Translations under genes and position numbers: made by a program
Notes under the pieces: model-generated
Told to the model about the DNA's origin: nothing
Databases searched by the model: none
What the model saw: the letters and a program-made list of their open reading frames with translations, nothing else
Shown here: positions 1 through 64,000 of the stretch, piece by piece
Layout: every line of letters begins with the position of its first letter
Numbering within the stretch: position 1 is the first letter of the stretch
Assembly: GCF_003570925.1 (NCBI RefSeq)
Contig: NZ_QXIS01000033.1
Coordinates: 90,612-154,611 of the forward strand
Direction: 5' to 3'
Source of the DNA: Candidatus Cryosericum terrychapinii
GTDB lineage: Bacteria > Caldisericota > Caldisericia > Cryosericales > Cryosericaceae
Length of the DNA stretch: 64,000 bases

Positions 1-176
1 CATTATGGAAACGGTTCTGCAAGATGAAGGCGCAGAACAGAACTGCCGTGAACATCAACGGTCTTTCACCTCGGCCCATTCAGATCCTAGACTAAGTGCG
101 GTGCTAGGCGCAACCCAATCGCTTCTTCATAATCGTGAGAAAACGTCGAAAAGGGAAGTCGAAGTCTGTGACGTAA

Positions 177-375
177 TTCAAGGTTTACGTTATGGGCGAC
201 ATACATACGGATACGATAGAAGGTTTTTTGGAGTCTGCTAAAGCGTGGCATTTCAGGAGTCTATCATGCTGTCTCTGACAAGTATCTTCAATCTTACCTA
301 AATAGATACAGTTTCCAGTATGATCACAGAGAAGATAAGACCCCGATGTTTACTACGATGCTCAAACGAGTGTAA
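177..375 (+). pseudogene. IS1595/ISXO2-type transposase, frameshifted C-terminal remnant
   Basis: Reading from about 177 gives FKVYVMGDIHTDTIEGF and then, after dropping one T from a run of six T at about 225-230, continues as WSLLKRGISGVYHAVSDKY and ends at the stop 373-375 after a motif QYDHRED. The pattern D-I-H-T-x-T-I-E-G-F-W-S-L-L-K-R-G-I-x-G-V-Y-H is the conserved C-terminal part of ISXO2-like (IS1595 family) transposases. Only the last ~65 codons are present; upstream the frame is closed by a stop at 174-176. It is therefore a decayed insertion-sequence end, marking old transposition at this side of the block. The frameshift could also be a sequencing error in a homopolymer, but the missing N-terminal part makes it non-functional either way. 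Confidence 0.72.
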
Positions 376-376
376 C

Positions 377-583
377 CTACTTTTTAATTCGACGACAAAC
401 CTTGCCTAAATCACGCTCAGCATCTCTCTTGTTGGAAGGTTGTCCTTGGTCAATGGTTGCCTGTGAAGACAATCCTTCAGTCAATCCATCATGAATATTG
501 CTCGGCAAATATGCGGCTATGTTGTGACCTTTACTTACCTCAAGCCATTGCTGGGTACTAACTCCATTTGTTAAGCCTGGCAT
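377..583 (-). CDS. Small hypothetical protein downstream of Ntn-hydrolase
   Basis: Encodes 68 residues, polar, without membrane segments, beginning MPGLTNGVSTQQWLEVSK and ending in a basic tail (VCRRIKK). I recognise no domain. The start is supported by a GGAGGT ribosome site that lies inside the last codons of the upstream gene, whose stop codon is one base before this start, so the two are almost certainly co-transcribed and translationally coupled. This pairing suggests a partner or substrate of the proteasome-like protein, but that is inference. The local sequence is more AT-rich than the chromosome further right. Confidence 0.6.
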   Translation of the reverse strand: MPGLTNGVSTQQWLEVSKGHNIAAYLPSNIHDGLTEGLSSQATIDQGQPSNKRDAERDLGKVCRRIKK

Positions 584-584
584 T

Positions 585-1430
585 TTATTCTACCTCCGAT
601 TTGATTGTCTCACCCTTGATTTTCTTCTGCTGTATTGGTCTGAAGCCATCGGTGCGGGTGATAGTAGCTAAATCTATGGCTCCGCCAACACCCCGTATAC
701 CCACTTGCCATGTTTGAATCTTCATAGTAGTTCGTATTAAGAAGATAGATAAGTCAACACAATCCTGTAGTGGCAAGAATTGATAGGGAATCTGTACGCT
801 TAATGGCTTGAGTGCATTTTCCAGGGTAGTGGTTTGGATATCAGATAGGTTTAGTGCTGCTTTTACTAAAGCAACTAAGTTCGGGTCAAACCCTTGTAAC
901 AGACGGTCCGTGAATTCCCGTTGTCCACCCCATACAGGTCCAAACATACCTGGGTCGCTATCCCATTCCTTTGGGGTTGGGCCTGACGGGATATCCACTT
1001 CAAATACCCGTCCATAGGGCGCATCTTTATCAAATCCACCTACCAAGAAGACTATATCGGGTATCGTCTTGTTCTGAGGCATATTTGCGGCTGTCCACTG
1101 AGTCATAAAGAACTCGCTCAATTTCCCTGCAAATTCTGTCACTGACAAACGTTCCTTTGTCTCTTGATTCAATTTAGCTTCAAACTCAGGTAGCAAGCTA
1201 TGTGCTGTCCGAGGTGCTGCTAAACCAATAGCTCCTAATCCATAGGTAACTGCCGCAACAAAATCTTGCCCCTTCACCTTGAGTAGTTTAGTAGCATTAT
1301 CGTAACTAGCAGGAAGTAACATAGCTTGCTGTTGAAGTTGACCAGGTTGGACTTGAGTAGTTAATGTTACTCTGCTATCAGCCGCCAAGACTATGCCCTC
1401 TGCACCTTTGAAGGCTATACCCAATGACAT
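585..1430 (-). CDS. Proteasome-beta-like Ntn-hydrolase family protein
   Basis: A 281-residue protein. The N-terminus MSLGIAFKGAEGIVLAADSR matches the start of 20S proteasome/HslV-type subunits, where G-x-x-x-x-G-V-x-L-A-A-D-x-R contains the structurally important Asp (Asp18 here). The start at 1430 is chosen because a GGGGGAG ribosome site sits 5 nt upstream; a longer reading frame adds 13 residues with no ribosome site. In true beta subunits an N-terminal Thr is freed by processing; here the alignable Thr is absent and Ser2 would become N-terminal after Met removal, so either Ser2 is the nucleophile or the protein is inactive. No propeptide is visible. It lies in the accessory block with a small coupled gene, not with a proteasome ATPase. 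Function could be proteolysis or amide hydrolysis; substrate unknown. Confidence 0.72.
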   Translation of the reverse strand: MSLGIAFKGAEGIVLAADSRVTLTTQVQPGQLQQQAMLLPASYDNATKLLKVKGQDFVAAVTYGLGAIGLAAPRTAHSLLPEFEAKLNQETKERLSVTEFAGKLSEFFMTQWTAANMPQNKTIPDIVFLVGGFDKDAPYGRVFEVDIPSGPTPKEWDSDPGMFGPVWGGQREFTDRLLQGFDPNLVALVKAALNLSDIQTTTLENALKPLSVQIPYQFLPLQDCVDLSIFLIRTTMKIQTWQVGIRGVGGAIDLATITRTDGFRPIQQKKIKGETIKSEVE

Positions 1431-1469
1431 ATTACTCCCCCTTTCTTGCTCTAGCAAAGAGTTTACCAT

Positions 1470-1952
1470 ATAACTATATCACAGATTTCTCAACACTGTC
1501 TCGTTTAATCTCGTTTCTAACCCAAGCCCTACCTACTCTGGTGGAATAGTTACAAAAGTGATGGACTGTCCGTGGATGCAAGGCGTGACGTCGGGTATAC
1601 GGTGGGGCCGGACCGGAAAGCCAAGCGGTGATGACGTAGGATCGCAGCGCACACGTCCGGGAGGTGACATTTCCCGGTCTGCATGCATAGCAGGGCGGCC
1701 TCTCGCATGGGCTGCCCTTGTTTCTTCGCTGGTACTGTCCCGGGAGATGTCGCGCCCGCTTCTAAGGGAGTGCCAATTGATGAGATCAGCACCCAGAGGT
1801 ATGCTGATATGGTGAAGGGTCTCCTTGAAGGGGCCCGGACTGCACACCCATAAAGACAGGGAAAGGGTTCGGAGGCTGACAGACACGCGGATTCGTTGCG
1901 CCCATCCTATCCTAGCGGAGCAGGAGACTAGGCCGTCACAAGGAGGCATGAC
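1470..1952. other. Intergenic stretch with no supported gene
   Basis: About 480 bases between the divergent Ntn-hydrolase and EVE genes. Several overlapping open frames exist on both strands, but none has a ribosome site or recognisable sequence. I see no RNA gene or obvious repeat. Confidence 0.5.
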
Positions 1953-2378
1953 ATGGCAACTTGGCTATTTCAAGGGAATCCGAAGTTATGGGATATGAAC
2001 AAAGACCTTGAGCAGCACAGGAAGACTGCGTGGGACGTTCGACAGCGCAGCCTCCTTGGGCAGATGCACGTTGGTGACTCCGTCTACCTTTGGAGATCAG
2101 AGGGAGGAAGGACGGGAACCGGAGGCGTGGTAGCTCATGGAGTTCTGACAAGTGAGCCACGTTCACGCATCGGATATGACTATCCGTGGGTCCGGCTAGT
2201 TCTTGACGACGTGCGTCTCACCGAGGAAATCGGAGCCCTTCCGAGAACAATACTCGTGCTGGATGCAGTGCTGGCGAAATTGGGCGTCATTGTCATAGCT
2301 CGGCGCACGAACTATCGCCTCACCAGCGAGCAGGCACGCACTCTCGACCAGCTCTGGCTCGCTCGCAGGCAATACTGA
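1953..2378 (+). CDS. EVE domain (PUA-like) protein
   Basis: A 141-residue single-domain protein starting MATWLFQGNPKLWDMNKDL. The sequence W-L-F-Q-G-N-P-K, followed by H-V-G-D-S-V-Y-L-W-R-S and a G-G-V-V-A-H-G-V-L-T-S-E-P segment, is typical of EVE domains, PUA-like folds that bind modified bases in DNA or RNA and often sit at the N-terminus of McrB-type restriction GTPases. Here the domain stands alone; no GTPase or nuclease is fused or adjacent. The start has an AAGGAGG ribosome site 7 nt upstream. In an accessory block this suggests a reader of modified nucleic acid, possibly defence-related, but no partner is visible so the role is open. Confidence 0.75.
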   Translation: MATWLFQGNPKLWDMNKDLEQHRKTAWDVRQRSLLGQMHVGDSVYLWRSEGGRTGTGGVVAHGVLTSEPRSRIGYDYPWVRLVLDDVRLTEEIGALPRTILVLDAVLAKLGVIVIARRTNYRLTSEQARTLDQLWLARRQY

Positions 2379-2587
2379 TCTGACCCGAGGCGCACCTTCT
2401 GCTCTGCTCACCAATCTATGAGGAAGGAGGTCTCTCACAGGGACCGCTTAGTTCTATGTCCAGCGGAGAATCGGGCGCTATGCCTACGCGAAGACTGAAA
2501 CGAAACGCCAGCAGGAAGCGATCCTGCACTAACGGCGGACACCTCGGGAAACGAAGAAGCCCGTCTCTAGGGCGACAAATTGAGTCG

Positions 2588-2639
2588 CCACATATGCCAT
2601 TTGGTCAGCACATCTGCAACTGCGTTGCAGCATATGTGG
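2588..2639. repeat. Nested inverted repeat (possible cruciform/hairpin)
   Basis: Perfect 10-bp outer arms CCACATATGC (2588-2597) and GCATATGTGG (2630-2639) enclose a second pair CTGCAA (2614-2619) / TTGCAG (2625-2630). It lies in the 380-base gap between the EVE gene and the next gene, where I see no other supported feature. Could be a protein-binding or recombination site, or a remnant of a mobile-element end. Confidence 0.55.
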
Positions 2640-2760
2640 GTTCGGCGAGACACTCCTCAGCCGGCCCGTCCGGCTATATGCAATTCACAATTGATGCTAC
2701 AGTAGTTCTCAGACATGGGGGAACCGAAGCTTTTTGGACACAGTCGTCGAGGGAGGCAAC

Positions 2761-3171
2761 ATGACACGTAAACGCAGCAATCAGGAATACGCAGACATAG
2801 TTCTGCGTATTCTCTACACAAAAGACATTGGAGTGAGGGTGCGCGGGATGGATGATCTCCTGCGACTCGCAAAGTCCAAACTTGACAATGCCGACGAACG
2901 TACGCTCATGAATATCGTGGGGTCTTCTGAGGGCCTGTTGGGACAAGGGCTTGTTGATTGTAAGACCCTCGAGGGGAATGGAACTGGAATCGTCGCCATC
3001 AGAAACATCGAACTGACAAACGCTGGCCGAGAATACGTCAGCCGGAACTTGCCATCGTCCAAGATGCATGCACTGTTAGGGTGGGTGACAACCAATATTC
3101 TCGGAGCCTCAATTAGCACAGCAGTTGGAATGCTGGTCGGATGGTTCCTCAGAGGGTTGATTAGGCCGTAG
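2761..3171 (+). CDS. Tail-anchored hypothetical protein, possible winged-helix domain
   Basis: A 136-residue protein beginning MTRKRSNQEYADIVLRILY. The start at 2761 is picked over an earlier ATG because GAGGGAGG lies 4-10 nt upstream. Residues 1-100 are soluble and have the feel of a winged-helix fold, ending in I-E-L-T-N-A-G-R-E-Y-V, a pattern seen in the wing/third helix of such domains; residues about 112-132 form one hydrophobic helix, leaving only a few residues (RGLIRP) after it. That layout is a C-terminal membrane anchor. I do not recognise a named family. It may be a membrane-tethered regulator or sensor, but this is inference. Confidence 0.6.
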   Translation: MTRKRSNQEYADIVLRILYTKDIGVRVRGMDDLLRLAKSKLDNADERTLMNIVGSSEGLLGQGLVDCKTLEGNGTGIVAIRNIELTNAGREYVSRNLPSSKMHALLGWVTTNILGASISTAVGMLVGWFLRGLIRP

Positions 3172-3197
3172 GCGCCTACTCTCAAGAACTTGGCAGC

Positions 3198-3515
3198 GTG
3201 CGTTTGTCGCGTGGTAAGCAAGAATACGATGGCCGTACCAGCAGGTTGCCGGACACAGTGATAACTGCTCTCTACTATTGGGCCCATTCCTTCAGTAAGG
3301 GTCTGGCGCTTGTTGAACTCAACGGGAAATGGGGTTATATCGACACCAAAGGGGCCCTCGTCATACCGGGTGTCTATGACAAAGTGTGTGGCTTCTCGGA
3401 GGGTTTTGCGTCGGTCAAACTCAATGGCCGATATGGTCGTATCGACACGAAAGGGAACGAGGCGCCGATGTCCGGATCCAGGGCAGAATACTATCTTAGG
3501 GAAGGAATGGAGTAG
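3198..3515 (+). CDS. WG-repeat protein fragment
   Basis: The frame encodes about two WG repeats: F-S-K-G-L-A-L-V-E-L-N-G-K-W-G-Y-I-D-T-K-G and F-S-E-G-F-A-S-V-K-L-N-G-R-Y-G-R-I-D-T-K-G, about 35 residues apart. Family members usually carry many such repeats after a signal peptide. Here there is no signal peptide, no convincing ribosome site before the GTG at 3198, and the protein is only 105 residues, so this is probably a fragment of a longer gene. The second repeat has Tyr in place of the invariant Trp. The true start is uncertain. Confidence 0.5.
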   Translation: MRLSRGKQEYDGRTSRLPDTVITALYYWAHSFSKGLALVELNGKWGYIDTKGALVIPGVYDKVCGFSEGFASVKLNGRYGRIDTKGNEAPMSGSRAEYYLREGME

Positions 3516-3632
3516 CAGTTGGGACCCAGTGCTGAAATCAAAGCCGCTTCCTCGTTGTGACCAAGGCGGCCCTCAGATTCGTTCGTTGCGCAAGTGCCAT
3601 TTCCTGGAACGGTTTGCTAGCCGTGTTCTTCC

Positions 3633-4212
3633 TTAGAATTCTCCTTTATCGTGAGCATCTTTTGGGGATCGGCCTATTCTGGCTAACAAGTAGTCAATGC
3701 TCGTGCCGAAGGTCTCCTCGCACGAACGATAGTAGCGTTCAGTGATCCGCTTCCTGGGCATATCCTGCACATAGCGGGCAGGATGAACAAGATTCCTTAA
3801 CTCTCGAACCACAACCGCATAATCGCCAATGCCTGCTTTCTTGCTGCTCCATTGTTCGCCGTAAGTGAGTCCTGATGGCAACCATTCCATTTTGCGGGCA
3901 ATGTCCACGAGGTCAAATAACCCCCAGTCGACGACGGCAAGCTGCTTCTTATGACTTCGCGGTATAAGCTCAACCGGGATATCATCATAATAGCAGTCGC
4001 ATATTGCCAGCAAGGCGCCTTCCAAAGCAGCGCCGATCATCATGCAGGCAGCAAGGTGCACCGGCAGTGGCACATTTCTCGGCTTGCCTCTTGTAGACTC
4101 CTACAACCCGCAGCAGTTCGTTATACTGGTCATCCGGCATGACGAGCTCGGATGGTTGCGTGCCTTCAGTCAAAGGCTGGGGTTTAGGGTCCAGTTCGTT
4201 AGGTCCTTCCAT
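3633..4212 (-). pseudogene. Conserved hypothetical protein, frameshifted
   Basis: Two overlapping frames on the minus strand join into one protein. The first starts at 4212 with a GGGGGAGG ribosome site and reads MEGPNEL to ELLRVVGVYKRQAEKC; the second, shifted by one base near 4070-4076, continues HLAACMMIGAALEGALLAIC and ends at 3633. Together they give about 190 residues with a middle segment rich in A-C-M-M-I-G-A-A-L-E-G, then a domain with RELRNLVHPARY. The halves fit each other without a gap, so either the gene carries a single-base frameshift or the sequence has an error. I recognise the pattern as a conserved hypothetical family but cannot name a function. Confidence 0.6.
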
Positions 4213-4443
4213 AGGTCATGCCTCCCCCAGCATTGACTCTTCCTCTCCCTAAACTCGGGAGAGTGTGGCTTGGATCTTCTTCTCGAAGCGAGTGATCAGT
4301 TCATGGTTAGCCGCGACCAGCGACTAACCGGAACGGCTCGAGCCATCATATCGAACTCTGTGCCAGGATTGCGAAACAGTCAGCCCCACGTACGTGCACT
4401 CATCGTCTTGTCAGATAAGTTTTCTTACGTAGGAGAGCTTGTA

Positions 4444-4689
4444 CTACCGCGGCAACCGGTACCGTATCGTCAGCGTGGCTCCATTCCCTTTCGGTGGCTC
4501 GGCGACGAGGATATCACCACTCTGCATGGCTTGTCTCATGACGCTGCAGCAGATCGGCATGCGATGATTTGGCCCCGGATATCCTCCTACCCTCCGGTGT
4601 AGGTCACCAGACGTCATGTCGACGTACCCACCTCGAGAAGAAGAAAAGATGCTGTAGAGCTCACTTCGAAAGTCGTCTGCATTTGGCAT
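4444..4689 (-). CDS. Conserved small protein (GDLHRRVGGYPG motif)
   Basis: An 81-residue protein starting MPNADDFRSELYSIFSSS, with the compact conserved stretch GDLHRRVGGYPGPNHRMPIC and a C-terminus PPKGNGATLTIRYRLPR. This arrangement is familiar from small hypothetical proteins found next to HNH or restriction-type genes; I can give no confirmed biochemical function. A GGGGGAG ribosome site lies just upstream of the ATG. The Cys-Cys pair and clustered His/Arg residues could bind metal or nucleic acid. The gene is in the accessory block and appears intact. Confidence 0.6.
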   Translation of the reverse strand: MPNADDFRSELYSIFSSSRGGYVDMTSGDLHRRVGGYPGPNHRMPICCSVMRQAMQSGDILVAEPPKGNGATLTIRYRLPR

Positions 4690-4958
4690 ATGCTCCCCCA
4701 GAGATTGACATGAGACGTATCTACTTCACATGCTAGCTACCTTGGCCTCATCGTCAAGCAAGAGTGGGGTCAATTCCAGGGAGTCTTCTGAAACGGCACT
4801 GCACTTTGGCCGTAAGTGAGCGATTCTAGCCCCATAGCGGAGATCTCAACGTATCTCGTGCATGGCAACAGGGTACGACATCAGAATTGACCTGAAATCG
4901 ACACAGGACATCGAAGACCCGCTCTCTCCAAGGAAGTGCGCAGCTCTCCAGAGTGGTC
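4690..4958. other. Intergenic region before small-gene operon, no gene seen
   Basis: No frame with a ribosome site or family resemblance. The sequence from 4959 to 5273 is described separately as promoter and structured leader. Confidence 0.4.
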
Positions 4959-4986
4959 TTGACAGGTCAGTTGACTGTCCTATTCT
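4959..4986 (+). promoter_or_regulatory. Putative promoter of the small-gene operon
   Basis: TTGACA (4959-4964), 16-nt spacer, TATTCT (4981-4986). It would start transcription near 4993, giving a leader of about 280 nt before the first start codon. Confidence 0.5.
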
Positions 4987-5077
4987 GTAATTGTACGACG
5001 CGGTGATTTATTAAGGCTACTTGCATCCGCGGGTTCTACAAATGTGCTAAACGCCGGGACAGGAGTTGATGTTCTGA

Positions 5078-5103
5078 CCTTGCTTTGGCGCGCAAGGTTT
5101 TTT
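5078..5103 (+). terminator. Intrinsic terminator / attenuator in the leader
   Basis: Stem CCTTGC (5078-5083) / GCAAGG (5092-5097) with an 8-nt loop, followed immediately by six T (5098-5103). Because it sits between the putative promoter and the operon, it could act as a transcription attenuator, or simply end an upstream short RNA. Confidence 0.6.
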
Positions 5104-5112
5104 GCTTTTCCT

Positions 5113-5217
5113 GGACTGCACTGCAGTCCGGCGGCGATTTATGGCAACTTGCAGCCGCCTCACCAACCTGCTAAAAATGCCGTGGCTCCCTTGCCACGTC
5201 TTTGCGGCAGGGGAGCC
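5113..5217 (+). ncRNA. Candidate structured leader RNA (three perfect hairpins)
   Basis: Three hairpins follow one another: GGACTGC/GCAGTCC with a 3-nt loop (5113-5129), GGCGGC/GCCGCC with an 18-nt loop (5130-5159), and a 12-bp stem starting GGCTCCC and ending GGGAGCC (5184-5195 with 5206-5217, one G-T pair, 10-nt loop). The open frames through this stretch have no ribosome site. I do not recognise a known riboswitch class. Placement between a terminator and the operon start suggests a cis-regulatory RNA, or a small RNA gene. Confidence 0.5.
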
Positions 5218-5273
5218 GTTTTCGGTTCTCCTGGTGAGACTCGCTGCACCTGATGACACAAGGAGGCAGTGAC

Positions 5274-5330
5274 ATGCACCAAGAACCGAGATTCTCCGCG
5301 ACGTCCACGAACCAAGGTAGTGCGGCATGA
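5274..5330 (+). CDS. Short leader peptide, 18 codons
   Basis: ATG at 5274 is preceded by a strong AAGGAGG ribosome site and reads MHQEPRFSATSTNQGSAA before a TGA at 5328-5330 that overlaps the next ATG (5327). The good ribosome site belongs to this small frame and not to the downstream gene, so translation of the downstream protein probably depends on termination here (translational coupling). No recognisable sequence; it may simply deliver ribosomes to the next gene. Confidence 0.5.
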   Translation: MHQEPRFSATSTNQGSAA

Positions 5331-6064
5331 TCTCCCCGGACACGTCTGTCGTTCTGCCGGGACCATGGCCACATCCGCCGGTGTTCCCGTATCTGGTAAC
5401 AAGGCTTGTGGCAGCACTGTACCATGTGATGGTTCTGCCGACCATCGGCGAGGAAGCTCTGCTCGCCGTCGCTATCTCCCAAGCATTGGCCAACGAGCTG
5501 GATACCTGTCTCGTCCTGGGGCCTGACCGTTGTATCTACCTTACAAATGGTCAGTGCCGCCTTTCGAGCAGCATCCCCACCGACGGGATACTCATGACGG
5601 GAAGTCTCAAGCCTTCACGTCGCGTCAGTGCCTGGATGCCAACAGATGCAACGTATCCCGCACGGGTGGCCATCCTAGCCGAATCCATCAGCAGCCATCC
5701 CGTCTCAGGTGCCATCATGGGCGACCTCACGAAGGGTGGGAGGCAGGCAACTGCCGAGGACCTTACGAGACTCGGTGGTCTCGATGCAGGTGCTCCAGGG
5801 GTTCCAAACGGGCTGGTGCTGTGCCCAGTCTGTCACGAGTATCACGGTGAGTGTCTGGATCCCAGTCCGGTCTTCCAGGGACGCGAGATGACCGTGCACT
5901 GCCTCTGTGACAACGGGAACAGGTGTGCACGGTGTGGTGGTCGCCTGTCCGAGCGCAAGCTCAACGCCAACTACTACAAGCCGGCGGATGGCAACATCTG
6001 GCACGTACCCGGCTTCGCAGCTCTCGGTCACCAATGTGTCCCTGGGGACGCCATGGTGTCCTAA
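5327..6064 (+). CDS. Hypothetical protein with C-terminal cysteine-rich zinc-binding domain
   Basis: A 245-residue protein of unknown family. Residues 1-160 are mostly hydrophobic/helical without clear membrane segments. From about residue 170 the sequence carries a Cys/His cluster: C-P-V-C-H-E-Y-H-G-E-C, then H-C-L-C, C-A-R-C-G-G-R and a final H-Q-C, a spacing that suggests one or two structural zinc sites. Its start overlaps the stop of an 18-codon leader frame (ATGA). It heads a run of five small genes on the plus strand each with its own GGAGG-type ribosome site. I do not recognise a named function; a nucleic-acid-binding role is possible from the zinc ribbons. Confidence 0.6.
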   Translation: MISPDTSVVLPGPWPHPPVFPYLVTRLVAALYHVMVLPTIGEEALLAVAISQALANELDTCLVLGPDRCIYLTNGQCRLSSSIPTDGILMTGSLKPSRRVSAWMPTDATYPARVAILAESISSHPVSGAIMGDLTKGGRQATAEDLTRLGGLDAGAPGVPNGLVLCPVCHEYHGECLDPSPVFQGREMTVHCLCDNGNRCARCGGRLSERKLNANYYKPADGNIWHVPGFAALGHQCVPGDAMVS

Positions 6065-6178
6065 ATGAGAGCCGCCAAGAGGACCGGAGCCTGCTGGGCG
6101 GCCATGGCACGTGTGCTACTGGGATGATGCCGTTGAATCGGATGATTAGCGTCAGAGAAGACAAGGAGGCCACGAGAC

Positions 6179-6376
6179 ATGAGAAGATGGATACTGGAGC
6201 GCATCCTATCGAACATGTACGACATTGAGGCCGTCATTGGCTACCGCCTTGCTCCGGATTGCCCCTACATCATCATTGCGACGTTTACCGATCGGAGAGA
6301 TGCGGACGTCTTCATGGCCGCCGCGGACAGAAGTATGGAGATCGGTACCTACACGCTTCTCAACATTGAGGACTAG
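6179..6376 (+). CDS. Small hypothetical protein
   Basis: A 65-residue protein MRRWILERILSNMYDIEAVI... with a single alpha/beta-like pattern (Y-I-I-I-A-T-F then D-R-R-D-A-D-V-F-M-A-A-A) similar in layout to small ferredoxin-like (ACT/RRM-like) folds, though I cannot assign a family. AAGGAGG lies 9 nt before the ATG. Second gene of the small-gene operon; the gap to the next gene is 9 nt. Confidence 0.55.
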   Translation: MRRWILERILSNMYDIEAVIGYRLAPDCPYIIIATFTDRRDADVFMAAADRSMEIGTYTLLNIED

Positions 6377-6385
6377 GAGGTCCCT

Positions 6386-6760
6386 ATGGATAGCAGCGCA
6401 AAACGTAACGCGGCTTCAGATGACCTGGGTGAGCTGTTCGAGCGGACGGTTGGCGACCCTGCCGAGATGGGGTTCATCAAGGCCATCGACCGGAAGTCGT
6501 TGACGTTCAACTATGCGGACGTCGTGACCGATGAACCCAGGGTGGCGAAGATCACCCCGGCCGACGTCATCGACTACTACTGGAACTACCGGGGGAGCCA
6601 TGGGTTCGAGGCCAGTGTCCGTTACCTCGGGTCCAAGATGCTCGGGGACTGGCGCCCCATCGATGAACTCGCGAGCATGTGTCTGGAATGGTTCAAGGTC
6701 TCCTGCCGGTCTGAAATGGAACACGCTGCAGCCAAGCACGGCATGACACTCATCTCCTAA
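6386..6760 (+). CDS. Hypothetical protein
   Basis: A 124-residue soluble acidic protein starting MDSSAKRNAASDDLGELFER; no recognisable domain. An AGGAGGT ribosome site is placed 6 nt before the ATG. Its C-terminal half carries several conserved-looking aromatic residues (DYYWNYRGSHGFEASVRYLG). Third gene of the operon, with 12 nt to the next start. Confidence 0.55.
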   Translation: MDSSAKRNAASDDLGELFERTVGDPAEMGFIKAIDRKSLTFNYADVVTDEPRVAKITPADVIDYYWNYRGSHGFEASVRYLGSKMLGDWRPIDELASMCLEWFKVSCRSEMEHAAAKHGMTLIS

Positions 6761-6772
6761 GGAGGCGGAATC

Positions 6773-7189
6773 ATGGGAGACCGTATCTCGATTCAATTCC
6801 AAACTGGCCAAGAGCGTAGCGTGACTTTGTTCTCACACTGGGGTGGGGAGACGATGCCCAGATACGTCCGTCAGTTCGATGCAGAAGTGCTCAAGAAGTG
6901 CAGGGGAGACAGCTATCCCCTGGACTGTATGGAACCGAACACCGTTATGGTTGCCTTCATTGCTTGGCTGTTTCGTGGCGCGGAGAACGACGAAGTCCCG
7001 ACTCATGGTTACTACCTCGGGAAGGATAGAAGCGACGGCGACAATAGCGACAACGGCAACTACGTCTATGCGTGCGTTCCGGACAAGGGCATCATAGCCA
7101 TAACGATCGAAACAGAAGACTGGGCCACGCATGTTTGGACCGCAGAAGATGCACCCGAAGCCATGGACACAAGAAGGGGGATCACATGA
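6773..7189 (+). CDS. Hypothetical protein with GDR...FSHWGG motif
   Basis: A 138-residue protein beginning MGDRISIQFQTGQERSVTLF, then SHWGGETMPRYVRQFDAEVL. The combination of an initial G-D-R, a strand pair and S-H-W-G-G is seen in hypothetical proteins of phages and plasmids; I know of no experimentally assigned function. An AAGGAGG ribosome site precedes the ATG. Its stop overlaps the next gene's start (ATGA at 7186-7189), so the two are translationally coupled. Support for a mobile-element origin of this operon. Confidence 0.6.
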   Translation: MGDRISIQFQTGQERSVTLFSHWGGETMPRYVRQFDAEVLKKCRGDSYPLDCMEPNTVMVAFIAWLFRGAENDEVPTHGYYLGKDRSDGDNSDNGNYVYACVPDKGIIAITIETEDWATHVWTAEDAPEAMDTRRGIT

Positions 7190-7563
7190 CTGAAGAAGGA
7201 AAGCTATACATCCCTATGAACAGCTCGGCTAAGCTGATGGTTGAAGGCGAGGAAGAGAGGATCGAGCATCAGAAACGCCTGGATCTCATCGAGCTCGAGA
7301 TCAACAAGATTCAGACTCTTCCCGCAGGGTACTGGCCTGACGAGTGGCGGAAGCATCTGGGCAGACTCTCGACCTGTGGTGCTGCGCTTCTCCACCTGAT
7401 GGTCGACGAGGAGCAAGCACACGCGTTCGACAAGCGTGCCTACGAGGCTGTCGATGCCATCGAGGAGGTATTCCGGGACATTGAGACAGCCACGTTCACG
7501 ATAACCAAGGCTCCCCCGGCGAAGGACGATGTGGCCGCCGAACGGCACAGGTTCTCGTCGTAG
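7186..7563 (+). CDS. Hypothetical helical protein
   Basis: A 125-residue protein starting MTEEGKLYIPMNSSAKLMVE, predominantly charged and helical (EEERIEHQKRLDLIELEINK), with a second helical segment around residues 75-100. The start at 7186 is chosen because AAGGGGG lies 5 nt upstream and the ATG overlaps the preceding stop. Last gene of the five-gene run. No domain recognised; coiled-coil character suggests oligomerisation or a protein partner. Confidence 0.55.
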   Translation: MTEEGKLYIPMNSSAKLMVEGEEERIEHQKRLDLIELEINKIQTLPAGYWPDEWRKHLGRLSTCGAALLHLMVDEEQAHAFDKRAYEAVDAIEEVFRDIETATFTITKAPPAKDDVAAERHRFSS

Positions 7564-7718
7564 AAAGAACTGGTACGGGCGCTATCGTCCGTTCGGTTAC
7601 CAAGGAGTCGTATGTCGCCTGTTCACCTTGATCGCTAGGGAAACCGTGCCTGCCAGGACTACTTCAGCTTCACGAGGGCAGGGATGGTGTAGCTCTGTCC
7701 GAAGAACGAATAGGGGGC

Positions 7719-8015
7719 CTAGAAGGAAGGATACATGGCATCCAGGATAACGAACAGGACTAACAGAGCTGTCGTCAGGAAGGCGAATAGCCAGAGGACG
7801 CGGTGCCGGCCCTTGCCGAGAAAAGCGCCGAGTGCCACCAGTCCGCTGCCGATTACAGGAAGAAGGAGCATGGCGAGTACGAGTACGCTGGTGACCCCAC
7901 CATATCGCCAGTTGTAGCCATGGAGGGCGTACCCGAAAAGCAAGACAGGCATGCTTGTCATCACGACAAGCCCCATGATGCTCAGGATACGTGACCACAA
8001 CATGCGCTTGTTCAT
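7719..8015 (-). CDS. Tandem-array membrane protein, unit 1 (C-terminally shortened)
   Basis: A 98-residue integral membrane protein beginning MNKRMLWSRILSIMGLVVMT, three hydrophobic helices, with the array signature GSGLVALGAFLGKGRHR at about residues 55-72. The start at 8015 has a GGAGG ribosome site inside the repeated start module. Compared with the other units it lacks the fourth helix and the tail Y-P-I-G-x-I-M-S-L-V-G-A plus E-S-F-R-R-P; the reading ends in AMYPSF where the others continue YPIG, so it is a truncated paralogue. It is the last gene of the array in transcription order. Confidence 0.7.
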   Translation of the reverse strand: MNKRMLWSRILSIMGLVVMTSMPVLLFGYALHGYNWRYGGVTSVLVLAMLLLPVIGSGLVALGAFLGKGRHRVLWLFAFLTTALLVLFVILDAMYPSF

Positions 8016-8050
8016 GGAACCGCCTCCTGGGAGAACTGTCACTCCCGCTC

Positions 8051-8503
8051 TTACGTTGCCTCGACGTTCTCCTTGGGGACAGGCGGTCTGCGGAACGACT
8101 CGACAATGACAAGCACAGCGCCTACAAGACTCATGATAAGACCGATGGGATATGTCAACGCGACAAATACCCACCATGGAGCGGCGTCAACATAGAAGTT
8201 GAGCGCAAGGAAAACGGTGGTCAGACCGCACACTGTCAGCCCAAGAGCCCCATACAGGAGTTTGCGGTGGTGGCTCTTGCCCAGAAGAGCCCCGAGTGCT
8301 GCCAACCCGCTGCCAGCAAGAATGGAGACATAAAAAATGATGGAAATGAGCGACTCCAAGAGTGACTGGTTCGGTGCCACCTCAACCGGTGGCAGCTTTC
8401 CGCCCCCCCACATCCCTAGGCCGACGAACGTGACAATGTCGATTGGCATCATGGCAAGCCCGATGACGCACAGGATACGTGACCACAACATGCGCTTGTT
8501 CAT
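8051..8503 (-). CDS. Tandem-array membrane protein, unit 2
   Basis: A 150-residue, four-helix membrane protein. It starts MNKRMLWSRILCVIGLAMMP, has GSGLAALGALLGKSHHRKLL in the middle and ends YPIGLIMSLVGAVLVIVESF followed by RRPPVPKENVEAT. The start context (ribosome site, ATG and first ~12 codons) is nearly identical in DNA to those of units 1 and 4, indicating recent duplication. The C-terminal polar tail is conserved between units and is predicted on the opposite end of the last helix. Function unknown; no catalytic motif. Confidence 0.75.
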   Translation of the reverse strand: MNKRMLWSRILCVIGLAMMPIDIVTFVGLGMWGGGKLPPVEVAPNQSLLESLISIIFYVSILAGSGLAALGALLGKSHHRKLLYGALGLTVCGLTTVFLALNFYVDAAPWWVFVALTYPIGLIMSLVGAVLVIVESFRRPPVPKENVEAT

Positions 8504-8539
8504 GGAACCACTTCCCAGGAGAAACGGTCGCTCCCACCC

Positions 8540-8956
8540 TTAGGTTGCATCGACGTTGTCTTTGGGGATGAGCGGTTTACGGAAGGACTCGACGAGAACC
8601 AGCCCAGCGCCCACAAGACTCATGATCGCACCGATGGGATATGCATACACGGCAACTCCCCACGATGCGGCAGCGGGAGCTTCAACATTGGCACCCACAA
8701 GGAACAGTGCAATTATGCCGCACAGTGTCAGCACAGAAGCACAGTACATGAATCTGCGGTAGCGGCTGTTGCCGAGGAAAGCGCCGAGGGCCACCAGTCC
8801 GCTTCCGAGTCCAGGAAGGAAGGAACCCGCGAGCAAGAGTGCGGTGGCAAACCAACCGGATACGCGGAACGTGAGATTGGCGAGTACAACCTCGATTGGT
8901 ATCATGGCGAGCTCGACGATGCAAAGGATACGTGACCACACCATGCGCTTGTTCAT
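8540..8956 (-). CDS. Tandem-array membrane protein, unit 3
   Basis: A 138-residue four-helix membrane protein starting MNKRMVWSRILCIVELAMIP, with GSGLVALGAFLGNSRYRRFM and the C-terminal YPIGAIMSLVGAGLVLVESF and RKPLIPKDNVDAT. The loop after helix 1 differs strongly from those of units 2 and 4 in length and sequence, while the helices around the GSGL motif and the tail are conserved: the divergence is concentrated in one extracytoplasmic or cytoplasmic loop. Ribosome site GGGAGGCAG precedes the ATG. Confidence 0.75.
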   Translation of the reverse strand: MNKRMVWSRILCIVELAMIPIEVVLANLTFRVSGWFATALLLAGSFLPGLGSGLVALGAFLGNSRYRRFMYCASVLTLCGIIALFLVGANVEAPAAASWGVAVYAYPIGAIMSLVGAGLVLVESFRKPLIPKDNVDAT

Positions 8957-8983
8957 GGAACTGCCTCCCGGGAGAGCCCTCTT

Positions 8984-9481
8984 CTAGGTTTCCCCGACAC
9001 TGTCTTTGGGGGTACGTGGTCTGCGGCAGGGCTCGACGATGACAACCAGAGCGCCCACAAGACTCATGATCCCACCGATGGGATATGCGTACGTGACAAA
9101 TGCCCACCGTGGGTTGGGCCCGTTGATTGACTCAGTCAATAGGCCGAGGTAGACGAAGAAGCCTACGATCAGACCGCATGCTGTCAGCACGAGAGCCGCA
9201 TAGAGCAACTTGCGGTAGCGGCTGTTGCCGAGAAAGGCGCCCAGTGCCACGAGCGCGCTTCCAGGAAGAGTGAGCCCGGTGAGCAACAGCCAACGAGGAG
9301 ATCTGGGGTCGAACACGCCAGTGAAGACGTCCATGGCAGTCCCGATTGCGAGCGCGCCGGGCAACAAATCATGATAGTATCCGGTGCTCAGGGTATCGAC
9401 GACGTACACGATAGCCCCGCCCGCCATCATGACAAACCCGACGACACACAGGATACGTGACCACAACATGCGCTTGTTCAT
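8984..9481 (-). CDS. Tandem-array membrane protein, unit 4
   Basis: A 165-residue four-helix membrane protein. The start at 9481 (MNKRMLWSRILCVVGFVMMA) is chosen because it matches the other units and has an AGGAGG site upstream; a longer frame adds 12 residues that overlap that ribosome site. Middle motif PGSALVALGAFLGNSRYRKL; tail YPIGGIMSLVGALVVIVEPC and RRPRTPKDSVGET. It has the longest loop of the single units, between helices 1 and 2. Confidence 0.75.
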   Translation of the reverse strand: MNKRMLWSRILCVVGFVMMAGGAIVYVVDTLSTGYYHDLLPGALAIGTAMDVFTGVFDPRSPRWLLLTGLTLPGSALVALGAFLGNSRYRKLLYAALVLTACGLIVGFFVYLGLLTESINGPNPRWAFVTYAYPIGGIMSLVGALVVIVEPCRRPRTPKDSVGET

Positions 9482-9517
9482 GGAACCACCTCCTGGTAGA
9501 AACGGTCGTTCCCGCAC

Positions 9518-10369
9518 CTATACTGTCCCGACACCATCCTGGGAGACAGGCGCTCTGCGGAAGGACTCGATGAGGACAAGCACAGCGCCCACACAACTCA
9601 TGATCAAACCGATGGGATATGTGAAGCAGAAGACTTCCCACCATGGAGCGGCCAGATAAGTGTACTTGTCCATGAGGACGAGCGTGGTGGTCAGACCGCA
9701 CGCGGTAAGCGCAAGAGCAACATACAGGAATCTGCGGTAGCGGCTCTTGACGAGATAGGCGCCGAGTGCGGCCAGTCCGCTTCCAGCAAGCATGATGGCG
9801 CCAATGAGAGCACAAGGAATCAGGTTCCACCCATCCTGCCGCCACACCTTCTGAAGCGGCAATAGAAGCCAACCGATCACATACGGGAATACGGGGTAGT
9901 CACTCTTGACGAGATAGGCGCCGAGTGCCATCATGGCAGGCCCGACGAAGGTCACCGTGCGTGACCACCATCTCCGCGTGTTCATCGGAACGTCCTCCGC
10001 ATAGAGGAACTCAAAGAGGACGAGCGCGGCACCGGCGAGACTCGCCCCCACGCCGATAGTCCAGACCAGATGCAAGGGACGCGCTGGAAACACAGGCTCG
10101 GCCGCAGAAATCTCTGGCCACCAAGAATACCTGTCCTCCAAGACCCAAAGCGCAATCCGCGCCGACAGCCCGATGGCTCCAACTCCAAGCGCACCGAGCA
10201 CGAGTGCTCGGTGCCGGGTCTTGCCGAGAAAGGCACTGAGTGCCACGAGTCCGATTCCAGACAACACGTACAGCACAGACAAGCCCTCTCCGGGCTCAAT
10301 GATACCTAGTAGAATCGCAACGATGCCGGGGAGCACCAGGATACGTGACCAGGATCTGCGCTCATTCAT
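9518..10369 (-). CDS. Tandem-array membrane protein, units 5+6 fused
   Basis: A 283-residue protein made of two array units in one frame. Unit 6 (residues 1-~128) starts MNERRSWSRILVLPGIVAIL and has SGIGLVALSAFLGKTRHRAL; unit 5 (from Met129) starts MNTRRWWSRTVTFVGPAMMA, has GSGLAALGAYLVKSRYRRFL and ends with the usual YPIGLIMSCVGAVLVLIESF tail. Just before Met129 the DNA reads GGAGGACGTTCCATG-like (GGAGG, 7 nt, ATG), the same spacing as the ribosome sites of the other units but now translated as part of the linker E-D-V-P. So the stop codon of unit 6 has been lost and the two genes merged; the internal start may still be used. About seven to eight membrane helices in total. Confidence 0.72.
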   Translation of the reverse strand: MNERRSWSRILVLPGIVAILLGIIEPGEGLSVLYVLSGIGLVALSAFLGKTRHRALVLGALGVGAIGLSARIALWVLEDRYSWWPEISAAEPVFPARPLHLVWTIGVGASLAGAALVLFEFLYAEDVPMNTRRWWSRTVTFVGPAMMALGAYLVKSDYPVFPYVIGWLLLPLQKVWRQDGWNLIPCALIGAIMLAGSGLAALGAYLVKSRYRRFLYVALALTACGLTTTLVLMDKYTYLAAPWWEVFCFTYPIGLIMSCVGAVLVLIESFRRAPVSQDGVGTV

Positions 10370-11176
10370 GGAACCACCTCCTCCGCAGACAAGTACGCGA
10401 CTCCTCGGGCTAATGACTCGGGACTACATCACAGAACCTTGAGCTGCATATACCCGCCTGCCGCATCAGCACGGCCACATTCGACCAATCGGTCCCCGGA
10501 CCACCGGCGAGAGAGTGACGCACTACTTACTACCAAGAGTAGTCACGATCCGCAGAAATGCCAATAGAAATGGGATGTGAGCATACGGGCACTTCATGTA
10601 GTCGGCACCATGATGGAAATGCCCTGCTGATAGTACAGAGACTGTGTGTGCAGCACGTCTGCGGTTGGGTCACCCGCAAGGGCCCCGTATGTCACTCCAG
10701 ATAAGAGACGGACCCCAGCAAGACACGAGGATCTCCTCGGCTAGTTGAAGACCGACCCTTTCGGGACTTCTGTGCTCCACGTCGACCAGGTAGATGTGCC
10801 CGCCGTCGAGATTCCCGGAGTCTATGGAGCAGCAAGGAAGAAGGGGGTTCTCTGACGCGATTTGCAGGGGGAGTCGTATCGTACGGCATGCCTCCCGAGA
10901 CTGCGAATCTGACCGTCCATTTGACCTGCTTTGCCTATGCTTCTCATGGAACGAGCTCGTCTCTGGCCTGAGGATGCTCCGATCGGTCCAGGTTTACTCG
11001 GTGAGGGGAAACCCAAAGAGGAAGAAGGAGACGTAGGAGGGGAAACCTTAAGGAAGAGGAAGGTGCAGAGGATCCCAGAAGATATGGGATGGGATCAGGG
11101 TACTCGTCTGTACTGGTCTGAGCTTTCCTGCTGTTGGGCTCCAGCACCCGCAGGGCGACCGAGTGCTCTGCTCCGG
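10370..11176. other. Non-coding stretch upstream of the array and origin
   Basis: About 800 bases with no supported gene. Open frames on both strands lack ribosome sites and family resemblance. The promoter for the minus-strand array must lie near 10,390-10,560, but I see no strong consensus pair. Confidence 0.4.
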
Positions 11177-11194
11177 ATTGACCAGGTGGTCAAT
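11177..11194. repeat. Inverted repeat ATTGACCA-GG-TGGTCAAT
   Basis: Perfect 8-bp arms with a 2-base centre. It lies about 110 bases before a DnaA box in the putative origin and may be an operator or initiator-binding site. Confidence 0.55.
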
Positions 11195-11301
11195 GTGAGT
11201 CGGTCCGCCCCACTGGTTGTTTCCAAGGATCATAGCACGGTCCAGTCATTCTTCTCGTTGAGGATCGACTTCTCTCTAGTCGACATCTTCGCAGAAACAA
11301 G

Positions 11302-11310
11302 TTATCCACA
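11302..11310 (+). promoter_or_regulatory. Perfect DnaA box
   Basis: TTATCCACA, the consensus DnaA-binding 9-mer, in the non-coding stretch that also holds an inverted repeat, direct repeats and a 15-bp iteron array, upstream of replication genes. Confidence 0.6.
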
Positions 11311-11527
11311 GGCCTTTGCAGAGTGCGCTTGTGATCGGGGTCGTAGCTTGCCACGTTCGAAAACTACCGTTTGCGGAGGATGAAACGAGAGGCAATCGTC
11401 AGCAATCATCAGCATGTGCCGGTTTCGCCCATGTTCGCTTCTCTCGCTCATCTCGATTGTTAAGTGATTGCATGTCCATGCCAAGGCAGGAAGCGTCGAC
11501 TTTGTAGTGCATTCCCTAACATATGCA

Positions 11528-11552
11528 GCATGCATAAACGGCATGCATAAAC
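11528..11552 (+). repeat. Two direct copies of GCATGCATAAAC
   Basis: GCATGCATAAAC at 11528-11539 and again at 11541-11552 (13-bp period), just upstream of the iteron array. Confidence 0.6.
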
Positions 11553-11586
11553 AGCGGCTCTGGGGGCATGCGAGGCTGAGCACGCA

Positions 11587-11667
11587 CTTGACATCTCTGT
11601 GCTTGACAGAAAAGTACTTGACATCCACGTACTTGACCTCTACGAGTATGACCCCTACGTACTGGAC
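11587..11667 (+). repeat. Iteron array, six units with exact 15-bp period
   Basis: CTTGAC or a one-base to two-base variant recurs at 11587, 11602, 11617, 11632, 11647 (TATGAC) and 11662 (CTGGAC). Consensus unit is roughly ACTTGACATCTACGT. The exact period, the upstream DnaA box and the replication genes immediately downstream fit initiator-binding iterons. The period also equals five codons, so a pentapeptide-type coding repeat is the alternative, but no start or ribosome site supports it. Confidence 0.65.
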
Positions 11668-11922
11668 ATCAATCCGATAGGCCTGACAATAGGCTCATGA
11701 AGATAACATTGAAGTCGAAGGTCAGCACGCTCGAGGGGTACAGCTACGGCGAACGCGAAGCCGGGAGTACCCTCAGAAACACTCTGCCGCCGCCACGAGC
11801 GAAGACTAAGACTTCACGTCCCGGAGACCACCCGCATAGCCATTCTGCATCTGGTGTCCCCCTCGTCGATCCCGGCACGACGAGTAGAATACGGAAATGA
11901 GCTCGTCCCTGAGAGGGCCGTC

Positions 11923-12834
11923 ATGAGGGTCGAGGCTCCGTTCGTCCAGGTTCCCTTCTCGCTCTTCCGCGGTGAAACAAAACTCAATGGGACTGCAAAG
12001 ATCGTCTGGATTGCCCTAGCGACCCGTGCCAATGAAGAGGGGCTGTCCTATCCATCCATGAAGACCCTGTCAGTGGATGCTGGAGTTCCTGAGCGGACTG
12101 TTTACAGGGCGCTCGACATCCTTAAGAAGAGCGGATGGCTCAAGATGACGGGACGCAATGGCAGGCCGTCTCTTTACCGTCTGATTGTCCCCCATGTCCC
12201 TCATTGGCTCAAGAGTGGGGACGTTTTCATGCCTTTACAGAACGCAGCCTCTATGCCGTCTTCAAGTACTACCCCTGTCATAGTGGCAGAGGTAGACCGT
12301 CAAAGTGGCATCCATACTGATTCTACGGTATCACCCCTGCCACCCAGGCAGGCCACTCCTGCCACAGTGGCAGACAATCCATATCCAGTATCTATATCCA
12401 ATAAGACCAATCGAGGGATTTCTGGAAAAGGGAATGAACCCAAGCAAAGACAAACCGCAGACTTTGCAGCTTCATTCGATTATGTCGAAGGCCGGTTCGT
12501 CCTGGGCGCAGACGCCCGCCGGAAACTGGAAGAAGACCATCCGAACGTCGACCTCAATGCGACCCTGAAGCAGATTGAAGCCCGGGTCCTTGGCAATAAG
12601 AGAGCGCAGCCTATCAAGAACGTCCTGGCCTACCTGGAGACGTGTCTGTCGAAGCCCGGAGGCTGTGTCATAAAGAAGGGTGCGCTCGTTACCTTGAATG
12701 ATGGCAGTTCCCTGCGCGTGAAGACGTACACCACCGATGAGCTGGAACAGGTCGAGCAGAGGGAAAAGACCCGGGAGACGAGGCCCCTCAGCAAGGCCGA
12801 GGAAGAGGTGCTGTCGAAATGGAGGAACCGATGA
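11923..12834 (+). CDS. Helix-turn-helix replication-initiator-like protein
   Basis: A 303-residue protein. I choose the ATG at 11923 (MRVEAPFVQVPFSLFRGETK), with a weak GAGAGG site 6 nt before it. Residues 1-90 form a winged-helix domain of the kind found at the N-terminus of plasmid/phage replication proteins (F-x-x-V-P-x-S-L-F, then LSYPSMKTLSVDAGVPERTV as the helix-turn-helix). The middle (about 100-190) is a proline/threonine-rich linker; the C-terminal part has conserved-looking acidic helices. It overlaps the next gene's start by the ATGA arrangement, and that gene is a DnaB-type helicase, so this protein is likely the origin-binding or helicase-loading factor of the element. A plain transcription regulator is the alternative. 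Confidence 0.65.
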   Translation: MRVEAPFVQVPFSLFRGETKLNGTAKIVWIALATRANEEGLSYPSMKTLSVDAGVPERTVYRALDILKKSGWLKMTGRNGRPSLYRLIVPHVPHWLKSGDVFMPLQNAASMPSSSTTPVIVAEVDRQSGIHTDSTVSPLPPRQATPATVADNPYPVSISNKTNRGISGKGNEPKQRQTADFAASFDYVEGRFVLGADARRKLEEDHPNVDLNATLKQIEARVLGNKRAQPIKNVLAYLETCLSKPGGCVIKKGALVTLNDGSSLRVKTYTTDELEQVEQREKTRETRPLSKAEEEVLSKWRNR

Positions 12835-14195
12835 GCGACGACGCGCAGGTCGAAGTCAAAGTTCCATACGACGAACGTGCCGAGACAGCCTTACTAGGGG
12901 ACTGCCTGAGCGACGACAAAAAGAGTTCCTGCTATCTTCAGACGAAGACTGAGATTGCAGCCGACGACTTCTATCTGACGGAACATGTCGACATTGCCCG
13001 TGCGATCGAGGCCGTTGTCAGCTCCGGGAAACGAGCGGACCCTGTCACGGTTGGCGCGGAATTGACGAAGCAGGGCAAACTCGACTCAGTTGGAGGATAT
13101 GCCTATCTCCAGAAGCTTATCGACCTCCACTATACGGACGCCGACAGCGGAACCTATGCCGATATCATCAAGGACATGGCGCGGAGGCGTAGCATTGCTC
13201 GAGCTACCCGAGATGTCTACGAACAGAGCTTCAACCTGGCTATTCCGCTCTCTTCTCTGCGCGAAGCCCTGTCTCAGGTTCTGGTCGACGGGAGTGAGAC
13301 GAGAAGCCGGAAGATGTTCGACTCGTGCCAGGAAGAACTGACTCGAGTGGTGGACAGGGAAAAGCTAAAAGAGGAGCGGGAGTCCTCGCCAAGATCACGG
13401 ATCAAGGCTCTCGACGAGATCATCGACAGGTTCCGTCCTGAGAGACTGGGGATCCTTGCAGGTGCGCCCAGTACTGGCAAGTCTTCCCTTGCTGGCTGGA
13501 TTGTGCTCAAGAATGCTGCCTCCGATCGGCACATTCCCTGCGGGTTCGTTTCCCTCGAGATGCCGGAGGGAGAGGTGCTGCAAAGGCTGGTCGCCGGGGA
13601 AGCTGGAGTCGAGAACGGGGAGATCGACCGTCCGAACGTGAGCGATCAGACACTGAAGGCATACCAGACAGCACTCAACACGCTCTCCAGCCTCCCTGTC
13701 TATATTGTCGACTCAACTAGGTGCCAGGCCACAGAGGACGAGGTCCTGAACATGGTCCAGCTGATGGCGGTCGTCGACGGCTGCAAGTTGATCGTCGTCG
13801 ACTATCTCCAGCTGATTCACTCGACAAAGGGAAACGTGACCAGAGCAGAGGAGCTTTCCCGTCTCGCAGCCCGTCTGAAGACGACGGCTGTGCGCCTGGG
13901 TGTCTACATCCTCGCGGTGTCCCAGGTCTCCCGGGAGGCTGTCAAGCAAGGGAACGCGTTGACGATGCAGGACCTCAAAGACTCGAGCGGACTCGAGCAG
14001 GCAGCGGACGACATCATCCTCCTGTCAGAAGCGGACGGATCGACGGACGAGCGGGGAATCCTGCTTTGCATCGTCGACAAGCATCGCTCCGGGAAGAGGG
14101 GCCGCTGTGGGGTCGAGTTCGACAAACAGCATCAGACATGGAGTTCGACGGGTGGCGCGCCCGCTCTCGAGGAGGGAAAGCATGACCGGGCATAG
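12831..14195 (+). CDS. DnaB-type replicative helicase of the element
   Basis: A 454-residue protein. N-terminal DnaB domain at about residues 10-105 (V-P-Y-D-E-R-A-E-T-A-L-L-G, then VGGYAYLQKL), linker, and RecA-like ATPase from ~195: Walker A GAPSTGKSS at 211-219, Walker B LIVVDYLQL at ~320-328, and a later VSQVSREAVKQG...LKDSSGLEQAADD segment with the arginine-rich end KHRSGKRG. All are diagnostic of replicative hexameric helicases. Start at 12831 is preferred over 12819 because GGAGG precedes it and its ATG overlaps the upstream stop. Compared with chromosomal DnaB it is slightly divergent (first walker segment SLEMPEGEVLQRL), consistent with a plasmid or phage copy acting at the origin found upstream. 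Confidence 0.9.
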   Translation: MSDDAQVEVKVPYDERAETALLGDCLSDDKKSSCYLQTKTEIAADDFYLTEHVDIARAIEAVVSSGKRADPVTVGAELTKQGKLDSVGGYAYLQKLIDLHYTDADSGTYADIIKDMARRRSIARATRDVYEQSFNLAIPLSSLREALSQVLVDGSETRSRKMFDSCQEELTRVVDREKLKEERESSPRSRIKALDEIIDRFRPERLGILAGAPSTGKSSLAGWIVLKNAASDRHIPCGFVSLEMPEGEVLQRLVAGEAGVENGEIDRPNVSDQTLKAYQTALNTLSSLPVYIVDSTRCQATEDEVLNMVQLMAVVDGCKLIVVDYLQLIHSTKGNVTRAEELSRLAARLKTTAVRLGVYILAVSQVSREAVKQGNALTMQDLKDSSGLEQAADDIILLSEADGSTDERGILLCIVDKHRSGKRGRCGVEFDKQHQTWSSTGGAPALEEGKHDRA

Positions 14196-14412
14196 AGCCT
14201 ATGGCTGGGAAGCCTTGAAGTCGGAATACATTACGAGTGGAGACGACATGACGCTCTTGTCCCTGGCTGCAAAGGCTGGAGTCTCCCTGAAACTTCTCTC
14301 CCGTCGAGCGGAAGTGGAGAACTGGGAATGGGTACAGGCCCGCTATCGTCAGTGCATGGGCTGTGTTCAAGAGACCGACATCCCGGAACGCAGGAGCGCC
14401 CGCCGTGTTTGA
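14182..14412 (+). CDS. Small HTH DNA-binding protein (terminase-small/phage-like)
   Basis: A 76-residue protein MTGHRAYGWEALKSEYITSG with a helix-turn-helix core MTLLSLAAKAGVSLKLLSRR followed by AEVENWEWVQARYR. The arrangement W-x-x-L-x-x-E-Y-I-x-x-x-x-x-x-x-L-x-x-L-A resembles the N-terminal HTH of phage small terminase subunits and related plasmid proteins. The start overlaps the end of the helicase gene by 14 bases and has GGAGG 6 nt upstream. It is probably co-transcribed with the helicase and the initiator-like gene. Confidence 0.6.
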   Translation: MTGHRAYGWEALKSEYITSGDDMTLLSLAAKAGVSLKLLSRRAEVENWEWVQARYRQCMGCVQETDIPERRSARRV

Positions 14413-14469
14413 CGTTCTGTGGACTAGGACCAGACGAAGGCCACTTCATTGCGAGGGTGAAGGTCAGCC

Positions 14470-14676
14470 ATGAATCGGCAGCTCAAGTCCGAACTTAGCG
14501 AAGGCCTTACTGAGTTTCTGCTGGCCGTGATTGTCCAGGAAAGCAGACGAAGTGCGAGTGTCGTAGGGTTGGTGTGTGGAAGCGACGGCCAAGATACACC
14601 TGTCATGCAGGGAGTGGAACCCATCTCTACGGAAATCTGTATGGAGAGGCGATCGGTCGATGCAACCAAGTCTTAG
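14470..14676 (+). CDS. Possible small protein of unknown function
   Basis: A 68-residue frame starting MNRQLKSELSEGLTEFLLAV. The only support is a weak GAAGGTCAG sequence before the ATG and the amphipathic first helix; no family resemblance. The 490 bases between the HTH gene and the recombinase otherwise hold only a putative promoter. Treat as tentative. Confidence 0.25.
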   Translation: MNRQLKSELSEGLTEFLLAVIVQESRRSASVVGLVCGSDGQDTPVMQGVEPISTEICMERRSVDATKS

Positions 14677-14820
14677 CATGATCACGAATCAGGCGAGTCA
14701 TCGTCTGAAGTGACTCAGGAAGACATATGATGATGCGGGTGTGCTCTGGCGAAGATGGACGACGAGGCGTTAGCGGGTTTGTCACCCTGTACGTTATGTT
14801 TGTCCAGACGGGCATAGGTC

Positions 14821-14849
14821 TTGCACTAGTGTGGAATGCCAGATATCCT
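14821..14849 (+). promoter_or_regulatory. Putative promoter of the recombinase gene
   Basis: TTGCAC (14821-14826), 17-nt spacer, TATCCT (14844-14849), about 50 bases before the start codon. Confidence 0.35.
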
Positions 14850-14902
14850 TGTTTAGAAGAAGTGTGGTCTGTTCCACGTGATGACGCAAGGAGCGACTTC
14901 GC

Positions 14903-16447
14903 ATGAGTTCACAATCGACTGAATGGGCTTCCACAATGCATGCTAAAGAGACTGATAGCATACGATGCGCGATCTACACGCGGGTCAGTACTGCAGAACA
15001 GGCCAGCGACGGTGTGTCGTTGGAGATGCAGAGGAACCATGCGGAAGCGTTCGCTGTAGCCAAAGACTGGCCTGTATACCAGTGCTATGAAGACGCCGGC
15101 TGGTCCGGCGGCAAGATTGAGAGACCTGCGCTCAACCGAATGATGAAGGATGCCGAAGCGGGCAGATTCTCTGTCGTCCTCGTCTACAAGGTTGACAGGC
15201 TCTCAAGAGTAGTGCCTCACTTGTTCGCACTCTGTGACAGACTGGAGGCCCACAATGTGGGATTCGTCTCTGTCACACAACCCTTCGATACCACGACTGT
15301 AGCGGGGAAGATGATGTTTGGAATGCTGGCCGTTATCGCTGGATTTGAGCGGGGTCAGATCATCGAGCGAACGGTGGACGCTGAGGCGCGAATGAAGGAA
15401 CTGGGCACCTTGGTCTGCGGACCGGCTCCATTCGGCTTCAAGCACGAAGACAAGAAGCTACTGTATGACCCTGAGACTCTCCCGGTTGCGAAGGAGATCC
15501 TGCGCCGTTCGGGATCCGGTGAGCCTGAACGGAAGGTTGCACATAGCCTAGGGTTGACGCGCGACCAGGTACGCTCGGTGCTGCACAACTCACTGTTTGC
15601 CGGGAAGATTGCCTATGACAAGCGCGGCAAGAACGGTACGCGAGTTGGATACAACAAGTGGACCTACGTGGACTACGCTGGCATTGAACCGATTCTCGAA
15701 TTCGATGACTGGCTTCGTCTGCAGCAGGAACTTGCCCTTCGCTCTGATAGAAGTGAAGGGTCAACGCTGCCCCTCTTCGGTAGGATGATCTACTGCACGA
15801 AGTGCAAACATCTCCTGAGCGCTCACGGGAGCTCGAAGCGCAACAAGACCGAGTATGCGTGCCAGAGCGCTGGAAACGGGCAGAAGGCCTGTGGAGCTCA
15901 GTTGCTGGAACACAACCTACTTCCGGTGTTTGTCAGCAAGCTCAGCGAGGAGCTGTGCCACTTCGTGCCCAAGTTCGATGGTGCCGACCGGCTGGTCGAG
16001 ATCGATAGGAAGATCGCCAAGTACGACAGAGACATAACTCAGCTCGAGGGAAGACTTGCCATTCCAGAGGTTTCCGTTGAGAAGGTGAGGGAGCGCATTG
16101 CTGTGCTTAGGACGTTGAAGCATGAAGCACTGCAGGAACGGGCGGAAATCGGGAAGGAAAAGGCGCAGTTGGAAGAGGTGAAGAATGTGCTGGCGAATTT
16201 CGAGCCATTCTTTCTCAGCCTTGACCGTGCAAGCCAGCTGGAAGTGGTGCATCGATTTGCGAGACGCATCGATCTGGGAGTTACTAACATAGTTATCCAC
16301 TGGAGATTCTCGGAAAATGAGTGCAAGGTGCCTCGTCTGGAAGTCAGTCCCAGAGCGAGAAAAGCAGGTGTAAGGGGTCGAGTGGTGGAGATAGGGGGGC
16401 TCGAACCCCCGACCTCCTGCATGCCATGCAGGCGCTCTCCCAGCTGA
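14903..16447 (+). CDS. Large serine recombinase (integrase) of the element
   Basis: A 514-residue site-specific recombinase. The resolvase-type catalytic domain spans about 20-160: YTRVST with nucleophile Ser29, then D-R-L-S-R and the long helix after GKMMFGMLAVIAGFERGQI. A recombinase domain follows (about 185-290), then a zinc ribbon with CTKCKHLLSAHG and a second Cys pair (~295-335), and a coiled coil (~365-425), all as in large serine integrases. AAGGAGCG precedes the ATG. The last ~22 codons, from 16383 on, run through the tRNA-Ala gene on the opposite strand, so the C-terminus (VEIGGLEPPTSCMPC...) is encoded by the attachment site. It is the only recombinase seen and most likely drives integration at this tRNA. 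Confidence 0.92.
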   Translation: MSSQSTEWASTMHAKETDSIRCAIYTRVSTAEQASDGVSLEMQRNHAEAFAVAKDWPVYQCYEDAGWSGGKIERPALNRMMKDAEAGRFSVVLVYKVDRLSRVVPHLFALCDRLEAHNVGFVSVTQPFDTTTVAGKMMFGMLAVIAGFERGQIIERTVDAEARMKELGTLVCGPAPFGFKHEDKKLLYDPETLPVAKEILRRSGSGEPERKVAHSLGLTRDQVRSVLHNSLFAGKIAYDKRGKNGTRVGYNKWTYVDYAGIEPILEFDDWLRLQQELALRSDRSEGSTLPLFGRMIYCTKCKHLLSAHGSSKRNKTEYACQSAGNGQKACGAQLLEHNLLPVFVSKLSEELCHFVPKFDGADRLVEIDRKIAKYDRDITQLEGRLAIPEVSVEKVRERIAVLRTLKHEALQERAEIGKEKAQLEEVKNVLANFEPFFLSLDRASQLEVVHRFARRIDLGVTNIVIHWRFSENECKVPRLEVSPRARKAGVRGRVVEIGGLEPPTSCMPCRRSPS

Positions 16448-16458
16448 GCTATATCCCC
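16383..16458 (-). tRNA. tRNA-Ala (GGC), attachment site of the element
   Basis: Acceptor GGGGATA / TATCTCC (one G-T pair), D-arm AGCTCAGCTGGGAGAGC, anticodon stem-loop CCTGC-ATGGCAT-GCAGG giving anticodon GGC, and T-arm with GGTTCGA-type loop (GGGGGTTCGAGCCCCC). CCA is encoded. Its 3' end faces the accessory block and overlaps the recombinase gene's 3' end, the usual geometry of an integrated element. Confidence 0.95.
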
Positions 16459-16587
16459 ACGTCTTGGAAACGAACAGTCAAAGTATATCGGGAAGGTCCG
16501 GAGTGTCAACCGCAGAAATTGCCATTCGCGTTGCTGGCTGGTCGTGCTACCATGAGTCTGTAACCGAAGACGACTGAGAGGTGAGAC

Positions 16588-17049
16588 ATGCGGGCAGTGG
16601 TGCAACGAGTGAGCAGTGCGTCGGTCACCGTGGACGGCAAAGACGTTGGGCATATTGGAGCAGGGTTGCTCGTGCTGCTGGGTGTGGCTCCCGACGATGG
16701 CCCTGACGACACGGCATTCATGGTGCGCAAGTTAAGTGGCCTGCGAATCTTCGCAGACGCAGACGGTCTGATGAACCGCTCGGTGTCAGACATCAAGGGA
16801 TCCTTTCTCGTCGTCAGCCAGTTCACGCTCTATGGAGACGCGACTCGTGGGAACAGGCCCAGCTTCACGGGTGCTGCTCCGGGAGCGTATGCAGATGAGG
16901 TCTATCAGGACGTATGCAAAGGACTGCGGAACCAGGGATTCGACGTGCAAAACGGAGTCTTCGGGGCGCACATGGAGGTCAGGCTGGTGAACGACGGTCC
17001 GGTCACCATCATCATCGAGACGGACAGCCGCAAGAAGCGAGTGGAGTAA
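16588..17049 (+). CDS. dtd: D-aminoacyl-tRNA deacylase
   Basis: A 153-residue protein, the usual length for DTD. It hydrolyses D-amino acids (and Gly from tRNA-Ala) mischarged on tRNAs, as a homodimer in the cytoplasm. The family hallmarks are the near-N-terminal M-R-A-V-V-Q-R-V, the SQFTLYGD motif at about residues 75-82 and the Gly-cisPro-type NDGPVT motif near residue 135, all present. A GAGAGGTGAG ribosome site precedes the ATG. It is a monocistronic gene directly after the tRNA-Ala and marks the first core chromosomal gene to the right of the accessory block. Confidence 0.95.
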   Translation: MRAVVQRVSSASVTVDGKDVGHIGAGLLVLLGVAPDDGPDDTAFMVRKLSGLRIFADADGLMNRSVSDIKGSFLVVSQFTLYGDATRGNRPSFTGAAPGAYADEVYQDVCKGLRNQGFDVQNGVFGAHMEVRLVNDGPVTIIIETDSRKKRVE

Positions 17050-17070
17050 CGCGGACAGCTTCGTAAACGA

Positions 17071-17097
17071 GAAGCCGGGGGCAATCGCCCCGGCTTC
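17071..17097. terminator. Bidirectional hairpin between convergent genes
   Basis: Stem GAAGCCGGGG (17071-17080) / CCCCGGCTTC (17088-17097), 7-nt loop, between dtd and the convergent aminotransferase gene. No long T run on either side. Confidence 0.6.
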
Positions 17098-17124
17098 AAT
17101 CAATGTTGGTACAGACCTGACGAA

Positions 17125-18441
17125 CTAGCGCGACGCGTTGGCGCGAGCGACAGCCGTCTCCATGACCGCGAAGGCTTCTTCCAGCTGCTCGTCGGTGATC
17201 TCAAGCGAGACGAGCATGCGAATGCAGTTGCCATAGATGCCTGAGCCAGCGACAAGAACGCCGTTGTGCAGGCTTTCCTTGATGATCTGGCCGTTCAACT
17301 GAGTCGCGGGTTCCCGCGTCGTGCGGTCCTTGACGAACTCAAGGGCCTGCATGGCGCCCATGCCACGGACATCGCCAATGATCTCGTACTTCTCCTTCCA
17401 GGCATCCCAGTGACTGCGAATGAGCTTGCCAAGGGCAACAGCGCGGTCGAGCAGATGCTCGTCCTCGATGATGTCGATGACTTCGCTGGCCGCACGGCAT
17501 GCAACAGGATTGCCGACGTACGTGCCACCGATGCTGCTGCCTGGCAGCTTGTCCATGATGTCTTTCCGGGCGATGACTGCTGACAGCGGCATACCGGCTG
17601 CCAGGGATTTGGCTGAGCAGATGATGTCCGGGACAACGTTCCAGTTCTCGATGGAGAAGAACTTGCCGGTACGGCCCACACCGGCCTGGATTTCATCGAC
17701 GACGAGAAGGATGCCGTACTTCTCGGAGACCTCGCGCAGCATCTCGAGGAAACCATCAGTCGGGACGCGGAATCCACCCTCACCCTGAACGGGTTCGACG
17801 ACGAAGCATGCGACCGTCGAAGGGTCAACGTAGGTCATCAGCAGCTTTTCCCACTCGTCAATCCTGATGGACGGATGATAGGGGGTGACGAATGGCATGC
17901 GATAGACGTCCGGCGCGAAGGGGCCAAACCCATCCTTGTAGGGCTTCGCCTTATGCGTCATGGTCATCGTGAGGAGCGTGCGTCCGTGGAATGCACGGTC
18001 GAACACGACGACGCCGGTCCGGCCGGTGACATGGCGGGAAATCTTGACGGCGTTCTCGATGGCCTCGGCGCCATTGTTGAACAGAGCTACCGACTTCTCG
18101 AAGTCGCCAGGAGCGAGTCTGGCAAGCTTCTCGCAAACGGTGAGGTACGGCTCGTATGGGACTGACGTGAAGTCCGTGTGCAGGAAGTGATCCGCCTGAT
18201 CCTTGATGGCCGCGATAACACGAGGATGCGAGTGGCCCACCGCCATGCAGCCCCAGCCGCCGGTAAGGTCGATAAAGGTGTTGCCGTCGACGTCGGTTAC
18301 CAGTGCTCCATGTCCTTCAGCGATCCAGGCGGGCGACAGAGCGTCGCACATTGGTGCCGCAACGACCCTGGCCTCCCTCTTGGCAAGCTCGATGGATTTC
18401 GGTCCAGGGATTGCCGTCTTGAGTGATATGAACGTTCCCAT
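17125..18441 (-). CDS. Class III (omega-type) aminotransferase, 4-aminobutyrate-like
   Basis: A 438-residue PLP enzyme. The start at 18441 (MGTFISLKTAIPGPKSIELA) has GGGAGG 6 nt upstream; the open frame extends further but without a ribosome site. Hallmarks of class III aminotransferases: VDGNTFIDLTGGWGCMAVGH (~51-70), NNGAEAIENAVK (~122-133), F-H-G-R-T-L, VVDEIQAGVGRTGKFF with the PLP-ring Asp249, and the Schiff-base Lys278 in SAKSLAAGMPLSAVI. The pattern is closest to 4-aminobutyrate/acetylornithine-type enzymes using 2-oxoglutarate or pyruvate as acceptor; exact amine donor cannot be fixed. It is monocistronic and divergent from the glycerophosphodiesterase gene. Confidence 0.85.
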   Translation of the reverse strand: MGTFISLKTAIPGPKSIELAKREARVVAAPMCDALSPAWIAEGHGALVTDVDGNTFIDLTGGWGCMAVGHSHPRVIAAIKDQADHFLHTDFTSVPYEPYLTVCEKLARLAPGDFEKSVALFNNGAEAIENAVKISRHVTGRTGVVVFDRAFHGRTLLTMTMTHKAKPYKDGFGPFAPDVYRMPFVTPYHPSIRIDEWEKLLMTYVDPSTVACFVVEPVQGEGGFRVPTDGFLEMLREVSEKYGILLVVDEIQAGVGRTGKFFSIENWNVVPDIICSAKSLAAGMPLSAVIARKDIMDKLPGSSIGGTYVGNPVACRAASEVIDIIEDEHLLDRAVALGKLIRSHWDAWKEKYEIIGDVRGMGAMQALEFVKDRTTREPATQLNGQIIKESLHNGVLVAGSGIYGNCIRMLVSLEITDEQLEEAFAVMETAVARANASR

Positions 18442-18723
18442 GAGAACCTCCCTTTCCTCCTCGACGAAAACGGCTTCATGCTTCGCGTTCTCGGGTACTC
18501 TCAGGATATGGAGGCGGCGACCCTTGTCAACGAAGTCCGTACCGATGTCCGGTCTTGGACCCATTTCTGAGCTTTTCGGTCCTCTCCTTTCCGTGTGCGG
18601 GCGTTGTCTGGCCCTCGGAGAGACATATTGTCTGTCTCCTGTTTCGGACTATCATTGGGTAGTCTCCGGCGCGCATTAGATGCCGGTCGAGCTGCTCTAG
18701 ATCATGAATGAGGAGGCCTGACT

Positions 18724-19464
18724 ATGCTCATACTGGGACACAGGGGGGAGCCTCGACTGGCTCCCGAGAATACGGTGGCTTCGTTCGCGCTTGTACGCAA
18801 CGATCTGGACCACGGTGTCGACGGTGCCGAATGCGATGTTCAGATGACGAAGGACGGAGAACTGGTTGTCATCCACGACGAGAAGGTCGACAGGACCACG
18901 GACGGCCATGGCTGGGTGAAGGATTTCACACTGCAGGAGATCCGTAAACTCGATGCTGGCGTTCGGTTTCCCGGACCCTTGCACCACGAGCCGATTCCTA
19001 CAATGCGGGAAGTCTTCGAGGTCTTCGACGGGACACGGGCGACGCTCAACGTCGAGCTCAAGAATTCGGAGATCGCGTACGCGGGGATGGAGGAACGACT
19101 GCTGGAACTGGCAAGCAGGTACTCGTTGAATGTCGTCTACTCTTCATTCAATGTCCAGAGCATGGGAGTCATCCGGAAGCTGGACGCCAAAGCACGGACT
19201 GGGCTGCTGTATGCACCGTGGCTGATCAAGGCTCCAGACGTGGTCGCAGCTGCTCGTGAGCAAGGCGCCAACGCAATCCATCCGTACGTTCTCAACACCC
19301 TCGACGGGCTTATTCGTGAAGTACACGAGGCTGGTCTGGCAATTGCGCCATGGACCGTCGACCTGAGCGTGCTCGTGCGTCATTTTGTGGCCTCGGGGGT
19401 CGAGACCGTCATCAGCAATGACCCGCGCATGGCGGCGGAGGCTGTTGCCGGAGAGAGGGGATGA
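18724..19464 (+). CDS. Glycerophosphodiester phosphodiesterase
   Basis: A 246-residue cytoplasmic GDPD-family enzyme hydrolysing glycerophosphodiesters to sn-glycerol-3-phosphate and an alcohol. The signature starts at residue 5: [13 protein letters not shown], with the catalytic His, followed by [11 protein letters not shown] and [11 protein letters not shown] that carry metal-binding Glu/Asp and the second catalytic His. No signal peptide. GGAGG lies 8 nt before the ATG. The stop overlaps the start of the following amidohydrolase gene (ATGATG/TGA), so translation is coupled. Confidence 0.92.
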
Positions 19465-20738
19465 TGCTTGATCTGATTGTTCGTAACGCGAGGCTCCGTG
19501 TGAGTGGGCCGCTGATCGACATTGGCGTCCGGGACGGTCTGTTTGTGGGCGTTCAGCCCAGGCTGCCTGCGGAGGCGTCAGAAACCATCGATGCGGCCGG
19601 ATGTTTCGTGACACCTCCGTTTGTCGAGTCGCACGTCCACCTCGATACGACGCTCACGGCGGGCGAACCCAGATGGAACGAGAGCGGAACGCTGTTCGAG
19701 GGGATCGAATGCTGGTCCGAACGGAAGGCGCTGCTCACCGAAGAGGATGTCGTGCGTCGTGCCACAAAGGCGATCGAGTGGCAGGTTTCGCATGGTATCC
19801 TGCACATCCGGTCGCATGTAGATATCTGTGATCCGAAGTTGACTGCGCTCCGGGCGCTGATCGAAGTCAGGCGCGTCATGGCGCCATTCGTCGACATTCA
19901 GCTGGTGGCGTTCCCGCAGGACGGTATTCTGGGGTTCGAGGGCGGGGCAGTGCTGCTTGAAGAGGCCCTGCGTCTTGGTGCGGATGCTGTTGGAGGGATC
20001 CCTCACTATGAACTGACACGTGAGGACGGTGTCGAGTCTCTGAAGATCATCTTTGCGCTGGCTGAGAAGTATGGGAAGCTGATCGACGTGCACTGCGACG
20101 AGATCGACGATGAACAATCTCGCTTTGTCGAGGTCATGTCGGCTCTGGCTCTGCGTACGGGGATGCGCGACCGGGTTACCGCAAGCCACACAACGGCCAT
20201 GCACAGCTACAATGGGGCGTATGCATCGAAACTCCTGAGATTCTGCGCAAAGAGCGGCATCAACTTCGTCGCGAATCCCCTGGTGAACATCCACTTGCAG
20301 GGACGGTTCGACACGTATCCCAAGCGGCGTGGTCTGACGCGGGTCAAGGAGATGGCGGCCATGGGCATCAATGTCAGCCTTGGTCATGACGACATTCTTG
20401 ACCCCTGGTATCCAATGGGGACCGGGAGCATGCTGGACGTGGCACATATGGCCGTGCATGTCGCCCAGATGACGGGACGGGAGGAAATGCGTTCCGTTTT
20501 TCACATGGTAACGGATGCCGGAGCTCGTACGCTGCACGTTCAGGATTCCTACGGCATTGAGGCGGGCAAGCCGGCTGACCTGGTTATTCTGGATGCTCTC
20601 GACGAGCTGGATGCCTTGCGACGACAATCCGTCGCCCGAGTTGTACTGAGCAAGGGAAAAGTCGTCGCACGAACGACGCCGGCCGAAACCACCGTTTTCC
20701 TGCAGGGCACTTCACATCCGATCGACTACCTGCGATAG
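19461..20738 (+). CDS. Cytosine deaminase-like amidohydrolase
   Basis: A 425-residue member of the CodA branch of the amidohydrolase superfamily. Metal-ligand motifs appear in order: [12 protein letters not shown] near residue 54, H-I-R-S-H-V-D-I, the [10 protein letters not shown] segment (~211-220), S-H-T-T-A-M-H and [10 protein letters not shown] (~313-322), the last being typical of cytosine/isocytosine deaminases. Substrate could be cytosine, creatinine or another N-heterocycle; deamination would give ammonia and the oxo product. It is translationally coupled to the upstream glycerophosphodiesterase, an unexpected pairing, and the nearby 8-oxoguanine deaminase and nucleoside phosphorylase genes suit a nucleobase-salvage role. 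Confidence 0.82.
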
Positions 20739-20774
20739 CGAGAACAGTAGACTGGATTCCAGGTTGTGCGACCA

Positions 20775-20804
20775 GACAGCTGGCTCACCCAAGAGCCGGC
20801 TGTC
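20775..20804. terminator. Hairpin between convergent genes
   Basis: Stem GACAGCTGGCT (20775-20785) / AGCCGGCTGTC (20794-20804) with one G-T pair and an 8-nt loop; lies between the amidohydrolase and the convergent isochorismatase-family gene. Confidence 0.55.
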
Positions 20805-20827
20805 AGCATTCCGAGGCAGCGAGGGCG

Positions 20828-21406
20828 CTAGAGGCCCAGTGATAGCTCGAACTGCGAGACAGTCATGATCTCCACTCCCATGGCAGCCAAGTCTCTGAGG
20901 TTGGACAGCTGGATCTCGTCCGTCTGGGACGCAGTGGCATCTGAGAGTACGGTCGTTGCATAGTCCAGCGAGAGAGCGTCGTTTGCTGTCGCACGTATGC
21001 AGTTGGGAGTCTGCACGCCGGTAAGGATTAATCTATGGGTGCCGAGCCGGCGCAGGAGCGCGTCAAGGTCGGTCGCGAAAAATGCCGACCATCGGGTCTT
21101 GACGACAGTGAAATCCCCGGAGGTGGGCGCAAGCTGAGGCAATTCTTCTGCTCCGGGAGTTCCGGCAACCAGAAACCCTCCCGTCTCCGCGAAGAGCGCT
21201 CGCCGACTCTGGTCGACGTCTATGCCCGTGGCCCGATGCCGGCGCGTTGCATGGATAATCGACGCATTGGCGGACCGAGCAGCTTTCAGTGCTCTCTGGA
21301 GATTCGGTACCATAGCGGGGCCGCCTGCAACAAACAGCGGCGATGCCGGAGACAGAAAGTCCTGCTGCATATCGATGACAAGTACTGCAACATCAGTAAT
21401 GTTCAC
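20828..21406 (-). CDS. Isochorismatase-family cysteine hydrolase
   Basis: A 192-residue protein starting at a GTG (21406) placed 3 nt after GAGGAGG; a longer ATG frame would put the ribosome site inside the coding region. The catalytic triad of the family is visible: Asp in LVIDMQQDF (~11-15), Lys in VVKTRWSAF (~105) and Cys in GVQTPNCIRAT (~142), next to the cis-peptide-type V-Q-T. Enzymes with this fold hydrolyse nicotinamide, N-carbamoylsarcosine, ureidoacrylate or isochorismate. Substrate cannot be set from sequence; with deaminases around it, an amidase acting in N-heterocycle degradation would fit. Confidence 0.82.
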   Translation of the reverse strand: MNITDVAVLVIDMQQDFLSPASPLFVAGGPAMVPNLQRALKAARSANASIIHATRRHRATGIDVDQSRRALFAETGGFLVAGTPGAEELPQLAPTSGDFTVVKTRWSAFFATDLDALLRRLGTHRLILTGVQTPNCIRATANDALSLDYATTVLSDATASQTDEIQLSNLRDLAAMGVEIMTVSQFELSLGL

Positions 21407-21486
21407 TGGTTCCTCCTCGGCAGGCCACAACTATGTGGCCAGTATATGCGTTTTGGCTCGCCACTCCACGTGAACATTATGCATCC

Positions 21487-21514
21487 TTGCAGTTTTTCGT
21501 TGCATAACTATAAT
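21487..21514 (+). promoter_or_regulatory. Promoter upstream of the amidohydrolase remnant
   Basis: TTGCAG (21487-21492), 16-nt spacer, TATAAT (21509-21514). It reads into the shortened gene at 21574, which also retains an AAAGGAG ribosome site, so the remnant may still be expressed. Confidence 0.6.
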
Positions 21515-21573
21515 TCGCTTACCGAAGAAAAGACCGAAGGAGGTGCAGCTTTGCCCTTCAGGAAAGGAGCCGT

Positions 21574-21879
21574 ATGATTCTTGTTCAGGGAGGTACGATC
21601 CTCACTGTCACGGACGGCGTCACCGAGGGCCATTCCAACTACCCAGCCAAGTACCCGCGGATCTCACTGGGCCTTCTTGTTGGTCGCGGCATCTCTCCTG
21701 AGCAGGCTCTTGGGTCCGTCACAAGCGTTCCAGCCGGGACCCTTGGGCTCGACGGGTATGGCGAGATACGTTCTGGGTCTGTCGCTGACCTGGCGTTGTT
21801 CAAAGCGCAGCCATGGGAGCCCGAAGGAGTGACCGAACGCACGTTCGTCGGTGGAAACGAGGTGTACGCTCGCTCGTAA
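21574..21879 (+). pseudogene. Amidohydrolase with internal deletion
   Basis: A 101-residue frame that joins the N-terminal strand of an amidohydrolase (MILVQGGTILTVTDG) directly to the C-terminal end of one (ISLGLLVGRGISPEQALGSV, then GTLGLDGYGEIRSGSVADLA). The entire TIM-barrel with its metal-binding His and Asp residues, normally 250-300 residues, is missing, so it cannot be catalytic. The C-terminal part resembles the G-x-I-x-x-G-x-x-A-D-L-x-x-x-D/K segment of metal-dependent hydrolases such as GlcNAc-6-phosphate deacetylases. The join is in frame, and promoter, ribosome site and downstream terminator are intact. Either a recent deletion or an assembly collapse. Confidence 0.7.
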
Positions 21880-21889
21880 GCCGGTAAGA

Positions 21890-21915
21890 GCAAGGGCCCC
21901 GGAAGGGGCCCTTGC
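21890..21915 (+). terminator. Strong intrinsic terminator
   Basis: Stem GCAAGGGCCCC (21890-21900) / GGGGCCCTTGC (21905-21915) with loop GGAA, then TTCTCTC. It separates the amidohydrolase remnant from the convergent PlsY-like gene and may serve both. Confidence 0.75.
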
Positions 21916-21940
21916 TTCTCTCGAGGACTTGCCGCCGACG

Positions 21941-22618
21941 CTAGGGCGTTGGCGGCAGATTGTTGTCTCGATAGTGGTCCATGAAGCGGTCGCGCATGCC
22001 ATTGGCATAGTTGCGGAGCCGTTGCCGTTGCGCCCGGACGTGGAACTGATTGCCCTTGATGAGGACTGAGGCTGCAAGGGCGACGACGATGACGTAGTCA
22101 GGATACCACGGCTTGTGGAGGACAATCCAGATGGCGGCAGGGACAGCCCCAATTGCTGAGATGAACGGAGAGAAGTGCACCTTGGCTTTAATACGGGGAA
22201 CGAGCTTCCAGATGACACCGGCGATAGCCGCAAACGGAAGTGCCCACAGGATCGCCACCGGGTATCCCTGCAGCAGAATCCCCAGGGTTGTCGCGACACC
22301 GCCTCCACCTCTGAACTGGAAGAAGACTGGCCAGTTGTGCCCGACGATGACGGCCGTGAACGAGACAATCGGGACCCACGAGGGGATTGACATGGAATGT
22401 AGGACGAGGCTGAGCACATAGCCCTTCATGACATCAAGCAGCCCAACAGTGAGGCCATAACCCCAACCATACTGGCGGACACTCCCCGAAACGCCAGGGT
22501 TGTCCTTCAGTCGAATATCCTCGTGTTTGACCAGGAAGCTGAGGACAAGGCCCCAGCAAATAGAACCCCACAGGTACGATGTCAAGACCAATGCCCCGTA
22601 CTTGAGCCAGATGTTCAT
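21941..22618 (-). CDS. PlsY-family glycerol-3-phosphate acyltransferase, divergent
   Basis: A 225-residue integral membrane protein with about six helices, starting MNIWLKYGALVLTSYLWGSI, ribosome site AGGAGG 6 nt upstream. PlsY transfers an acyl group from acyl-phosphate to glycerol-3-phosphate in the membrane. Family motifs are present but altered: D-I-R is followed by LKDNPGVSGSVRQYGWGYG instead of the usual G-S-G-N-x-G-A/T-T-N, and the glycine-rich loop is QFRGGGGVATTLG with Gly where Lys is normal. The C-terminus has an extra basic cytoplasmic tail. It may be a second, specialised PlsY or a related transferase rather than the housekeeping enzyme. Confidence 0.75.
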   Translation of the reverse strand: MNIWLKYGALVLTSYLWGSICWGLVLSFLVKHEDIRLKDNPGVSGSVRQYGWGYGLTVGLLDVMKGYVLSLVLHSMSIPSWVPIVSFTAVIVGHNWPVFFQFRGGGGVATTLGILLQGYPVAILWALPFAAIAGVIWKLVPRIKAKVHFSPFISAIGAVPAAIWIVLHKPWYPDYVIVVALAASVLIKGNQFHVRAQRQRLRNYANGMRDRFMDHYRDNNLPPTP

Positions 22619-22707
22619 CAGGATCCTCCTGACCGTTACTCGATGTCTGAATACATTACCAGCGATTCGCTCCCACTCGCAGCCTCAGTTTATATCAATG
22701 TTCCGGC

Positions 22708-22735
22708 TTGTAAAGCAGGCTCTTGCCGGTATACT
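22708..22735 (+). promoter_or_regulatory. Putative promoter of mntP
   Basis: TTGTAA (22708-22713), 16-nt spacer, TATACT (22730-22735), giving a leader of about 80 nt before the mntP start. I do not see the conserved core of a Mn2+ (yybP-ykoY) riboswitch in that leader. Confidence 0.5.
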
Positions 22736-22822
22736 TTTCTGCACGCTGCGCTGCGCTCGCCCAGCGATGACCATCGTTGTTTCTGGTGTTGCCTGTGATG
22801 CCACAGTTGTCGTGGAGGTCGT

Positions 22823-23386
22823 ATGGGCTTCTGGACAGTTTTCGTTATTGCGGTGGGGCTTTCGATGGACGCGTTCGCCGTGTCTGTGGCGAACGGGTGC
22901 CGGATAAAGCGAGTGACTCTGCGCGATGCGTTGTGGTCAGGCTGGTGGTTTGGTGGGTTTCAGATGCTCATGCCCGTGCTGGGCTGGCTCGGGGGCCTCG
23001 TGCTCAGAGACCTTATCCAGAGCTTCGGCCATTGGGTTGCATTTGGTCTTCTCGTGTTCGTCGGCGGCAAGATGCTTGTCGAAGCCGTGCGTGGTGGAAA
23101 ACATGAGGGCGAGGGCGAGGCAGAGAGGCGCAGCACGCGCGACATGCTGGTCCTTGCCATCGCTACAAGTATCGACGCTTTGGCGGTTGGTCTGAGTTTG
23201 TCGATACTGCGAGTATCGATCTGGTGGCCTGCCTTGCTTATTGGGTTGGTGACATTCGCGTTCTCGCTGGCAGGCACTCTCCTGGGTTGCACCGTCGGAA
23301 AGCTGGTCAAGGGCAAGGCTGAGATTGTGGGTGGCCTTGTCCTTATTGGTATTGGGATCAGGATATTACTGCAGGGGTTGCACTAG
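22823..23386 (+). CDS. mntP: Manganese efflux pump MntP
   Basis: A 187-residue membrane protein with six helices in two repeats, the standard MntP size. It exports Mn2+ across the cytoplasmic membrane. Each half has the family's Asp-containing helix motif: G-L-S-M-D-A-F-A-V-S (~12-21) and A-T-S-I-D-A-L-A-V-G (~119-128), with the acidic residues thought to bind the ion. The central cytoplasmic loop is charged (GGKHEGEGEAERRSTRD). GGAGG is 5 nt before the ATG. The downstream nucleoside phosphorylase gene begins 34 nt after the stop and could be co-transcribed. Confidence 0.92.
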   Translation: MGFWTVFVIAVGLSMDAFAVSVANGCRIKRVTLRDALWSGWWFGGFQMLMPVLGWLGGLVLRDLIQSFGHWVAFGLLVFVGGKMLVEAVRGGKHEGEGEAERRSTRDMLVLAIATSIDALAVGLSLSILRVSIWWPALLIGLVTFAFSLAGTLLGCTVGKLVKGKAEIVGGLVLIGIGIRILLQGLH

Positions 23387-23420
23387 AACGGATCGCTGCG
23401 CAAAGAAAGGAGACTTACAT

Positions 23421-24200
23421 ATGGCACATACGTTGTTCAATGATGAGTACAAGTATCACATCAAGGTGAAGCAGGGTGATGTTGGCAGGTACGTTCTGTT
23501 GCCTGGTGACCCCGGTCGCTGCGAAGTCATCGCCAGGTGGTTCGACAACCCGGTGAAGGTTGCCCAAAACAGGGAGTATGTCACATATACGGGAACTCTC
23601 CTGGGCGAGAAAGTCTCGGTGACGTCGACCGGAATCGGAGGTCCATCGACCGCCATTGCAGTCGAAGAACTCGCGATGGTCGGCGCGGAAACATTCATAC
23701 GCGTCGGAACGTCAGGCGCAATGCAGCCCGCAATCGGCGTTGGAGATCTGGCGATCGTCACAGCTGCGATCCGCGACGAAGGGACGACCAGGCAGTACAT
23801 GCCCATCGAATTTCCGGCAGTCGCCGACATTGATGTCACGCTAGCACTCAGAGCTGCGGCCGAAAAACTGGGTCTTACGTTTCACCTTGGTGTATCTCAA
23901 TCGAAAGACTCGTTCTACGGCGAGGTTGAGCCTGACCGCCAGCCACTTGCAGAGGAGTTGAACGCGCGTCGCAGGGCCTGGATTGCCGGCGGAGCCGTGT
24001 GTTCGGAGATGGAGGCTGCCACAGTGTTTGTGGTATCGAGCATTCTTCACAAGCGTGCCGGTGGCGTCATGCTCATCGTCAACAACCAGTTTGCAGAGGG
24101 CGGACACGAATCCCATCATCCGATATTGGACCGGCTCATATCGACCGGAATCGAAGCGATCAAACTGCTCATCGAAGAGGACCGTGTTGTCCGTCGCTGA
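23421..24200 (+). CDS. udp: Uridine phosphorylase-like nucleoside phosphorylase
   Basis: A 259-residue protein of the PNP/UDP family, cleaving a nucleoside with phosphate to base and (deoxy)ribose-1-phosphate. Start at 23421 (MAHTLFNDEYKYHIKVKQGD) with AAAGGAG 9 nt upstream. Phosphate-site residues appear in LLPGDPGRCEVIA (~28-40), S-T-G-I-G-G-P-S-T-A-I-A (~73-84) and R-V-G-T-S-G-A-M-Q (~98-106); the EMEAATVF motif (~201) binds the ribose. Length and the start of the active-site loop fit uridine phosphorylase better than hexameric purine enzymes, but specificity could be broader. It supplies bases for the deaminases encoded nearby. Confidence 0.88.
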   Translation: MAHTLFNDEYKYHIKVKQGDVGRYVLLPGDPGRCEVIARWFDNPVKVAQNREYVTYTGTLLGEKVSVTSTGIGGPSTAIAVEELAMVGAETFIRVGTSGAMQPAIGVGDLAIVTAAIRDEGTTRQYMPIEFPAVADIDVTLALRAAAEKLGLTFHLGVSQSKDSFYGEVEPDRQPLAEELNARRRAWIAGGAVCSEMEAATVFVVSSILHKRAGGVMLIVNNQFAEGGHESHHPILDRLISTGIEAIKLLIEEDRVVRR

Positions 24201-24206
24201 GTAACG

Positions 24207-24275
24207 TTTCTGCGTAGGAATCGCAGGCCCTGGGTTCGATGCCGGGGCCCATTCCGACGCTGGGATAGACTGCAG
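24207..24275 (+). other. tRNA-like remnant (uncertain)
   Basis: Just after the phosphorylase stop a stem CTGCG-TAGGAAT-CGCAG resembles an anticodon arm and is followed by CCCTGGGTTCGATGCCGGGG, a T-arm-like sequence with GGTTCGA, then CCCATTCC. No matching 5' acceptor or D-arm exists and U33 is absent, so it is not a functional tRNA. It may be a leftover of tRNA-directed integration or chance. The remaining 180 bases to the next gene hold nothing I can support. Confidence 0.3.
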
Positions 24276-24451
24276 TTCTTACTCTGTTTTTCGCTCGGCT
24301 GGGATGTAACCGTCCCCGCTTCCGTCGGTCTGTCGTGGCCCAATACCACAACTAATCCGCGCTTGTTCCGCTGAGTTGAAAAGACTTCTTCAACGCTATC
24401 AACGACAGCCTGGTGACGCCGCTATGTGGCGTCAACTATCTCGAGAGCCGG

Positions 24452-24676
24452 TCAACCGCCTCCCAGGAACGGGATGATGAAAACCGTATCTTCCTCCTGC
24501 AGTTTGGTGTTGTAGGGCCTACGCTGTCCGTTGACAAGCACGAAGCCTGCACGGTCGCGGTCAATGCCCAATGCTGCAAGCAGGCCGGCGACATCTGTTC
24601 CGGTCGGCACTTGGACTTCGTGCAGGTCTCCGACCTGATCGGCGACAATGGCATGCAGTTTGAGCTTTATGAGCAT
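24452..24676 (-). CDS. MoaD/ThiS-family sulfur-carrier protein
   Basis: A 74-residue beta-grasp protein starting MLIKLKLHAIVADQVGDLHE and ending F-I-I-P-F-L-G-G-G, the Gly-Gly tail that is adenylated and thiocarboxylated in MoaD and ThiS. Length is typical. GAGGGG is 5-9 nt before the ATG, and the gene begins 9 nt after the glutamine synthetase stop, so the pair forms an operon. A MoaD role would supply sulfur for the tungsto/molybdopterin used by the aldehyde oxidoreductase encoded nearby, though no other moa gene is in the window. A role tied to glutamine synthetase regulation cannot be excluded. Confidence 0.75.
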   Translation of the reverse strand: MLIKLKLHAIVADQVGDLHEVQVPTGTDVAGLLAALGIDRDRAGFVLVNGQRRPYNTKLQEEDTVFIIPFLGGG

Positions 24677-24685
24677 CCAGTCCCC

Positions 24686-26119
24686 TCAACAGTCGTAATA
24701 CAGCTCGAATTCTTTGGGATGAGGCAGGCGGCGGAGCGCTTCTGCTTCGTTCTTCTCCTTGTAGGAGCAGAACGCTTCAACAAATGCAGGAGGGAAAACG
24801 CCGTCTCGTGTCAGGAAGTCACTGCCACGTCTCAGGGCTGCGAAGGCTTCGGAAAGCGAGGTCGGAAGCACCGGAATCCTGCGGACAATTTTCTCGGGTA
24901 GTTTCTCAATGTCCCCTGTGTATGGGCCGAGATGAAGCGCTGTCGGGTCCGTTTCCTTCTCGATGCCATCGAGTCCCGCAAGAAGCATTGCGCTAATGGC
25001 GAGGTAGACGTTGGTCGTGGCATCCGGGGGGCGGAACTCGATGCGTTTTTCTGCCGCCGTATCCGCATAGATGGGGATGCGAACCGCCGCGGTGCGATTG
25101 CCCAGCGAGAAGAACGCCCGGATGGGGGCCTCGAATCCCGGAACGAGCCTCTTGTAGCTTATCGTAGAAGGGTTTGTGATACCGAGAAGAGCCGACGCGT
25201 TGCTGAGAATGCCGCCGATGTAGTGAACGGCGAGCGGCGACAGGTCGTAGGGTTCTCCTCCCTTCTGGTAGAACGTTGGTTGTCCTTTCTTGGTCAAATA
25301 TTGATGGAAGTGCATTCCTGTCCCGGCCTGACCGGCAATCGGTTTGGGCATGAAGGTTGCCGTCATTCCCATCTGCCGGGCAAGATTCTTGGCGAAGTAC
25401 TTGATCTTCTGCGACGCGTCGCCCATGGCGCGTGGCGTGCAGGGCATAACCTCAAGCTCGATCTGGCCGGCTTCCCCGGCCTCATGATGGTGATAGCGGA
25501 CGGTTACCCCGACATTTTCCAGCATCTGAACGAGTGTGCTTCGATAGTCGAAGAGGCGGTCGAGTGGCTGCTCTGCATGGTATCCTCGTCCGTGGCGGAT
25601 CGCGTAGCCCTGGAGTTGTGAGTTGTCGAGCGATACCGTGCTGCCCGTTTCTGCGCTCTCGATCGAGAAGAAACAGGTGGTCTCCGAGGACTTGAAATCG
25701 ACATTCTGGAAGACATAGAACTCGAACTCGGGGGCAAACCAAGCCGTATCGGCATACCCTTTGGACTTCAGCAAGGCTTCAGCCTGTTCTGCGATAAATC
25801 GAGGGTCGAGGGCAAAGCGTCGATGGGTGTGGGGCTCAAGGATGTCACAGAAGACTGCAACAGTAGGGACTTTGGCAAATGGGTCCACGAACGCTGTCGA
25901 CCGGTCCAGACGCAGGAGCATGTCGCTGCGCTCAACCGACGCGAATCCAGGGATGCTGGAACCGTCGAAAGCCACCCCCTGAGTCAGGAACCGCTCGTCG
26001 ACGCGGGACAGAGGAACCGTCACATGATGCAGGCCGCCGAACAGGTCCGTGAATTTCAGGTCGACCTGAGCGATCTCGTGTTCTCTCGCGTAGTTCAGAA
26101 ACTTCTGAAGCGTTTTCAT
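24686..26119 (-). CDS. glnA: Type I glutamine synthetase
   Basis: A 477-residue GSI dodecamer subunit converting glutamate, ammonia and ATP to glutamine. Start at 26119 (MKTLQKFLNYAREHEIAQVD) with GGAGGTAGAGG immediately upstream; a longer frame has no ribosome site. Signatures: VAFDGSSIPGFASVERSDML (~53-72), HHHEAGEAGQIELEV (~210-224), the ATP-binding PIAGQAGTGMHFHQYLTKKG, NPSTISYKRLVPGFEAPIRA and KRIEFRPPDATTNVY. The NLYELP adenylylation site of enterobacterial enzymes is absent, so regulation is likely by feedback and partner proteins. It sits between 8-oxoguanine deaminase (upstream, same strand, 51 nt) and the sulfur-carrier gene, likely one operon; ammonia released by deamination could be assimilated here. 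Confidence 0.95.
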   Translation of the reverse strand: MKTLQKFLNYAREHEIAQVDLKFTDLFGGLHHVTVPLSRVDERFLTQGVAFDGSSIPGFASVERSDMLLRLDRSTAFVDPFAKVPTVAVFCDILEPHTHRRFALDPRFIAEQAEALLKSKGYADTAWFAPEFEFYVFQNVDFKSSETTCFFSIESAETGSTVSLDNSQLQGYAIRHGRGYHAEQPLDRLFDYRSTLVQMLENVGVTVRYHHHEAGEAGQIELEVMPCTPRAMGDASQKIKYFAKNLARQMGMTATFMPKPIAGQAGTGMHFHQYLTKKGQPTFYQKGGEPYDLSPLAVHYIGGILSNASALLGITNPSTISYKRLVPGFEAPIRAFFSLGNRTAAVRIPIYADTAAEKRIEFRPPDATTNVYLAISAMLLAGLDGIEKETDPTALHLGPYTGDIEKLPEKIVRRIPVLPTSLSEAFAALRRGSDFLTRDGVFPPAFVEAFCSYKEKNEAEALRRLPHPKEFELYYDC

Positions 26120-26169
26120 ACCTCTACCTCCAGAGAAGCTGCCGGCTGGACGTGATCCGCGGCGCGACA

Positions 26170-27531
26170 CTAACGTGCCATGAGGTGCGCCGCTATTGTA
26201 TTCTGCCTGGCCACCAGAGCCCGAATGTCAATATTCGTGAACTGGCCGTTCTCGATGAGAACCTTGCCGTTGACCATGTTGAGACTGACCTGCTTGGCGT
26301 CGCACATGACCGGTGCTGTGAAGGGGTCGTGCAGGCCGCCGGCGAACTCGAGAGTGTCGAGATCCCACATGATCAGATCGGCCGCTTTCCCGACCTCGAT
26401 GCTGCCGATGTCCGAGTCCATGTGTAAGACTCGGGCGCCGCCCATGCTGGCCATAGCCAGAGCTTCGCGCGACGTAAGTGCGCCGGCTCCGTATTTCACC
26501 CGCTGGAGCAACATCGCCAGGCGTACCTCACCGATGAATGAACTGGTATCGTTGCTGGCACTGCCGTCGACGCCCAGGCCGATGCGCATGTTTGTTTGCT
26601 TCATGACCGTCACGGGAGCGATGCCGGAGCCGAGGCGCATATTGCTGGCAGGGCAATGGGCCATGCCGCACTCATGCTCGGACAGCTTGCAGATGTCGGC
26701 GTCGGACGCCCAGACGATGTGGGCGAACCAGGAGCGAGGAGTAAGCCAGTTGACCTCCCCCATGTAGTCGACTGGACGGAAGCCAAATGTCTGGAGACAG
26801 AATTCTTCTTCATCCTGTGTTTCGGCAAGATGCGTATGGATGAGCACATCCTCTTTCTCGGCCAGAGCTGCCGTCTGCTTCATCAGGTCTGTCGTGACTG
26901 AGAAGGGGGAGCACGGGGCCAGAGCAATGCGGGTCATTGCATACCGACTGCGGTCGTGGTACTGATGGATGACACGTTCGGACTCCGCCAGAATCTCCTC
27001 ATCCGTCTGCACTACGCTGTCAGGAGGTAGTCCCCCATCTTTCTTGCTGAGCGACATACTGCCACGTGTGGGATGGAAGCGCACGCCGACATCGCGAGCC
27101 GCACATATTTCAGCGTCGATGATAGCGTTATTGCCATACGGATACAGATAGAGGTGGTCGGTCGTCGTCGTGACGCCTGTCTTCAGCATCTCGCAAATGC
27201 CGATCTGAGCACTTGTATAGACAGCCTGTTCGTCGATGTACTTCCAGTGTTCATAGAGGAACGTCAGCCAGTCGAACAGCTTGGCATGTTCGACCTGAGG
27301 AACGTTCCGAAACAGCGTCTGGTAGAGGTGATGGTGGGTGTTGACGAAGCCCGGCATCATCAGCATGTGCTGGCCTGAGACGACGCGGTCCGCGGGAGTA
27401 TCAAGGACAGGTACCCCTGTGCCAATGGACGTGATGACATTGTCGTCGACGACCACATATGCATCTTTGAGTTCCTGTCGAAGAGCATTGCCCGTCATCA
27501 GGAAGGCGATGTCTGTGATGAGTGTTCGCAT
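26170..27531 (-). CDS. 8-oxoguanine deaminase-like amidohydrolase
   Basis: A 453-residue enzyme of the atrazine-chlorohydrolase/S-adenosylhomocysteine-deaminase branch. Zn-binding and catalytic motifs: F-V-N-T-H-H-H-L-Y-Q-T-L (~61-72), HTHLAETQDEEEFC (~232-245) with the following WFAHIVW, then AHCPASNMRLGSG and GLGVDGSASNDTS. The pattern T-H-H-H-x-Y-Q-T-L plus G-L-G-V-D-G-S-A-S-N-D is what I associate with 8-oxoguanine deaminases, converting 8-oxoguanine to uric acid plus ammonia. Related substrates (guanine derivatives, triazines) are possible. It is first in an operon with glutamine synthetase and a MoaD/ThiS protein and divergent from the ferredoxin/AOR operon, a nitrogen-recovery context. 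Confidence 0.82.
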   Translation of the reverse strand: MRTLITDIAFLMTGNALRQELKDAYVVVDDNVITSIGTGVPVLDTPADRVVSGQHMLMMPGFVNTHHHLYQTLFRNVPQVEHAKLFDWLTFLYEHWKYIDEQAVYTSAQIGICEMLKTGVTTTTDHLYLYPYGNNAIIDAEICAARDVGVRFHPTRGSMSLSKKDGGLPPDSVVQTDEEILAESERVIHQYHDRSRYAMTRIALAPCSPFSVTTDLMKQTAALAEKEDVLIHTHLAETQDEEEFCLQTFGFRPVDYMGEVNWLTPRSWFAHIVWASDADICKLSEHECGMAHCPASNMRLGSGIAPVTVMKQTNMRIGLGVDGSASNDTSSFIGEVRLAMLLQRVKYGAGALTSREALAMASMGGARVLHMDSDIGSIEVGKAADLIMWDLDTLEFAGGLHDPFTAPVMCDAKQVSLNMVNGKVLIENGQFTNIDIRALVARQNTIAAHLMAR

Positions 27532-27668
27532 GAACAGCCTCCGTTAGTTCCTTTCTATTGTACCGCCATTGGGGCCGCAATCAACGCGCAGTCCGCTTGC
27601 TTCCATTGCCACAGCATCTTGCTATAATCGGAACAGAATATGTTGTCGTGACAAGGATAGGAGGTCGC

Positions 27669-28061
27669 ATGAAGCACATCATCGTCAAGCCTGAGAGTTG
27701 TACGGGATGCCGTTTGTGCCAGCTCACATGCTCGGCCCAGAACTTCAGGCTCAACACACACAAGTCTGCTCGCGTGGGGATCGTGCCCCGTTTTCCAGAG
27801 GGCTATTTCGAGGTTCATCTCTGCAACCAGTGCGGTGTCTGCCAATCTGCATGTCTGGTTGAAGCGATTCTTGTCGATGCGAACGGAGCCTATGTGATCG
27901 ACGATTCCAAGTGCATCGATTGCGGAGCTTGTGTAGACAGCTGCCCGCAGAAAGCGATCTTCAGGTCACCCGCAAGTCCGCATCCCTACATGTGCAATCT
28001 TTGTGGGGCCTGTGTGCCAAACTGTGCGGCGCAAGCTCTGAGTTGGGAGGAAGAGCGATGA
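27669..28061 (+). CDS. Four-cluster-motif ferredoxin, partner of AOR
   Basis: A 130-residue iron-sulfur protein with four C-x2-C-x2-C-x3-C motifs: CTGCRLCQLTC, CNQCGVCQSAC, CIDCGACVDSC and CNLCGACVPNC, sufficient for up to four [4Fe-4S] clusters. Such proteins carry electrons for aldehyde:ferredoxin oxidoreductases and related complexes. GGAGGT is 2-8 nt before the ATG. The stop overlaps the AOR start (ATGA at 28058-28061), so the two subunits are translationally coupled and probably form a complex. A TATAAT box at 27623-27628 may be its -10. Confidence 0.93.
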   Translation: MKHIIVKPESCTGCRLCQLTCSAQNFRLNTHKSARVGIVPRFPEGYFEVHLCNQCGVCQSACLVEAILVDANGAYVIDDSKCIDCGACVDSCPQKAIFRSPASPHPYMCNLCGACVPNCAAQALSWEEER

Positions 28062-29908
28062 TAAATGGTTATGGTGGCTCGATACTGCGTGTCGACCTGA
28101 CCACTAGGTCGGTCAAGCGAGAGCCCGTGACGCCCGAGTTGGCTCACGATTGGCTCGGCGGTCGTGCATGGATCGCAAAGTACATGTATGAGGAGCTTCC
28201 TGCGGGTGTGGATCCGCTCAGCGCAGCAAACAAGGTGTTTGTAGCAACGGGGCCTCTCTCGGGTACGTTGTGGCCTTCCAGTGCCAAGATTGTGTGGGGC
28301 ACTAAGTCTCCGCTGACGGGAGGCTACATCGACAGCAACATGGGTGGCCTGATCATGGCGGAACTCAAGTACGCTGGCTTGGACATGATCATCCTTGAGG
28401 GTGCTTCGGCAATCCCGGTGTACCTCTGTATCGAAGACGACAAGGTCGAGGTACGTGACGCCTCCGGCTACTGGGGCGAGGGTTCCGTTGACACTGAGTA
28501 CGCACTGAAGCGCGATCTCGGGGAGGACTTCCAGATTGCGACTATTGGCCCCGCTGGCGAGAATTTGGTGAAGTTCGCATGCATTACCCATGACGTAGGA
28601 CGTCAGGCAGGCCGAGGGGGAATCGGGGCGGTTCTGGGCTCAAAGAAGCTCAAGGCAATCGCTGTGCGTGGAACGAAGCCAATCCCGGTCGCTGACATCG
28701 AGGGCCTCCGGAAGCACACGACCTCCGTCATCGACTTCATCAAGAATACGGCGTTCTTCCCGACCTTCTCCAAGTATGGCACGACGGATGTCACGGACTG
28801 GTGTGACAGCGTCGGAGTCATCCCTGTCAACAACTTCCAGCATGCGCAGTACCCCAAGAAGGACCGTATCAATGGCAAGTACATGCGAGAGCAGATATAT
28901 GTACGCGACAAGGGCTGCTATGCGTGTCCTCTGGGCTGTTCCACCTACACATATTCGAAGAAATACGATGTCCATGTCGAAGGCCCCGAGTACGAGACGA
29001 TCGGTCTGATGGGCTCCAATCTCGGCATGGACAGTATCGAGGAAATTGCCGTGCTGAACGCCGATGTCGACAATCTCGGCATGGACTCCATCTCTTCTGG
29101 ATCGGCGGTAGCTTTTGCGATGGAACTGTATCAACGGGGGATCTTGACAAAGGAAGATTTCGGTGGATTGGAGATGACATGGGGAAACGTGCATGCTGCA
29201 CGCGCATTCCTGAGGCTCATCGCTGCTCGGCAGGGTATCGGGGCGACATTTGCAGAAGGAGCTCTTGCTGCTGCGCGCATCATCGGCAAGGGTACTGAGA
29301 AATATGTCGTTCAGGTAAAAGGACTGGACTATTCCGCCTATGATACACATGCTGCCCCTGCCATGATGCTTGCATACATGACCTCAGACATCGGAGCCCA
29401 GCACACACGCGCCTGGGCGATCGTCCAGGACATCACCATGGGGCGCGGCTCCACTGAAGGGAAGGGACAGGTGGTCTATGATTTGCAGCACCTGCGTCCT
29501 CTCATGGAAGTGCTGGGCGTCTGTCGCTTCCCGTGGCTCGAGGTGAAGGTCCCCTGGGAGGACTACGTCACCGCGCTGAACCTGGTCACTGGACAGCACT
29601 ACACGACGGAGGGGCTGTTCGCCTTCAGCGAAAAGGTGTGGAACCTGACGCGAGCGTTCTGGACCCGTGAGGTCGATGGGTTTGGACGTGCCTGGGACCA
29701 GCCGCCGGCCAAAATGTATGAGGAGATGCCTGATGGGCCCACGAAGGGCGCTCGCGTGACGCAGGAGATGGTGGACCAGCTCCTTGACGGTTACTACCAG
29801 GCGTACCGCTGGGATCAGAACGGCCTGCCGACAGCCCAGAGGCTGCGTGACGTCGGTCTCGGTTCTGTGGCAGACGATCTGGTGAGGCGGGGACGGATCT
29901 CAGACTGA
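28058..29908 (+). CDS. aor: Aldehyde:ferredoxin oxidoreductase (tungsten/molybdenum)
   Basis: A 616-residue AOR-family enzyme, normal in length, oxidising aldehydes to acids with ferredoxin as acceptor (or the reverse) using a pyranopterin-bound tungsten or molybdenum and one [4Fe-4S]. The N-terminal domain begins GYGGSILRVDLTTRSVKREP and carries GRAWIAKYMYEELP; the cluster ligands are Cys287, Cys290 and Cys294 (CYACPLGC) and Cys489 (GVCRF). Pterin-contacting stretches such as E-Y-E-T-I-G-L-M-G-S-N-L-G (~310) are present. Coupled to its own polyferredoxin. The substrate is unknown; amino-acid-derived aldehydes are plausible given the aminotransferases in this region, but that is inference. 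Confidence 0.93.
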   Translation: MINGYGGSILRVDLTTRSVKREPVTPELAHDWLGGRAWIAKYMYEELPAGVDPLSAANKVFVATGPLSGTLWPSSAKIVWGTKSPLTGGYIDSNMGGLIMAELKYAGLDMIILEGASAIPVYLCIEDDKVEVRDASGYWGEGSVDTEYALKRDLGEDFQIATIGPAGENLVKFACITHDVGRQAGRGGIGAVLGSKKLKAIAVRGTKPIPVADIEGLRKHTTSVIDFIKNTAFFPTFSKYGTTDVTDWCDSVGVIPVNNFQHAQYPKKDRINGKYMREQIYVRDKGCYACPLGCSTYTYSKKYDVHVEGPEYETIGLMGSNLGMDSIEEIAVLNADVDNLGMDSISSGSAVAFAMELYQRGILTKEDFGGLEMTWGNVHAARAFLRLIAARQGIGATFAEGALAAARIIGKGTEKYVVQVKGLDYSAYDTHAAPAMMLAYMTSDIGAQHTRAWAIVQDITMGRGSTEGKGQVVYDLQHLRPLMEVLGVCRFPWLEVKVPWEDYVTALNLVTGQHYTTEGLFAFSEKVWNLTRAFWTREVDGFGRAWDQPPAKMYEEMPDGPTKGARVTQEMVDQLLDGYYQAYRWDQNGLPTAQRLRDVGLGSVADDLVRRGRISD

Positions 29909-29935
29909 GTCCCTGTGTGAAGCTGGAATCCGAAG

Positions 29936-29959
29936 ACGCCCAGGCAGATACCTGGGCGT
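29936..29959. terminator. Hairpin between convergent AOR and heliorhodopsin
   Basis: Perfect 9-bp stem ACGCCCAGG (29936-29944) / CCTGGGCGT (29951-29959) with a 6-nt loop; likely bidirectional. Confidence 0.6.
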
Positions 29960-29988
29960 TCATCACATTGCGAGAGTGGAGTGTCGGT

Positions 29989-30792
29989 CTACTTGCGAGC
30001 CACCGCACCGAAGAAGATCTGCCAGGCAAGCGCTGACTTGGCGACGAGTGAGAGGAGGACATACATGCGTTCGCCGAAGATGTAGTCGCGCCACTTCCCA
30101 ACCTTCCGGTACTGCAGGACCATGTTGATGGCGAAGCAATTGAAGAAAACGAAGATAGTGCCAAGGATGTAGTAGACGAAGGTGGGGATTGTCCCTGTTG
30201 CGCTGGCTGCAGCACTGAAGAAGTACATGCAGATGACGACCCAGGGGACCAGGCCGACGATCGAGCCGAAGATGAACGATGTCCAGTTAGTCCGCGCCGT
30301 CGTCTGGTTGTGCAGTTCCATCATGAGTCCGAACAGGTTCATGGCTGCATTGAGGAAGAAGATCATGATGGCGCTGGAAAGGTCGTACATGCCGGACAAT
30401 TCGGCGATGATGACGATCATGACGGACGAGCTCAATGCGTACTCATACCATCGGATGTAGTTGATGCCATGCCGCAGGTTTGCCTTGTACCAGTCAAACA
30501 CACCGGGAAAGACGGTCACAAAGTGGGCGATCGCCGACAGCAGGAGAAACACGGCAATTGCCGGACCCAGTCGAAAGGTGCCAAGTGTTGCCGGAGTAGG
30601 GACGGGCATTCCTCCTGGCCCGCCCGCCTTGAGATAGTCGGTCGTGATGGGTACTGTCAGTCCCTTCCCCCAGCCGAGAATGACGATGAAGATTGCCTGT
30701 CCAAGGTGCAGAAGACCCATGAGGCCGTTGTAGATGCGCAGCCGGTTGAGGTCATACGATGAATGCTGTGATTCTTGTCTGTCTCCCCCCAT
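29989..30792 (-). CDS. Heliorhodopsin
   Basis: A 267-residue seven-helix protein. The start at 30792 (MGGDRQESQHSSYDLNRLRI) follows AGGAGG by 6 nt; the open frame extends into tRNA-Leu but that is not coding. Heliorhodopsin hallmarks: RWYEYALSSSVMIV in helix 3 with the Schiff-base counterion Glu117, and VAKSALAWQIF in helix 7 with retinal-binding Lys252. The type-1 rhodopsin D-x-x-x-K pattern is absent. Heliorhodopsins have inverted topology (N-terminus inside), a slow photocycle and generally no ion transport. No carotenoid cleavage enzyme or retinal synthesis gene is in the window. It has its own consensus promoter and is monocistronic. Glutamine synthetase, a reported heliorhodopsin partner, is encoded 4 kb away. 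Confidence 0.93.
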   Translation of the reverse strand: MGGDRQESQHSSYDLNRLRIYNGLMGLLHLGQAIFIVILGWGKGLTVPITTDYLKAGGPGGMPVPTPATLGTFRLGPAIAVFLLLSAIAHFVTVFPGVFDWYKANLRHGINYIRWYEYALSSSVMIVIIAELSGMYDLSSAIMIFFLNAAMNLFGLMMELHNQTTARTNWTSFIFGSIVGLVPWVVICMYFFSAAASATGTIPTFVYYILGTIFVFFNCFAINMVLQYRKVGKWRDYIFGERMYVLLSLVAKSALAWQIFFGAVARK

Positions 30793-30813
30793 TGCTTGCC
30801 TCCTAATGTTAGA

Positions 30814-30828
30814 AATACTAAGAATACT
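30814..30828 (-). promoter_or_regulatory. Possible operator: direct repeat in heliorhodopsin leader
   Basis: AATACT occurs twice with a 9-bp period (30814-30819, 30823-30828; AGTATT on the coding strand) between the -10 box and the ribosome site. A consensus promoter with a repeat just downstream is the layout expected of a repressed gene. Confidence 0.4.
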
Positions 30829-30837
30829 ATTACGATG

Positions 30838-30866
30838 ATTATAGTAAACCATGAAATCTTTGTCAA
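30838..30866 (-). promoter_or_regulatory. Consensus promoter of heliorhodopsin
   Basis: On the minus strand TTGACA (30861-30866), exactly 17 nt, TATAAT (30838-30843): both hexamers match the sigma-70 consensus perfectly, the strongest promoter seen in the window. It lies about 45 bases before the start codon. Confidence 0.85.
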
Positions 30867-30896
30867 GGGGGATGTGCAGAACTGTTTTCACTGGAA

Positions 30897-30983
30897 TGGT
30901 GCCGAAGGAGGGAATTGAACCCACACGGGTGTTACCCCGGCAGATTTTGAGTCTGCTGCGTCTGCCAGTTCCGCCACTTCGGC
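30897..30983 (-). tRNA. tRNA-Leu (CAA)
   Basis: Acceptor GCCGAAG / CTTCGGC, D-arm with GGCGGAACTGGCAGACGC, anticodon stem-loop GCAGA-CTCAAAA-TCTGC giving CAA, long class II variable arm, T-arm GGGTTCGAATTCCC-type, and encoded CCA. Confidence 0.95.
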
Positions 30984-31078
30984 ACGGCCCTATTATACGT
31001 GCGGGCCGAGAGCTGTCAAACTGGTGCTCACACCGCAGCAGGCTGGCACCGGCTCCTATGCACAGCGGCTTAGATTCG

Positions 31079-31084
31079 TATAAT
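31079..31084 (+). promoter_or_regulatory. -10 box of a probably leaderless sigma-factor transcript
   Basis: TATAAT at 31079-31084, 6 nt before the ATG at 31091, with no ribosome site. No clear -35 hexamer. Confidence 0.45.
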
Positions 31085-31090
31085 GGCTTT

Positions 31091-31651
31091 ATGGATGACA
31101 TGCCGAAGCTCGCACAGACTATCGATCAGGTCGTGGCGGGGCGAACCGACCTGTACGAGTCCATTGTGCGCTACTATGAGGGATTCGTCTTCTCGGTGGC
31201 CCTTCGCGTGACCTTCGATCGTGATCTGGCCTATGACGTCACACAGGAGACCTTTCTGAAGTTGTACAGGAGCCTCTCCAAGTTCCGGGGGCAGTCGCGG
31301 CTGTCGTCATACTTGTATCGCATTGCCACGAATGCCGGCATCGACGCCGCGCGCAAACGGTCCCAGCACCCGGTGAGTTCCGGCGATGCCCAAGCTGATC
31401 TGCTGACGGTCGAGGCTCCACAGACTGCCAGCGATGGTCCAGATAGAGAAGAGGTCAAGTTCGCTCTTCGAGCCGCTTTGCAGAAGATCGACCCTGTGTT
31501 CAGGGCGGCCTTTGCCCTCGTCGACCTGGACGGCCTGAGCTATGAAGATGCGGCCTTCAGGCTCGGAGTTCCAGTGGGGACCGTCAAGAGCAGAGTATTC
31601 CGTGCCCGTGGTGAGCTGCGTAAACTCCTGTCGGGAACCTTGGGGCGTTGA
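31091..31651 (+). CDS. ECF-type RNA polymerase sigma factor
   Basis: A 186-residue sigma-70 family protein of extracytoplasmic-function size. Region 2 spans about 20-90 with the -10-recognition segment AYDVTQETFLKLYRSLSKF and RLSSYLYRIATNAGIDAARK; region 4 spans about 125-180 with LSYEDAAFRLGVPVGTVKSR as the -35-binding helix-turn-helix. Start assigned to the ATG at 31091 (MDDMPKLAQT), which lies 6 nt after a TATAAT and has no ribosome site; ATG 31100 is the alternative. The next two genes encode a single-pass membrane protein and a DUF4349 lipoprotein on the same strand, the usual sigma/anti-sigma/envelope target layout. Confidence 0.92.
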   Translation: MDDMPKLAQTIDQVVAGRTDLYESIVRYYEGFVFSVALRVTFDRDLAYDVTQETFLKLYRSLSKFRGQSRLSSYLYRIATNAGIDAARKRSQHPVSSGDAQADLLTVEAPQTASDGPDREEVKFALRAALQKIDPVFRAAFALVDLDGLSYEDAAFRLGVPVGTVKSRVFRARGELRKLLSGTLGR

Positions 31652-31677
31652 GCACGTCTTATGGATGGTGACAAGTG

Positions 31678-32346
31678 ATGAGACATGACATGAGAATAAC
31701 CAGTGAGATAATGATTGACAACGAGGAGCCCCTTGAGCTGTCGGCGGCCATGCGGAGCGAAGTATCCGAACTGTTTGCACCGATGGATCGCTCATTGGCC
31801 GGCTCCGTCACAGCCGTCATTGGCATGCGCCGCTCGCGTCGTCGCCTGCTTCAGGGCCTATGGCTTGGATTCTCGCCAGTCATGGCGATTGTCATCGTAG
31901 CGGTGCTGTATGTCGGTGGTGCCGTCCTGCCGCGTACGCTGTCACTTGCCACATCAGGCGCAGCACTACTCGCTCCGAATCCAGAGTTCCGCATCGCGGA
32001 CGCTACTCCCAAGGGGTTTTTCGGCTCTCAGGGCAGCGCAGTTCTTGGAACTGCGCCATCCTTTCGCGTCATGCTTGAGGGCGATATCGCGCGCAGGCAG
32101 CTCCTGGCAATGTGGCTTAGAGTCAGGCATGTGGATGCAGCGCTTGAACTCGAGACTGCCGTTCGAGGGAGCGAGGTCACCTTGACGCTGGAGCCTGATG
32201 AGGTCCGAACATTCGCTTCCCTCATGGCGCTTCATGGGTTCATCGGGCAGGAGCCTTCAGGTCTCCATGTAGTTGCGCGCTTTTCACCGGAGACGTGGGC
32301 GTCCAGCCTGGGCACTTCGTCGTTGGTCATCTGTCTTATTCCATGA
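31678..32346 (+). CDS. Single-pass membrane protein, probable anti-sigma factor
   Basis: A 222-residue protein with a cytoplasmic N-terminal region of ~60 residues, one transmembrane helix at about 60-85 (F-S-P-V-M-A-I-V-I-V-A-V-L-Y-V-G-G), and an external domain of ~135 residues. Topology and position directly after an ECF sigma gene (26 nt) are those of an anti-sigma factor. The canonical zinc-binding H-x3-C-x2-C of ZAS-type anti-sigmas is not visible, so it would be a non-zinc type. The external part contains R-R-Q-L-L-A-M-W-L-R-V-R and may sense an envelope signal. No ribosome site of note before the ATG at 31678, suggesting coupling. Confidence 0.6.
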   Translation: MRHDMRITSEIMIDNEEPLELSAAMRSEVSELFAPMDRSLAGSVTAVIGMRRSRRRLLQGLWLGFSPVMAIVIVAVLYVGGAVLPRTLSLATSGAALLAPNPEFRIADATPKGFFGSQGSAVLGTAPSFRVMLEGDIARRQLLAMWLRVRHVDAALELETAVRGSEVTLTLEPDEVRTFASLMALHGFIGQEPSGLHVVARFSPETWASSLGTSSLVICLIP

Positions 32347-32388
32347 ACACTTGGCGCTCGCGCGCCCATTCCGGATAGGGAGGCACGT

Positions 32389-33291
32389 ATGACTAAATCT
32401 CCGAGAGTATGTCGTTTCTTTGCGCTGATTCTCGTCGTCGCTGTCATGGGGATGGGCGTCAGCGGATGCGCGAAGCGTGCTGCTGTCTCGCCCGGGTTCA
32501 ACAGTGCGACATCCGGTAGCGTCCAGAACAAGGGTACTTCGGTTGGGGCCGCTGGCACGGAGTCCTTGGCTCCGGCCGTAACCACGACGGCCGATCAACA
32601 GGCCTTGACGGACCGCAAGATCATCTTCGACGCTAGCCTCAGCCTTGACGTCGTCGACGCCGAAAAGGCCTTCACTAGCTGCGAGGCCCTTGCTGCAAAG
32701 TACGGCGGTTTCGTGGCAGAGTCATCGCTCCAGAAATCGGACACTCAAGTGCTTGCGACCGCCGTACTGCGCGTGCCTTCGGCAAGAGTGACTCAGCTCA
32801 TGAGCGATCTCGCCGGGCTCGGCACTGTTACGAGCCGCAGCAGTGGTTCGGAGGACGTTACCTCGCAGTACATCGACATCCAGGCACGCCTCAAGGTCCT
32901 TCGGGCAGAAGAAGAGCAGCTAGTAGGATTCCTGAAGAAAGCGACGAATATCAAGGATATGCTGGCAGTTCAGGAACAGCTGGGTTCGGTTCGCACGGAG
33001 ATCGAACAGTACGAGGGGCAACAGCGCTATATGGACAACGCCACGTCGCTCGCTACGGTCACTGTTCAGCTCACACAGACGACCGAGGCCTTCGTTGCCC
33101 CCCGAGGTTTTGGATCGGCGTTTGTCCAGTCCCTTGCCCGGTTTGGACACGGACTGGCTGCCTTCTGGACATGGCTTGGCGGCTCTGCCGTCTTCATAAC
33201 TTTCTATGGACTTCTCATCTGGGCACTTGCATGGATTATCCTCAGGCTGAGGAAGCATCGCTCGCACAGGAGCCTGCCACCGCAGAACTGA
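32389..33291 (+). CDS. DUF4349 lipoprotein
   Basis: A 300-residue exported protein. A signal peptide with lipobox V-S-G-C gives lipidation at Cys27. Residues ~28-75 are a Ser/Thr/Gly-rich linker; DUF4349 follows (~75-265) with RKIIFDASLSLDVVDAEKAF, KYGGFVAESS, D-V-T-S-Q-Y-I-D-I-Q-A-R-L and a coiled-coil segment (LRAEEEQLVGFLKKATNIKD); a C-terminal transmembrane helix (~265-287) with a basic end closes it. This family is often encoded beside ECF sigma/anti-sigma pairs, as here, and is presumed to be an envelope protein of the same regulon. GGGAGG precedes the ATG. Confidence 0.88.
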   Translation: MTKSPRVCRFFALILVVAVMGMGVSGCAKRAAVSPGFNSATSGSVQNKGTSVGAAGTESLAPAVTTTADQQALTDRKIIFDASLSLDVVDAEKAFTSCEALAAKYGGFVAESSLQKSDTQVLATAVLRVPSARVTQLMSDLAGLGTVTSRSSGSEDVTSQYIDIQARLKVLRAEEEQLVGFLKKATNIKDMLAVQEQLGSVRTEIEQYEGQQRYMDNATSLATVTVQLTQTTEAFVAPRGFGSAFVQSLARFGHGLAAFWTWLGGSAVFITFYGLLIWALAWIILRLRKHRSHRSLPPQN

Positions 33292-33417
33292 CCAAACGAC
33301 AGATCGCCCTACCACTAGCCGAGGCTCCAGGGCCTCGGCTTTCTGCATGTTCCCTCCACCCTCAGCGAGAGAACGCTTCCAGAAGAGAGGCTCCATGCCG
33401 ACCTGAGAGTATGAATC

Positions 33418-33445
33418 TTGCGTACAGACTCAAGCGACCTATAGT
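33418..33445 (+). promoter_or_regulatory. Promoter of glmM, leaderless arrangement
   Basis: TTGCGT (33418-33423), 16-nt spacer, TATAGT (33440-33445); the GTG start of glmM is 6 nt after the -10, where transcription should begin, and no ribosome site exists. Confidence 0.6.
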
Positions 33446-33451
33446 TAAAGC

Positions 33452-34825
33452 GTGGCTAAGAGGAATCTATTCGGAACGGACGGTGTCCGAGGTGTCGTGA
33501 ACACCCAAATCACGTCCAAACTTGCCTTGTCCCTGGGAGCGGCTGCATCCATTTACTTCGATGGACGCCTTGCTCAGCGGACAAATCGTACGATTGCCAT
33601 CGCATGGGATCCACGTGTCTCGTCGGAGATGCTTGCCGCGGCACTCGGTGCCGGCTTCATGGAGACGGGTGTGTCCGTGGACTACCTGGGAGTATTGCCG
33701 ACACCGGGACTCGCCCTTATTCTGGCTCGTGACACACGGTACATGGCGGGTGCCATGATCTCCGCGTCACATAATCCTCCGGAGTACAATGGGATCAAGT
33801 TCTTTGGCCCTGGGGGTCACAAGTTGGCAGACGCTGACGAAGAGACGATCGAGGGCAACCTTGGTCTCGTCGAACTCGGCAATCCTTCAAGAGTGCATGG
33901 TGACGAAGTGGGTGGCGCTCACAGAGTCGAGAATGCGCGCGAGGAATACATGGCCTTCGTGAGGCAGAATAACCCAGGGCTGTCGCTCGAGGGGATCAGG
34001 ATCGTGGTCGATGGCGCTCATGGGGCAACAAGCTATACGACACCGGCGCTGCTGCGGCAGTTGGGTGCGCAGGTGATCGAGATGAACACAGACCAGGATG
34101 GCAAGCTCATCAACAAGGACTGCGGATCCACACATCCTGGCGCCGTGGCTACGCGGGTGGTGGCTGAGAAGGCGGATGTGGGCGTCGCCCATGACGGTGA
34201 CGGCGACCGGGTCATCATGGTCGACCGCATCGGGCGCCGTGTCTCCGGAGATGTCATGTTGTACGTCATGGCTCTGGGATTGGCGGGAGAGGGCCGACTC
34301 ACCGGAAACACGGTCGTCGGAACAGTTCTAACCAACCTTGGTCTGGAGAAGGCACTGGAACCTCATGGGATCAGGCTCGAACGGACAAGCGTTGGAGACC
34401 GCTATATTCTGGACCGCCTGAACGAGGGCGGTTTCGTGCTTGGCGGCGAGGAATCGGGACACATCATCAATATGTACCAGAACGTGACGGGCGATGGTCT
34501 GGCGACCACCCTGGCAGTGCTGGGATATCTTGTCAGGACTGGGCGCGACCTGTCAGAGATTGTCGACGAGGTCGAGCTGTATCCTCAGATTGCCGAGAAT
34601 GTCAGGGTGAAAGACAACTCCATTGCTTCATGTCCGGAGTTTGTGGCTGCGGTCGAAGCGGCGCGCATGGAGTTGGGCAATGCTGCCAGACTTGTCGTGC
34701 GGCCCTCGGGGACAGAACCCCTGGTGCGGATCTTCCTGGAGGGCAAGGACACTGAACGTCTGACGGCGCTGGCAGACCGGCTGAAGTGCGTCCTGTTGTC
34801 GGCTAGTCAGCAAGGAGAGGAGTGA
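33452..34825 (+). CDS. glmM: Phosphoglucosamine mutase
   Basis: A 457-residue alpha-D-phosphohexomutase interconverting glucosamine-6-phosphate and glucosamine-1-phosphate for UDP-GlcNAc and peptidoglycan synthesis. Start is a GTG giving MAKRNLFGTDGVRGVVNTQI, the invariant N-terminus of GlmM. The phosphoserine loop ISASHNPPEYNGIKFFGPGG has Ser106; the Mg2+ loop is H-D-G-D-G-D-R-V (~250); the sugar-binding GGEESGHI loop is near residue 331; the phosphate loop RPSGTEPLVRIF is near 414. glmS follows after 1 nt, so both enzymes of glucosamine-1-phosphate formation are made together. Confidence 0.96.
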   Translation: MAKRNLFGTDGVRGVVNTQITSKLALSLGAAASIYFDGRLAQRTNRTIAIAWDPRVSSEMLAAALGAGFMETGVSVDYLGVLPTPGLALILARDTRYMAGAMISASHNPPEYNGIKFFGPGGHKLADADEETIEGNLGLVELGNPSRVHGDEVGGAHRVENAREEYMAFVRQNNPGLSLEGIRIVVDGAHGATSYTTPALLRQLGAQVIEMNTDQDGKLINKDCGSTHPGAVATRVVAEKADVGVAHDGDGDRVIMVDRIGRRVSGDVMLYVMALGLAGEGRLTGNTVVGTVLTNLGLEKALEPHGIRLERTSVGDRYILDRLNEGGFVLGGEESGHIINMYQNVTGDGLATTLAVLGYLVRTGRDLSEIVDEVELYPQIAENVRVKDNSIASCPEFVAAVEAARMELGNAARLVVRPSGTEPLVRIFLEGKDTERLTALADRLKCVLLSASQQGEE

Positions 34826-34826
34826 C

Positions 34827-36653
34827 ATGTGTGGAATCATCGGGTACGTTGGGCCTCGTAAGGTAGTCCCTGTCATCATCGAGGGTCTGCGCAAGCTCGA
34901 ATATCGAGGGTACGACTCCGCAGGCATGGCCATTCTCGAGAAGGGGGAGCTGGTCGTCGTGAAGAAACGTGGCAAGCTCAAAGCTCTCGAGGAGGCCATC
35001 GAGGGGAAGGAGTATACTGCCACCACCGGAATGGGACACACGCGATGGGCCACGCACGGCAGGGTTGAGGACAGGAATGCTCATCCACACGTGGATTGCA
35101 AGGGCGCGATCGCCGTTATCCACAACGGCATCATCGAGAACTACCAGGTACTCCGAGATGGTCTGATCGAGAAAGGGCACGTGTTTGTGTCCGAGACCGA
35201 CACTGAGGTCATCGCTCACCTTATGGAGGAGCAGATCGACGCAGGCGCGGACCTGCTCGATGCAGCGCGGAAGACTGCTTTGCAGCTCGACGGAGCCTTC
35301 GCGTTCCTCGTGCTGGCCAAGGCGTTCCCTGGTCGTATCGTGGCAGTCCGCAGGTTATCCCCTCTGGTGCTCGGCGTTGGCGTTGGGGAGATGATTCTCG
35401 GTTCGGATACCCCGGCACTCCTGGAGTACACGCACCGGATCATTCCACTGCACGACGGAGATATCGTCGAGATCAACGACAAGGGATACGCGTTCTATTC
35501 TCTTGAAGATGGGCACGCTTTCGATCGGACGCCAATGACCGTTCAGTGGAATGCCGCCGCCGCCGAGAAGCAGGGCTACAAGCATTTCATGTTGAAGGAA
35601 ATTCATGAACAGCCGGTCGTCATCAGGGATACGCTATATGGACGGATCGATATCGAGAGTGGACACGTGGAGCTGGAGGAATTCCAGGGCCAGCCGGTTC
35701 CCGACCATATCTCGATTGTGGCCGCAGGGACGTCGTACCATGCATCGCGCGTAGGCAAGTACCTTCTGGAGGAACTGGCGCGTATCCCGACCGAGGTGAG
35801 CTTCAGCAGCGAGTACCGCTATCAGCGACCCATTGTTCGTCCAGGGACGATGGGGATTGCTGTCACGCAGTCGGGAGAAACGATTGACACGCTCGCTGCG
35901 CTTCGGCTTCAACGGAGTCTTGGTGCCAAGGTTGTCGCCATCACAAATCGACCGGAGAGCACCGTTTCGCGCGAGTCGGATGTGACGTTCGTTACTCAGG
36001 CGGGCCTCGAGATCGGCGTTGCAGCCACGAAGTCGTTCATGGCCCAGCTCATTGCTTTCTATCTCATAGCTCTCAATTTTGGACAGCGCAACGGCACGCT
36101 CGATGCAGAGACGTCAGCGCACTATGCGTCTCAGCTGTCCAGTCTCAGCCAGAAGTGTGAGCAGGTGCTCGAATATGCCGGCATCATGGAGACGATCGCG
36201 CGCAAGTTCTACAAAGTCCATGACATGATTTATGTTGGGCGCGGTGTCAACTACCCCATTGCATTGGAGGGCGCGCTTAAGATGAAGGAGATCAGCTATA
36301 TCCATGCAGAAGGATACGCTGCGGGAGAACTCAAGCATGGTCCCATTGCCCTGCTGGACGAGGACGTGCCCGTGGTGGGCATCCTTCCCAAGGGAGCGCT
36401 GTACGAGAAAATCTACTCGAATCTGCAGGAGTCCATCGCGCGCGATTCCCCCCTGGTGGTATTGGCCGACAGGAAGGACAAGAGAGCACAGGCCATCGCT
36501 ACGGACTTCATCCCGATGCCGCCGGTCGAAGAGTTGTTCTCTCCGGTCATCTACTCGTTGCCGCTTCAGCTACTGGCGTACTACACTGCTGATGGCAAGG
36601 GCCTGGACGTGGACCAGCCGCGAAATCTTGCCAAGAGCGTAACGGTGGAATAG
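34827..36653 (+). CDS. glmS: Glutamine-fructose-6-phosphate aminotransferase (isomerizing)
   Basis: A 608-residue amidotransferase making glucosamine-6-phosphate from fructose-6-phosphate and glutamine. The N-terminal class II glutaminase begins MCGIIGYVG with nucleophile Cys2 and has HTRWATHGRVEDRNAHPH near 72-89; the two SIS isomerase domains (~280-608) include AAGTSYHASRVGKYLLEELA, VTQSGETIDTLAALR and the C-terminal D-Q-P-R-N-L-A-K-S-V-T-V-E. GGAGAGG precedes the ATG. It is coupled to glmM and consumes glutamine from the synthetase encoded 9 kb upstream. No glmS ribozyme is possible in the 1-nt gap. Confidence 0.97.
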   Translation: MCGIIGYVGPRKVVPVIIEGLRKLEYRGYDSAGMAILEKGELVVVKKRGKLKALEEAIEGKEYTATTGMGHTRWATHGRVEDRNAHPHVDCKGAIAVIHNGIIENYQVLRDGLIEKGHVFVSETDTEVIAHLMEEQIDAGADLLDAARKTALQLDGAFAFLVLAKAFPGRIVAVRRLSPLVLGVGVGEMILGSDTPALLEYTHRIIPLHDGDIVEINDKGYAFYSLEDGHAFDRTPMTVQWNAAAAEKQGYKHFMLKEIHEQPVVIRDTLYGRIDIESGHVELEEFQGQPVPDHISIVAAGTSYHASRVGKYLLEELARIPTEVSFSSEYRYQRPIVRPGTMGIAVTQSGETIDTLAALRLQRSLGAKVVAITNRPESTVSRESDVTFVTQAGLEIGVAATKSFMAQLIAFYLIALNFGQRNGTLDAETSAHYASQLSSLSQKCEQVLEYAGIMETIARKFYKVHDMIYVGRGVNYPIALEGALKMKEISYIHAEGYAAGELKHGPIALLDEDVPVVGILPKGALYEKIYSNLQESIARDSPLVVLADRKDKRAQAIATDFIPMPPVEELFSPVIYSLPLQLLAYYTADGKGLDVDQPRNLAKSVTVE

Positions 36654-36689
36654 TTGAGCTCTGAGACCTGTTTTGTGAGGCGCTGAGCC

Positions 36690-36719
36690 AAAGGCCGGCC
36701 TTGTACAGGGTTGGCCTTT
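36690..36719 (+). terminator. Hairpin after glmS
   Basis: Arms AAAGGCC (36690-36696) and GGCCTTT (36713-36719), 16-nt loop, followed by CTGC. The -35 of the tRNA-Arg promoter lies within the loop. Confidence 0.4.
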
Positions 36720-36729
36720 CTGCTATACT
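36701..36729 (+). promoter_or_regulatory. Promoter of tRNA-Arg
   Basis: TTGTAC (36701-36706), 17-nt spacer, TATACT (36724-36729), 11 nt before the mature tRNA 5' end. Confidence 0.65.
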
Positions 36730-36740
36730 TGCCGACGTGC

Positions 36741-36817
36741 GCGCCCGTGGCCCAACTGGATAAGGCGATGGCCTCCGGAGCCGTAGATTACAGGTTCAAA
36801 TCCTGTCGGGCGCACCA
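36741..36817 (+). tRNA. tRNA-Arg (CCG)
   Basis: Acceptor GCGCCCG / CGGGCGC, D-arm GGCCCAACTGGATAAGGC, anticodon loop CTCCGGA giving CCG, T-arm CAGGTTCAAATCCTG, and encoded CCA. Confidence 0.95.
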
Positions 36818-37013
36818 GCAGCGTGACGCTGCATCCAAATCGGCCTCGAAGCTCTTCGGGCGCGATTGTCTTGTCTCCCGCGGCGCAGACTGTGTCAAAA
36901 TGAGCTAATGACACACTTTAGAGAATTCATGCGCAGGGATACATGCCTGTACATGGCCCCTTTAGTGATATATTGCAAGAATAGCTTGTTTGCATTTTGA
37001 GGGAGTGGTCGTT

Positions 37014-37841
37014 ATGGGTAGAAAACTGTTCTGCGAAATATCACCGACAACGTATGAGATATCTGTCTTCAAGAACATATTGGTAAGAGATGTGAAGAAC
37101 ATCTTTTCTTCTCAAGAATTCGCGACCAGCAAAATGGATGCCCTGTTGCCTGTCTTGATTTACAGGAACAAGTCCTTAATGCGTAGAGTGCTTGGGAATG
37201 TTGATCCTCTGCTACAGGAAAATAAGGTGCAAAACCTGGGTTTGTCCGCCCCGAAGGTTACGAATGTCCTCATCCGTCCGGGACAGATTTTTTCCTTTTG
37301 GAAGCTGGCCGGAAGGTGTAGCAAGAAGGAAGGCTATAGGAAGGGGCTTGTTATTAGTTCCGGAAAAGTGTCTGAAGGAATCGGTGGGGGAATGTGTCAA
37401 TTCACAAACCTGATCCACTTCATAGTATTACATTCACCCATGGATATTGTCGAACACCACCATCATGATGGAATGGATCTGTTCCCCGATTTTGGCAGGC
37501 AGATTCCTTTTGGAACAGGAACATCAATCATGTACAACTACCTGGATTATCGCTTCAAAAACAGTACAGATACTACATTTCAGCTCATTACATATGTTAC
37601 AGACAAGTACTTATGTGGAGAACTACGTGCGAACAAGCCTTTGGATGCCCGATATCATATTAGGACGGAAAATGAGTATTTCTCAAGGGAAGGCGATACT
37701 GTGTATAGAAACGGTCTCGTTTTCAGAGAACAAATAGATGAGAAAACGGGCAATCTTCTCCTAAAGGAACTAATTAAGAAGAATCATGCGATGGTAATGT
37801 ATGATATCGATGATAAGAAGATTGTTCACGATGCAAAATGA
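37014..37841 (+). CDS. VanW-like protein, AT-rich probable import
   Basis: A 275-residue protein starting MGRKLFCEISPTTYEISVFK with GAGGGAG 8 nt upstream. The central part matches the VanW family: NVLIRPGQIFSFWKLAGRCS, then GYRKGLVISSGKVSEGIGGG and MCQFTNLIHFIVLHSPMDIV, where a conserved G-G-G-x-C-Q and H-H-H cluster occur. VanW is a vancomycin-cluster accessory protein of unknown biochemistry; most homologues lie outside resistance clusters, as here. The gene is visibly more AT-rich than its neighbours (A/T-ending codons such as AAA, GAA and ATA are frequent) and sits right beside tRNA-Arg, which suggests horizontal transfer. No resistance genes are nearby. Confidence 0.85.
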   Translation: MGRKLFCEISPTTYEISVFKNILVRDVKNIFSSQEFATSKMDALLPVLIYRNKSLMRRVLGNVDPLLQENKVQNLGLSAPKVTNVLIRPGQIFSFWKLAGRCSKKEGYRKGLVISSGKVSEGIGGGMCQFTNLIHFIVLHSPMDIVEHHHHDGMDLFPDFGRQIPFGTGTSIMYNYLDYRFKNSTDTTFQLITYVTDKYLCGELRANKPLDARYHIRTENEYFSREGDTVYRNGLVFREQIDEKTGNLLLKELIKKNHAMVMYDIDDKKIVHDAK

Positions 37842-38536
37842 GTGTTTTACGGTAGCTGCATCCAAATGAGCAATAAGGACAACCTCCTTCTGGTCTCACA
37901 GCCTCTCACATTCTGTGGTCTACAGCAGTAGCATCTTCTCTCACGCTGCAAATGCAAAGCGCGGGCGACTAGTCCAGTTGTTCTTCTTGGGCCAACACTG
38001 ACCACACGCTCGACCAAGCAGGCCAAACCAATAATACCGAGTATTGGTTCCAGGGATTTGGAGAGTAGGCGCCGAGGAGACATCCCCGCAACTATGAATG
38101 GCGGCGACTCGTACGTACTTCTTGTCGTGAGGGCTTTGTGGCGCGTCGGTTGTTGTCGTTGGTGCTTCGCTCTACTATTTGGCTGAGTCTCGACAATTCC
38201 GCGAGCAAGAGCTTCCATCTGGATTCGCCCAGGTGCACCAGACTTCCTTTTGAGGAAATGACTTCCTCCTTAAGCTGTAAACATGCGGGAAGAACGGTGG
38301 CTCCAAATCTTGAACCGTCAAAACTTCTTCCTCTGTGGGGGTCCGTGGCCTAGTTGTGCCAAGCCTGGACTTGCTCAGAGCCGGTCCCAGTTGGCCAAGG
38401 GGTGTCTGAAAGGCCATGTTCTAGCGAAGTCACCGTTCGAGGCGATGCGGTCGGCACCAACGATGACCTTGGTGATCCTCTGATGCGACAGCAAAAACCC
38501 CCAGAATCAATCAGAAGCGAAAATGGGGAAGAAACC
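37842..38536. other. Long intergenic stretch without a supported gene
   Basis: Nearly 700 bases between the VanW-like gene and the next promoter. Open frames on both strands have no ribosome site and no family resemblance. Together with the AT-rich gene and the tRNA this looks like an insertion-prone locus. Confidence 0.45.
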
Positions 38537-38565
38537 TTGACTTTTCCCAATAATTCTGCTAGAAT
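38537..38565 (+). promoter_or_regulatory. Promoter of the reductase/aconitase X operon
   Basis: TTGACT (38537-38542), 17-nt spacer, TAGAAT (38560-38565), giving a leader of ~80 nt that contains an AAAGGAGGAAG sequence well before the start codon. Confidence 0.6.
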
Positions 38566-38653
38566 AAATTAAAGAAAGGAGGAAGTTCTGGAGTATCAAT
38601 TGCAACCACATTTTTGAAGTCAGGATGTCATCATGTCTCCTTGAGGAGTAGTG

Positions 38654-40924
38654 ATGAACGACCCAAGAGTGGATTTCGTCAAGCAAGTGCTCGACCAGTA
38701 TGCGCATTGGTTTGAAGAGCCCGGTCGTATGGATCTGGCCCAGATGACCAGCAAGAACTACCCGTATTCGACGCTGTTCTCTCCGATTCAGGTGAACCGA
38801 CTGACATTGAAGAATCGCATCGTGATGGGCCCGATGGGCAATATCTCCATGGCCGAAGAGATGGGCCGCCCCAGCAACAAGATGATTCAGTACTTCGCCG
38901 ACCGCGCCCGCGGCGGCGCCGGACTGCTTACTTCTGGTCTCGTGCCTATTTCGCAGGCCGTTGACCCCACGGTCACGGAGCGTGGCAACAAATCCTATTT
39001 CCCGCGCATCGACAGCTCACGCACAGTCTTTTCTGGTTGGCGCGACTTGGCCGAATCAGTACACGCCTATGGCTGTCGTTTCTTCATCCAGCTCACCGCA
39101 GGTCTTGGCCGTGTGGGCTCGCCCGAGTCGCTGCTAACCAAGTTCAGAATGCCGGTCTCAGCCTCCTGGAACCCCAATTTCTACATTCCGGGAATTCCCT
39201 GCCGGCCCCTGACTGACGGCGAATGCCGCACCATCATCAAAGCTGCCGGGCAGGGCGCAGCAGACGCCAAAGCCGCCACTATTGACGGTGTCTATTTGCA
39301 CGGCCATGAAGGCTATCTGCTTGAGCAAATGACCAACCCCGCCTTCAACCGCCGCAAACTGGGCCGCTTCGCCAACTGGCAGAATTTCGGCCTGGATATG
39401 GTCAAAGTGGTTCGCAAACGCGTTGGACTCAACTTCCCCATCATGTACCGTATCGACCTCTCGCTGGCCTTGAATGAAACGTACGGCAACCGCATGGACA
39501 CTGTTGCTTCATTGAGGAAATTCAAGAAAGAACGTACTGTTGCGGAAACCCTCGAGTACATGGTCAACCTTGTTAAGGCTGGGGTCGATCTCTTTGATGT
39601 GGATCTCGGTTGTTATGATAACTGGTGGCTTCCTCATCCGCCCAACTCGATGCCCTCCGGTTGCTTCCTGCCGGTTTCTCGACTTGTCAAAGAATGGTTT
39701 GCACGCGAAAAGGTGCTCAGCAACGCCGGTCTTCCCGTGCCTATCGTGGCCGTTGGCAAGTTGGGCTACCCCGATCTGGCCGAGCAGGCGCTGCGTAACG
39801 GCGAATGCGACATGATCATGCTGGCCCGTCCGCTTCTGGCGGATGCTGAATGGCCGAACAAGGCTTACGCCGGCAACGTAATGGATATTTGCCCGTGCAT
39901 TGGTGACCAGGAAGGCTGCATCAATGAATTCGTCGAGGGCGGACATCTACAATGCTCGGTGAACCCGCGGACCGGTTTTGAAGATGTCTATGTGCGCGAG
40001 CTCGCCCCTACGTCTTCCCCCAAGAAGGTGGCGATCATTGGTGCCGGCCCTGCCGGTATTCTTTGCGCCATCACTGCTGCTCACCGCAGACATAGAGTAG
40101 CGCTTTTTGAGAAGACCGATCGTGTTGGTGGCATGCTCGTCCCTGGATCAGTAGCGAAGATCAAATATGAGGTCAAGAACTACCTGGTTTACCTGGAGCA
40201 TCAGCTCAAAGCCTGCCAGGAGAAATATGACCTTACCGTTGAGCTCAACAGCGAAGTCACCCCTGAGTCATTGAAAGGCAAGGGCTTCGATACCGTGGTG
40301 GTAAGCGTGGGCGGCAGCGCCGTCACGCCCAGGCTGCCCGGTGTGGAACAACAGAATGTCATTCAGGCCATTGACCTCTTCCGCAAACCGGAGCTGGCCG
40401 CAAAGGCGCGGAATGTGGTCGTGGTCGGCGCCGGTGCTGTGGGCTGTGAAGCGGCTCAATTCCTGTCTGCTGAGCTGGGCAAGAAGGTCACGGTGGTTGA
40501 GATGCTGCCCACCATCATGCCCGGCTTGTGCACTGCCAATCGTGGACATTTGATTCACGAACTTGAGAATCTGGGCGTGCTATTGTGGAACTGCACCAAA
40601 CTACTATCTATTGAGGGCAACAACGTCAAGTTGGCACGCAACGTTTCTGCCACCGTGCCTGATCCCTATGTCACGTGGACGCCGCTCCTCCCCGAGAATA
40701 TCAGCAATCCGTTCGCCAAACCGATCAAAGAAGAGATCGAAGAACAGACTATACCAGCAGAACTGGTCGTGCTGGCCATGGGCCTGCGCTCTGGACGCGC
40801 CTTCTACGAAGCCTGCGTAACCACGCAAGCCGCCCCTGAGGTCATCCAGTTGGGTGATACATTCCAAATTGGCCGCGTCTTTGAAGCCGTCAAATCTGGG
40901 TCTCTAGTCGGACGCAACCTTTGA
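38654..40924 (+). CDS. Old-yellow-enzyme/2,4-dienoyl-CoA reductase-type flavoprotein
   Basis: A 756-residue two-domain oxidoreductase. Residues ~35-400 form an OYE-type FMN barrel (LFSPIQVNRLTLKNRIVMGP; the HGHEGYLLEQMTNPAFNRR segment carries the catalytic-side His). A four-Cys motif CPCIGDQEGC...C begins at Cys413, as for the [4Fe-4S] of FadH-type enzymes. From ~456 a FAD/NAD(P) module follows (KKVAIIGAGPAGILCAITAA, later VVVVGAGAVGCEAAQFL). Such enzymes reduce C=C bonds of activated alkenes. Length exceeds typical FadH (~670) through insertions. It leads an operon with both aconitase X subunits, which dehydrate hydroxy acids, so reducing the resulting alkene is a plausible role. Start ATG 38654 has GAGGAG upstream. 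Confidence 0.85.
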   Translation: MNDPRVDFVKQVLDQYAHWFEEPGRMDLAQMTSKNYPYSTLFSPIQVNRLTLKNRIVMGPMGNISMAEEMGRPSNKMIQYFADRARGGAGLLTSGLVPISQAVDPTVTERGNKSYFPRIDSSRTVFSGWRDLAESVHAYGCRFFIQLTAGLGRVGSPESLLTKFRMPVSASWNPNFYIPGIPCRPLTDGECRTIIKAAGQGAADAKAATIDGVYLHGHEGYLLEQMTNPAFNRRKLGRFANWQNFGLDMVKVVRKRVGLNFPIMYRIDLSLALNETYGNRMDTVASLRKFKKERTVAETLEYMVNLVKAGVDLFDVDLGCYDNWWLPHPPNSMPSGCFLPVSRLVKEWFAREKVLSNAGLPVPIVAVGKLGYPDLAEQALRNGECDMIMLARPLLADAEWPNKAYAGNVMDICPCIGDQEGCINEFVEGGHLQCSVNPRTGFEDVYVRELAPTSSPKKVAIIGAGPAGILCAITAAHRRHRVALFEKTDRVGGMLVPGSVAKIKYEVKNYLVYLEHQLKACQEKYDLTVELNSEVTPESLKGKGFDTVVVSVGGSAVTPRLPGVEQQNVIQAIDLFRKPELAAKARNVVVVGAGAVGCEAAQFLSAELGKKVTVVEMLPTIMPGLCTANRGHLIHELENLGVLLWNCTKLLSIEGNNVKLARNVSATVPDPYVTWTPLLPENISNPFAKPIKEEIEEQTIPAELVVLAMGLRSGRAFYEACVTTQAAPEVIQLGDTFQIGRVFEAVKSGSLVGRNL

Positions 40925-40938
40925 GGATAAGGAGAATC

Positions 40939-42249
40939 ATGACTGACTCTAAGATGAATCTCACTCCTGAAGAACAAGCCATCCTCGATGGAAAACAGGG
41001 CTCGGTGCTTGCCAAGGCGATGAAATCTGTTGTCCTCTATGGCGAGGCTTTTGGCGCTGGCAAACTGGTTGATATCGTGGGTGACCAGCATATGGTGACC
41101 TCTTTTGGCGCCAACACCATCAAACCCTACTTCTCCATGATGGATGAGTTGATCCATGCCGGGCTGAAAACGCGCCATCCCTTCACTGTGGATCCCCGCC
41201 CGATCGAATACGAAGCCGTCAACGTGAACCCGCTGCAGAAGCTGGTCAACAAACTGGTCTTCGGCAAACAGGCTGATTATGAAAAGCAGTTGAAGGCTCT
41301 GGGTCTCAGAAATGGGAATGCTTTCACCTGCACCTGCTATCTCCCCGAAGTCGGCAACACTCCCAAGAAGGGCGCGATGTTGGCCTGGTCTGAGTCTTCT
41401 GCAGTAGTGTTCGCCAACTCTGTACTGGGGGCACGTACCAACCGTAACTCGTCCGGCATCGACATTTTGTGCGCCATTCTGGGAAAAGCTCCTTTCTTCG
41501 GGTTCTTGACTGATGAAGGCCGCCAAGCCACCTGGAAGATCGAGATCAAGACCAGCAAGCGTCCGAATGCTCAGCTTCTTGGTAGCGCCATCGGCCTCAA
41601 GGTGATGGAAGCAGTCCCCTATATTACTGGTCTGGATCGCTTCCTTGGCAAAGAACTGACCCCTGAAGTCGAAGCCTTTCTCAAAGACATGGGCGCGGCC
41701 ACCGCTTCGAATGGAGCCGTCGGTCTGTATCATGTTGAAAACGTGACCCCCGAGGCCAAAGAGTCTGGTGACAGACTGCTGGCCAAAGGCTACAGGACTT
41801 ACGCGATCGATGATGCCGAGCTTGAACGGGTGCGTGCCAGTTACCCGGTGCTTTGGAGCAACCTGAACGCCGTTCCAAGACGGGCCTTCATCGGCTGCCC
41901 GCACCTCAACCATTACCAGTTGCAGAACTGGATTGAGCGCATTTCCGGTGTCCTCAAAGAACACGGCCTGACGCGCACGAAGATGCCAGTCGCCCTTTCT
42001 ACGGCCCCCGATATTGCCGATCTCTTCCGCAACGACCCGGCAATACGGGCAAAACTGACTGCTATGAATATCTCGATCACCACCATCTGCCCGTTGATGT
42101 ATATGAATAACCCATTGTGCGCGAGAGAACCCATCGCCACCAATTCGAACAAACTGCGCACCTATTCCACTGCGCGCTTCTTCCTGGATGACGAGATCGT
42201 CGAGCTGATGTGTACCGGCTCCGTCAGGCAAGGAGAGAAAACAGCATGA
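40939..42249 (+). CDS. Aconitase X catalytic (large) subunit
   Basis: A 436-residue protein starting MTDSKMNLTPEEQAILDGKQ; AAGGAG precedes the ATG. L-T-P-E-E-Q-A-I-L-x-G-x-x-G, then ALAK-type helix and G-E-A-F-G-A, is the N-terminal signature of the aconitase X (DUF521) large domain. Characterised relatives are cis-3-hydroxy-L-proline dehydratase and mevalonate-5-phosphate dehydratase, both using an iron-sulfur cluster; Cys residues in TCTCYLPE, GCPHLNHYQL and T-I-C-P-L are candidate ligands. Substrate here is unknown. The stop overlaps the small-subunit start (ATGA), consistent with a two-subunit enzyme. Codons differ in feel from neighbouring core genes (high GCC/GGC/AAC), hinting at transfer as a cassette. 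Confidence 0.85.
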   Translation: MTDSKMNLTPEEQAILDGKQGSVLAKAMKSVVLYGEAFGAGKLVDIVGDQHMVTSFGANTIKPYFSMMDELIHAGLKTRHPFTVDPRPIEYEAVNVNPLQKLVNKLVFGKQADYEKQLKALGLRNGNAFTCTCYLPEVGNTPKKGAMLAWSESSAVVFANSVLGARTNRNSSGIDILCAILGKAPFFGFLTDEGRQATWKIEIKTSKRPNAQLLGSAIGLKVMEAVPYITGLDRFLGKELTPEVEAFLKDMGAATASNGAVGLYHVENVTPEAKESGDRLLAKGYRTYAIDDAELERVRASYPVLWSNLNAVPRRAFIGCPHLNHYQLQNWIERISGVLKEHGLTRTKMPVALSTAPDIADLFRNDPAIRAKLTAMNISITTICPLMYMNNPLCAREPIATNSNKLRTYSTARFFLDDEIVELMCTGSVRQGEKTA

Positions 42250-42689
42250 GCAGAACATTTAAAGGACGCCCCCTCCTCGCTGGCGCTTGCCAGGGCGAAG
42301 CCTTGGTCACTCACGGCGGATTGAACACTCTAGCCTCCTACGAGAGGGCCCTGGTCTTGCATAGCAAGAATGCAGTCTGTTCTGACCAGAACAACCCTGA
42401 CCTGTACAAGAAAGATATGGCCGGAAAGATCATCTGTCTGCCGCAGACGATCGGCTCTACGACTGGCGGCCTTGTGTTGATGACAGTCTGCAGCGTGGGC
42501 AGCCAGCCCAAGGCGCTGCTTTTCGCCAATCATATCGATTCACTGGCTGCGGCCGGCGTGATCCTTTCAGACATCTGGGTGGGCAGACGCATCGTCGTCG
42601 TTGATCAACTTGGCCCGGACTTCTTATCCGCGGTTGAGAGCGGCCAGACGATTTCGATTGCCGAAGACGGAACTGTAACCGCGAGCTAA
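42246..42689 (+). CDS. Aconitase X swivel (small) subunit
   Basis: A 147-residue DUF126-type protein (MSRTFKGRPLLAGACQGEAL) corresponding to the swivelling domain of aconitase X. Visible features are G-x-x-L-V-x-x-x-G-L-N-T-L near the start, the G-K-I-I-C-L-P-Q-T-I-G-S-T-T-G-G loop (~65-78), and a conserved ending V-V-V-D-Q-L-G. GGAGAG lies upstream of the ATG, which overlaps the large-subunit stop. It completes the active site with the large subunit. Last gene of the reductase-AcnX operon. Confidence 0.88.
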   Translation: MSRTFKGRPLLAGACQGEALVTHGGLNTLASYERALVLHSKNAVCSDQNNPDLYKKDMAGKIICLPQTIGSTTGGLVLMTVCSVGSQPKALLFANHIDSLAAAGVILSDIWVGRRIVVVDQLGPDFLSAVESGQTISIAEDGTVTAS

Positions 42690-42709
42690 GGCATACCACA
42701 CAAGAAATG

Positions 42710-42741
42710 CCAGGGTGTGACTATTCTCAAACACACCTTGG
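42710..42741 (+). terminator. Hairpin after the aconitase X operon
   Basis: Stem CCAGGGTGTG (42710-42719) / CACACCTTGG (42732-42741), one G-T pair, 12-nt loop; no T run. The rest of the gap to 43,175 (about 430 bases) holds no supported gene. Confidence 0.45.
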
Positions 42742-43111
42742 CCATGTTTGGGTCACTCATACTTAGTTCTCGAATGCCGATTCTGGCAACTCAATGCTGT
42801 TCGTCCGACCTTTGACTAGCATGGGCAGAAGCAGGAGACTGTCCATGAGCTTCAGAGCTGGTCGACGTGGCACTGCACGTACTCGCGGCAATGGCAGCCA
42901 GTTTGGTCAGTTCATGGAGGATTCGCTTCCAATCCAAGTCTTTCGGGTGCATCAGCCTTGATTTGTCTTCAATCTCCTGCGGTAGCCTGTGCCGTTCACC
43001 TCCTCGTGCGGAGTTCTATTGCTGACAGGGGCATCTCTCACTGGCGGAGTTGCCGATTCGGGATCGATGCAGCTGTCAACTGGATACTGTCGACTGAGAA
43101 GCCTCAGGCAC

Positions 43112-43138
43112 TTGCCCGAGGTCTTTTGTGTGTATAAT
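43112..43138 (+). promoter_or_regulatory. Putative promoter of the topoisomerase operon
   Basis: TTGCCC (43112-43117), 15-nt spacer, TATAAT (43133-43138), about 35 bases before the GTG start; spacing is short, so the -35 is uncertain. Confidence 0.4.
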
Positions 43139-43174
43139 GAGGGCCGTTACTGTCGATGCATCCAAGGAGTAGCC

Positions 43175-45760
43175 GTGAAGAAGCTTGTCATAGCAGAGAA
43201 GCCGAGTGTGGCCGAGCAACTTGCTGCGGTCATCGATCACTGCAAGAAGGGCCGTGACTATTACGAAGGCGAACACTACATAGTCTCGTGGGCAGTAGGT
43301 CATCTTGTTGGATTGGCAGAACCCGAAGACTATAACAAGAAGTACAAGCAATGGCTGCTGTCCTACCTGCCGATCATCCCTGAGGCGTTCAGGTTCTCTG
43401 TTCTCGAGGGTGCTGAGGCGCGTTTCAACGCACTCAAGAAGCTGATTGTTTCCAAAGAAGTGGACGAAGTCATCAACGCGTGCGATGCAGGTCGCGAGGG
43501 AGAGTTGATCTTCCGCAACATCTATGCACAGGCCGAGGGGAAGAAACCTTCATCACGCTTGTGGCTGTCCTCTTACACAGATGAGAGCATCCGTGATGGA
43601 TTCAAGCACATCCGTCCCGAATCTGGATATGATGACCTGGGCAGGGCGGCGCTGGCCCGTTCTGAGGCAGACTGGCTGGTCGGTATTAACGCCACCCGGG
43701 GACTGACGAGGCGCAACGGGTCGCTCGTAACGGTAGGGCGTGTGCAGACACCGGTTCTGGCGCTCATCGCGAAGCGCGAGAAGGAAGTGCAGGCATTCAC
43801 ACCCGTGCCCTATTTCGAGGTCGAGGCCGAGTTCAAAGTCACGCCGAACGGTGAGCCCACCTATTCAGGACTGTGGCATCGGGGATCCGAGAGCAGACTC
43901 ACAGACCAGACAGCCGCCCAAGCTGTCGCCACGAAGTGCTCGGGGCACAAAGGGGTGGTTGCGTCGGTTGCTCAGAAAGAGAACCGCATGCAGGTACCCT
44001 ATCTGTATGATCTTGGACTGCTGCAGCGAGAAGCAAACGGGTTGAACGGTTTGAGCGCGAGCCGCACGCTCAGGGCAGCACAGTCTCTCTATGAAGAGAA
44101 ACGCGCCATAACGTATCCGAGAACAGACAGCAAGTATCTGCCCAAGGCGCTTCGCAAGGAAGTCGTTACGGTACTCGGCGATCTGGGGGCAGGGGAATAC
44201 GCCCCGTACGTGCAACATGTGCAGCGTGAGGGATGGAAGATGCGGTCCTTCGTGTTCAACGACGAGAAAGTCAGCGACCACTATGCCATTATTCCGACTG
44301 GCACGCGGCTGAACCGAAGCACACTCTCTCATGACGAGAGCGTGGTCTATGACCTCGTTGTACGCCGGTTCCTCGAACAGTTCTACCCTGAAGCAGTTCT
44401 GATGCTTACCCGTGTCGAGACAGTCGTCGAGGGCGAGACATTTGGAAGTGACGGTAGAGTCGTGAAGTCCTCGGGATGGTTGGAGGTCGCCCCACGCGAG
44501 GCCGACAGCAAGGACTTGCCAGATCTGAAGGAGAAGCTGAGCGTCCAGGCGTTCAGGGTTGAGAGCGAACGCAAGCTGACCAAGGCTCCCCCGCGGTTTA
44601 CGGACGCGTCCATTATTGCTGCCATGGAGACGGCAGGGAAGCTGGTCGATGACGAGGAACTGGCGGAGGCAATGAAAGAACGCGGCCTGGGGACTCCTGC
44701 CACACGTGCAGAGATCATTGAGAAGCTTATCCGAACCGGCGTGGTCGAGCGGAAAGCTCGGAGCCTCGTCGCCACAAGGCGTGGTGTTGACCTGATCGAT
44801 CTCCTTGAGGCGATCCAGCTGTCGGACCTTGTGGCTCCAGACCTTACCGGTGACTGGGAAATGAGTCTGCGCAAGATAGAGAAGGGGTCATTGGACAACG
44901 TGGAATTCCTGGATCGTATTGAGGTCTTCACGCGGCAGATGATCGAGAAGATCAAGGGGTACGAAGCTCCCACGCAGATCGGCATCGAGTCGGCGGAACC
45001 ACTGGGTGCGTGTCCTATCTGCGGCGGCAACGTGCTTGAGCGCCCTGCATCGTACGTCTGCGAGCACCACGGCCGCAAGAAGACGGACTGCAAGTTCAGC
45101 ATCCCCAAGATGATTCTCAGACGCTCCATCAGTCGTGAAGAGGCCTTACAGCTTATGATCGACAAGAGGACGGGGATGCTCGACGGATTCGTGAGCAGGC
45201 GCGGGTTCAAGTTCAGTGCGCGGCTTCTGCTCAAGCCCGACAACAAGCTGGAATGGGAGTTTGCTGAGGGATCGGGCGGCAGTTCTGCTGCTACCGAACC
45301 TGTCGTCAATGAGGAGCCTCTGGGTCGTTGCCCTGTGTGTCAGGGTTCAGTGGTGGAAACCACAGAGCACTATCGGTGTGCTGTAACTGACTGCCATTTT
45401 CAGATGAAGCGAGTCTATGCTGGCAAGACCATTGACCGTGAGATGGCCCGAAACCTGCTCGAGAAGGGTAAGACAGAACTCATCGAGGACTTCGTGTCAA
45501 AGTACAACAGGCCGTTTTCAGCGTATCTGAAATTTGGGGACAAGGGCAGAGTAGAGTTTGAGTTTCTGAACAACGGACCACGGACGGGTAGGCGAGCGAC
45601 CGGTCGCGTAGCAAAGGCAGGAACCTCAACAACGAAGACAACAAAGGAAGCGGCCTCCACAACGAAGACAGAGAAGACAAAGGCTGCCGCAACGAAGAGA
45701 GGGACCTCCGCAAAGAAGGCAACCCCGAAGACATCCAAAGCCAAAGGCGGTGCATCATGA
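43175..45760 (+). CDS. topB: Type IA DNA topoisomerase (topoisomerase III-like)
   Basis: An 861-residue type IA topoisomerase. GTG start with AAGGAG 5 nt upstream gives MKKLVIAEKPSVAEQLAAVI, the TopB-type TOPRIM start; D-A-G-R-E-G-E is the acidic metal site (~107). The catalytic Tyr314 is in TYPRTDSKYLP. After the four-domain core come two repeated zinc-ribbon-like C-terminal domains (LGACPICGGNVLE and LGRCPVCQGSVVE), the first with a third/fourth Cys pair, and a ~55-residue Lys/Thr/Ala-rich tail (TKTTKEAASTTKTEKTKAAA), histone-H1-like, probably DNA-binding. It relaxes or decatenates DNA using a 5'-phosphotyrosine. First gene of a three-gene operon; the stop overlaps the next start. Confidence 0.92.
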   Translation: MKKLVIAEKPSVAEQLAAVIDHCKKGRDYYEGEHYIVSWAVGHLVGLAEPEDYNKKYKQWLLSYLPIIPEAFRFSVLEGAEARFNALKKLIVSKEVDEVINACDAGREGELIFRNIYAQAEGKKPSSRLWLSSYTDESIRDGFKHIRPESGYDDLGRAALARSEADWLVGINATRGLTRRNGSLVTVGRVQTPVLALIAKREKEVQAFTPVPYFEVEAEFKVTPNGEPTYSGLWHRGSESRLTDQTAAQAVATKCSGHKGVVASVAQKENRMQVPYLYDLGLLQREANGLNGLSASRTLRAAQSLYEEKRAITYPRTDSKYLPKALRKEVVTVLGDLGAGEYAPYVQHVQREGWKMRSFVFNDEKVSDHYAIIPTGTRLNRSTLSHDESVVYDLVVRRFLEQFYPEAVLMLTRVETVVEGETFGSDGRVVKSSGWLEVAPREADSKDLPDLKEKLSVQAFRVESERKLTKAPPRFTDASIIAAMETAGKLVDDEELAEAMKERGLGTPATRAEIIEKLIRTGVVERKARSLVATRRGVDLIDLLEAIQLSDLVAPDLTGDWEMSLRKIEKGSLDNVEFLDRIEVFTRQMIEKIKGYEAPTQIGIESAEPLGACPICGGNVLERPASYVCEHHGRKKTDCKFSIPKMILRRSISREEALQLMIDKRTGMLDGFVSRRGFKFSARLLLKPDNKLEWEFAEGSGGSSAATEPVVNEEPLGRCPVCQGSVVETTEHYRCAVTDCHFQMKRVYAGKTIDREMARNLLEKGKTELIEDFVSKYNRPFSAYLKFGDKGRVEFEFLNNGPRTGRRATGRVAKAGTSTTKTTKEAASTTKTEKTKAAATKRGTSAKKATPKTSKAKGGAS

Positions 45761-46251
45761 TTCCATTCAGTGCGATTTTCAGTGTCGACTTCTTCTTCAG
45801 TCTTGGCTACGTGGTCCTGACGATAGCGGGGCTTGTGCTGGCAATCTCCTACAGGCGATCTCAGGAAGGGAAGGTTAGTCTGTTCCTCCTGCTGACGACC
45901 GCGCTGGTAGCCACATACTATACCATACAGTGGCTGTTGAGCAGCTTCGTTTCCTTCTATGTCAGCAACTATGCGGCATCCCATCCTGATTTCCAACTGG
46001 CCACATGGGTGAACTTGGATCTGACCATCCTGTTCACTGCTCTGAACTACGCGTTTATCGTGACGCTGGTACTGACTGCCTGGTTTGCAGTCAGCAAGAC
46101 TCGTGCAGAGAGTACTGTCCTTACTCAGGGTCCCGAGGAAACGAGTCCTGAGGAGCTGACCTCCGAATCCGCTCTGGATGTCGAGCAGTCCGGGACGACC
46201 GGCGACAGTGTTGCTCCCGCCGAACCGTCCGTTCCTGGTCCCGAAGCATAG
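45757..46251 (+). CDS. Three-helix membrane protein of unknown function
   Basis: A 164-residue protein starting MIPFSAIFSVDFFFSLGYVV. Hydrophobic helices at about 10-31, 41-66 and 88-112, then an acidic, Pro/Ser-rich cytoplasmic or external tail of 50 residues (TQGPEETSPEELTSESALDV). I recognise no family. Its ATG overlaps the topoisomerase stop (ATGA) and the next gene begins 3 nt after its stop, so it is part of an operon with topB and an HD hydrolase. Confidence 0.65.
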   Translation: MIPFSAIFSVDFFFSLGYVVLTIAGLVLAISYRRSQEGKVSLFLLLTTALVATYYTIQWLLSSFVSFYVSNYAASHPDFQLATWVNLDLTILFTALNYAFIVTLVLTAWFAVSKTRAESTVLTQGPEETSPEELTSESALDVEQSGTTGDSVAPAEPSVPGPEA

Positions 46252-46254
46252 TCC

Positions 46255-46806
46255 GTGGACCGCGAGGGGCTGTATCAGATCATCGTCGAGAGGACACCGT
46301 CGCGGAACCTGATCAACCATATGCTCGCTGTCGAGGCCATTATGCGTGGCCTTGCAGTGCACTTCCATGAAGACGTCGAGAAATGGGGTCTGGCCGGGCT
46401 CGTCCATGACATCGACTATGCTGAGACCAAGGACAAGCCAAACATGCACAGTATTGTCGGATCAGAGCAGCTGCATCTGATGGGAGTGTCTGAGGACATC
46501 TGCTATGCGGTGCGCGTTCATAACGCGCTGCATGGTCTGCCGCGCAAGAGCATGATGGACAAGGCATTGTACGCTGCGGACCCATTGTCCGGTCTCATTG
46601 TCGCGTGTGCTCTCATTCAACCGGAGAAGAAGCTTGCACCGATTGATACGGACTTTGTCATGGTTCGCTTCAAGGAGAAGCGTTTTGCCGCTGGAGCAAG
46701 CCGTGACCAGATGCTTGCCTGTCAGGAGATGGGACTCGATCTATACAAGTTCGTTGCCATCGGCCTGATTTCCATGAAGGAGATCGCCGCAGAAATCGGC
46801 CTCTAG
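46255..46806 (+). CDS. HD-domain phosphohydrolase
   Basis: A 183-residue HD-superfamily metalloprotein. GTG start without ribosome site, 3 nt after the preceding stop, implies translational coupling. The metal motif is H22-M-L (N-H-M-L-A-V-E-A), H-D in GLVHDIDYAE (~50), H in NMHSIVGSEQL and the later VRVHNALHG, the arrangement of small HDIG-type hydrolases acting on nucleotides or cyclic nucleotides. Substrate unknown. A strong terminator follows. Confidence 0.85.
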   Translation: MDREGLYQIIVERTPSRNLINHMLAVEAIMRGLAVHFHEDVEKWGLAGLVHDIDYAETKDKPNMHSIVGSEQLHLMGVSEDICYAVRVHNALHGLPRKSMMDKALYAADPLSGLIVACALIQPEKKLAPIDTDFVMVRFKEKRFAAGASRDQMLACQEMGLDLYKFVAIGLISMKEIAAEIGL

Positions 46807-46837
46807 AGTAGTTTCACCAGTCCAATTGACGACCGAC

Positions 46838-46864
46838 GCCCGCCTTTACGGCGGGCTTTTTGTT
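46838..46864 (+). terminator. Strong intrinsic terminator
   Basis: Stem GCCCGCC (46838-46844) / GGCGGGC (46850-46856), loop TTTAC, followed by TTTTTTGTT. Ends the topB operon. Confidence 0.9.
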
Positions 46865-46884
46865 ATACCCAATAGGGGTATACT
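46864..46884 (+). promoter_or_regulatory. Palindromic operator overlapping a -10 box
   Basis: TATACCC (46864-46870), 5-nt spacer, GGGTATA (46876-46882) is a perfect inverted repeat. TATACT (46879-46884) inside it can serve as the -10 of the aminotransferase gene, so a bound repressor would block transcription. Confidence 0.55.
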
Positions 46885-46959
46885 TCATTGGTAAGTAGTC
46901 TCGTATGTTCTGTGCAACGGACACTTGCCGAAATGTCATCACAATGCGGAGGCATATCG

Positions 46960-48168
46960 ATGTCGTTGAACGCAGAAGAGTTGTTCTCAGAACGGGCGCT
47001 TGGTTTTAGACCATCCGAGATTCGGGAGCTCCTCAAACTCGTCGACAGTCCGGAAATCATCTCATTGGCCGGAGGGATGCCGGACGATCGGTTCTTTCCC
47101 ATCGACCGAGTTATCGAAGCAAGCACGTTTGCGCTCAGGGAATATGGCAAGAAAGCTCTCCAGTATGGGTCTACCGAGGGTATCAAGAAGCTGCGTGTTC
47201 TACTCATGGATCGCATGGAGAACGAGGGTGTCAAAGGCATCGATCTGAACAACGTTATCGTCTCCACCGCCTCACAGCAGGGTCTCAGCCTGGTGGCACA
47301 GGTTTTCGTGAATCCGGGTGACACCATCGTCGTGGAAGAGCCATCCTATCTCGGAGCAATCCAGGCCTTTGGAAGCATGCAGGCGGAGTTCTGCACAGTT
47401 CCGCTAGACAAGGACGGCATGCAGATGGACATCCTTGAGGACAGGCTCAAGGATCTGCAGAAGGCGCACATCCGTCCAAAGTTCGTCTATACGGTGCCCA
47501 ACTTCCACAACCCTGCCGGTGTCACCATGACGCTGGAACGGCGCAAGAAGCTGATCGAGCTGGCTCACACGTATGATCTGCTCATTATCGAAGATGATCC
47601 ATATGGGGAGATTCGCTTTGAGGGTGAGTCAATTCCCTCGCTGCTGGCATTGGGCGGCAAGGATCGTGTCGTAGCATTGCGCACGTTCTCGAAGATCAGT
47701 TTCCCCGGGCTTCGTCTGGGGTGGATCGTTGCGCGCGAAGACATCATGAGCAAGATCATCGTTGGAAAACAGGCGGCGGACCTTTGCTCTCCGGCCATGA
47801 CTCAATACATAGCGTATGAGTTTGTCAGTCGTGGGTGGCTGGATGACTATGTTGATGTCGTTCGGCGCGAGTATCCCAGGAAGAAGAATGCAATGATCTC
47901 CGCTCTTGAACGGTATTTCCCGGCCGGCAGCAGTTGGACTGACCCTCAGGGCGGTCTGTTTGTATGGGTGAAGGCACCGGAGAGTATCGACACCGCTGCG
48001 ATCTTCCGCGAGGCGATCAATGCCAAGGTTGCGTATGTTGTGGGCATTGCCTTCTACCCTCATCGGGACGACAATTGCCATATGCGGTTGAACTTCTCGG
48101 CCGTGGATCCCGAGCACATCACCGAGGGGGTCCATCGCCTGGGTGACTTGCTGAAGTCGAAGATCTAG
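46960..48168 (+). CDS. PLP-dependent class I/II aminotransferase (2-aminoadipate/LysN-like)
   Basis: A 402-residue fold-type I aminotransferase. Start at 46960 (MSLNAEELFSERALGFRPSE) with GGAGG 8 nt upstream. Features: SLAGGMPDDRFFPIDRV (~35-52), LQYGSTEGIKKLR, the substrate loop Y-T-V-P-N-F-H-N-P-A-G-V-T-M (~178-191), DDPYGEIRF and the Schiff-base Lys245 in RTFSKISFPGLRLGWIVARE. This pattern is that of 2-aminoadipate/aromatic/branched-chain aminotransferases related to MocR effector domains (no DNA-binding domain here). Monocistronic, terminators on both sides, and a palindromic operator at its promoter. Confidence 0.88.
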   Translation: MSLNAEELFSERALGFRPSEIRELLKLVDSPEIISLAGGMPDDRFFPIDRVIEASTFALREYGKKALQYGSTEGIKKLRVLLMDRMENEGVKGIDLNNVIVSTASQQGLSLVAQVFVNPGDTIVVEEPSYLGAIQAFGSMQAEFCTVPLDKDGMQMDILEDRLKDLQKAHIRPKFVYTVPNFHNPAGVTMTLERRKKLIELAHTYDLLIIEDDPYGEIRFEGESIPSLLALGGKDRVVALRTFSKISFPGLRLGWIVAREDIMSKIIVGKQAADLCSPAMTQYIAYEFVSRGWLDDYVDVVRREYPRKKNAMISALERYFPAGSSWTDPQGGLFVWVKAPESIDTAAIFREAINAKVAYVVGIAFYPHRDDNCHMRLNFSAVDPEHITEGVHRLGDLLKSKI

Positions 48169-48190
48169 CAGCCGGTCGAAGCAGACGTGC

Positions 48191-48228
48191 AACAACCCCT
48201 GCCCGCGTGTCGCGTGGCAGGGGTTGTT
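48191..48228. terminator. Bidirectional terminator
   Basis: A 13-bp perfect stem AACAACCCCTGCC (48191-48203) / GGCAGGGGTTGTT (48216-48228), 12-nt loop, between the aminotransferase and the convergent nuclease gene. Confidence 0.8.
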
Positions 48229-48249
48229 TAGCTTCTGCGGAAGGCAGGA

Positions 48250-49023
48250 CTAGGTGTGGCGGAAAACGGGGCAGATGTCTCTGTAGTCGCAGGAGAAGCA
48301 CTTGCTGCTTCGTCTTCCACGAAAATCACCCTGAAGAATCCTGTGGGCGGTTGTTGCCAGAACCTCTCGGGACTTGGCAATGCAGTTCTCTGCTCCTTCG
48401 TCCATCTCCGCCTTGAGGTTTTCGCGGAGATAGTACGTCTGAAGGATGAACCGCTTGCCCTGGAACTCTTCCAGCTGACTCAGTGCGGCAGCATACAACG
48501 CTACCTGAAACCGATGAGATGTCAGTGCCGACGCTTGTCTCGGCCTCGCGGACTTGTAGTCGACGATTCGCAGCACACTATCATTGACTCGATCGATTCG
48601 GTCCACGATACCCGTGAACGGGATGCCGTCAAGTTCCGTGTTGATGAGGTGTTCCGCATAAACCATTTGTTGCCACGTGGACTGGAAAACCGGGAAGAAT
48701 GCCGTAAGCACGCGCAGGGCCTGACACCGTTTCCTGTCTTCATCACCGGGGTCAGCATACCCCTCTGTCAGCCAGTTCTCGTCCAGAAGCCGGGAAAGAG
48801 AAGTGGGGAAGAGGGCTGCATCATCTCCGTACAGCTGCCCGTCTTCTCCCAGGTGACATGACAGCAGTTTCTCGAGGACCGCGTGGATGCTCTTGCCATA
48901 GCTGAAATACCAGTGAGAAGGCTCCTGGATCTTCTGAACATACTTGAGCTCGAATTTCCTGGGGCACTCGTTATACGTCGATACCCTTGAGTAACTCAGC
49001 GGTTCTGTAAGCGCGTTTTCCAA
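48250..49023 (-). CDS. PD-(D/E)XK nuclease with Fe-S-type cysteines (RecB/AddB-like)
   Basis: A 257-residue RecB-family nuclease domain protein. The nuclease core has GIVDRIDRVNDSVLRIVDYKSARP (catalytic Asp, then D-Y-K) at about 138-160, then Q-V-A-L-Y-A-A-A-L (QxxxY motif). Cys20 (YNECPRKF) and three Cys in the C-terminal CFSCDYRDICP are spaced as the [4Fe-4S] ligands of AddB/Cas4-type nucleases. Start is a TTG at 49023 with GTGGAG upstream, overlapping coaE by 28 bases, so it ends an operon polA-coaE-nuclease. No cas genes are nearby, so a DNA repair role is likelier than CRISPR. Confidence 0.85.
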   Translation of the reverse strand: MENALTEPLSYSRVSTYNECPRKFELKYVQKIQEPSHWYFSYGKSIHAVLEKLLSCHLGEDGQLYGDDAALFPTSLSRLLDENWLTEGYADPGDEDRKRCQALRVLTAFFPVFQSTWQQMVYAEHLINTELDGIPFTGIVDRIDRVNDSVLRIVDYKSARPRQASALTSHRFQVALYAAALSQLEEFQGKRFILQTYYLRENLKAEMDEGAENCIAKSREVLATTAHRILQGDFRGRRSSKCFSCDYRDICPVFRHT

Positions 49024-49595
49024 AGCATCTCCACCTGTTTTCGAGTCTGCTCGACGTCCATCGTGTTGTCGATGACGACGTCGGCGTACGCCAGTTTCTG
49101 AGCCAGAGGCATCTGTGCTTCAATTCGGCTGATGGCTTCGTCGCGTGCAAGATGATCGCGCGTCATGAGGCGTTCCAGCTGTTCATTCTTCGATGCTTTC
49201 ACAACCCAGATCTCATCGACCAGGTTCTGCCAGCTGGCCTCGATCAAAATCGCCGCGTCAAGGACCACGACGGTTGATGTTCGGTGAAGGATTGCGATCT
49301 CATTGGCGACCAGTCTCGTCATAATGGGCATCATGATATCGTTGAGTTCCTTCAGGAGATCGGGGTGTCCGAAGACAAGATTGCCGAGGAGGTGGCGGTT
49401 CAGCTGGTTTCCATCGAAGATACCATCGCCAAAGGCAGACCGTACTTGCTCAAGCGCCCCTTCAACGTTCTCGGCAAGGACGCTCTTGCCCACTGAATCC
49501 GCGTCTAGCACCGCTGCTCCGTACTCCCGTAACATGCCGGAGATCATGCTCTTGCCAGAGGCAATGTTGCCGGTGAGTCCAACGTCGATACTCAT
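48996..49595 (-). CDS. coaE: Dephospho-CoA kinase
   Basis: A 199-residue P-loop kinase performing the last step of CoA synthesis. MSIDVGLTGNIASGKSMISG has the Walker A loop at residues 9-16; DADSVGKSVL follows at ~32 and the lid region RDHLARDEAISRIEAQM at ~145. The N-terminal start at 49595 is an ATGA overlap with the polA stop; a longer frame of 9 residues has no ribosome site. coaE next to polA is a common arrangement in bacteria. Confidence 0.95.
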   Translation of the reverse strand: MSIDVGLTGNIASGKSMISGMLREYGAAVLDADSVGKSVLAENVEGALEQVRSAFGDGIFDGNQLNRHLLGNLVFGHPDLLKELNDIMMPIMTRLVANEIAILHRTSTVVVLDAAILIEASWQNLVDEIWVVKASKNEQLERLMTRDHLARDEAISRIEAQMPLAQKLAYADVVIDNTMDVEQTRKQVEMLWKTRLQNR

Positions 49596-52177
49596 TCGAG
49601 GTCCCGCAGGTTCGAGCCGCAAGAAAGGTGAGTCACGAGGGGGATCGCAAGGTGTATCGCTGATTCCATGGACCTCTGCATCATCCCGCGGACACGCTCG
49701 AGTTCGTCGGGTGGCGTGTCGACGACGATTTCGTCGTGTACCTGAAGGACCATGCGTGCCTTGAGAGGCTGAAGGTCCTTGCTCAGTGATATCATGGCCA
49801 TCTTGATGACGTCGGCGGAGCTCCCCTGGACGACGGCGTTGAACCCTTGCCGAATGGCTTCCTGTCGCTCCATGTTGTTGCGACTGTTGATGTGCGGGAC
49901 TCTCCGCAGGTGTCCAAGGATCGTCTTTACATAGCCATCGCGCTGGGCTGCCTCGACGACATGGTCACGGTAGTTCCGGATGCCGGGAAACCGTTCCATG
50001 TAGCGTTCGATATATTGTCGAGCTTCTTCGCCACCGATGCCGAGCTGTCGTGAGAGACCATATGGTGAGATGCCGTAGATGATGCCGAAATTGATGGTCT
50101 TGGCACGCTTTCGCATCTCGGGGGTCACGGCTGATTCTGGAACGTCGAAGACCTGCGAAGCCGTGTGCAGGTGAATGTCTTCGCCCTGGGCGAATGCGTT
50201 GCAAAGGTTCGCGTCCGCAGAAAGATGCGCAAGCATCCTCAGGTCGATCTGGGAGTAGTCTGCCGAGACAAGGACCCAGCCGTCGTGACTGGGTATGAAC
50301 GCCTGTCTGATTTCGCGACCGACCTCGGTTTTGGCCGGGATGTTCTGCAGGTTGGGGTCGACGCAGCTGATACGTCCCGTCGAGGTGCCGGTCTGGAGGA
50401 AGGTGGGGTGGATCTTCCCATCCGGCGCAACATATCGCACCAGCGAATCCGCATAGGTCCCCTTGATCTTGGTCAACTGACGGAGCTCCAGGATCAGGGG
50501 AATCACTGGATGTTCGTTCTGGATTGCTTCCAGAGATTCGACGTCGGTGCTCAGACCTGTCTTGGTTTTCTTGGTCGGTGCAAGTCCCAGCACGTCGAAG
50601 AGGAGCGTGCCCAGCTGTTTTGGAGACTGAAGGCTGTAGTCGTGCGTTCCGACGAGCTCGTACGCTCGGCGCTCCAGCTCAGCAATACGAAGGCCGAGCT
50701 TTGCTCCGAAGGTTCGCAGGTAAGCGGTATCTGTGCGTATGCCTGCCATTTCCATGTCTGCGAGCACCGCTGCAAACGGAATCTCCATTTCGTTCAGGGT
50801 ACTCGTGAGACGTGATTCCTCGAGAGCTGTGTCGATGGGGTAGGAGACCCGGTAGACAAGATCGGCCAATCCATCGGCAGTGGAGGTATCTCCAGCTAGT
50901 CCCCATGCGTCACCGATGCGGTCAAGGCCCCAGGCTTTCTGGTCAGGATCCAGCAGGTACTGCGCAAGCATGATGTCACGGATGGGGGCAGGAGCGACCA
51001 GGCCAAATGGTGCCAGGGTGTGACAGAGTCTCTTGTAATCGTAGACGTAGGTCATGGACAGACCGGCCGAATGCAGGGCATCGGCAGGCGAGCCGAACAT
51101 GGCGTCGATGTGCGTCGACGAAGCGTTGTCCCTTGTTCGACGGGCCACCGTGAACCCCTGTCCTTCGACATCGGGCACGACAGCCAGGGCCGTTCGGTCA
51201 TCGAAGACTGCGTTTGTGGCTTGTGGAGGACGCGGAGCGAGCAGTTCGCGGCGAGGGCTGGGCCCGAAAAGATCGCCGCGATGGTCCGGTATCGGCGCCA
51301 CCGCAAGCGATGGCATGCCGAGGACCTTCGATGCACGCCGGCTCAGTGCCACAAACGACAGCGTCTGGAACAGCTGAGCACTCTGCTCAGCGTCCGGGGC
51401 GCTTCGCGCCAGGTCAGCGAGTTTGGTCGGTTCGTCCAGGTTCAACTGGATCGTAACGAGCGAGCGGTTGCGCAGGATGAGGTCCCGATTCTCGGCAAGC
51501 AGGGTCCTGTAGCGTTCGGGACCTCCGTTGTCGAGCAATGCTTGAACTGAACCGAACTCCTGAACCAGTTTCAGGGCGGTCTTGTCGCCGACGCCGCGGA
51601 CCCCGGGGATGTTGTCGGACGAGTCACCTTTGAGCGCTTTGACATCGATCAGTTGTGGGGCTTTGAGTCCGAACTCCTGGAGGATTGTCGCGGGGGTATA
51701 CTCCCTGATCTCCTTCACTCCCTTGACTGTAATGCGCACCGACGTGTTGTCATCTGTCAACTGGAGCAGGTCGTTGTCTCCGGAATAGATGATGCAAGGG
51801 ACCCCCGCCTGGCCAGCGACCTTGCTGTAGATGCCAATGAAATCATCCGCTTCGAACCCATCTTTTTCGCGTGTGACGATCCCCAGCGAACGGATGACTT
51901 GCTTGAGGTTGACGAGCTGACTGACGAGTTCGTCGGGCATGGCCTCTCGATTGGCCTTGTACTCTTCGAACATCTCGTGGCGATAGGTCGCTGCCTTGCG
52001 GTCAAAGAAGACACCCAGGTACTGTGGTTGAAGCTCCTCGATGATGGTCAGCAGCATCGTCATGGTCCCCAGAATCGCTCCGGTAGGGACGCCAGTGGCG
52101 GTGCTGAGATGGGGCATAGCGAAAAAAGCCCGGTACAGAATCGAACTCCCGTCGACAAGCACTACTCGGTTCGTCAT
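49592..52177 (-). CDS. polA: DNA polymerase I
   Basis: An 861-residue family A polymerase. Domain order: 5'-3' exonuclease (1-~290; LVDGSSILYRAFFAMPHLST, DGFEADDFIG, YSGDNDLLQL, KGDSSDNIPGVRGVGDKTAL), a degenerate 3'-5' exonuclease (~300-470) and the polymerase (~470-861) with motif A VSADYSQIDLRMLAHLS, motif B RAKTINFGIIYGISPYGLSR and motif C VHDEIVVD. The ExoI motif V-F-D-T-E-T of proofreading enzymes is absent (FDDRTALAVVPDVEG occupies that place), so proofreading is probably lost, as in Taq and many Gram-positive enzymes. Role: Okazaki fragment processing and repair. Its promoter lies in the end of comEC and the transcript appears leaderless. Confidence 0.97.
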   Translation of the reverse strand: MTNRVVLVDGSSILYRAFFAMPHLSTATGVPTGAILGTMTMLLTIIEELQPQYLGVFFDRKAATYRHEMFEEYKANREAMPDELVSQLVNLKQVIRSLGIVTREKDGFEADDFIGIYSKVAGQAGVPCIIYSGDNDLLQLTDDNTSVRITVKGVKEIREYTPATILQEFGLKAPQLIDVKALKGDSSDNIPGVRGVGDKTALKLVQEFGSVQALLDNGGPERYRTLLAENRDLILRNRSLVTIQLNLDEPTKLADLARSAPDAEQSAQLFQTLSFVALSRRASKVLGMPSLAVAPIPDHRGDLFGPSPRRELLAPRPPQATNAVFDDRTALAVVPDVEGQGFTVARRTRDNASSTHIDAMFGSPADALHSAGLSMTYVYDYKRLCHTLAPFGLVAPAPIRDIMLAQYLLDPDQKAWGLDRIGDAWGLAGDTSTADGLADLVYRVSYPIDTALEESRLTSTLNEMEIPFAAVLADMEMAGIRTDTAYLRTFGAKLGLRIAELERRAYELVGTHDYSLQSPKQLGTLLFDVLGLAPTKKTKTGLSTDVESLEAIQNEHPVIPLILELRQLTKIKGTYADSLVRYVAPDGKIHPTFLQTGTSTGRISCVDPNLQNIPAKTEVGREIRQAFIPSHDGWVLVSADYSQIDLRMLAHLSADANLCNAFAQGEDIHLHTASQVFDVPESAVTPEMRKRAKTINFGIIYGISPYGLSRQLGIGGEEARQYIERYMERFPGIRNYRDHVVEAAQRDGYVKTILGHLRRVPHINSRNNMERQEAIRQGFNAVVQGSSADVIKMAMISLSKDLQPLKARMVLQVHDEIVVDTPPDELERVRGMMQRSMESAIHLAIPLVTHLSCGSNLRDLE

Positions 52178-52183
52178 ATGCTC

Positions 52184-52212
52184 ATTGTATCAACGTCTCG
52201 GGTCGGGCGCAA
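52184..52212 (-). promoter_or_regulatory. Promoter of polA, leaderless arrangement
   Basis: On the minus strand TTGCGC (52207-52212), 17-nt spacer, TACAAT (52184-52189); the polA ATG begins 6 nt after the -10 and there is no ribosome site. The -35 lies inside the last codons of comEC. Confidence 0.6.
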
Positions 52213-54340
52213 CCCAGCAGCGTGAGCCGCGAGTGAATATGGAGATACAGCCGGTCTGATTGAGAGACAGGTTCGATGGCGAATCTGTCGTGAGAACCTG
52301 AACCGTCCCGGTAGAAGTGTCATACGCAAATCCGGGAGAGTTGGGTGGAAGCGGCGTTGTGGGGCTTGACCTTCCGACAAGAGCGGCTGTGACCAGCGCC
52401 ATTGAGGGGCCAGACTGGCTGGCGTTTCCTGCCTGGATGGTCGTGCCACCCACCTCGACGCAGACCATCTTACCATTATCGAGCGATGCAATAGTTTGTT
52501 GGAAGCGAGTGTCGAGCCCAGGAATGGGGGTGCGGGCGTACTGGGAGGGAAGATAGACGTGGCTCGGGGTTAGTAGTCCGAACAATGCGTCCAGCTGGTC
52601 TGGGAGGTCTGCAGGAGACCCTGCGACCACGACGACGTCCAGCGTGTTTACACCGAGTGCTGCGAGTGCATGAGCCACCCGGTCCGCTGCTTTGGCGTCA
52701 GTGTCGAACAGACAGAGCCACGTGCCAATGCCCCGGCTGCGGACAAGGATGACGCTGCCCTGATCAACGACAGGGAAGGTCACACGCGTGTCAAACGGGA
52801 CAGCACCGAACACCCAGACAAGTAAGACCAGGATGGCCGCCACAGCCACGGGGGCTCCCGCGTGGTGCCGCCGACTGAGTCTTGGCCGGTTGTCCACGGA
52901 CAGGATGATGACCCCGAACAGAATCCCCAGGGAAAGGAGCAGGAATGGTGAAGGTGCAGGGACATTGCGGTGTGACCCGGGGAAGCGCCCGAGCAGCTCA
53001 AGACAGCCAAACAGGACACTTGAGACGGCGTTGATGATGGGTGCGAGCAGTGCCGCGAACGACGGGATCGTAAGGAGTAGCGCCGACCATGCGAGGAGGC
53101 CTATCAGCAGCAGGGAGACCGCAGGAATAGCTATAACGTTTGCCAGAAGGGCAATCGGGGCGACGACATGAAATGCTGACACGGCGAGTGCCGCTGCGGG
53201 TAGAGACGCTCCGATCGTCGAACAGAGAGATGAGAGGAGTCCCCGGGCGAAGCGGCCAGTGGCTCGAACAAGGTGGGACAGAGGTTCGCCGATAAAGCAC
53301 AGGCCCGCGACCGAGGCAAACGACAGCTGTAGTCCGATGTCGAAAACGGAGGCAGGATCAATTACCGTGAGAATGAGTGCGGCCCAGGAAAGCGATGCGA
53401 GCCTGCCAGTATGTCCGCCGAACATGCGGGTCACCGTGAAAACACACAGCATCACGAACGCTCGATCGGCACTCAGGGGGAAATCAATGAATGCCAGGTA
53501 GACGAAAGTGGCGACCAGTGGAGCCAGTGTCCTGCCGATACTTCTCTCCGAGAATATCAGACCAAGGAGGATCGACATTACGGCGAAAACCAGTGAGAGG
53601 TGAAGCCCGGATATGGCGAGCAGATGGCTGGTACCAGTGATGGAGAAGAGATGGCGGTCCACTGTTCCGAAGAGTCTGCGGTGAAGGAGAAGTTCTTCGA
53701 GGAATCCGAACGCTCTGTAGCTCAACACCGGCCGTGCGCGGAGCTCGATGAGGTCTCGTGCGCGTCCCGTCAATCGACCCCACCATGATGCAAGAGAATG
53801 GCCGGGAAGGGCCTGGATGTCTTGTCCGAGATACAGCGCCGGTGGTGGCGGACCGAGCCGTTCCTCTCCAGGATTGAGAGCTGGACTGGTTGTGCCGATT
53901 TTCCCCGAGACACGTATTCGTTGACCAAATGTTGGACCAGTGCGTCGATCAGGCATCTGTACCTGCACGGTTACCGGGCGGCCAATGGGGATGCCGTCTG
54001 CCGTTACTACCGACATCTCAAACGTCGTGCCTCCGGTGCTTCGTGCTACAGAAGGCGTAAGGGCTGTGCCTGTGACAACCGAGGTATCAGGGGGGACCTG
54101 CCCGGAGGCAGAAGACTGAATGGCTCTCCTTGCCATGGCAAACGACGGCCAGAAGAGAGAGAGTGCGAGCATGACACGGATGAGATTGAGCCGCGGGTGT
54201 CGAGTTTGTATGAGATAGACTGCTCCCAGACCAGCCAGAGCAGCAAAGGTAAGTATTGCCGTAGCTCCTTTGGTTCCAGCCGACAGAGCCCCGGCTACGA
54301 CCGTCAGGGCTACGAGCGTGACGAGTCGCAGTCTTATCAC
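52190..54340 (-). CDS. comEC: ComEC/Rec2 DNA-uptake channel, lacking metal-binding motifs in the C-terminal domain
   Basis: A 716-residue membrane protein. After an N-terminal membrane part and an OB-like external domain (~70-200), the competence core begins with TGTSHLLAISGLHLSLVFAV (~235-254) and continues through about ten helices to ~520. The C-terminal ~200 residues correspond to the metallo-beta-lactamase-like domain of ComEC, but the H-x-H-x-D-H motif is missing; the segment V-V-V-V-A-G-S-P-A-D-L-P-D-Q-L stands where it should be. The protein is therefore a transport channel without the presumed nuclease. ComEC imports single-stranded DNA during natural transformation. Directly downstream of comEA (5 nt gap). 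Confidence 0.88.
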   Translation of the reverse strand: MIRLRLVTLVALTVVAGALSAGTKGATAILTFAALAGLGAVYLIQTRHPRLNLIRVMLALSLFWPSFAMARRAIQSSASGQVPPDTSVVTGTALTPSVARSTGGTTFEMSVVTADGIPIGRPVTVQVQMPDRRTGPTFGQRIRVSGKIGTTSPALNPGEERLGPPPPALYLGQDIQALPGHSLASWWGRLTGRARDLIELRARPVLSYRAFGFLEELLLHRRLFGTVDRHLFSITGTSHLLAISGLHLSLVFAVMSILLGLIFSERSIGRTLAPLVATFVYLAFIDFPLSADRAFVMLCVFTVTRMFGGHTGRLASLSWAALILTVIDPASVFDIGLQLSFASVAGLCFIGEPLSHLVRATGRFARGLLSSLCSTIGASLPAAALAVSAFHVVAPIALLANVIAIPAVSLLLIGLLAWSALLLTIPSFAALLAPIINAVSSVLFGCLELLGRFPGSHRNVPAPSPFLLLSLGILFGVIILSVDNRPRLSRRHHAGAPVAVAAILVLLVWVFGAVPFDTRVTFPVVDQGSVILVRSRGIGTWLCLFDTDAKAADRVAHALAALGVNTLDVVVVAGSPADLPDQLDALFGLLTPSHVYLPSQYARTPIPGLDTRFQQTIASLDNGKMVCVEVGGTTIQAGNASQSGPSMALVTAALVGRSSPTTPLPPNSPGFAYDTSTGTVQVLTTDSPSNLSLNQTGCISIFTRGSRCWVAPDPRR

Positions 54341-54345
54341 GACGA

Positions 54346-54945
54346 CTAAAGGGTGATGAGGGATTTCAGGTCTTCGTAGGTTTTGGTGCCGATGCCCTTG
54401 ACGTTCTGAAGGTCTTCAAGTCGCTTGAACAAGCCGTGCTGCGCCCGATAATCCAGGATGGCTTGCGCTTTCGCCGGCCCAATGCCAGGAAGGGTATCGA
54501 GATCGGCCAGTGTTCCGTGGTTGATACTGATTCGTGCATGGACGCTTGAGGAGGGTGACGTGGAAGACACGACGGTGCTCGCGCCATCTGGTGACTTGAC
54601 CGGGACAGTGACTTGTTCACCATCCTCCAGGCGAGCTGCCAGGTTGACCGCAATGAGATCAGCGTCGTTCGTGGCACCTCCGGCGGCCGCCACTGCGTCC
54701 CGGACAATGGAGCCTTCTGGCAGCATATAGACAGCTGCATGGAGGACGGCACCAGTCACATACACGTTGATGGAAACGGGGACGGTGGGCGCGACATCCG
54801 CTATCGTCGGGTCATTGACAATCTGTGGGAGCGGGTTGGGCGTAGGTTTGTAGAGGCGCGAGCCGACAAACAACCCGGCTCCCGTTCCCAAGGCGAGAAC
54901 AGCGACAATCAGGACGATTATCTGATGCTTCGACAGTCTTTCCAT
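54346..54945 (-). CDS. comEA: Competence protein ComEA
   Basis: A 199-residue membrane-anchored DNA receptor. N-terminal transmembrane helix at about 8-27 (IIVLIVAVLALGTGAGLFVG), an SLBB-type domain (~60-125; I-N-V-Y-V-T-G-A-V and LEDGEQVTVP), a Ser/Thr linker, and a C-terminal tandem helix-hairpin-helix domain (ISINHGTLADLDTLPGIGPA, then LQNVKGIGTKTYEDLK) that binds double-stranded DNA. The start is uncertain: ATG 54945 gives a compact N-terminus; longer versions up to 55110 are possible, none with a clear ribosome site. comEA-comEC is the standard uptake pair. Confidence 0.93.
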   Translation of the reverse strand: MERLSKHQIIVLIVAVLALGTGAGLFVGSRLYKPTPNPLPQIVNDPTIADVAPTVPVSINVYVTGAVLHAAVYMLPEGSIVRDAVAAAGGATNDADLIAVNLAARLEDGEQVTVPVKSPDGASTVVSSTSPSSSVHARISINHGTLADLDTLPGIGPAKAQAILDYRAQHGLFKRLEDLQNVKGIGTKTYEDLKSLITL

Positions 54946-55018
54946 TACAGTGGAGACTCGCTCGTTGTCGAGCGTGCAGCCTCCCGCCTCCTTCGTCGGC
55001 GTTGAATGATTTCGGTTC

Positions 55019-55576
55019 CTAGCGGGAGCCCCCCATGACTGTGAGAAGATCGTACAGTTCCAGGAAGTCGGTAACCATTCCCTCGGTCTGCTGAGAAATT
55101 GGAGTCTCAATGATCCTGACAGGGGTGCCTGTCGCGATCATTGAGAAGGCCTCTGTCACGTCGGTGTTCTGATGGCGTACGCACCCGTGCGATACGTCCT
55201 TGCCGATGCTGAACGGCTCGTTCGTTCCGTGTAACCCATATGAAGGGAGCGAAATGCCGATCCAGCGAATCCCCAGGCCGTTCGTCTTATCGCGAAGGTA
55301 CGGGGCGTGCACCTTGCCTTCCCAGTGCCAGTTCGGGTCGACTTGCTTCTGAGTCACCTTATATACGCCGATGGGTGTGGCGCTTTCGCCGGTGGTTCCG
55401 GTCGCGTTCGGGAATGCGAGAGTGCCGTCTACGGTTCTCAGAAGAGTGATGTGGAATGATTTGTCGACGAGAACCTCACTGGCTGTGGCGCCTCGGGCCG
55501 ACGGTATGGCCACAACGGCAAGAGCCACGGCGAGGGCTACAATGCAGAAGAAAAGCGAACGACGGTAAGCTTTCAT
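55019..55576 (-). CDS. L,D-transpeptidase (YkuD) family, exported
   Basis: A 185-residue secreted protein. Signal peptide at residues 1-~30 (MKAYRRSLFFCIVALAVALA...). YkuD domain with the catalytic motif H-G-T-N-E-P-F-S-I-G-K-D-V-S-H-G-C-V-R-H (His ~120, Cys ~135). These enzymes make 3-3 cross-links in peptidoglycan or attach proteins to it. Start at 55576 with GGGAG 5 nt upstream; a TATAAT on the minus strand (55587-55592) lies only 10 nt before the ATG, so the leader is extremely short. Confidence 0.9.
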   Translation of the reverse strand: MKAYRRSLFFCIVALAVALAVVAIPSARGATASEVLVDKSFHITLLRTVDGTLAFPNATGTTGESATPIGVYKVTQKQVDPNWHWEGKVHAPYLRDKTNGLGIRWIGISLPSYGLHGTNEPFSIGKDVSHGCVRHQNTDVTEAFSMIATGTPVRIIETPISQQTEGMVTDFLELYDLLTVMGGSR

Positions 55577-55642
55577 AGTGACTCCCATTATAGACAGCAT
55601 TGGCCTGATGGCAACGAGGCCGGAACGACAGGTAAATCAGAA

Positions 55643-55660
55643 GGGCCCCTTGCGGGGCCC
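55643..55660. terminator. Hairpin between tRNA-Leu and L,D-transpeptidase
   Basis: Stem GGGCCCC (55643-55649) / GGGGCCC (55654-55660), 4-nt loop; on the minus strand it is followed by TTCTGATTT, suitable to end the tRNA transcript. Confidence 0.6.
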
Positions 55661-55715
55661 ACAATGTCCAAGAAGCGCTTCAACAGCGCAAGAAACAGGA
55701 TGTCTTCTCGCCAAG

Positions 55716-55801
55716 TGGTGCGGGGAGAGGGAGTTGAACCCTCACGACCTTGCGATCACTAGGACCTGAACCTAGCGCGTCTGCCATTTCGCCACCCCCG
55801 C
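55716..55801 (-). tRNA. tRNA-Leu (CAG)
   Basis: Acceptor GCGGGGG / CTCCCCGC with wobble, D-arm GGCGAAATGGCAGACGC, anticodon stem-loop CTAGG-TTCAGGT-CCTAG giving CAG, class II variable arm, T-arm GAGGGTTCAACTCCCTC, encoded CCA. Confidence 0.95.
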
Positions 55802-55816
55802 CTGAAGGGCTTGAGA

Positions 55817-57505
55817 CTAGCGCTCCAGAATGACCGGGATGACGATAGGCCGCCGGTGCGTTTTGTCGTATATATATTTAGCCGAGAATTTGCGTAAGTC
55901 AAGCTGCAAATCAAGCGTCGTGCCTGCATCCTTATTGCGATGGGTCACTATGTAGGTCTTCATCTCGCGAGTCAGGTCCATCAGGATTGCGTCGTCGTCG
56001 GTCACAACACCCTTCGTCACGATTTCCGGACCGGCAAGGATCTTTCCTGTCATCCTGTCAATGCTTACGACTGAGACCAGAATGCCGTCTTTGGCCAGGC
56101 GGGCGCGGTCAGTGAGGATAGGACTATCGGGCAACCCCAGGGCGAGACCGTCGATCAGCAGTCCTTCGGCGGGTATGCGCTTGAGCGTGGTCAGGTGTTC
56201 ACTGTCTACCGTGAAGCACTGGCCGTTTTCGAGAATGAAGACGTGTGAGCCCGGGATACCGACGCTCTCGGCAAGGCGCTTGTTCCAGAGAAGATGCCGG
56301 TACTCCCCGTGAACTGGCACGAAGAACTTGGGACGCGTCAGCGAGAGCATCAGCTTGAGGTCTCCCTGAGCGCCATGGCCGGACACGTGGACCTTGTCCT
56401 CTCGGCGGTAGAACACGTTGGCGCCTCGGCGGAACAAGTTGTCGACCGTGCGAGCTACCATCTCCTCGTTGCCCGGGATCGGATCTGCAGACAGAACGAC
56501 GGTGTCGCCCCTCGTGATCTTCACGAAGTCGTGTTCGCCGCGAGCAAGACGCGACAGGCCGCTCATGGGCTCGCCCTGAGTTCCGGTCGTGACAATAAGC
56601 ATCTTGTCCTTGGGGACGCTCCCCATCTCATCCTGCTGGACGAATATGTTCTCAGGCATTTCCATGATCTTGACCTTGCGGGCTACCTTGACGGAACTGA
56701 TGATGCTCCGACCGTCCACAAAGACCTTGCGACCCTGAGGGGCAACCGCGTCGATAATCTGCTGAATGCGGTGGATGTTGCTGGAGAACGTGCTGAAGAT
56801 GATACGGCCCTTGGATTCGTGTACAATGCTGTCGAATGTTGACCGCAGGTCGCGTTCCGAACCCGCGAAACCCGATTCCTCGGCATTCGTCGAGTCCGAC
56901 AGAAGCAGGAGTATCCCCTCGCGCCCGAGGGCGCTGAACTTCTGAAGATCGATGGGCTTGTCGTCGACTGGGGTCTGATCGATCTTGTAGTCGCCCGTGT
57001 GAAGAATGATTCCTTCGCTCGTGCGGATGGCAATGGCCATGCTCTCGGGCACCGAATGGGTAACGCGAACGAACTCTACGTCCATGTTGCCTATCTTGAT
57101 GCGGTCGCCTGCCTGTACTGCTCTGGTTTCGTAGGGCTTCATCCGGCCAGGGATAACGTCATCGATGATTCCGAGGGCGAACTTGCTGGCATAGATTGGT
57201 GCGCGGACATGCTCCAGTGTGTAACCGAGTGCTCCGATGTGATCCATATGCGAATGAGTGATGAGGATTCCGCGGATCTTGTCCTTGATCTGGTCGAGGT
57301 AGTCCATGTTGGGGATGACATAGTCGATCCCCTGCATGTCGTATTCGGGGAACTTGAAGCCCGCATCAACAATTACTGCATCATCATTGACCTCATAAAC
57401 GGTCATATTCTTGCCAATCTCCCCGAGACCTCCAAGGGGAGTAATGCGGATGATGTCGTGGTGTCGGGTCGTGTGTTCGGTGTGTTGCGATTGTGTTTTA
57501 GTCAT
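55817..57505 (-). CDS. rnj: Ribonuclease J
   Basis: A 562-residue metallo-beta-lactamase/beta-CASP RNase. It starts MTKTQSQHTEHTTRHHDIIR, then GLGEIGKNMTVYEV and VDAGFKFPEY. The Zn site is THSHMDHIGAL (~90) with HTGDYKIDQTP and the C-terminal VPVHGEYRHL; the beta-CASP region includes SGHGAQGDLKL. RNase J is a 5'-3' exo- and endonuclease of mRNA decay and rRNA maturation. I choose ATG 57505 because a TACACT -10 box lies exactly 6 nt before it and neither this nor the ATG two codons earlier (57511) has a ribosome site. Confidence 0.95.
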   Translation of the reverse strand: MTKTQSQHTEHTTRHHDIIRITPLGGLGEIGKNMTVYEVNDDAVIVDAGFKFPEYDMQGIDYVIPNMDYLDQIKDKIRGILITHSHMDHIGALGYTLEHVRAPIYASKFALGIIDDVIPGRMKPYETRAVQAGDRIKIGNMDVEFVRVTHSVPESMAIAIRTSEGIILHTGDYKIDQTPVDDKPIDLQKFSALGREGILLLLSDSTNAEESGFAGSERDLRSTFDSIVHESKGRIIFSTFSSNIHRIQQIIDAVAPQGRKVFVDGRSIISSVKVARKVKIMEMPENIFVQQDEMGSVPKDKMLIVTTGTQGEPMSGLSRLARGEHDFVKITRGDTVVLSADPIPGNEEMVARTVDNLFRRGANVFYRREDKVHVSGHGAQGDLKLMLSLTRPKFFVPVHGEYRHLLWNKRLAESVGIPGSHVFILENGQCFTVDSEHLTTLKRIPAEGLLIDGLALGLPDSPILTDRARLAKDGILVSVVSIDRMTGKILAGPEIVTKGVVTDDDAILMDLTREMKTYIVTHRNKDAGTTLDLQLDLRKFSAKYIYDKTHRRPIVIPVILER

Positions 57506-57511
57506 AACCAT

Positions 57512-57517
57512 AGTGTA
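57512..57517 (-). promoter_or_regulatory. -10 box of RNase J gene, leaderless arrangement
   Basis: TACACT on the minus strand, 6 nt before ATG 57505; a TTTTCA 16 nt further upstream is a poor -35. Confidence 0.4.
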
Positions 57518-57562
57518 CCCACTTTGTTAGCATTGAAAAGCAATGCATTGTGGAGAGTCGTG

Positions 57563-58399
57563 TCAACCGTCAGATTCCCTAGTATCCTGCGTCGTTTCAG
57601 GGAGTGTCTCAGACCGTTCGGGAGGCACGGAACGGACCGGAGGCCGGCGCCTGAGAATCACTGAGGCGATGATCCCCAATAAGATAATCGTGATGTCCGT
57701 CCACTGGTTTGGGGTCAAGCGCAACACGTGGACGGGAATGTAGCGGAAGAACTCTACGACGAAGCTGGCAGCGCCGTAGAGGTAGAGATACCAGATGAAG
57801 ACTTGGCCATCATAGTGTTTGTGTTTTCGGACGACCCAGAACAGAACGGCAAACACGAGAAAGCCGGAAGCGGAGTTGAACAGCTGGGCCGGCCAGATTC
57901 TCTGATTGAGAAGATCGGACTGGGACGAGGGGTTGGTGAAGATGACTCCAAGCCACGATGTCGTAGCTGTTCCGTTGCAGCAACCATTGAGCCAGCAGCC
58001 GACCTTGCCGATACCGAAGGACAGGGCAAGCAGCGGTGCCACAAGATCAGCCATGCGCCAGAATCCCATCCGTCGACGCCGAATGAAGAAGTGAGCAGCG
58101 ACGACACCGCCAAGGATGCCTCCAAAATAGGAGAGCCCCCCTTCCCAGATCGCAAGGATACGGAGGGGATGGGCGAGATACCACACGACATTCGGAGACG
58201 TCATAATCCAGCCGATGCGAGCTCCCAGAATGCCGCCGATGACGGCGACGATGGCCAAGTCCAGTACATCATCAGTGTTGATGCCCTGGTGTCGTGACTC
58301 GATGTAGACGACGGTGATACTGATGGCGATCGAGACAGCGATCATGATACCATACCAGCGAATAGTGAGGCTTCCAATGACAAGAGCTATGGGATGCAT
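57563..58399 (-). CDS. lgt: Prolipoprotein diacylglyceryl transferase
   Basis: A 278-residue, seven-helix membrane enzyme that transfers diacylglycerol to the lipobox Cys of prolipoproteins. Start at 58399 (MHPIALVIGSLTIRWYGIMI) with AAAGGAG 6 nt upstream. Conserved sites: R-W-Y-G near residue 14, the W-E-G-G-L-S-Y-F-G-G motif (~86-95), and GIGKVGCWLNGCCNGTATTS (~127-146), the Gly-Cys-Cys form of the Lgt signature. The C-terminal 30 residues are a polar tail. It would process the DUF4349 lipoprotein encoded upstream in this window. Confidence 0.93.
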   Translation of the reverse strand: MHPIALVIGSLTIRWYGIMIAVSIAISITVVYIESRHQGINTDDVLDLAIVAVIGGILGARIGWIMTSPNVVWYLAHPLRILAIWEGGLSYFGGILGGVVAAHFFIRRRRMGFWRMADLVAPLLALSFGIGKVGCWLNGCCNGTATTSWLGVIFTNPSSQSDLLNQRIWPAQLFNSASGFLVFAVLFWVVRKHKHYDGQVFIWYLYLYGAASFVVEFFRYIPVHVLRLTPNQWTDITIILLGIIASVILRRRPPVRSVPPERSETLPETTQDTRESDG

Positions 58400-58571
58400 T
58401 GGTTTCTCCTTTGTTGGTTTGTGAGCCTGCGACATCGGGATTATACTGCTAAATAGTGCAGTTGCTAGTCTAACTCGCCTCGACTCGTGATGATGCAAGA
58501 CGCGATTGAATACAAAGGGGACATCACGGAGATCAGTGGAAGTTCGCACAACAATTCTAGAGATGGCCATT

Positions 58572-58865
58572 ATGAATGACAGAGCAACAGTCATTGCGAC
58601 ACTGAAACGGGTACGTGACCCCGAAACCGGCGTGGATATCGTAACGGAAAGACTGGTTTACGGTTATACGGCCAACGAACTGGTGACCGAGATATGGATG
58701 AGCTTCACCAGTAACACACCCGTCTGCTTTTTTTGCAAGGCTATTGCCTGGACACTCATCGAGAAGATCTTCAACAGGATCGTTGAAGAGTTGCAGGAAG
58801 AAGGATACAAGAATGTCAGAGTAGTCGACGCGCTCAATCCAAGAATCTATTACAGGAGTATGTGA
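58572..58865 (+). CDS. DUF59/MIP18-family iron-sulfur assembly-like protein
   Basis: A 97-residue protein. The pattern MNDRATVIATLKRVRDPETG ... I-V-T-E-R-L-V-Y-G-Y (D-P-E-x-G-x-x-I-V-x-x-x-L-V-Y) is the DUF59 core found in SufT/MIP18-type Fe-S assembly proteins and in phenylacetate-pathway PaaD. Cys residues in NTPVCFFCKA are unusual: the family commonly has T-x-x-x-C-P. Start not certain: ATG 58572 gives the expected N-terminus; ATG 58563 adds three residues. Stop is 57 nt before the rarA start, which has its own promoter. Confidence 0.78.
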   Translation: MNDRATVIATLKRVRDPETGVDIVTERLVYGYTANELVTEIWMSFTSNTPVCFFCKAIAWTLIEKIFNRIVEELQEEGYKNVRVVDALNPRIYYRSM

Positions 58866-58885
58866 CACAGATTTGAACCTTCGCG

Positions 58886-58914
58886 TTGCGTTGACCGCTT
58901 TGCGGTGCTATAAC
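58886..58914 (+). promoter_or_regulatory. Promoter of rarA, leaderless arrangement
   Basis: TTGCGT (58886-58891), 17-nt spacer, TATAAC (58909-58914); the ATG of rarA is 7 nt after the -10, with no ribosome site. Confidence 0.6.
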
Positions 58915-58921
58915 CTCAAGT

Positions 58922-60133
58922 ATGGAAGACACGCAGCGCATATTCCAGGGGTTTGAACCGTCGAGCCTGGATGAGTTCGTGGGTCAGGTTGCGGTTGCAG
59001 GGCCTGGTACACCGCTTCGGAAATTCGTCAGTGATCGCGTACCGTTCAGTGCGATCATCTGGGGTCCTCCGGGGTGTGGGAAAACGACGTTTGCGCGGCT
59101 GGTGGCTGCACAGTTGGGCGAGGTGATGGAGTACGTGACTGCCGTCTCGGCGGGCGTACCTGAGTTGCGTCAGATTGTGGCTCGCCATGCAGGGCGTCCC
59201 TTCGTTCTGGTCGTAGACGAAGTTCACCGGTTCAATCGGGTTCAGCAGGACTTCCTTCTGCCCATGCTGGAAAACCGACTGATGACATTTGTCGGCCTTA
59301 CGACGGAGAGTCCCTACGCTACATTGTCGCCTGCTTTGCGCTCGAGGATCTTCATGTTGCGATTTGGACCACTGACCACGGCCGAGATCACCCACGTTCT
59401 CACTCAGGGATGTGAGAAAGCAGGCATGCAGGTGAGTGCGACCGTGTTAAGTCGCGTGGCGGCCTTCAGTTCGGGGGACGCGCGCGTCGCCATCAATGCT
59501 CTGGTATGGTTGTACCAGTCGGGGAGCCTCGTAGACGGAGCAGATCTGAATGAGTTGCTGAAAGAGGTTCCAGTAGCCAAGAACTTCGAGCAGGAACACT
59601 ATGACCTCGCCTCTGCATTCATCAAGTCGATGCGTGGTTCTGATCCGGATGCTGCGCTGTACTACATGGCGCGCATGATCGACGCAGGAGACGACCCTCT
59701 CTTCGTGGCTCGGCGCATGATCATCTTCGCGGCAGAGGACGTCGGCCTGGCGAATCCGTTTGCCGTTGTGATGGCGACGGCGGCGTATGATGCCGTGCAC
59801 GCGGTGGGGTTGCCTGAAGCAATGCTGAATCTGACAGAGGCTGTTATCTACCTTGCGGGGAGCCGCAAGAACAATTCGGTACTGGGTGCCATGCGTCGTG
59901 CGCGGGACCTTGCACAGCAGACGAAAAACGTTGATACGCCAATTCAACTCAAGAACAGTCGTACAGGCCAGGCATTGTACAGATATCCACACAATTTTCC
60001 GGGCAACTGGGTGGATCAGGAGTACTTTCCTGACGAGGTGCATGATCGGGCCATCTATCTGCCCACCGGAGCCGGGTACGAGCGTGTGATCGTCGGGTAC
60101 TTGAAATTGCTTCGTGCGAAAAAGCCGGAATAG
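58922..60133 (+). CDS. rarA: Replication-associated recombination protein RarA (MgsA)
   Basis: A 403-residue AAA+ ATPase acting at stalled replication forks. P-S-S-L-D-E-F-V-G-Q (~15) opens the AAA domain; Walker A is GPPGCGKTTFA (~46-56), Walker B LVVDEVHRFNRVQQDF (~96-111), sensor 1 LTTESPYATLSPALRSR with the arginine finger, then the clamp-loader-like C-terminal helical region (DPLFVARRMIIFAAEDVGLA and N-F-P-G-N-W-V-D-Q-E-Y) characteristic of RarA. Length is normal. The editing-protein gene follows after 17 nt, probably in one transcript. Confidence 0.95.
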   Translation: MEDTQRIFQGFEPSSLDEFVGQVAVAGPGTPLRKFVSDRVPFSAIIWGPPGCGKTTFARLVAAQLGEVMEYVTAVSAGVPELRQIVARHAGRPFVLVVDEVHRFNRVQQDFLLPMLENRLMTFVGLTTESPYATLSPALRSRIFMLRFGPLTTAEITHVLTQGCEKAGMQVSATVLSRVAAFSSGDARVAINALVWLYQSGSLVDGADLNELLKEVPVAKNFEQEHYDLASAFIKSMRGSDPDAALYYMARMIDAGDDPLFVARRMIIFAAEDVGLANPFAVVMATAAYDAVHAVGLPEAMLNLTEAVIYLAGSRKNNSVLGAMRRARDLAQQTKNVDTPIQLKNSRTGQALYRYPHNFPGNWVDQEYFPDEVHDRAIYLPTGAGYERVIVGYLKLLRAKKPE

Positions 60134-60150
60134 GCACAGAGGAGTCCGAT

Positions 60151-61332
60151 ATGCAGAAAGGATACTGGGAGGATGGCAGCAAGCTTCAATTTGACGGAAT
60201 CGTGACGGCAACCGCGGAGACGGAGCATGGCATTGTCGTCCGATTCGAAAAAACGTACTTCTATCCTGAATGTGGTGGCCAGCTCGCGGATGGAGGAACG
60301 GTCTGTGGTACGACCATCCTGGACGCGCAGCAGGATGATGTGGGCCCATATGTCCTCCTGCCTCCAGGATCCTCTGTGGACGTCGGTCAGCAACTGTTCT
60401 GTGTCGTCGACGCTGAGAGACGTGGCCGGCATACACAACTGCATTCCGCGCAGCACATTCTGAGCAGGTTGCTTGATGACAAGGGCATCCGGACGCTGTC
60501 CTTTCACATGACCGAAGAGGAAGCCAGCATCGAGATCGAGGCCACAGCAATCAGCGATAGCGTCCTGATGGAGGTCGAAGACGCCGTAGAACGTGCCATC
60601 TGGCGATGTCTTCCCGTCGAAACGTTGTTCGTCGAAGCGGCCGACATCGCTGCCTACGACGTGCGCAAGATGCCAGAGCTTGCAGGTGGACCGCTTCGCC
60701 TTGTCCGAATCGGGGATCTGGACACGAATCCGTGTGGCGGGACCCACGTTGCGTCGACCGGCGAGATCGGTGCGTTTGCCATCGTACGAACGGACAGAGT
60801 GCGTGGCAACACTCGCCTCTACTTTGTTGCAGGGCGAACAGCGACGGCCTGCTACCGGCGAAACGAAGCTGTGCTTCGGGAGATCGAACAGCAGCTGACA
60901 TGTGGACTTGACGATATCTCGACTTCGGTTGCGAGGTTGCAGCAGCGCGACCATGACGCGGCCAGGCAGGTCAAAGGTCTGCTGGTTATGGCTGCGGACG
61001 AGGTTGCTCACCAGGCTCTGGGCGAAATCGCCTCACATGGTGTTGCCGTGATGGTTCTCGACGGGGTCCCTGCCGAACTCGCTCGCATGGTGACAGCCAA
61101 GTTGACTTCGGCCCCTGGTCCACTGTGCGTCCTCATCTACCCCGGCGGCGGCACTGACGGGCAGTTCGTCTGCTCGGTGCCAACCGGAAGCGAGGCTTTG
61201 CTGGCGACCTTCGGTACGCGGATGAAGGAGTTCTTCGGCGCCAGATTGGGCGGTGCGGGAAGAGTCGTTCAGGGAAAGGTCGACACACATATAACTGTGG
61301 ATCAACTGAAGCCTCTTCTGATGGCAAAATAA
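60151..61332 (+). CDS. AlaX-type alanyl-tRNA editing hydrolase with DHHA1 domain
   Basis: A 393-residue free-standing relative of the editing part of alanyl-tRNA synthetase. N-terminal beta-barrel with F-Y-P-E-C-G-G-Q-L-A-D-G-G, then zinc motif H-T-Q-L-H-S-A-Q-H-I-L (~91-101) and C-G-G-T-H (~196), which hydrolyses Ser- or Gly-tRNA-Ala. Residues ~260-393 form a DHHA1 domain ending G-A-R-L-G-G-A-G-R-V-V-Q-G-K, so it is the long AlaX-L form. AGAGGAG lies upstream of the ATG. With dtd elsewhere in the window the cell has two tRNA-Ala proofreading factors. Confidence 0.92.
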   Translation: MQKGYWEDGSKLQFDGIVTATAETEHGIVVRFEKTYFYPECGGQLADGGTVCGTTILDAQQDDVGPYVLLPPGSSVDVGQQLFCVVDAERRGRHTQLHSAQHILSRLLDDKGIRTLSFHMTEEEASIEIEATAISDSVLMEVEDAVERAIWRCLPVETLFVEAADIAAYDVRKMPELAGGPLRLVRIGDLDTNPCGGTHVASTGEIGAFAIVRTDRVRGNTRLYFVAGRTATACYRRNEAVLREIEQQLTCGLDDISTSVARLQQRDHDAARQVKGLLVMAADEVAHQALGEIASHGVAVMVLDGVPAELARMVTAKLTSAPGPLCVLIYPGGGTDGQFVCSVPTGSEALLATFGTRMKEFFGARLGGAGRVVQGKVDTHITVDQLKPLLMAK

Positions 61333-61407
61333 GCATTGCCGGCGAGCAAACGGTAGTTTGTTGATTGCATCGGCGTTCCAACTACACTGGTGACGGAGGT
61401 GGTTTTC

Positions 61408-61503
61408 ATGAAGATGTGGCGTTGCACTGTTTGTGGGCTTCTGTACGAGGGGGGAGAGCCCACCTTCGGCAGTTCTCAGTCGCGGAGGTCAGAGTGCACG
61501 TGA
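61408..61503 (+). CDS. Rubredoxin-like stub, 31 codons
   Basis: A very short frame reading MKMWRCTVCGLLYEGGEPTF and ending ...SECT. W-R-C-T-V-C-G-x-x-Y-E-G-x-E-P is the first half of a rubrerythrin-type rubredoxin domain (first C-x2-C knuckle). The second C-P-x-C-G knuckle is missing from this frame and I do not find it in the others. GGAGG is 8 nt before the ATG, and TTGATT-16 nt-TACACT lies upstream, so it is likely expressed. It may be a truncated rubredoxin or a one-knuckle zinc peptide. Confidence 0.45.
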   Translation: MKMWRCTVCGLLYEGGEPTFGSSQSRRSECT

Positions 61504-61627
61504 ACAAGAACAAGTGGGGATGACGAAGCCTGTCCCGGTGCCGAGGTACTGCCTGGATATGGCTGGTGAACACTACACTCCCGGACCGGTCGAGTAGCCG
61601 GCGGGTCACTTCGAAAAGGAGAGGGAT

Positions 61628-62479
61628 ATGGGATCCATCATGGAAGCATCGCTATTCACGCGTAAGATCGAAGCTGAGATCACCAAGGAGGTCGAACGCC
61701 TGAAGTCAGAAGGACACAACCCCTCACTGAGCGTGATTGTGGTTGGCAACAGCCCGTCGACAATGGTCTACTTCAAGAACATGTCACACAAGGGCGTGGA
61801 ACTCGGGTTCTATGTTGAGCTCCGGAAGATCGATGAGTCAATCGGAGCTGGCGAGGTACTTGAGCTCATCCACAAACTGAACGACTCGAAGGACGTCGAC
61901 GGTATCCTAGTCGGGCTTCCCTTGCCAAAGGAATATGATGTAGATTCGGTTTTGCACGCTATCAGTCCCAACAAGGATGTCGATGCTTTCCACCCCTTCA
62001 ATATGGGGCAGTTGATGATTGGCAAGCCTCACTTTGTCCCGGCTACCGCAAGATCGATCATCTCCCTCCTGGAAAACTATGGCGTTCGCATCCAGGGCAA
62101 GAACGCGGTCGTTGTGGGTCGCAGCAACATTGTGGGCAAGCCAGTTGCCTCCCTGCTGCTTCAGCGTGACGCTACTGTTACAGTATGCCACTCCAAGACC
62201 GTCGACCTTGCCAAGTACACGCGTGAGGCAGATATCTTGATCGTCTCAATGGGGAGACCCAGAGCGATTACGGCTGACTACGTCAAAGAAGGCGCTGTCG
62301 TCATCGACGTGGGCATCAATGACGTCAATGGGAAAATCGTAGGTGATGTCGATTTCGAGGGCGTTCGCCCAAAGGCATCGCTGATCACACCAGTGCCTGG
62401 TGGAGTCGGTGTATTGACGACCCTTATGCTGTTCGACAATGTCCTGAAGGCGGCTCGGTTCAACAGCGACAAGCACTGA
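61628..62479 (+). CDS. folD: Bifunctional methylenetetrahydrofolate dehydrogenase/cyclohydrolase
   Basis: A 283-residue FolD, catalysing oxidation of methylene-THF to methenyl-THF with NADP and its hydrolysis to formyl-THF. Signatures: V-V-G-N-S-P-S-T-M-V-Y-F-K-N-M-S-H-K with the catalytic Tyr/Lys pair, GILVGLPLPKEYD (usual Q-L-P-L-P replaced by G-L-P-L-P), NKDVDAFHPFNMGQL, V-V-G-R-S-N-I-V-G-K-P-V (nucleotide loop) and TPVPGGVGVLTTLML. Start at 61628 has AGGAGAGG upstream. Met5 could be an alternative start. Monocistronic, convergent with birA. Confidence 0.95.
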   Translation: MGSIMEASLFTRKIEAEITKEVERLKSEGHNPSLSVIVVGNSPSTMVYFKNMSHKGVELGFYVELRKIDESIGAGEVLELIHKLNDSKDVDGILVGLPLPKEYDVDSVLHAISPNKDVDAFHPFNMGQLMIGKPHFVPATARSIISLLENYGVRIQGKNAVVVGRSNIVGKPVASLLLQRDATVTVCHSKTVDLAKYTREADILIVSMGRPRAITADYVKEGAVVIDVGINDVNGKIVGDVDFEGVRPKASLITPVPGGVGVLTTLMLFDNVLKAARFNSDKH

Positions 62480-62494
62480 CTCGGCGAGAGCTGA

Positions 62495-63208
62495 CTACCA
62501 GTCGTAGATGCTTCCGGCGTCCACCTCCGTGAGCGACCCGTCAGGGTTCTTGAGAAGGAGGGCGCCGGCTCTTGACAGCCCAGCCACCCGGCCCGACTCG
62601 CGCTGATCGTTGAATTCCACCGTGACGAGTTCGTCCCGCAAGGCGAGATTGGCGTCCATCCAGGGACTGAAGGTGTCAAAGCCACGCAGAATGAGTGTAT
62701 TTATGTCCAGTTCCACCATGTTCAGGACGCTTGCACAGAGGTGCTGCAAGTCGATGCTATGCCCCAGTTCTTCTCTCAGCGAAGCCGCGCGCGGCAACTG
62801 GTCCGGGAGTACGACATTGTTGACGTTGATGCCGATGCCCACCAGCAGGGTTGTCGTTTCAGACTGAACGAGCGTCTCACCAAGGATTCCGCAAACCTTG
62901 CGATGTTTGACCAGCAGGTCATTGGGCCATTTCAGAAGTGTGTGAACGCCGGTTTCGGTCAACACGACGCTTGCCACGGCGTGAGCTGCCGCCATTGCGG
63001 ACTGACGTACGGTCTCCGCCGACGGTACGGCTAGGGCCAGCGTGAGCCACAGACCTCCTGGTGGTGAATCCCAGCTCTTGCCACGTCGCCCTCTTCCCTT
63101 CGACTGTGTCTCGGCAATGACGGCGAATGGAAGCAAACGACCATCCAGTGCGATCTGGCGCGCAGTGTCCTGCGTCGACACTATGTTCACGTAGGTGAGG
63201 AGTTCCAT
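62495..63208 (-). CDS. birA: Biotin-[acetyl-CoA carboxylase] ligase (short form)
   Basis: A 237-residue biotin protein ligase without the N-terminal repressor HTH domain, so it cannot act as BirA-type repressor. STQDTARQ near residue 12, ETQSKGRGRRGKSWDSPPGG (~34-53; biotin/AMP loop), KWPNDLLVKHRKVCGILGET (~93-112) and GIGINVNN (~124-131) are the class hallmarks; a C-terminal SH3-like domain follows with EVDAGSIYDW at the end. It overlaps the upstream gene by 22 bases. It biotinylates carboxyl-carrier proteins. Confidence 0.94.
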   Translation of the reverse strand: MELLTYVNIVSTQDTARQIALDGRLLPFAVIAETQSKGRGRRGKSWDSPPGGLWLTLALAVPSAETVRQSAMAAAHAVASVVLTETGVHTLLKWPNDLLVKHRKVCGILGETLVQSETTTLLVGIGINVNNVVLPDQLPRAASLREELGHSIDLQHLCASVLNMVELDINTLILRGFDTFSPWMDANLALRDELVTVEFNDQRESGRVAGLSRAGALLLKNPDGSLTEVDAGSIYDW

Positions 63209-64000
63209 GGATCCTCGCGGATGGCGTCCAGGAGTTCACCGACGTGGCGGGGCGCGTCCGTGATGAAGACGCTTGCTCCACGGTCGACGAGACGGGTCAA
63301 CACGCTTGCTCTCGTGCTCATGGAAAGCATGGCGATGTCTTGTTGTCGCACAAGGACGGCATCCAGCCGAGGAAGACCGACTAGAACCAGGGGTCCGGAG
63401 ACTGTGTCGGAGGGACCGTGGTGAAGCATGGCTGTTATGAACAGCCTTTCAGCGCCAACACCAGCCGACACGAGTTCCTCAATGAAATCTGCTGCCCCTT
63501 CGTCGGTGCACATAGCCAGGACCGGTCCATCGTTGCTGGGCGGCCCGCAGCCTTGTTGAGCAATGACGGGCATTCCAGGTGCCAGCGTGATAGGCTGGCT
63601 ATTCGGGACCCACGCTGCAACGGGGCACGCAGCAGTGCCGACAAGTCGTTGGGCCACGTCCTGTACCATGGAGATGTTGGAACCCATGACCACGAGAAAG
63701 TCCGATCGCTGCTCGAGGAGATTCCACGCGAGAGCAACGGCGTTAGCCGCGTGATCGTGGACCCCCGGCGGTTGCAGGTCGCAGTCGACCAGGCCTCCGA
63801 TAGCTACGTCGCCACGTGGGCCAAACCAGCTCCTGGCGGGGTGGGCTGCTGCAAGTCCTGCAAGCAGCTTCAGCTGGTTCGCAAGGTCTGACAGCTCGAA
63901 CGGCTGCTGTTTCAGGATGTCGGCAAGTCGAGCGTACTGGGAGAGTGTTCCCATCACAATGCAGTCCACGCGTCCTGCTTCCATGCGCAGAGCCCCGGAT
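63187..64000 (-). CDS. Unidentified protein, N-terminus possibly beyond the window
   Basis: At least 265 residues; the first Met in the window is at 63984 but the frame is open to the window edge and no ribosome site can be judged, so it may be partial. Visible features: LAAAHPARSWFGPRGDVAIG, an alpha/beta pattern with several hydrophobic strands (FLVVMGSNISMV, PLVLVGLPRLDAVLV), and a cysteine-containing stretch VIAQQGCGPPSNDGPVLAMC. No family recognised; the strands suggest a Rossmann-like or phosphosugar-isomerase-like fold, unproven. It overlaps birA by 22 bases and would be co-expressed with it. Confidence 0.55.
   Translation of the reverse strand, partial: SGALRMEAGRVDCIVMGTLSQYARLADILKQQPFELSDLANQLKLLAGLAAAHPARSWFGPRGDVAIGGLVDCDLQPPGVHDHAANAVALAWNLLEQRSDFLVVMGSNISMVQDVAQRLVGTAACPVAAWVPNSQPITLAPGMPVIAQQGCGPPSNDGPVLAMCTDEGAADFIEELVSAGVGAERLFITAMLHHGPSDTVSGPLVLVGLPRLDAVLVRQQDIAMLSMSTRASVLTRLVDRGASVFITDAPRHVGELLDAIREDPWNSSPT

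Follow-up and report, generated by a model that had tools for sequence, protein, structure and literature searches.

The window, that is, the whole stretch of 64,000 nucleotides of Candidatus Cryosericum terrychapinii that was analysed, contains an operon of five orphan genes (A-E) preceded by a long structured leader. The features of the leader, the operon and the right end of the surrounding island are as follows (window coordinates):

4959-4986, plus strand: sigma-70-type promoter TTGACA-16-TATTCT, with a predicted RNA start at about 4993, a few bases 5' of aptamer 1
4999-5055, plus strand: predicted SAM-II aptamer, copy 1 (P1 4999-5003/5027-5031; L1 with GATTTA 5005-5010 and CTTGC 5020-5024; GCTAAA 5046-5051; P2 5015-5017/5053-5055)
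5044-5091, plus strand: predicted antiterminator 1, in which GUGCUAAA (5044-5051, the 3' strand of aptamer 1) and the UUUGGCGC region (5084-5091) form a duplex
5077-5103, plus strand: predicted intrinsic terminator 1, ACCTTGC/GCAAGGT and T6 (stem 5077-5083/5092-5098, six T at 5098-5103)
5113-5129, plus strand: spacer hairpin GGACTGC/GCAGTCC separating the two riboswitches (arms 5113-5119/5123-5129)
5130-5182, plus strand: predicted SAM-II aptamer, copy 2 (P1 5130-5135/5154-5159; GATTTA 5136-5141; CTTGCA 5148-5153; GCTAAA 5170-5175; P2 5142-5146/5178-5182)
5182-5222, plus strand: putative expression platform 2, with a strong stem 5184-5195/5206-5217 and a weak TTTT tail, overlapping an alternative hairpin 5182-5186/5193-5197
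5260-5330, plus strand: Shine-Dalgarno (SD) sequence AAGGAGG (5260-5266) and an 18-codon frame from ATG 5274 to TGA 5328-5330; its overlap with gene A is ATGA
5327-6064, plus strand: gene A, 245 aa, with CxxC zinc-ribbon-like motifs and no family
6179-7563, plus strand: genes B (6179-6376), C (6386-6760), D (6773-7189) and E (ends at 7563), all orphan
14903-16447, plus strand: large serine recombinase overlapping tRNA-Ala 16383-16458, at the right end of the island

The promoter, T6 terminator, stem-loops and 18-codon frame with its strong SD that an initial annotation of this DNA had placed ahead of an orphan operon are all present. The predicted fold of the 351-nt leader has an energy of -141.2 kcal/mol versus -118.0 +/- 6.0 in dinucleotide shuffles (z -3.85; none of 100 was as low), and the leader region includes four terminator-like sites versus 1.1 +/- 1.2 expected from shuffles. 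The three stem-loops distinguished originally are real as structures; the second of them, the stem 5130-5135/5154-5159, is P1 of aptamer 2 and not a plain hairpin, and the two-copy motif had been overlooked. The stems at 5182-5217 are nested.

The nearest named homologue of gene A belongs to Candidatus Cryosericum hinesii SMC3, a member of the same genus, where it follows the same tandem leader; the IMG/VR contig L077 has the complete arrangement once more, as its third occurrence. Both promoter hexamers and the 16-nt spacing are the same in the homologous leaders L007 and L077, while the spacer sequence differs. Terminator 1 is also conserved in both, and the spacer hairpin is retained in L077 via G-U and has one broken pair in L007. 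A divergent gene of 81 aa (4444-4689, minus strand) adjoins the promoter; it is present in all three elements with 87% of columns identical and is without a Pfam family.

The homologues of gene A in C. hinesii and L077 are 81-83% identical to it, and the changes by codon position (31/26/75) are dominated by third positions; judged by this pattern, gene A is under coding constraint. Genes A-E are common to the window and L077, and genes A-C to the window and C. hinesii. No match for A-E was found in Pfam, NCBIfam or PADLOC, and the sole PHROG match, for E, was marginal (E 0.089); across these four databases the operon products show no recognisable link to the metabolism of the methyl donor S-adenosylmethionine (SAM). 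The tblastn search with gene D gave no match in phages or plasmids. The PDB sequence search was empty for gene A and returned marginal, unconvincing lectin and fibronectin-type matches for gene D, and the AlphaFold model of gene A has a pLDDT of 34. Outside the genus, homologues of gene A were absent from 101 relatives, and the GTDB contigs gave none except that of C. hinesii. Homologues of A-E were found only in these elements.

Two predicted SAM-II aptamers in series

The same motif occurs twice, at 4999-5055 and at 5130-5182; it consists of the P1 stem, a loop with GATTTA...CTTGCA and the 3' strand GCTAAA. The core GAUUUA/UUGC/GCUAAA is exact in both copies, and GCUAAA is invariant across 12 aptamers. 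The Rfam search of the window at the gathering threshold returned tRNAs only. A permissive search matched the SAM-II family RF00521 to copy 2 (5121-5195, 32.2 bits, E 1.6e-5) and to copy 1 (4990-5069, 16.2 bits, E 0.35). Both copies were missed by the default search because these scores lie below the RF00521 gathering score of 36 bits, which is a curators' cut-off and not a structural feature. Copy 2 is the sole strong SAM-II match in the window's own genome (whole-genome E 1.1e-5). Copy 1 was recovered with 48 bits (E 3.6e-9 genome-wide) by the covariance model R1, which was built from other aptamer copies with copy 1 held out. As for the SAM-V riboswitch (RF01826), Rfam gave no match in the leader at E values up to 5.

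A covariance comparison with homologous leaders, whose failure to reveal covariation had been named beforehand as a refutation of a regulatory RNA, was carried out and revealed covariation in both P1 and P2. P1 is paired in 100% of cells over 12 distinct aptamers, with compensatory changes in three of the five pairs, and its covariation is 0.515 compared with at most 0.148 for slid controls. These values were computed on the covariance model alignment A6 and not on the MAFFT alignments, in which the P1 arm is misaligned. P2, which connects L1 with the sequence directly after GCUAAA, is re-paired in seven different ways across seven representatives, and only 2 of 5040 permutations of the P2 partners score as well. 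The pairs are GGC/GCC in copy 1, where the pseudoknot has only 3 bp, TGGCA/TGCCG in copy 2, CGGCC/GGCCG before metK2, TGCC/GGCA in the genome G040, and TTAC/GTAA, TCC/GGA and CAAC/GTTG in marine viral contigs. Conservation of terminator 1 and of the GCUAAA/P2 strand of copy 1 exceeds that of the genes.

Three genomes of the genus (G001, which is C. hinesii, G006 and G008) have a second metK gene (metK2) that follows an aptamer nearly identical to copy 1 and a terminator; the metK2 aptamers carry CAGTTA in L1. The presence of near-identical aptamers and terminators before a SAM synthesis gene in the same genus points to SAM as the ligand, and we infer SAM binding by the aptamers of the leader from their class membership and this association with metK2.

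Taken together, the leader of operon A-E is very probably two SAM-II (SAM_alpha, RF00521) riboswitches in series on an integrative island, with a probability of about 0.88. The earlier view of the leader as a cis-regulatory RNA with an attenuator-like terminator is borne out, P1 and P2 being covariant. The statement that it matched no riboswitch class and might be a new cis-regulatory RNA does not hold, given the RF00521 matches and the result with the held-out model.

Besides metK2, the pattern scan of the genus found four more sites before uncharacterised genes, each with promoter-like hexamers, a terminator-like stem and an SD as read by eye (G001:C27:34061-34124 and 38482-38544, G008:C48:9255-9317 and G005:C95:4221-4284; L190, L192-L194, L209-L211). 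The targets of these leaders are of two further kinds: one is a protein of about 300 aa resembling HTH proteins, the other a small protein with CxxC zinc-ribbon frames behind it. The G008 leader has AbiE-like genes in its vicinity. Gene A shows no similarity to the other riboswitch-led gene of C. hinesii. In G040, which represents another family of the class, an RF00521 copy exceeds the Rfam cut-off with 43.5 bits. This copy is part of an apparent SAM-II tandem before small sigma-factor-like genes (G040:C78, L019 15650-15960; the upstream copy was recognised by eye). The first copy there deviates strongly, and the terminator after it has seven T. The RF00521 matches in AT-rich genomes of the class (L012, L014-L018) are weak, below 25 bits.

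Predicted switching and alternative readings

In the minimum-energy fold of platform 1, GUGCUAAA pairs with the downstream UUUGGCGC and the terminator is blocked; this was found in three of three tandem leaders. When GCUAAA was withheld in folding, the terminator was formed instead of the antiterminator, again in all three. Copy 1 is probably a transcriptional OFF switch: terminator 1 and the antiterminator appear mutually exclusive by sequence and folding, and we infer the OFF direction. Two metK2 leaders were folded as well, and no antiterminator evidently opposing the terminator was seen in them.

In the proposed mechanism, each aptamer would fold when SAM is abundant, forming the P1 stem and the P2 pseudoknot and holding the GCUAAA strand in the ligand pocket. 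In copy 1, GUGCUAAA would then be withdrawn from the antiterminator, allowing the ACCUUGC/GCAAGGU-U6 terminator to form and transcription to stop near 5,103. When SAM is low, antiterminator 1 would form and transcription would proceed to copy 2. Copy 2 would provide a second check, acting either through a terminator with a weak U tract or through control of the ribosome site, after which transcription would enter the operon. Translation would start at AAGGAGG and the ATG at 5274 and be handed to gene A via the ATGA overlap. A terminated RNA of about 110 nt is an expected by-product of such a switch, and the independent small RNA suggested by the initial annotation may be this product, a role in trans being only conjectural. 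A terminated RNA named RZ is likewise produced by the SAM-II riboswitch of Sinorhizobium meliloti metZ (PMC9373788).

The mode of action of copy 2 is uncertain, a second terminator and control of the ribosome-binding site (RBS) being weighted roughly equally. A tandem of two mechanisms, in which copy 1 terminates transcription and copy 2 buries or frees the SD at 5260-5266, competes with the double-terminator reading for copy 2 only and is given somewhat less than even odds. It is favoured by the weak U tract after the copy 2 stem (TTTT in the window, TCTT in C. hinesii), by the complementarity of CUCACCA in aptamer 2 (5159-5165) to UGGUGAG (5232-5238) 5' of the SD in all three leaders, and by the mixed terminator-then-RBS SAM-II tandems on record (PMC9481103). 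On the other hand, the 12-bp stem of platform 2 is very stable. In equilibrium folding this stem forms both with and without the aptamer, masking the aptamer leaves the accessibility of the SD unchanged, and the pairing probability of CUCACCA with UGGUGAG is at most 0.11. Sequestration of the SD by this pairing was rejected, as the two segments are complementary in all leaders, yet the pairing is unpopulated in equilibrium folds. The alternative hairpin at 5182-5197 shows one compensatory change in L077 (GUGGC/GCCAC to AUGGC/GCCAU), which supports a small competing hairpin, although such a hairpin would need to act kinetically.

The other alternatives concern the function or the class of the leader. 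It is quite improbable that the element captured metK riboswitches of its host and that the aptamers are decayed or functionless relics of them. Copy 1 does closely resemble the metK2 aptamer of the genus, and its P2 is short, but the promoter, the core and the terminators are conserved in three diverged elements, compensatory changes occur in P1 and P2, and the aptamer is kept before target genes of at least three kinds that are unrelated to each other. The scores under the Rfam gathering threshold and the deviating L1 of some copies in the genus (CAGTTA, CAATTTA) could be taken to indicate a class of riboswitch or cis-regulatory RNA that is new and has no relation to SAM-II. This is very improbable, since the core GATTTA, CTTGC and GCTAAA and the same P1/P2 topology are shared with covariation, the copy of the relative G040 passes the Rfam cut-off and the same aptamer is associated with metK2.

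The 18-codon frame had been taken for a leader peptide. It is 18 or 19 codons long among the leaders, and no SD is evident for gene A itself. Because the frame lies 3' of both switches and their terminators and forms an in-frame fusion with gene A in L077, its most plausible role is ribosome entry for gene A by translational coupling and not attenuation. Attenuation mediated by ribosomes on the 18-codon frame has in its favour that a short frame with the best SD stands ahead of gene A, but it is scarcely credible in view of this position, the fusion and the lack of a codon-position signature in the frame (changes 7/7/4).

Known systems and the mobile island setting

The leader RNA is of a known kind, because tandem SAM-II riboswitches have already been published: a review of 2022 lists 44 examples, including two-terminator and terminator-plus-RBS forms (PMC9481103). 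Both the RNA class and the tandem arrangement are known, and the mechanism is not new. Like SAM-II riboswitches (RF00521; long-loop RF01726), the window copies comprise P1, an L1 with GAUUUA...CUUGCA, the GCUAAA strand, the P2 pseudoknot and a downstream terminator, and the class is found before a SAM synthesis gene, here metK2 of the same genus. They differ in scoring below the Rfam cut-off, in their host, a member of Caldisericia (Cryosericum) and not of Alphaproteobacteria, and in their targets, orphan genes on mobile islands. The published SAM-II tandems similarly have two aptamers per leader, the first with a terminator, and follow pseudo-cooperative or bi-mechanism logic, whereas the targets in the window are orphans on a mobile island. 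The SAM-II/SAM-V tandem of Candidatus Pelagibacter ubique (PMC9481103, PMC11508383) also senses SAM serially with a first copy terminating transcription; in the window, however, copy 2 matches SAM-II and is followed by a strong stem and not directly by the RBS. As in the S. meliloti metZ/RZ system, the window leader is predicted to release a short RNA by SAM-dependent termination, but the metZ system is a single copy with a metabolic target gene.

The novelty is in the host lineage and the targets, i.e., orphan genes on serine-recombinase islands with type I restriction-modification (R-M) or BREX systems. A limited literature search found no account of SAM-II in Caldisericia, nor of its use there on mobile defence islands before uncharacterised genes. 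Within one genus, a second metK and at least three mutually unrelated sets of uncharacterised genes are preceded by SAM-II aptamers, and several of them are located within or next to serine-recombinase islands with R-M or BREX. Should the genes of the elements be SAM-responsive, this would offer a clue to why mobile defence islands read the methyl-donor level of the host, and would assign a regulator, and hence an inducing condition, to orphan genes.

A type I R-M system belongs to the island of the window and lies upstream of the window itself, L077 carries PglZ and BrxL, and the island of C. hinesii has a type 4-like BREX with BrxP, PglZ and BrxL and, at its far end, one more SAM-II leader on the same strand. 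The G001:C27:34061 leader faces a BREX cluster that is type 4-like and lies on the same strand. The link between SAM sensing and the defence systems of the islands is suggestive only. It is improbable that Cryosericum islands whose defence depends on SAM or is linked to it (type I R-M, BREX) use SAM-II as a sensor of SAM collapse, with low SAM turning on A-E-like operons as a back-up defence or self-protection. Possible triggers would include an attack by phage SAM lyase or failing methylation of self DNA; phage SAM lyase also binds MetK (PMC11580459).

Repeats of 15-67 nt of the tRNA-Ala 3' end and the recombinase end are present at 16382-16399 of the window and in G000:C27 near 27857, 46148, 53501, 54795, 59309, 67774, 70950 and 80129. 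The repeated copies of the tRNA end, several short ones of which are located upstream on the contig, suggest that several elements are stacked at one tRNA-Ala site. Downstream of the operon, the minus strand of the window (7719-10369) encodes a tandem series of four or five small membrane proteins that are paralogous and begin with MNKRM[LV]WSRIL, and no family was found for the one tested.

Single SAM-II aptamers were also observed in the marine viral contigs L096, L116, L127, L139 and others. Several of them are located directly 5' of an RBS and short phage genes, and that of L139 precedes an uncharacterised protein of 216 aa. The metK leader L029 (G015, family f2), from another family of the class, looks SAM-I-like by eye, so that a change of riboswitch class in the control of metK may have occurred within Caldisericia.
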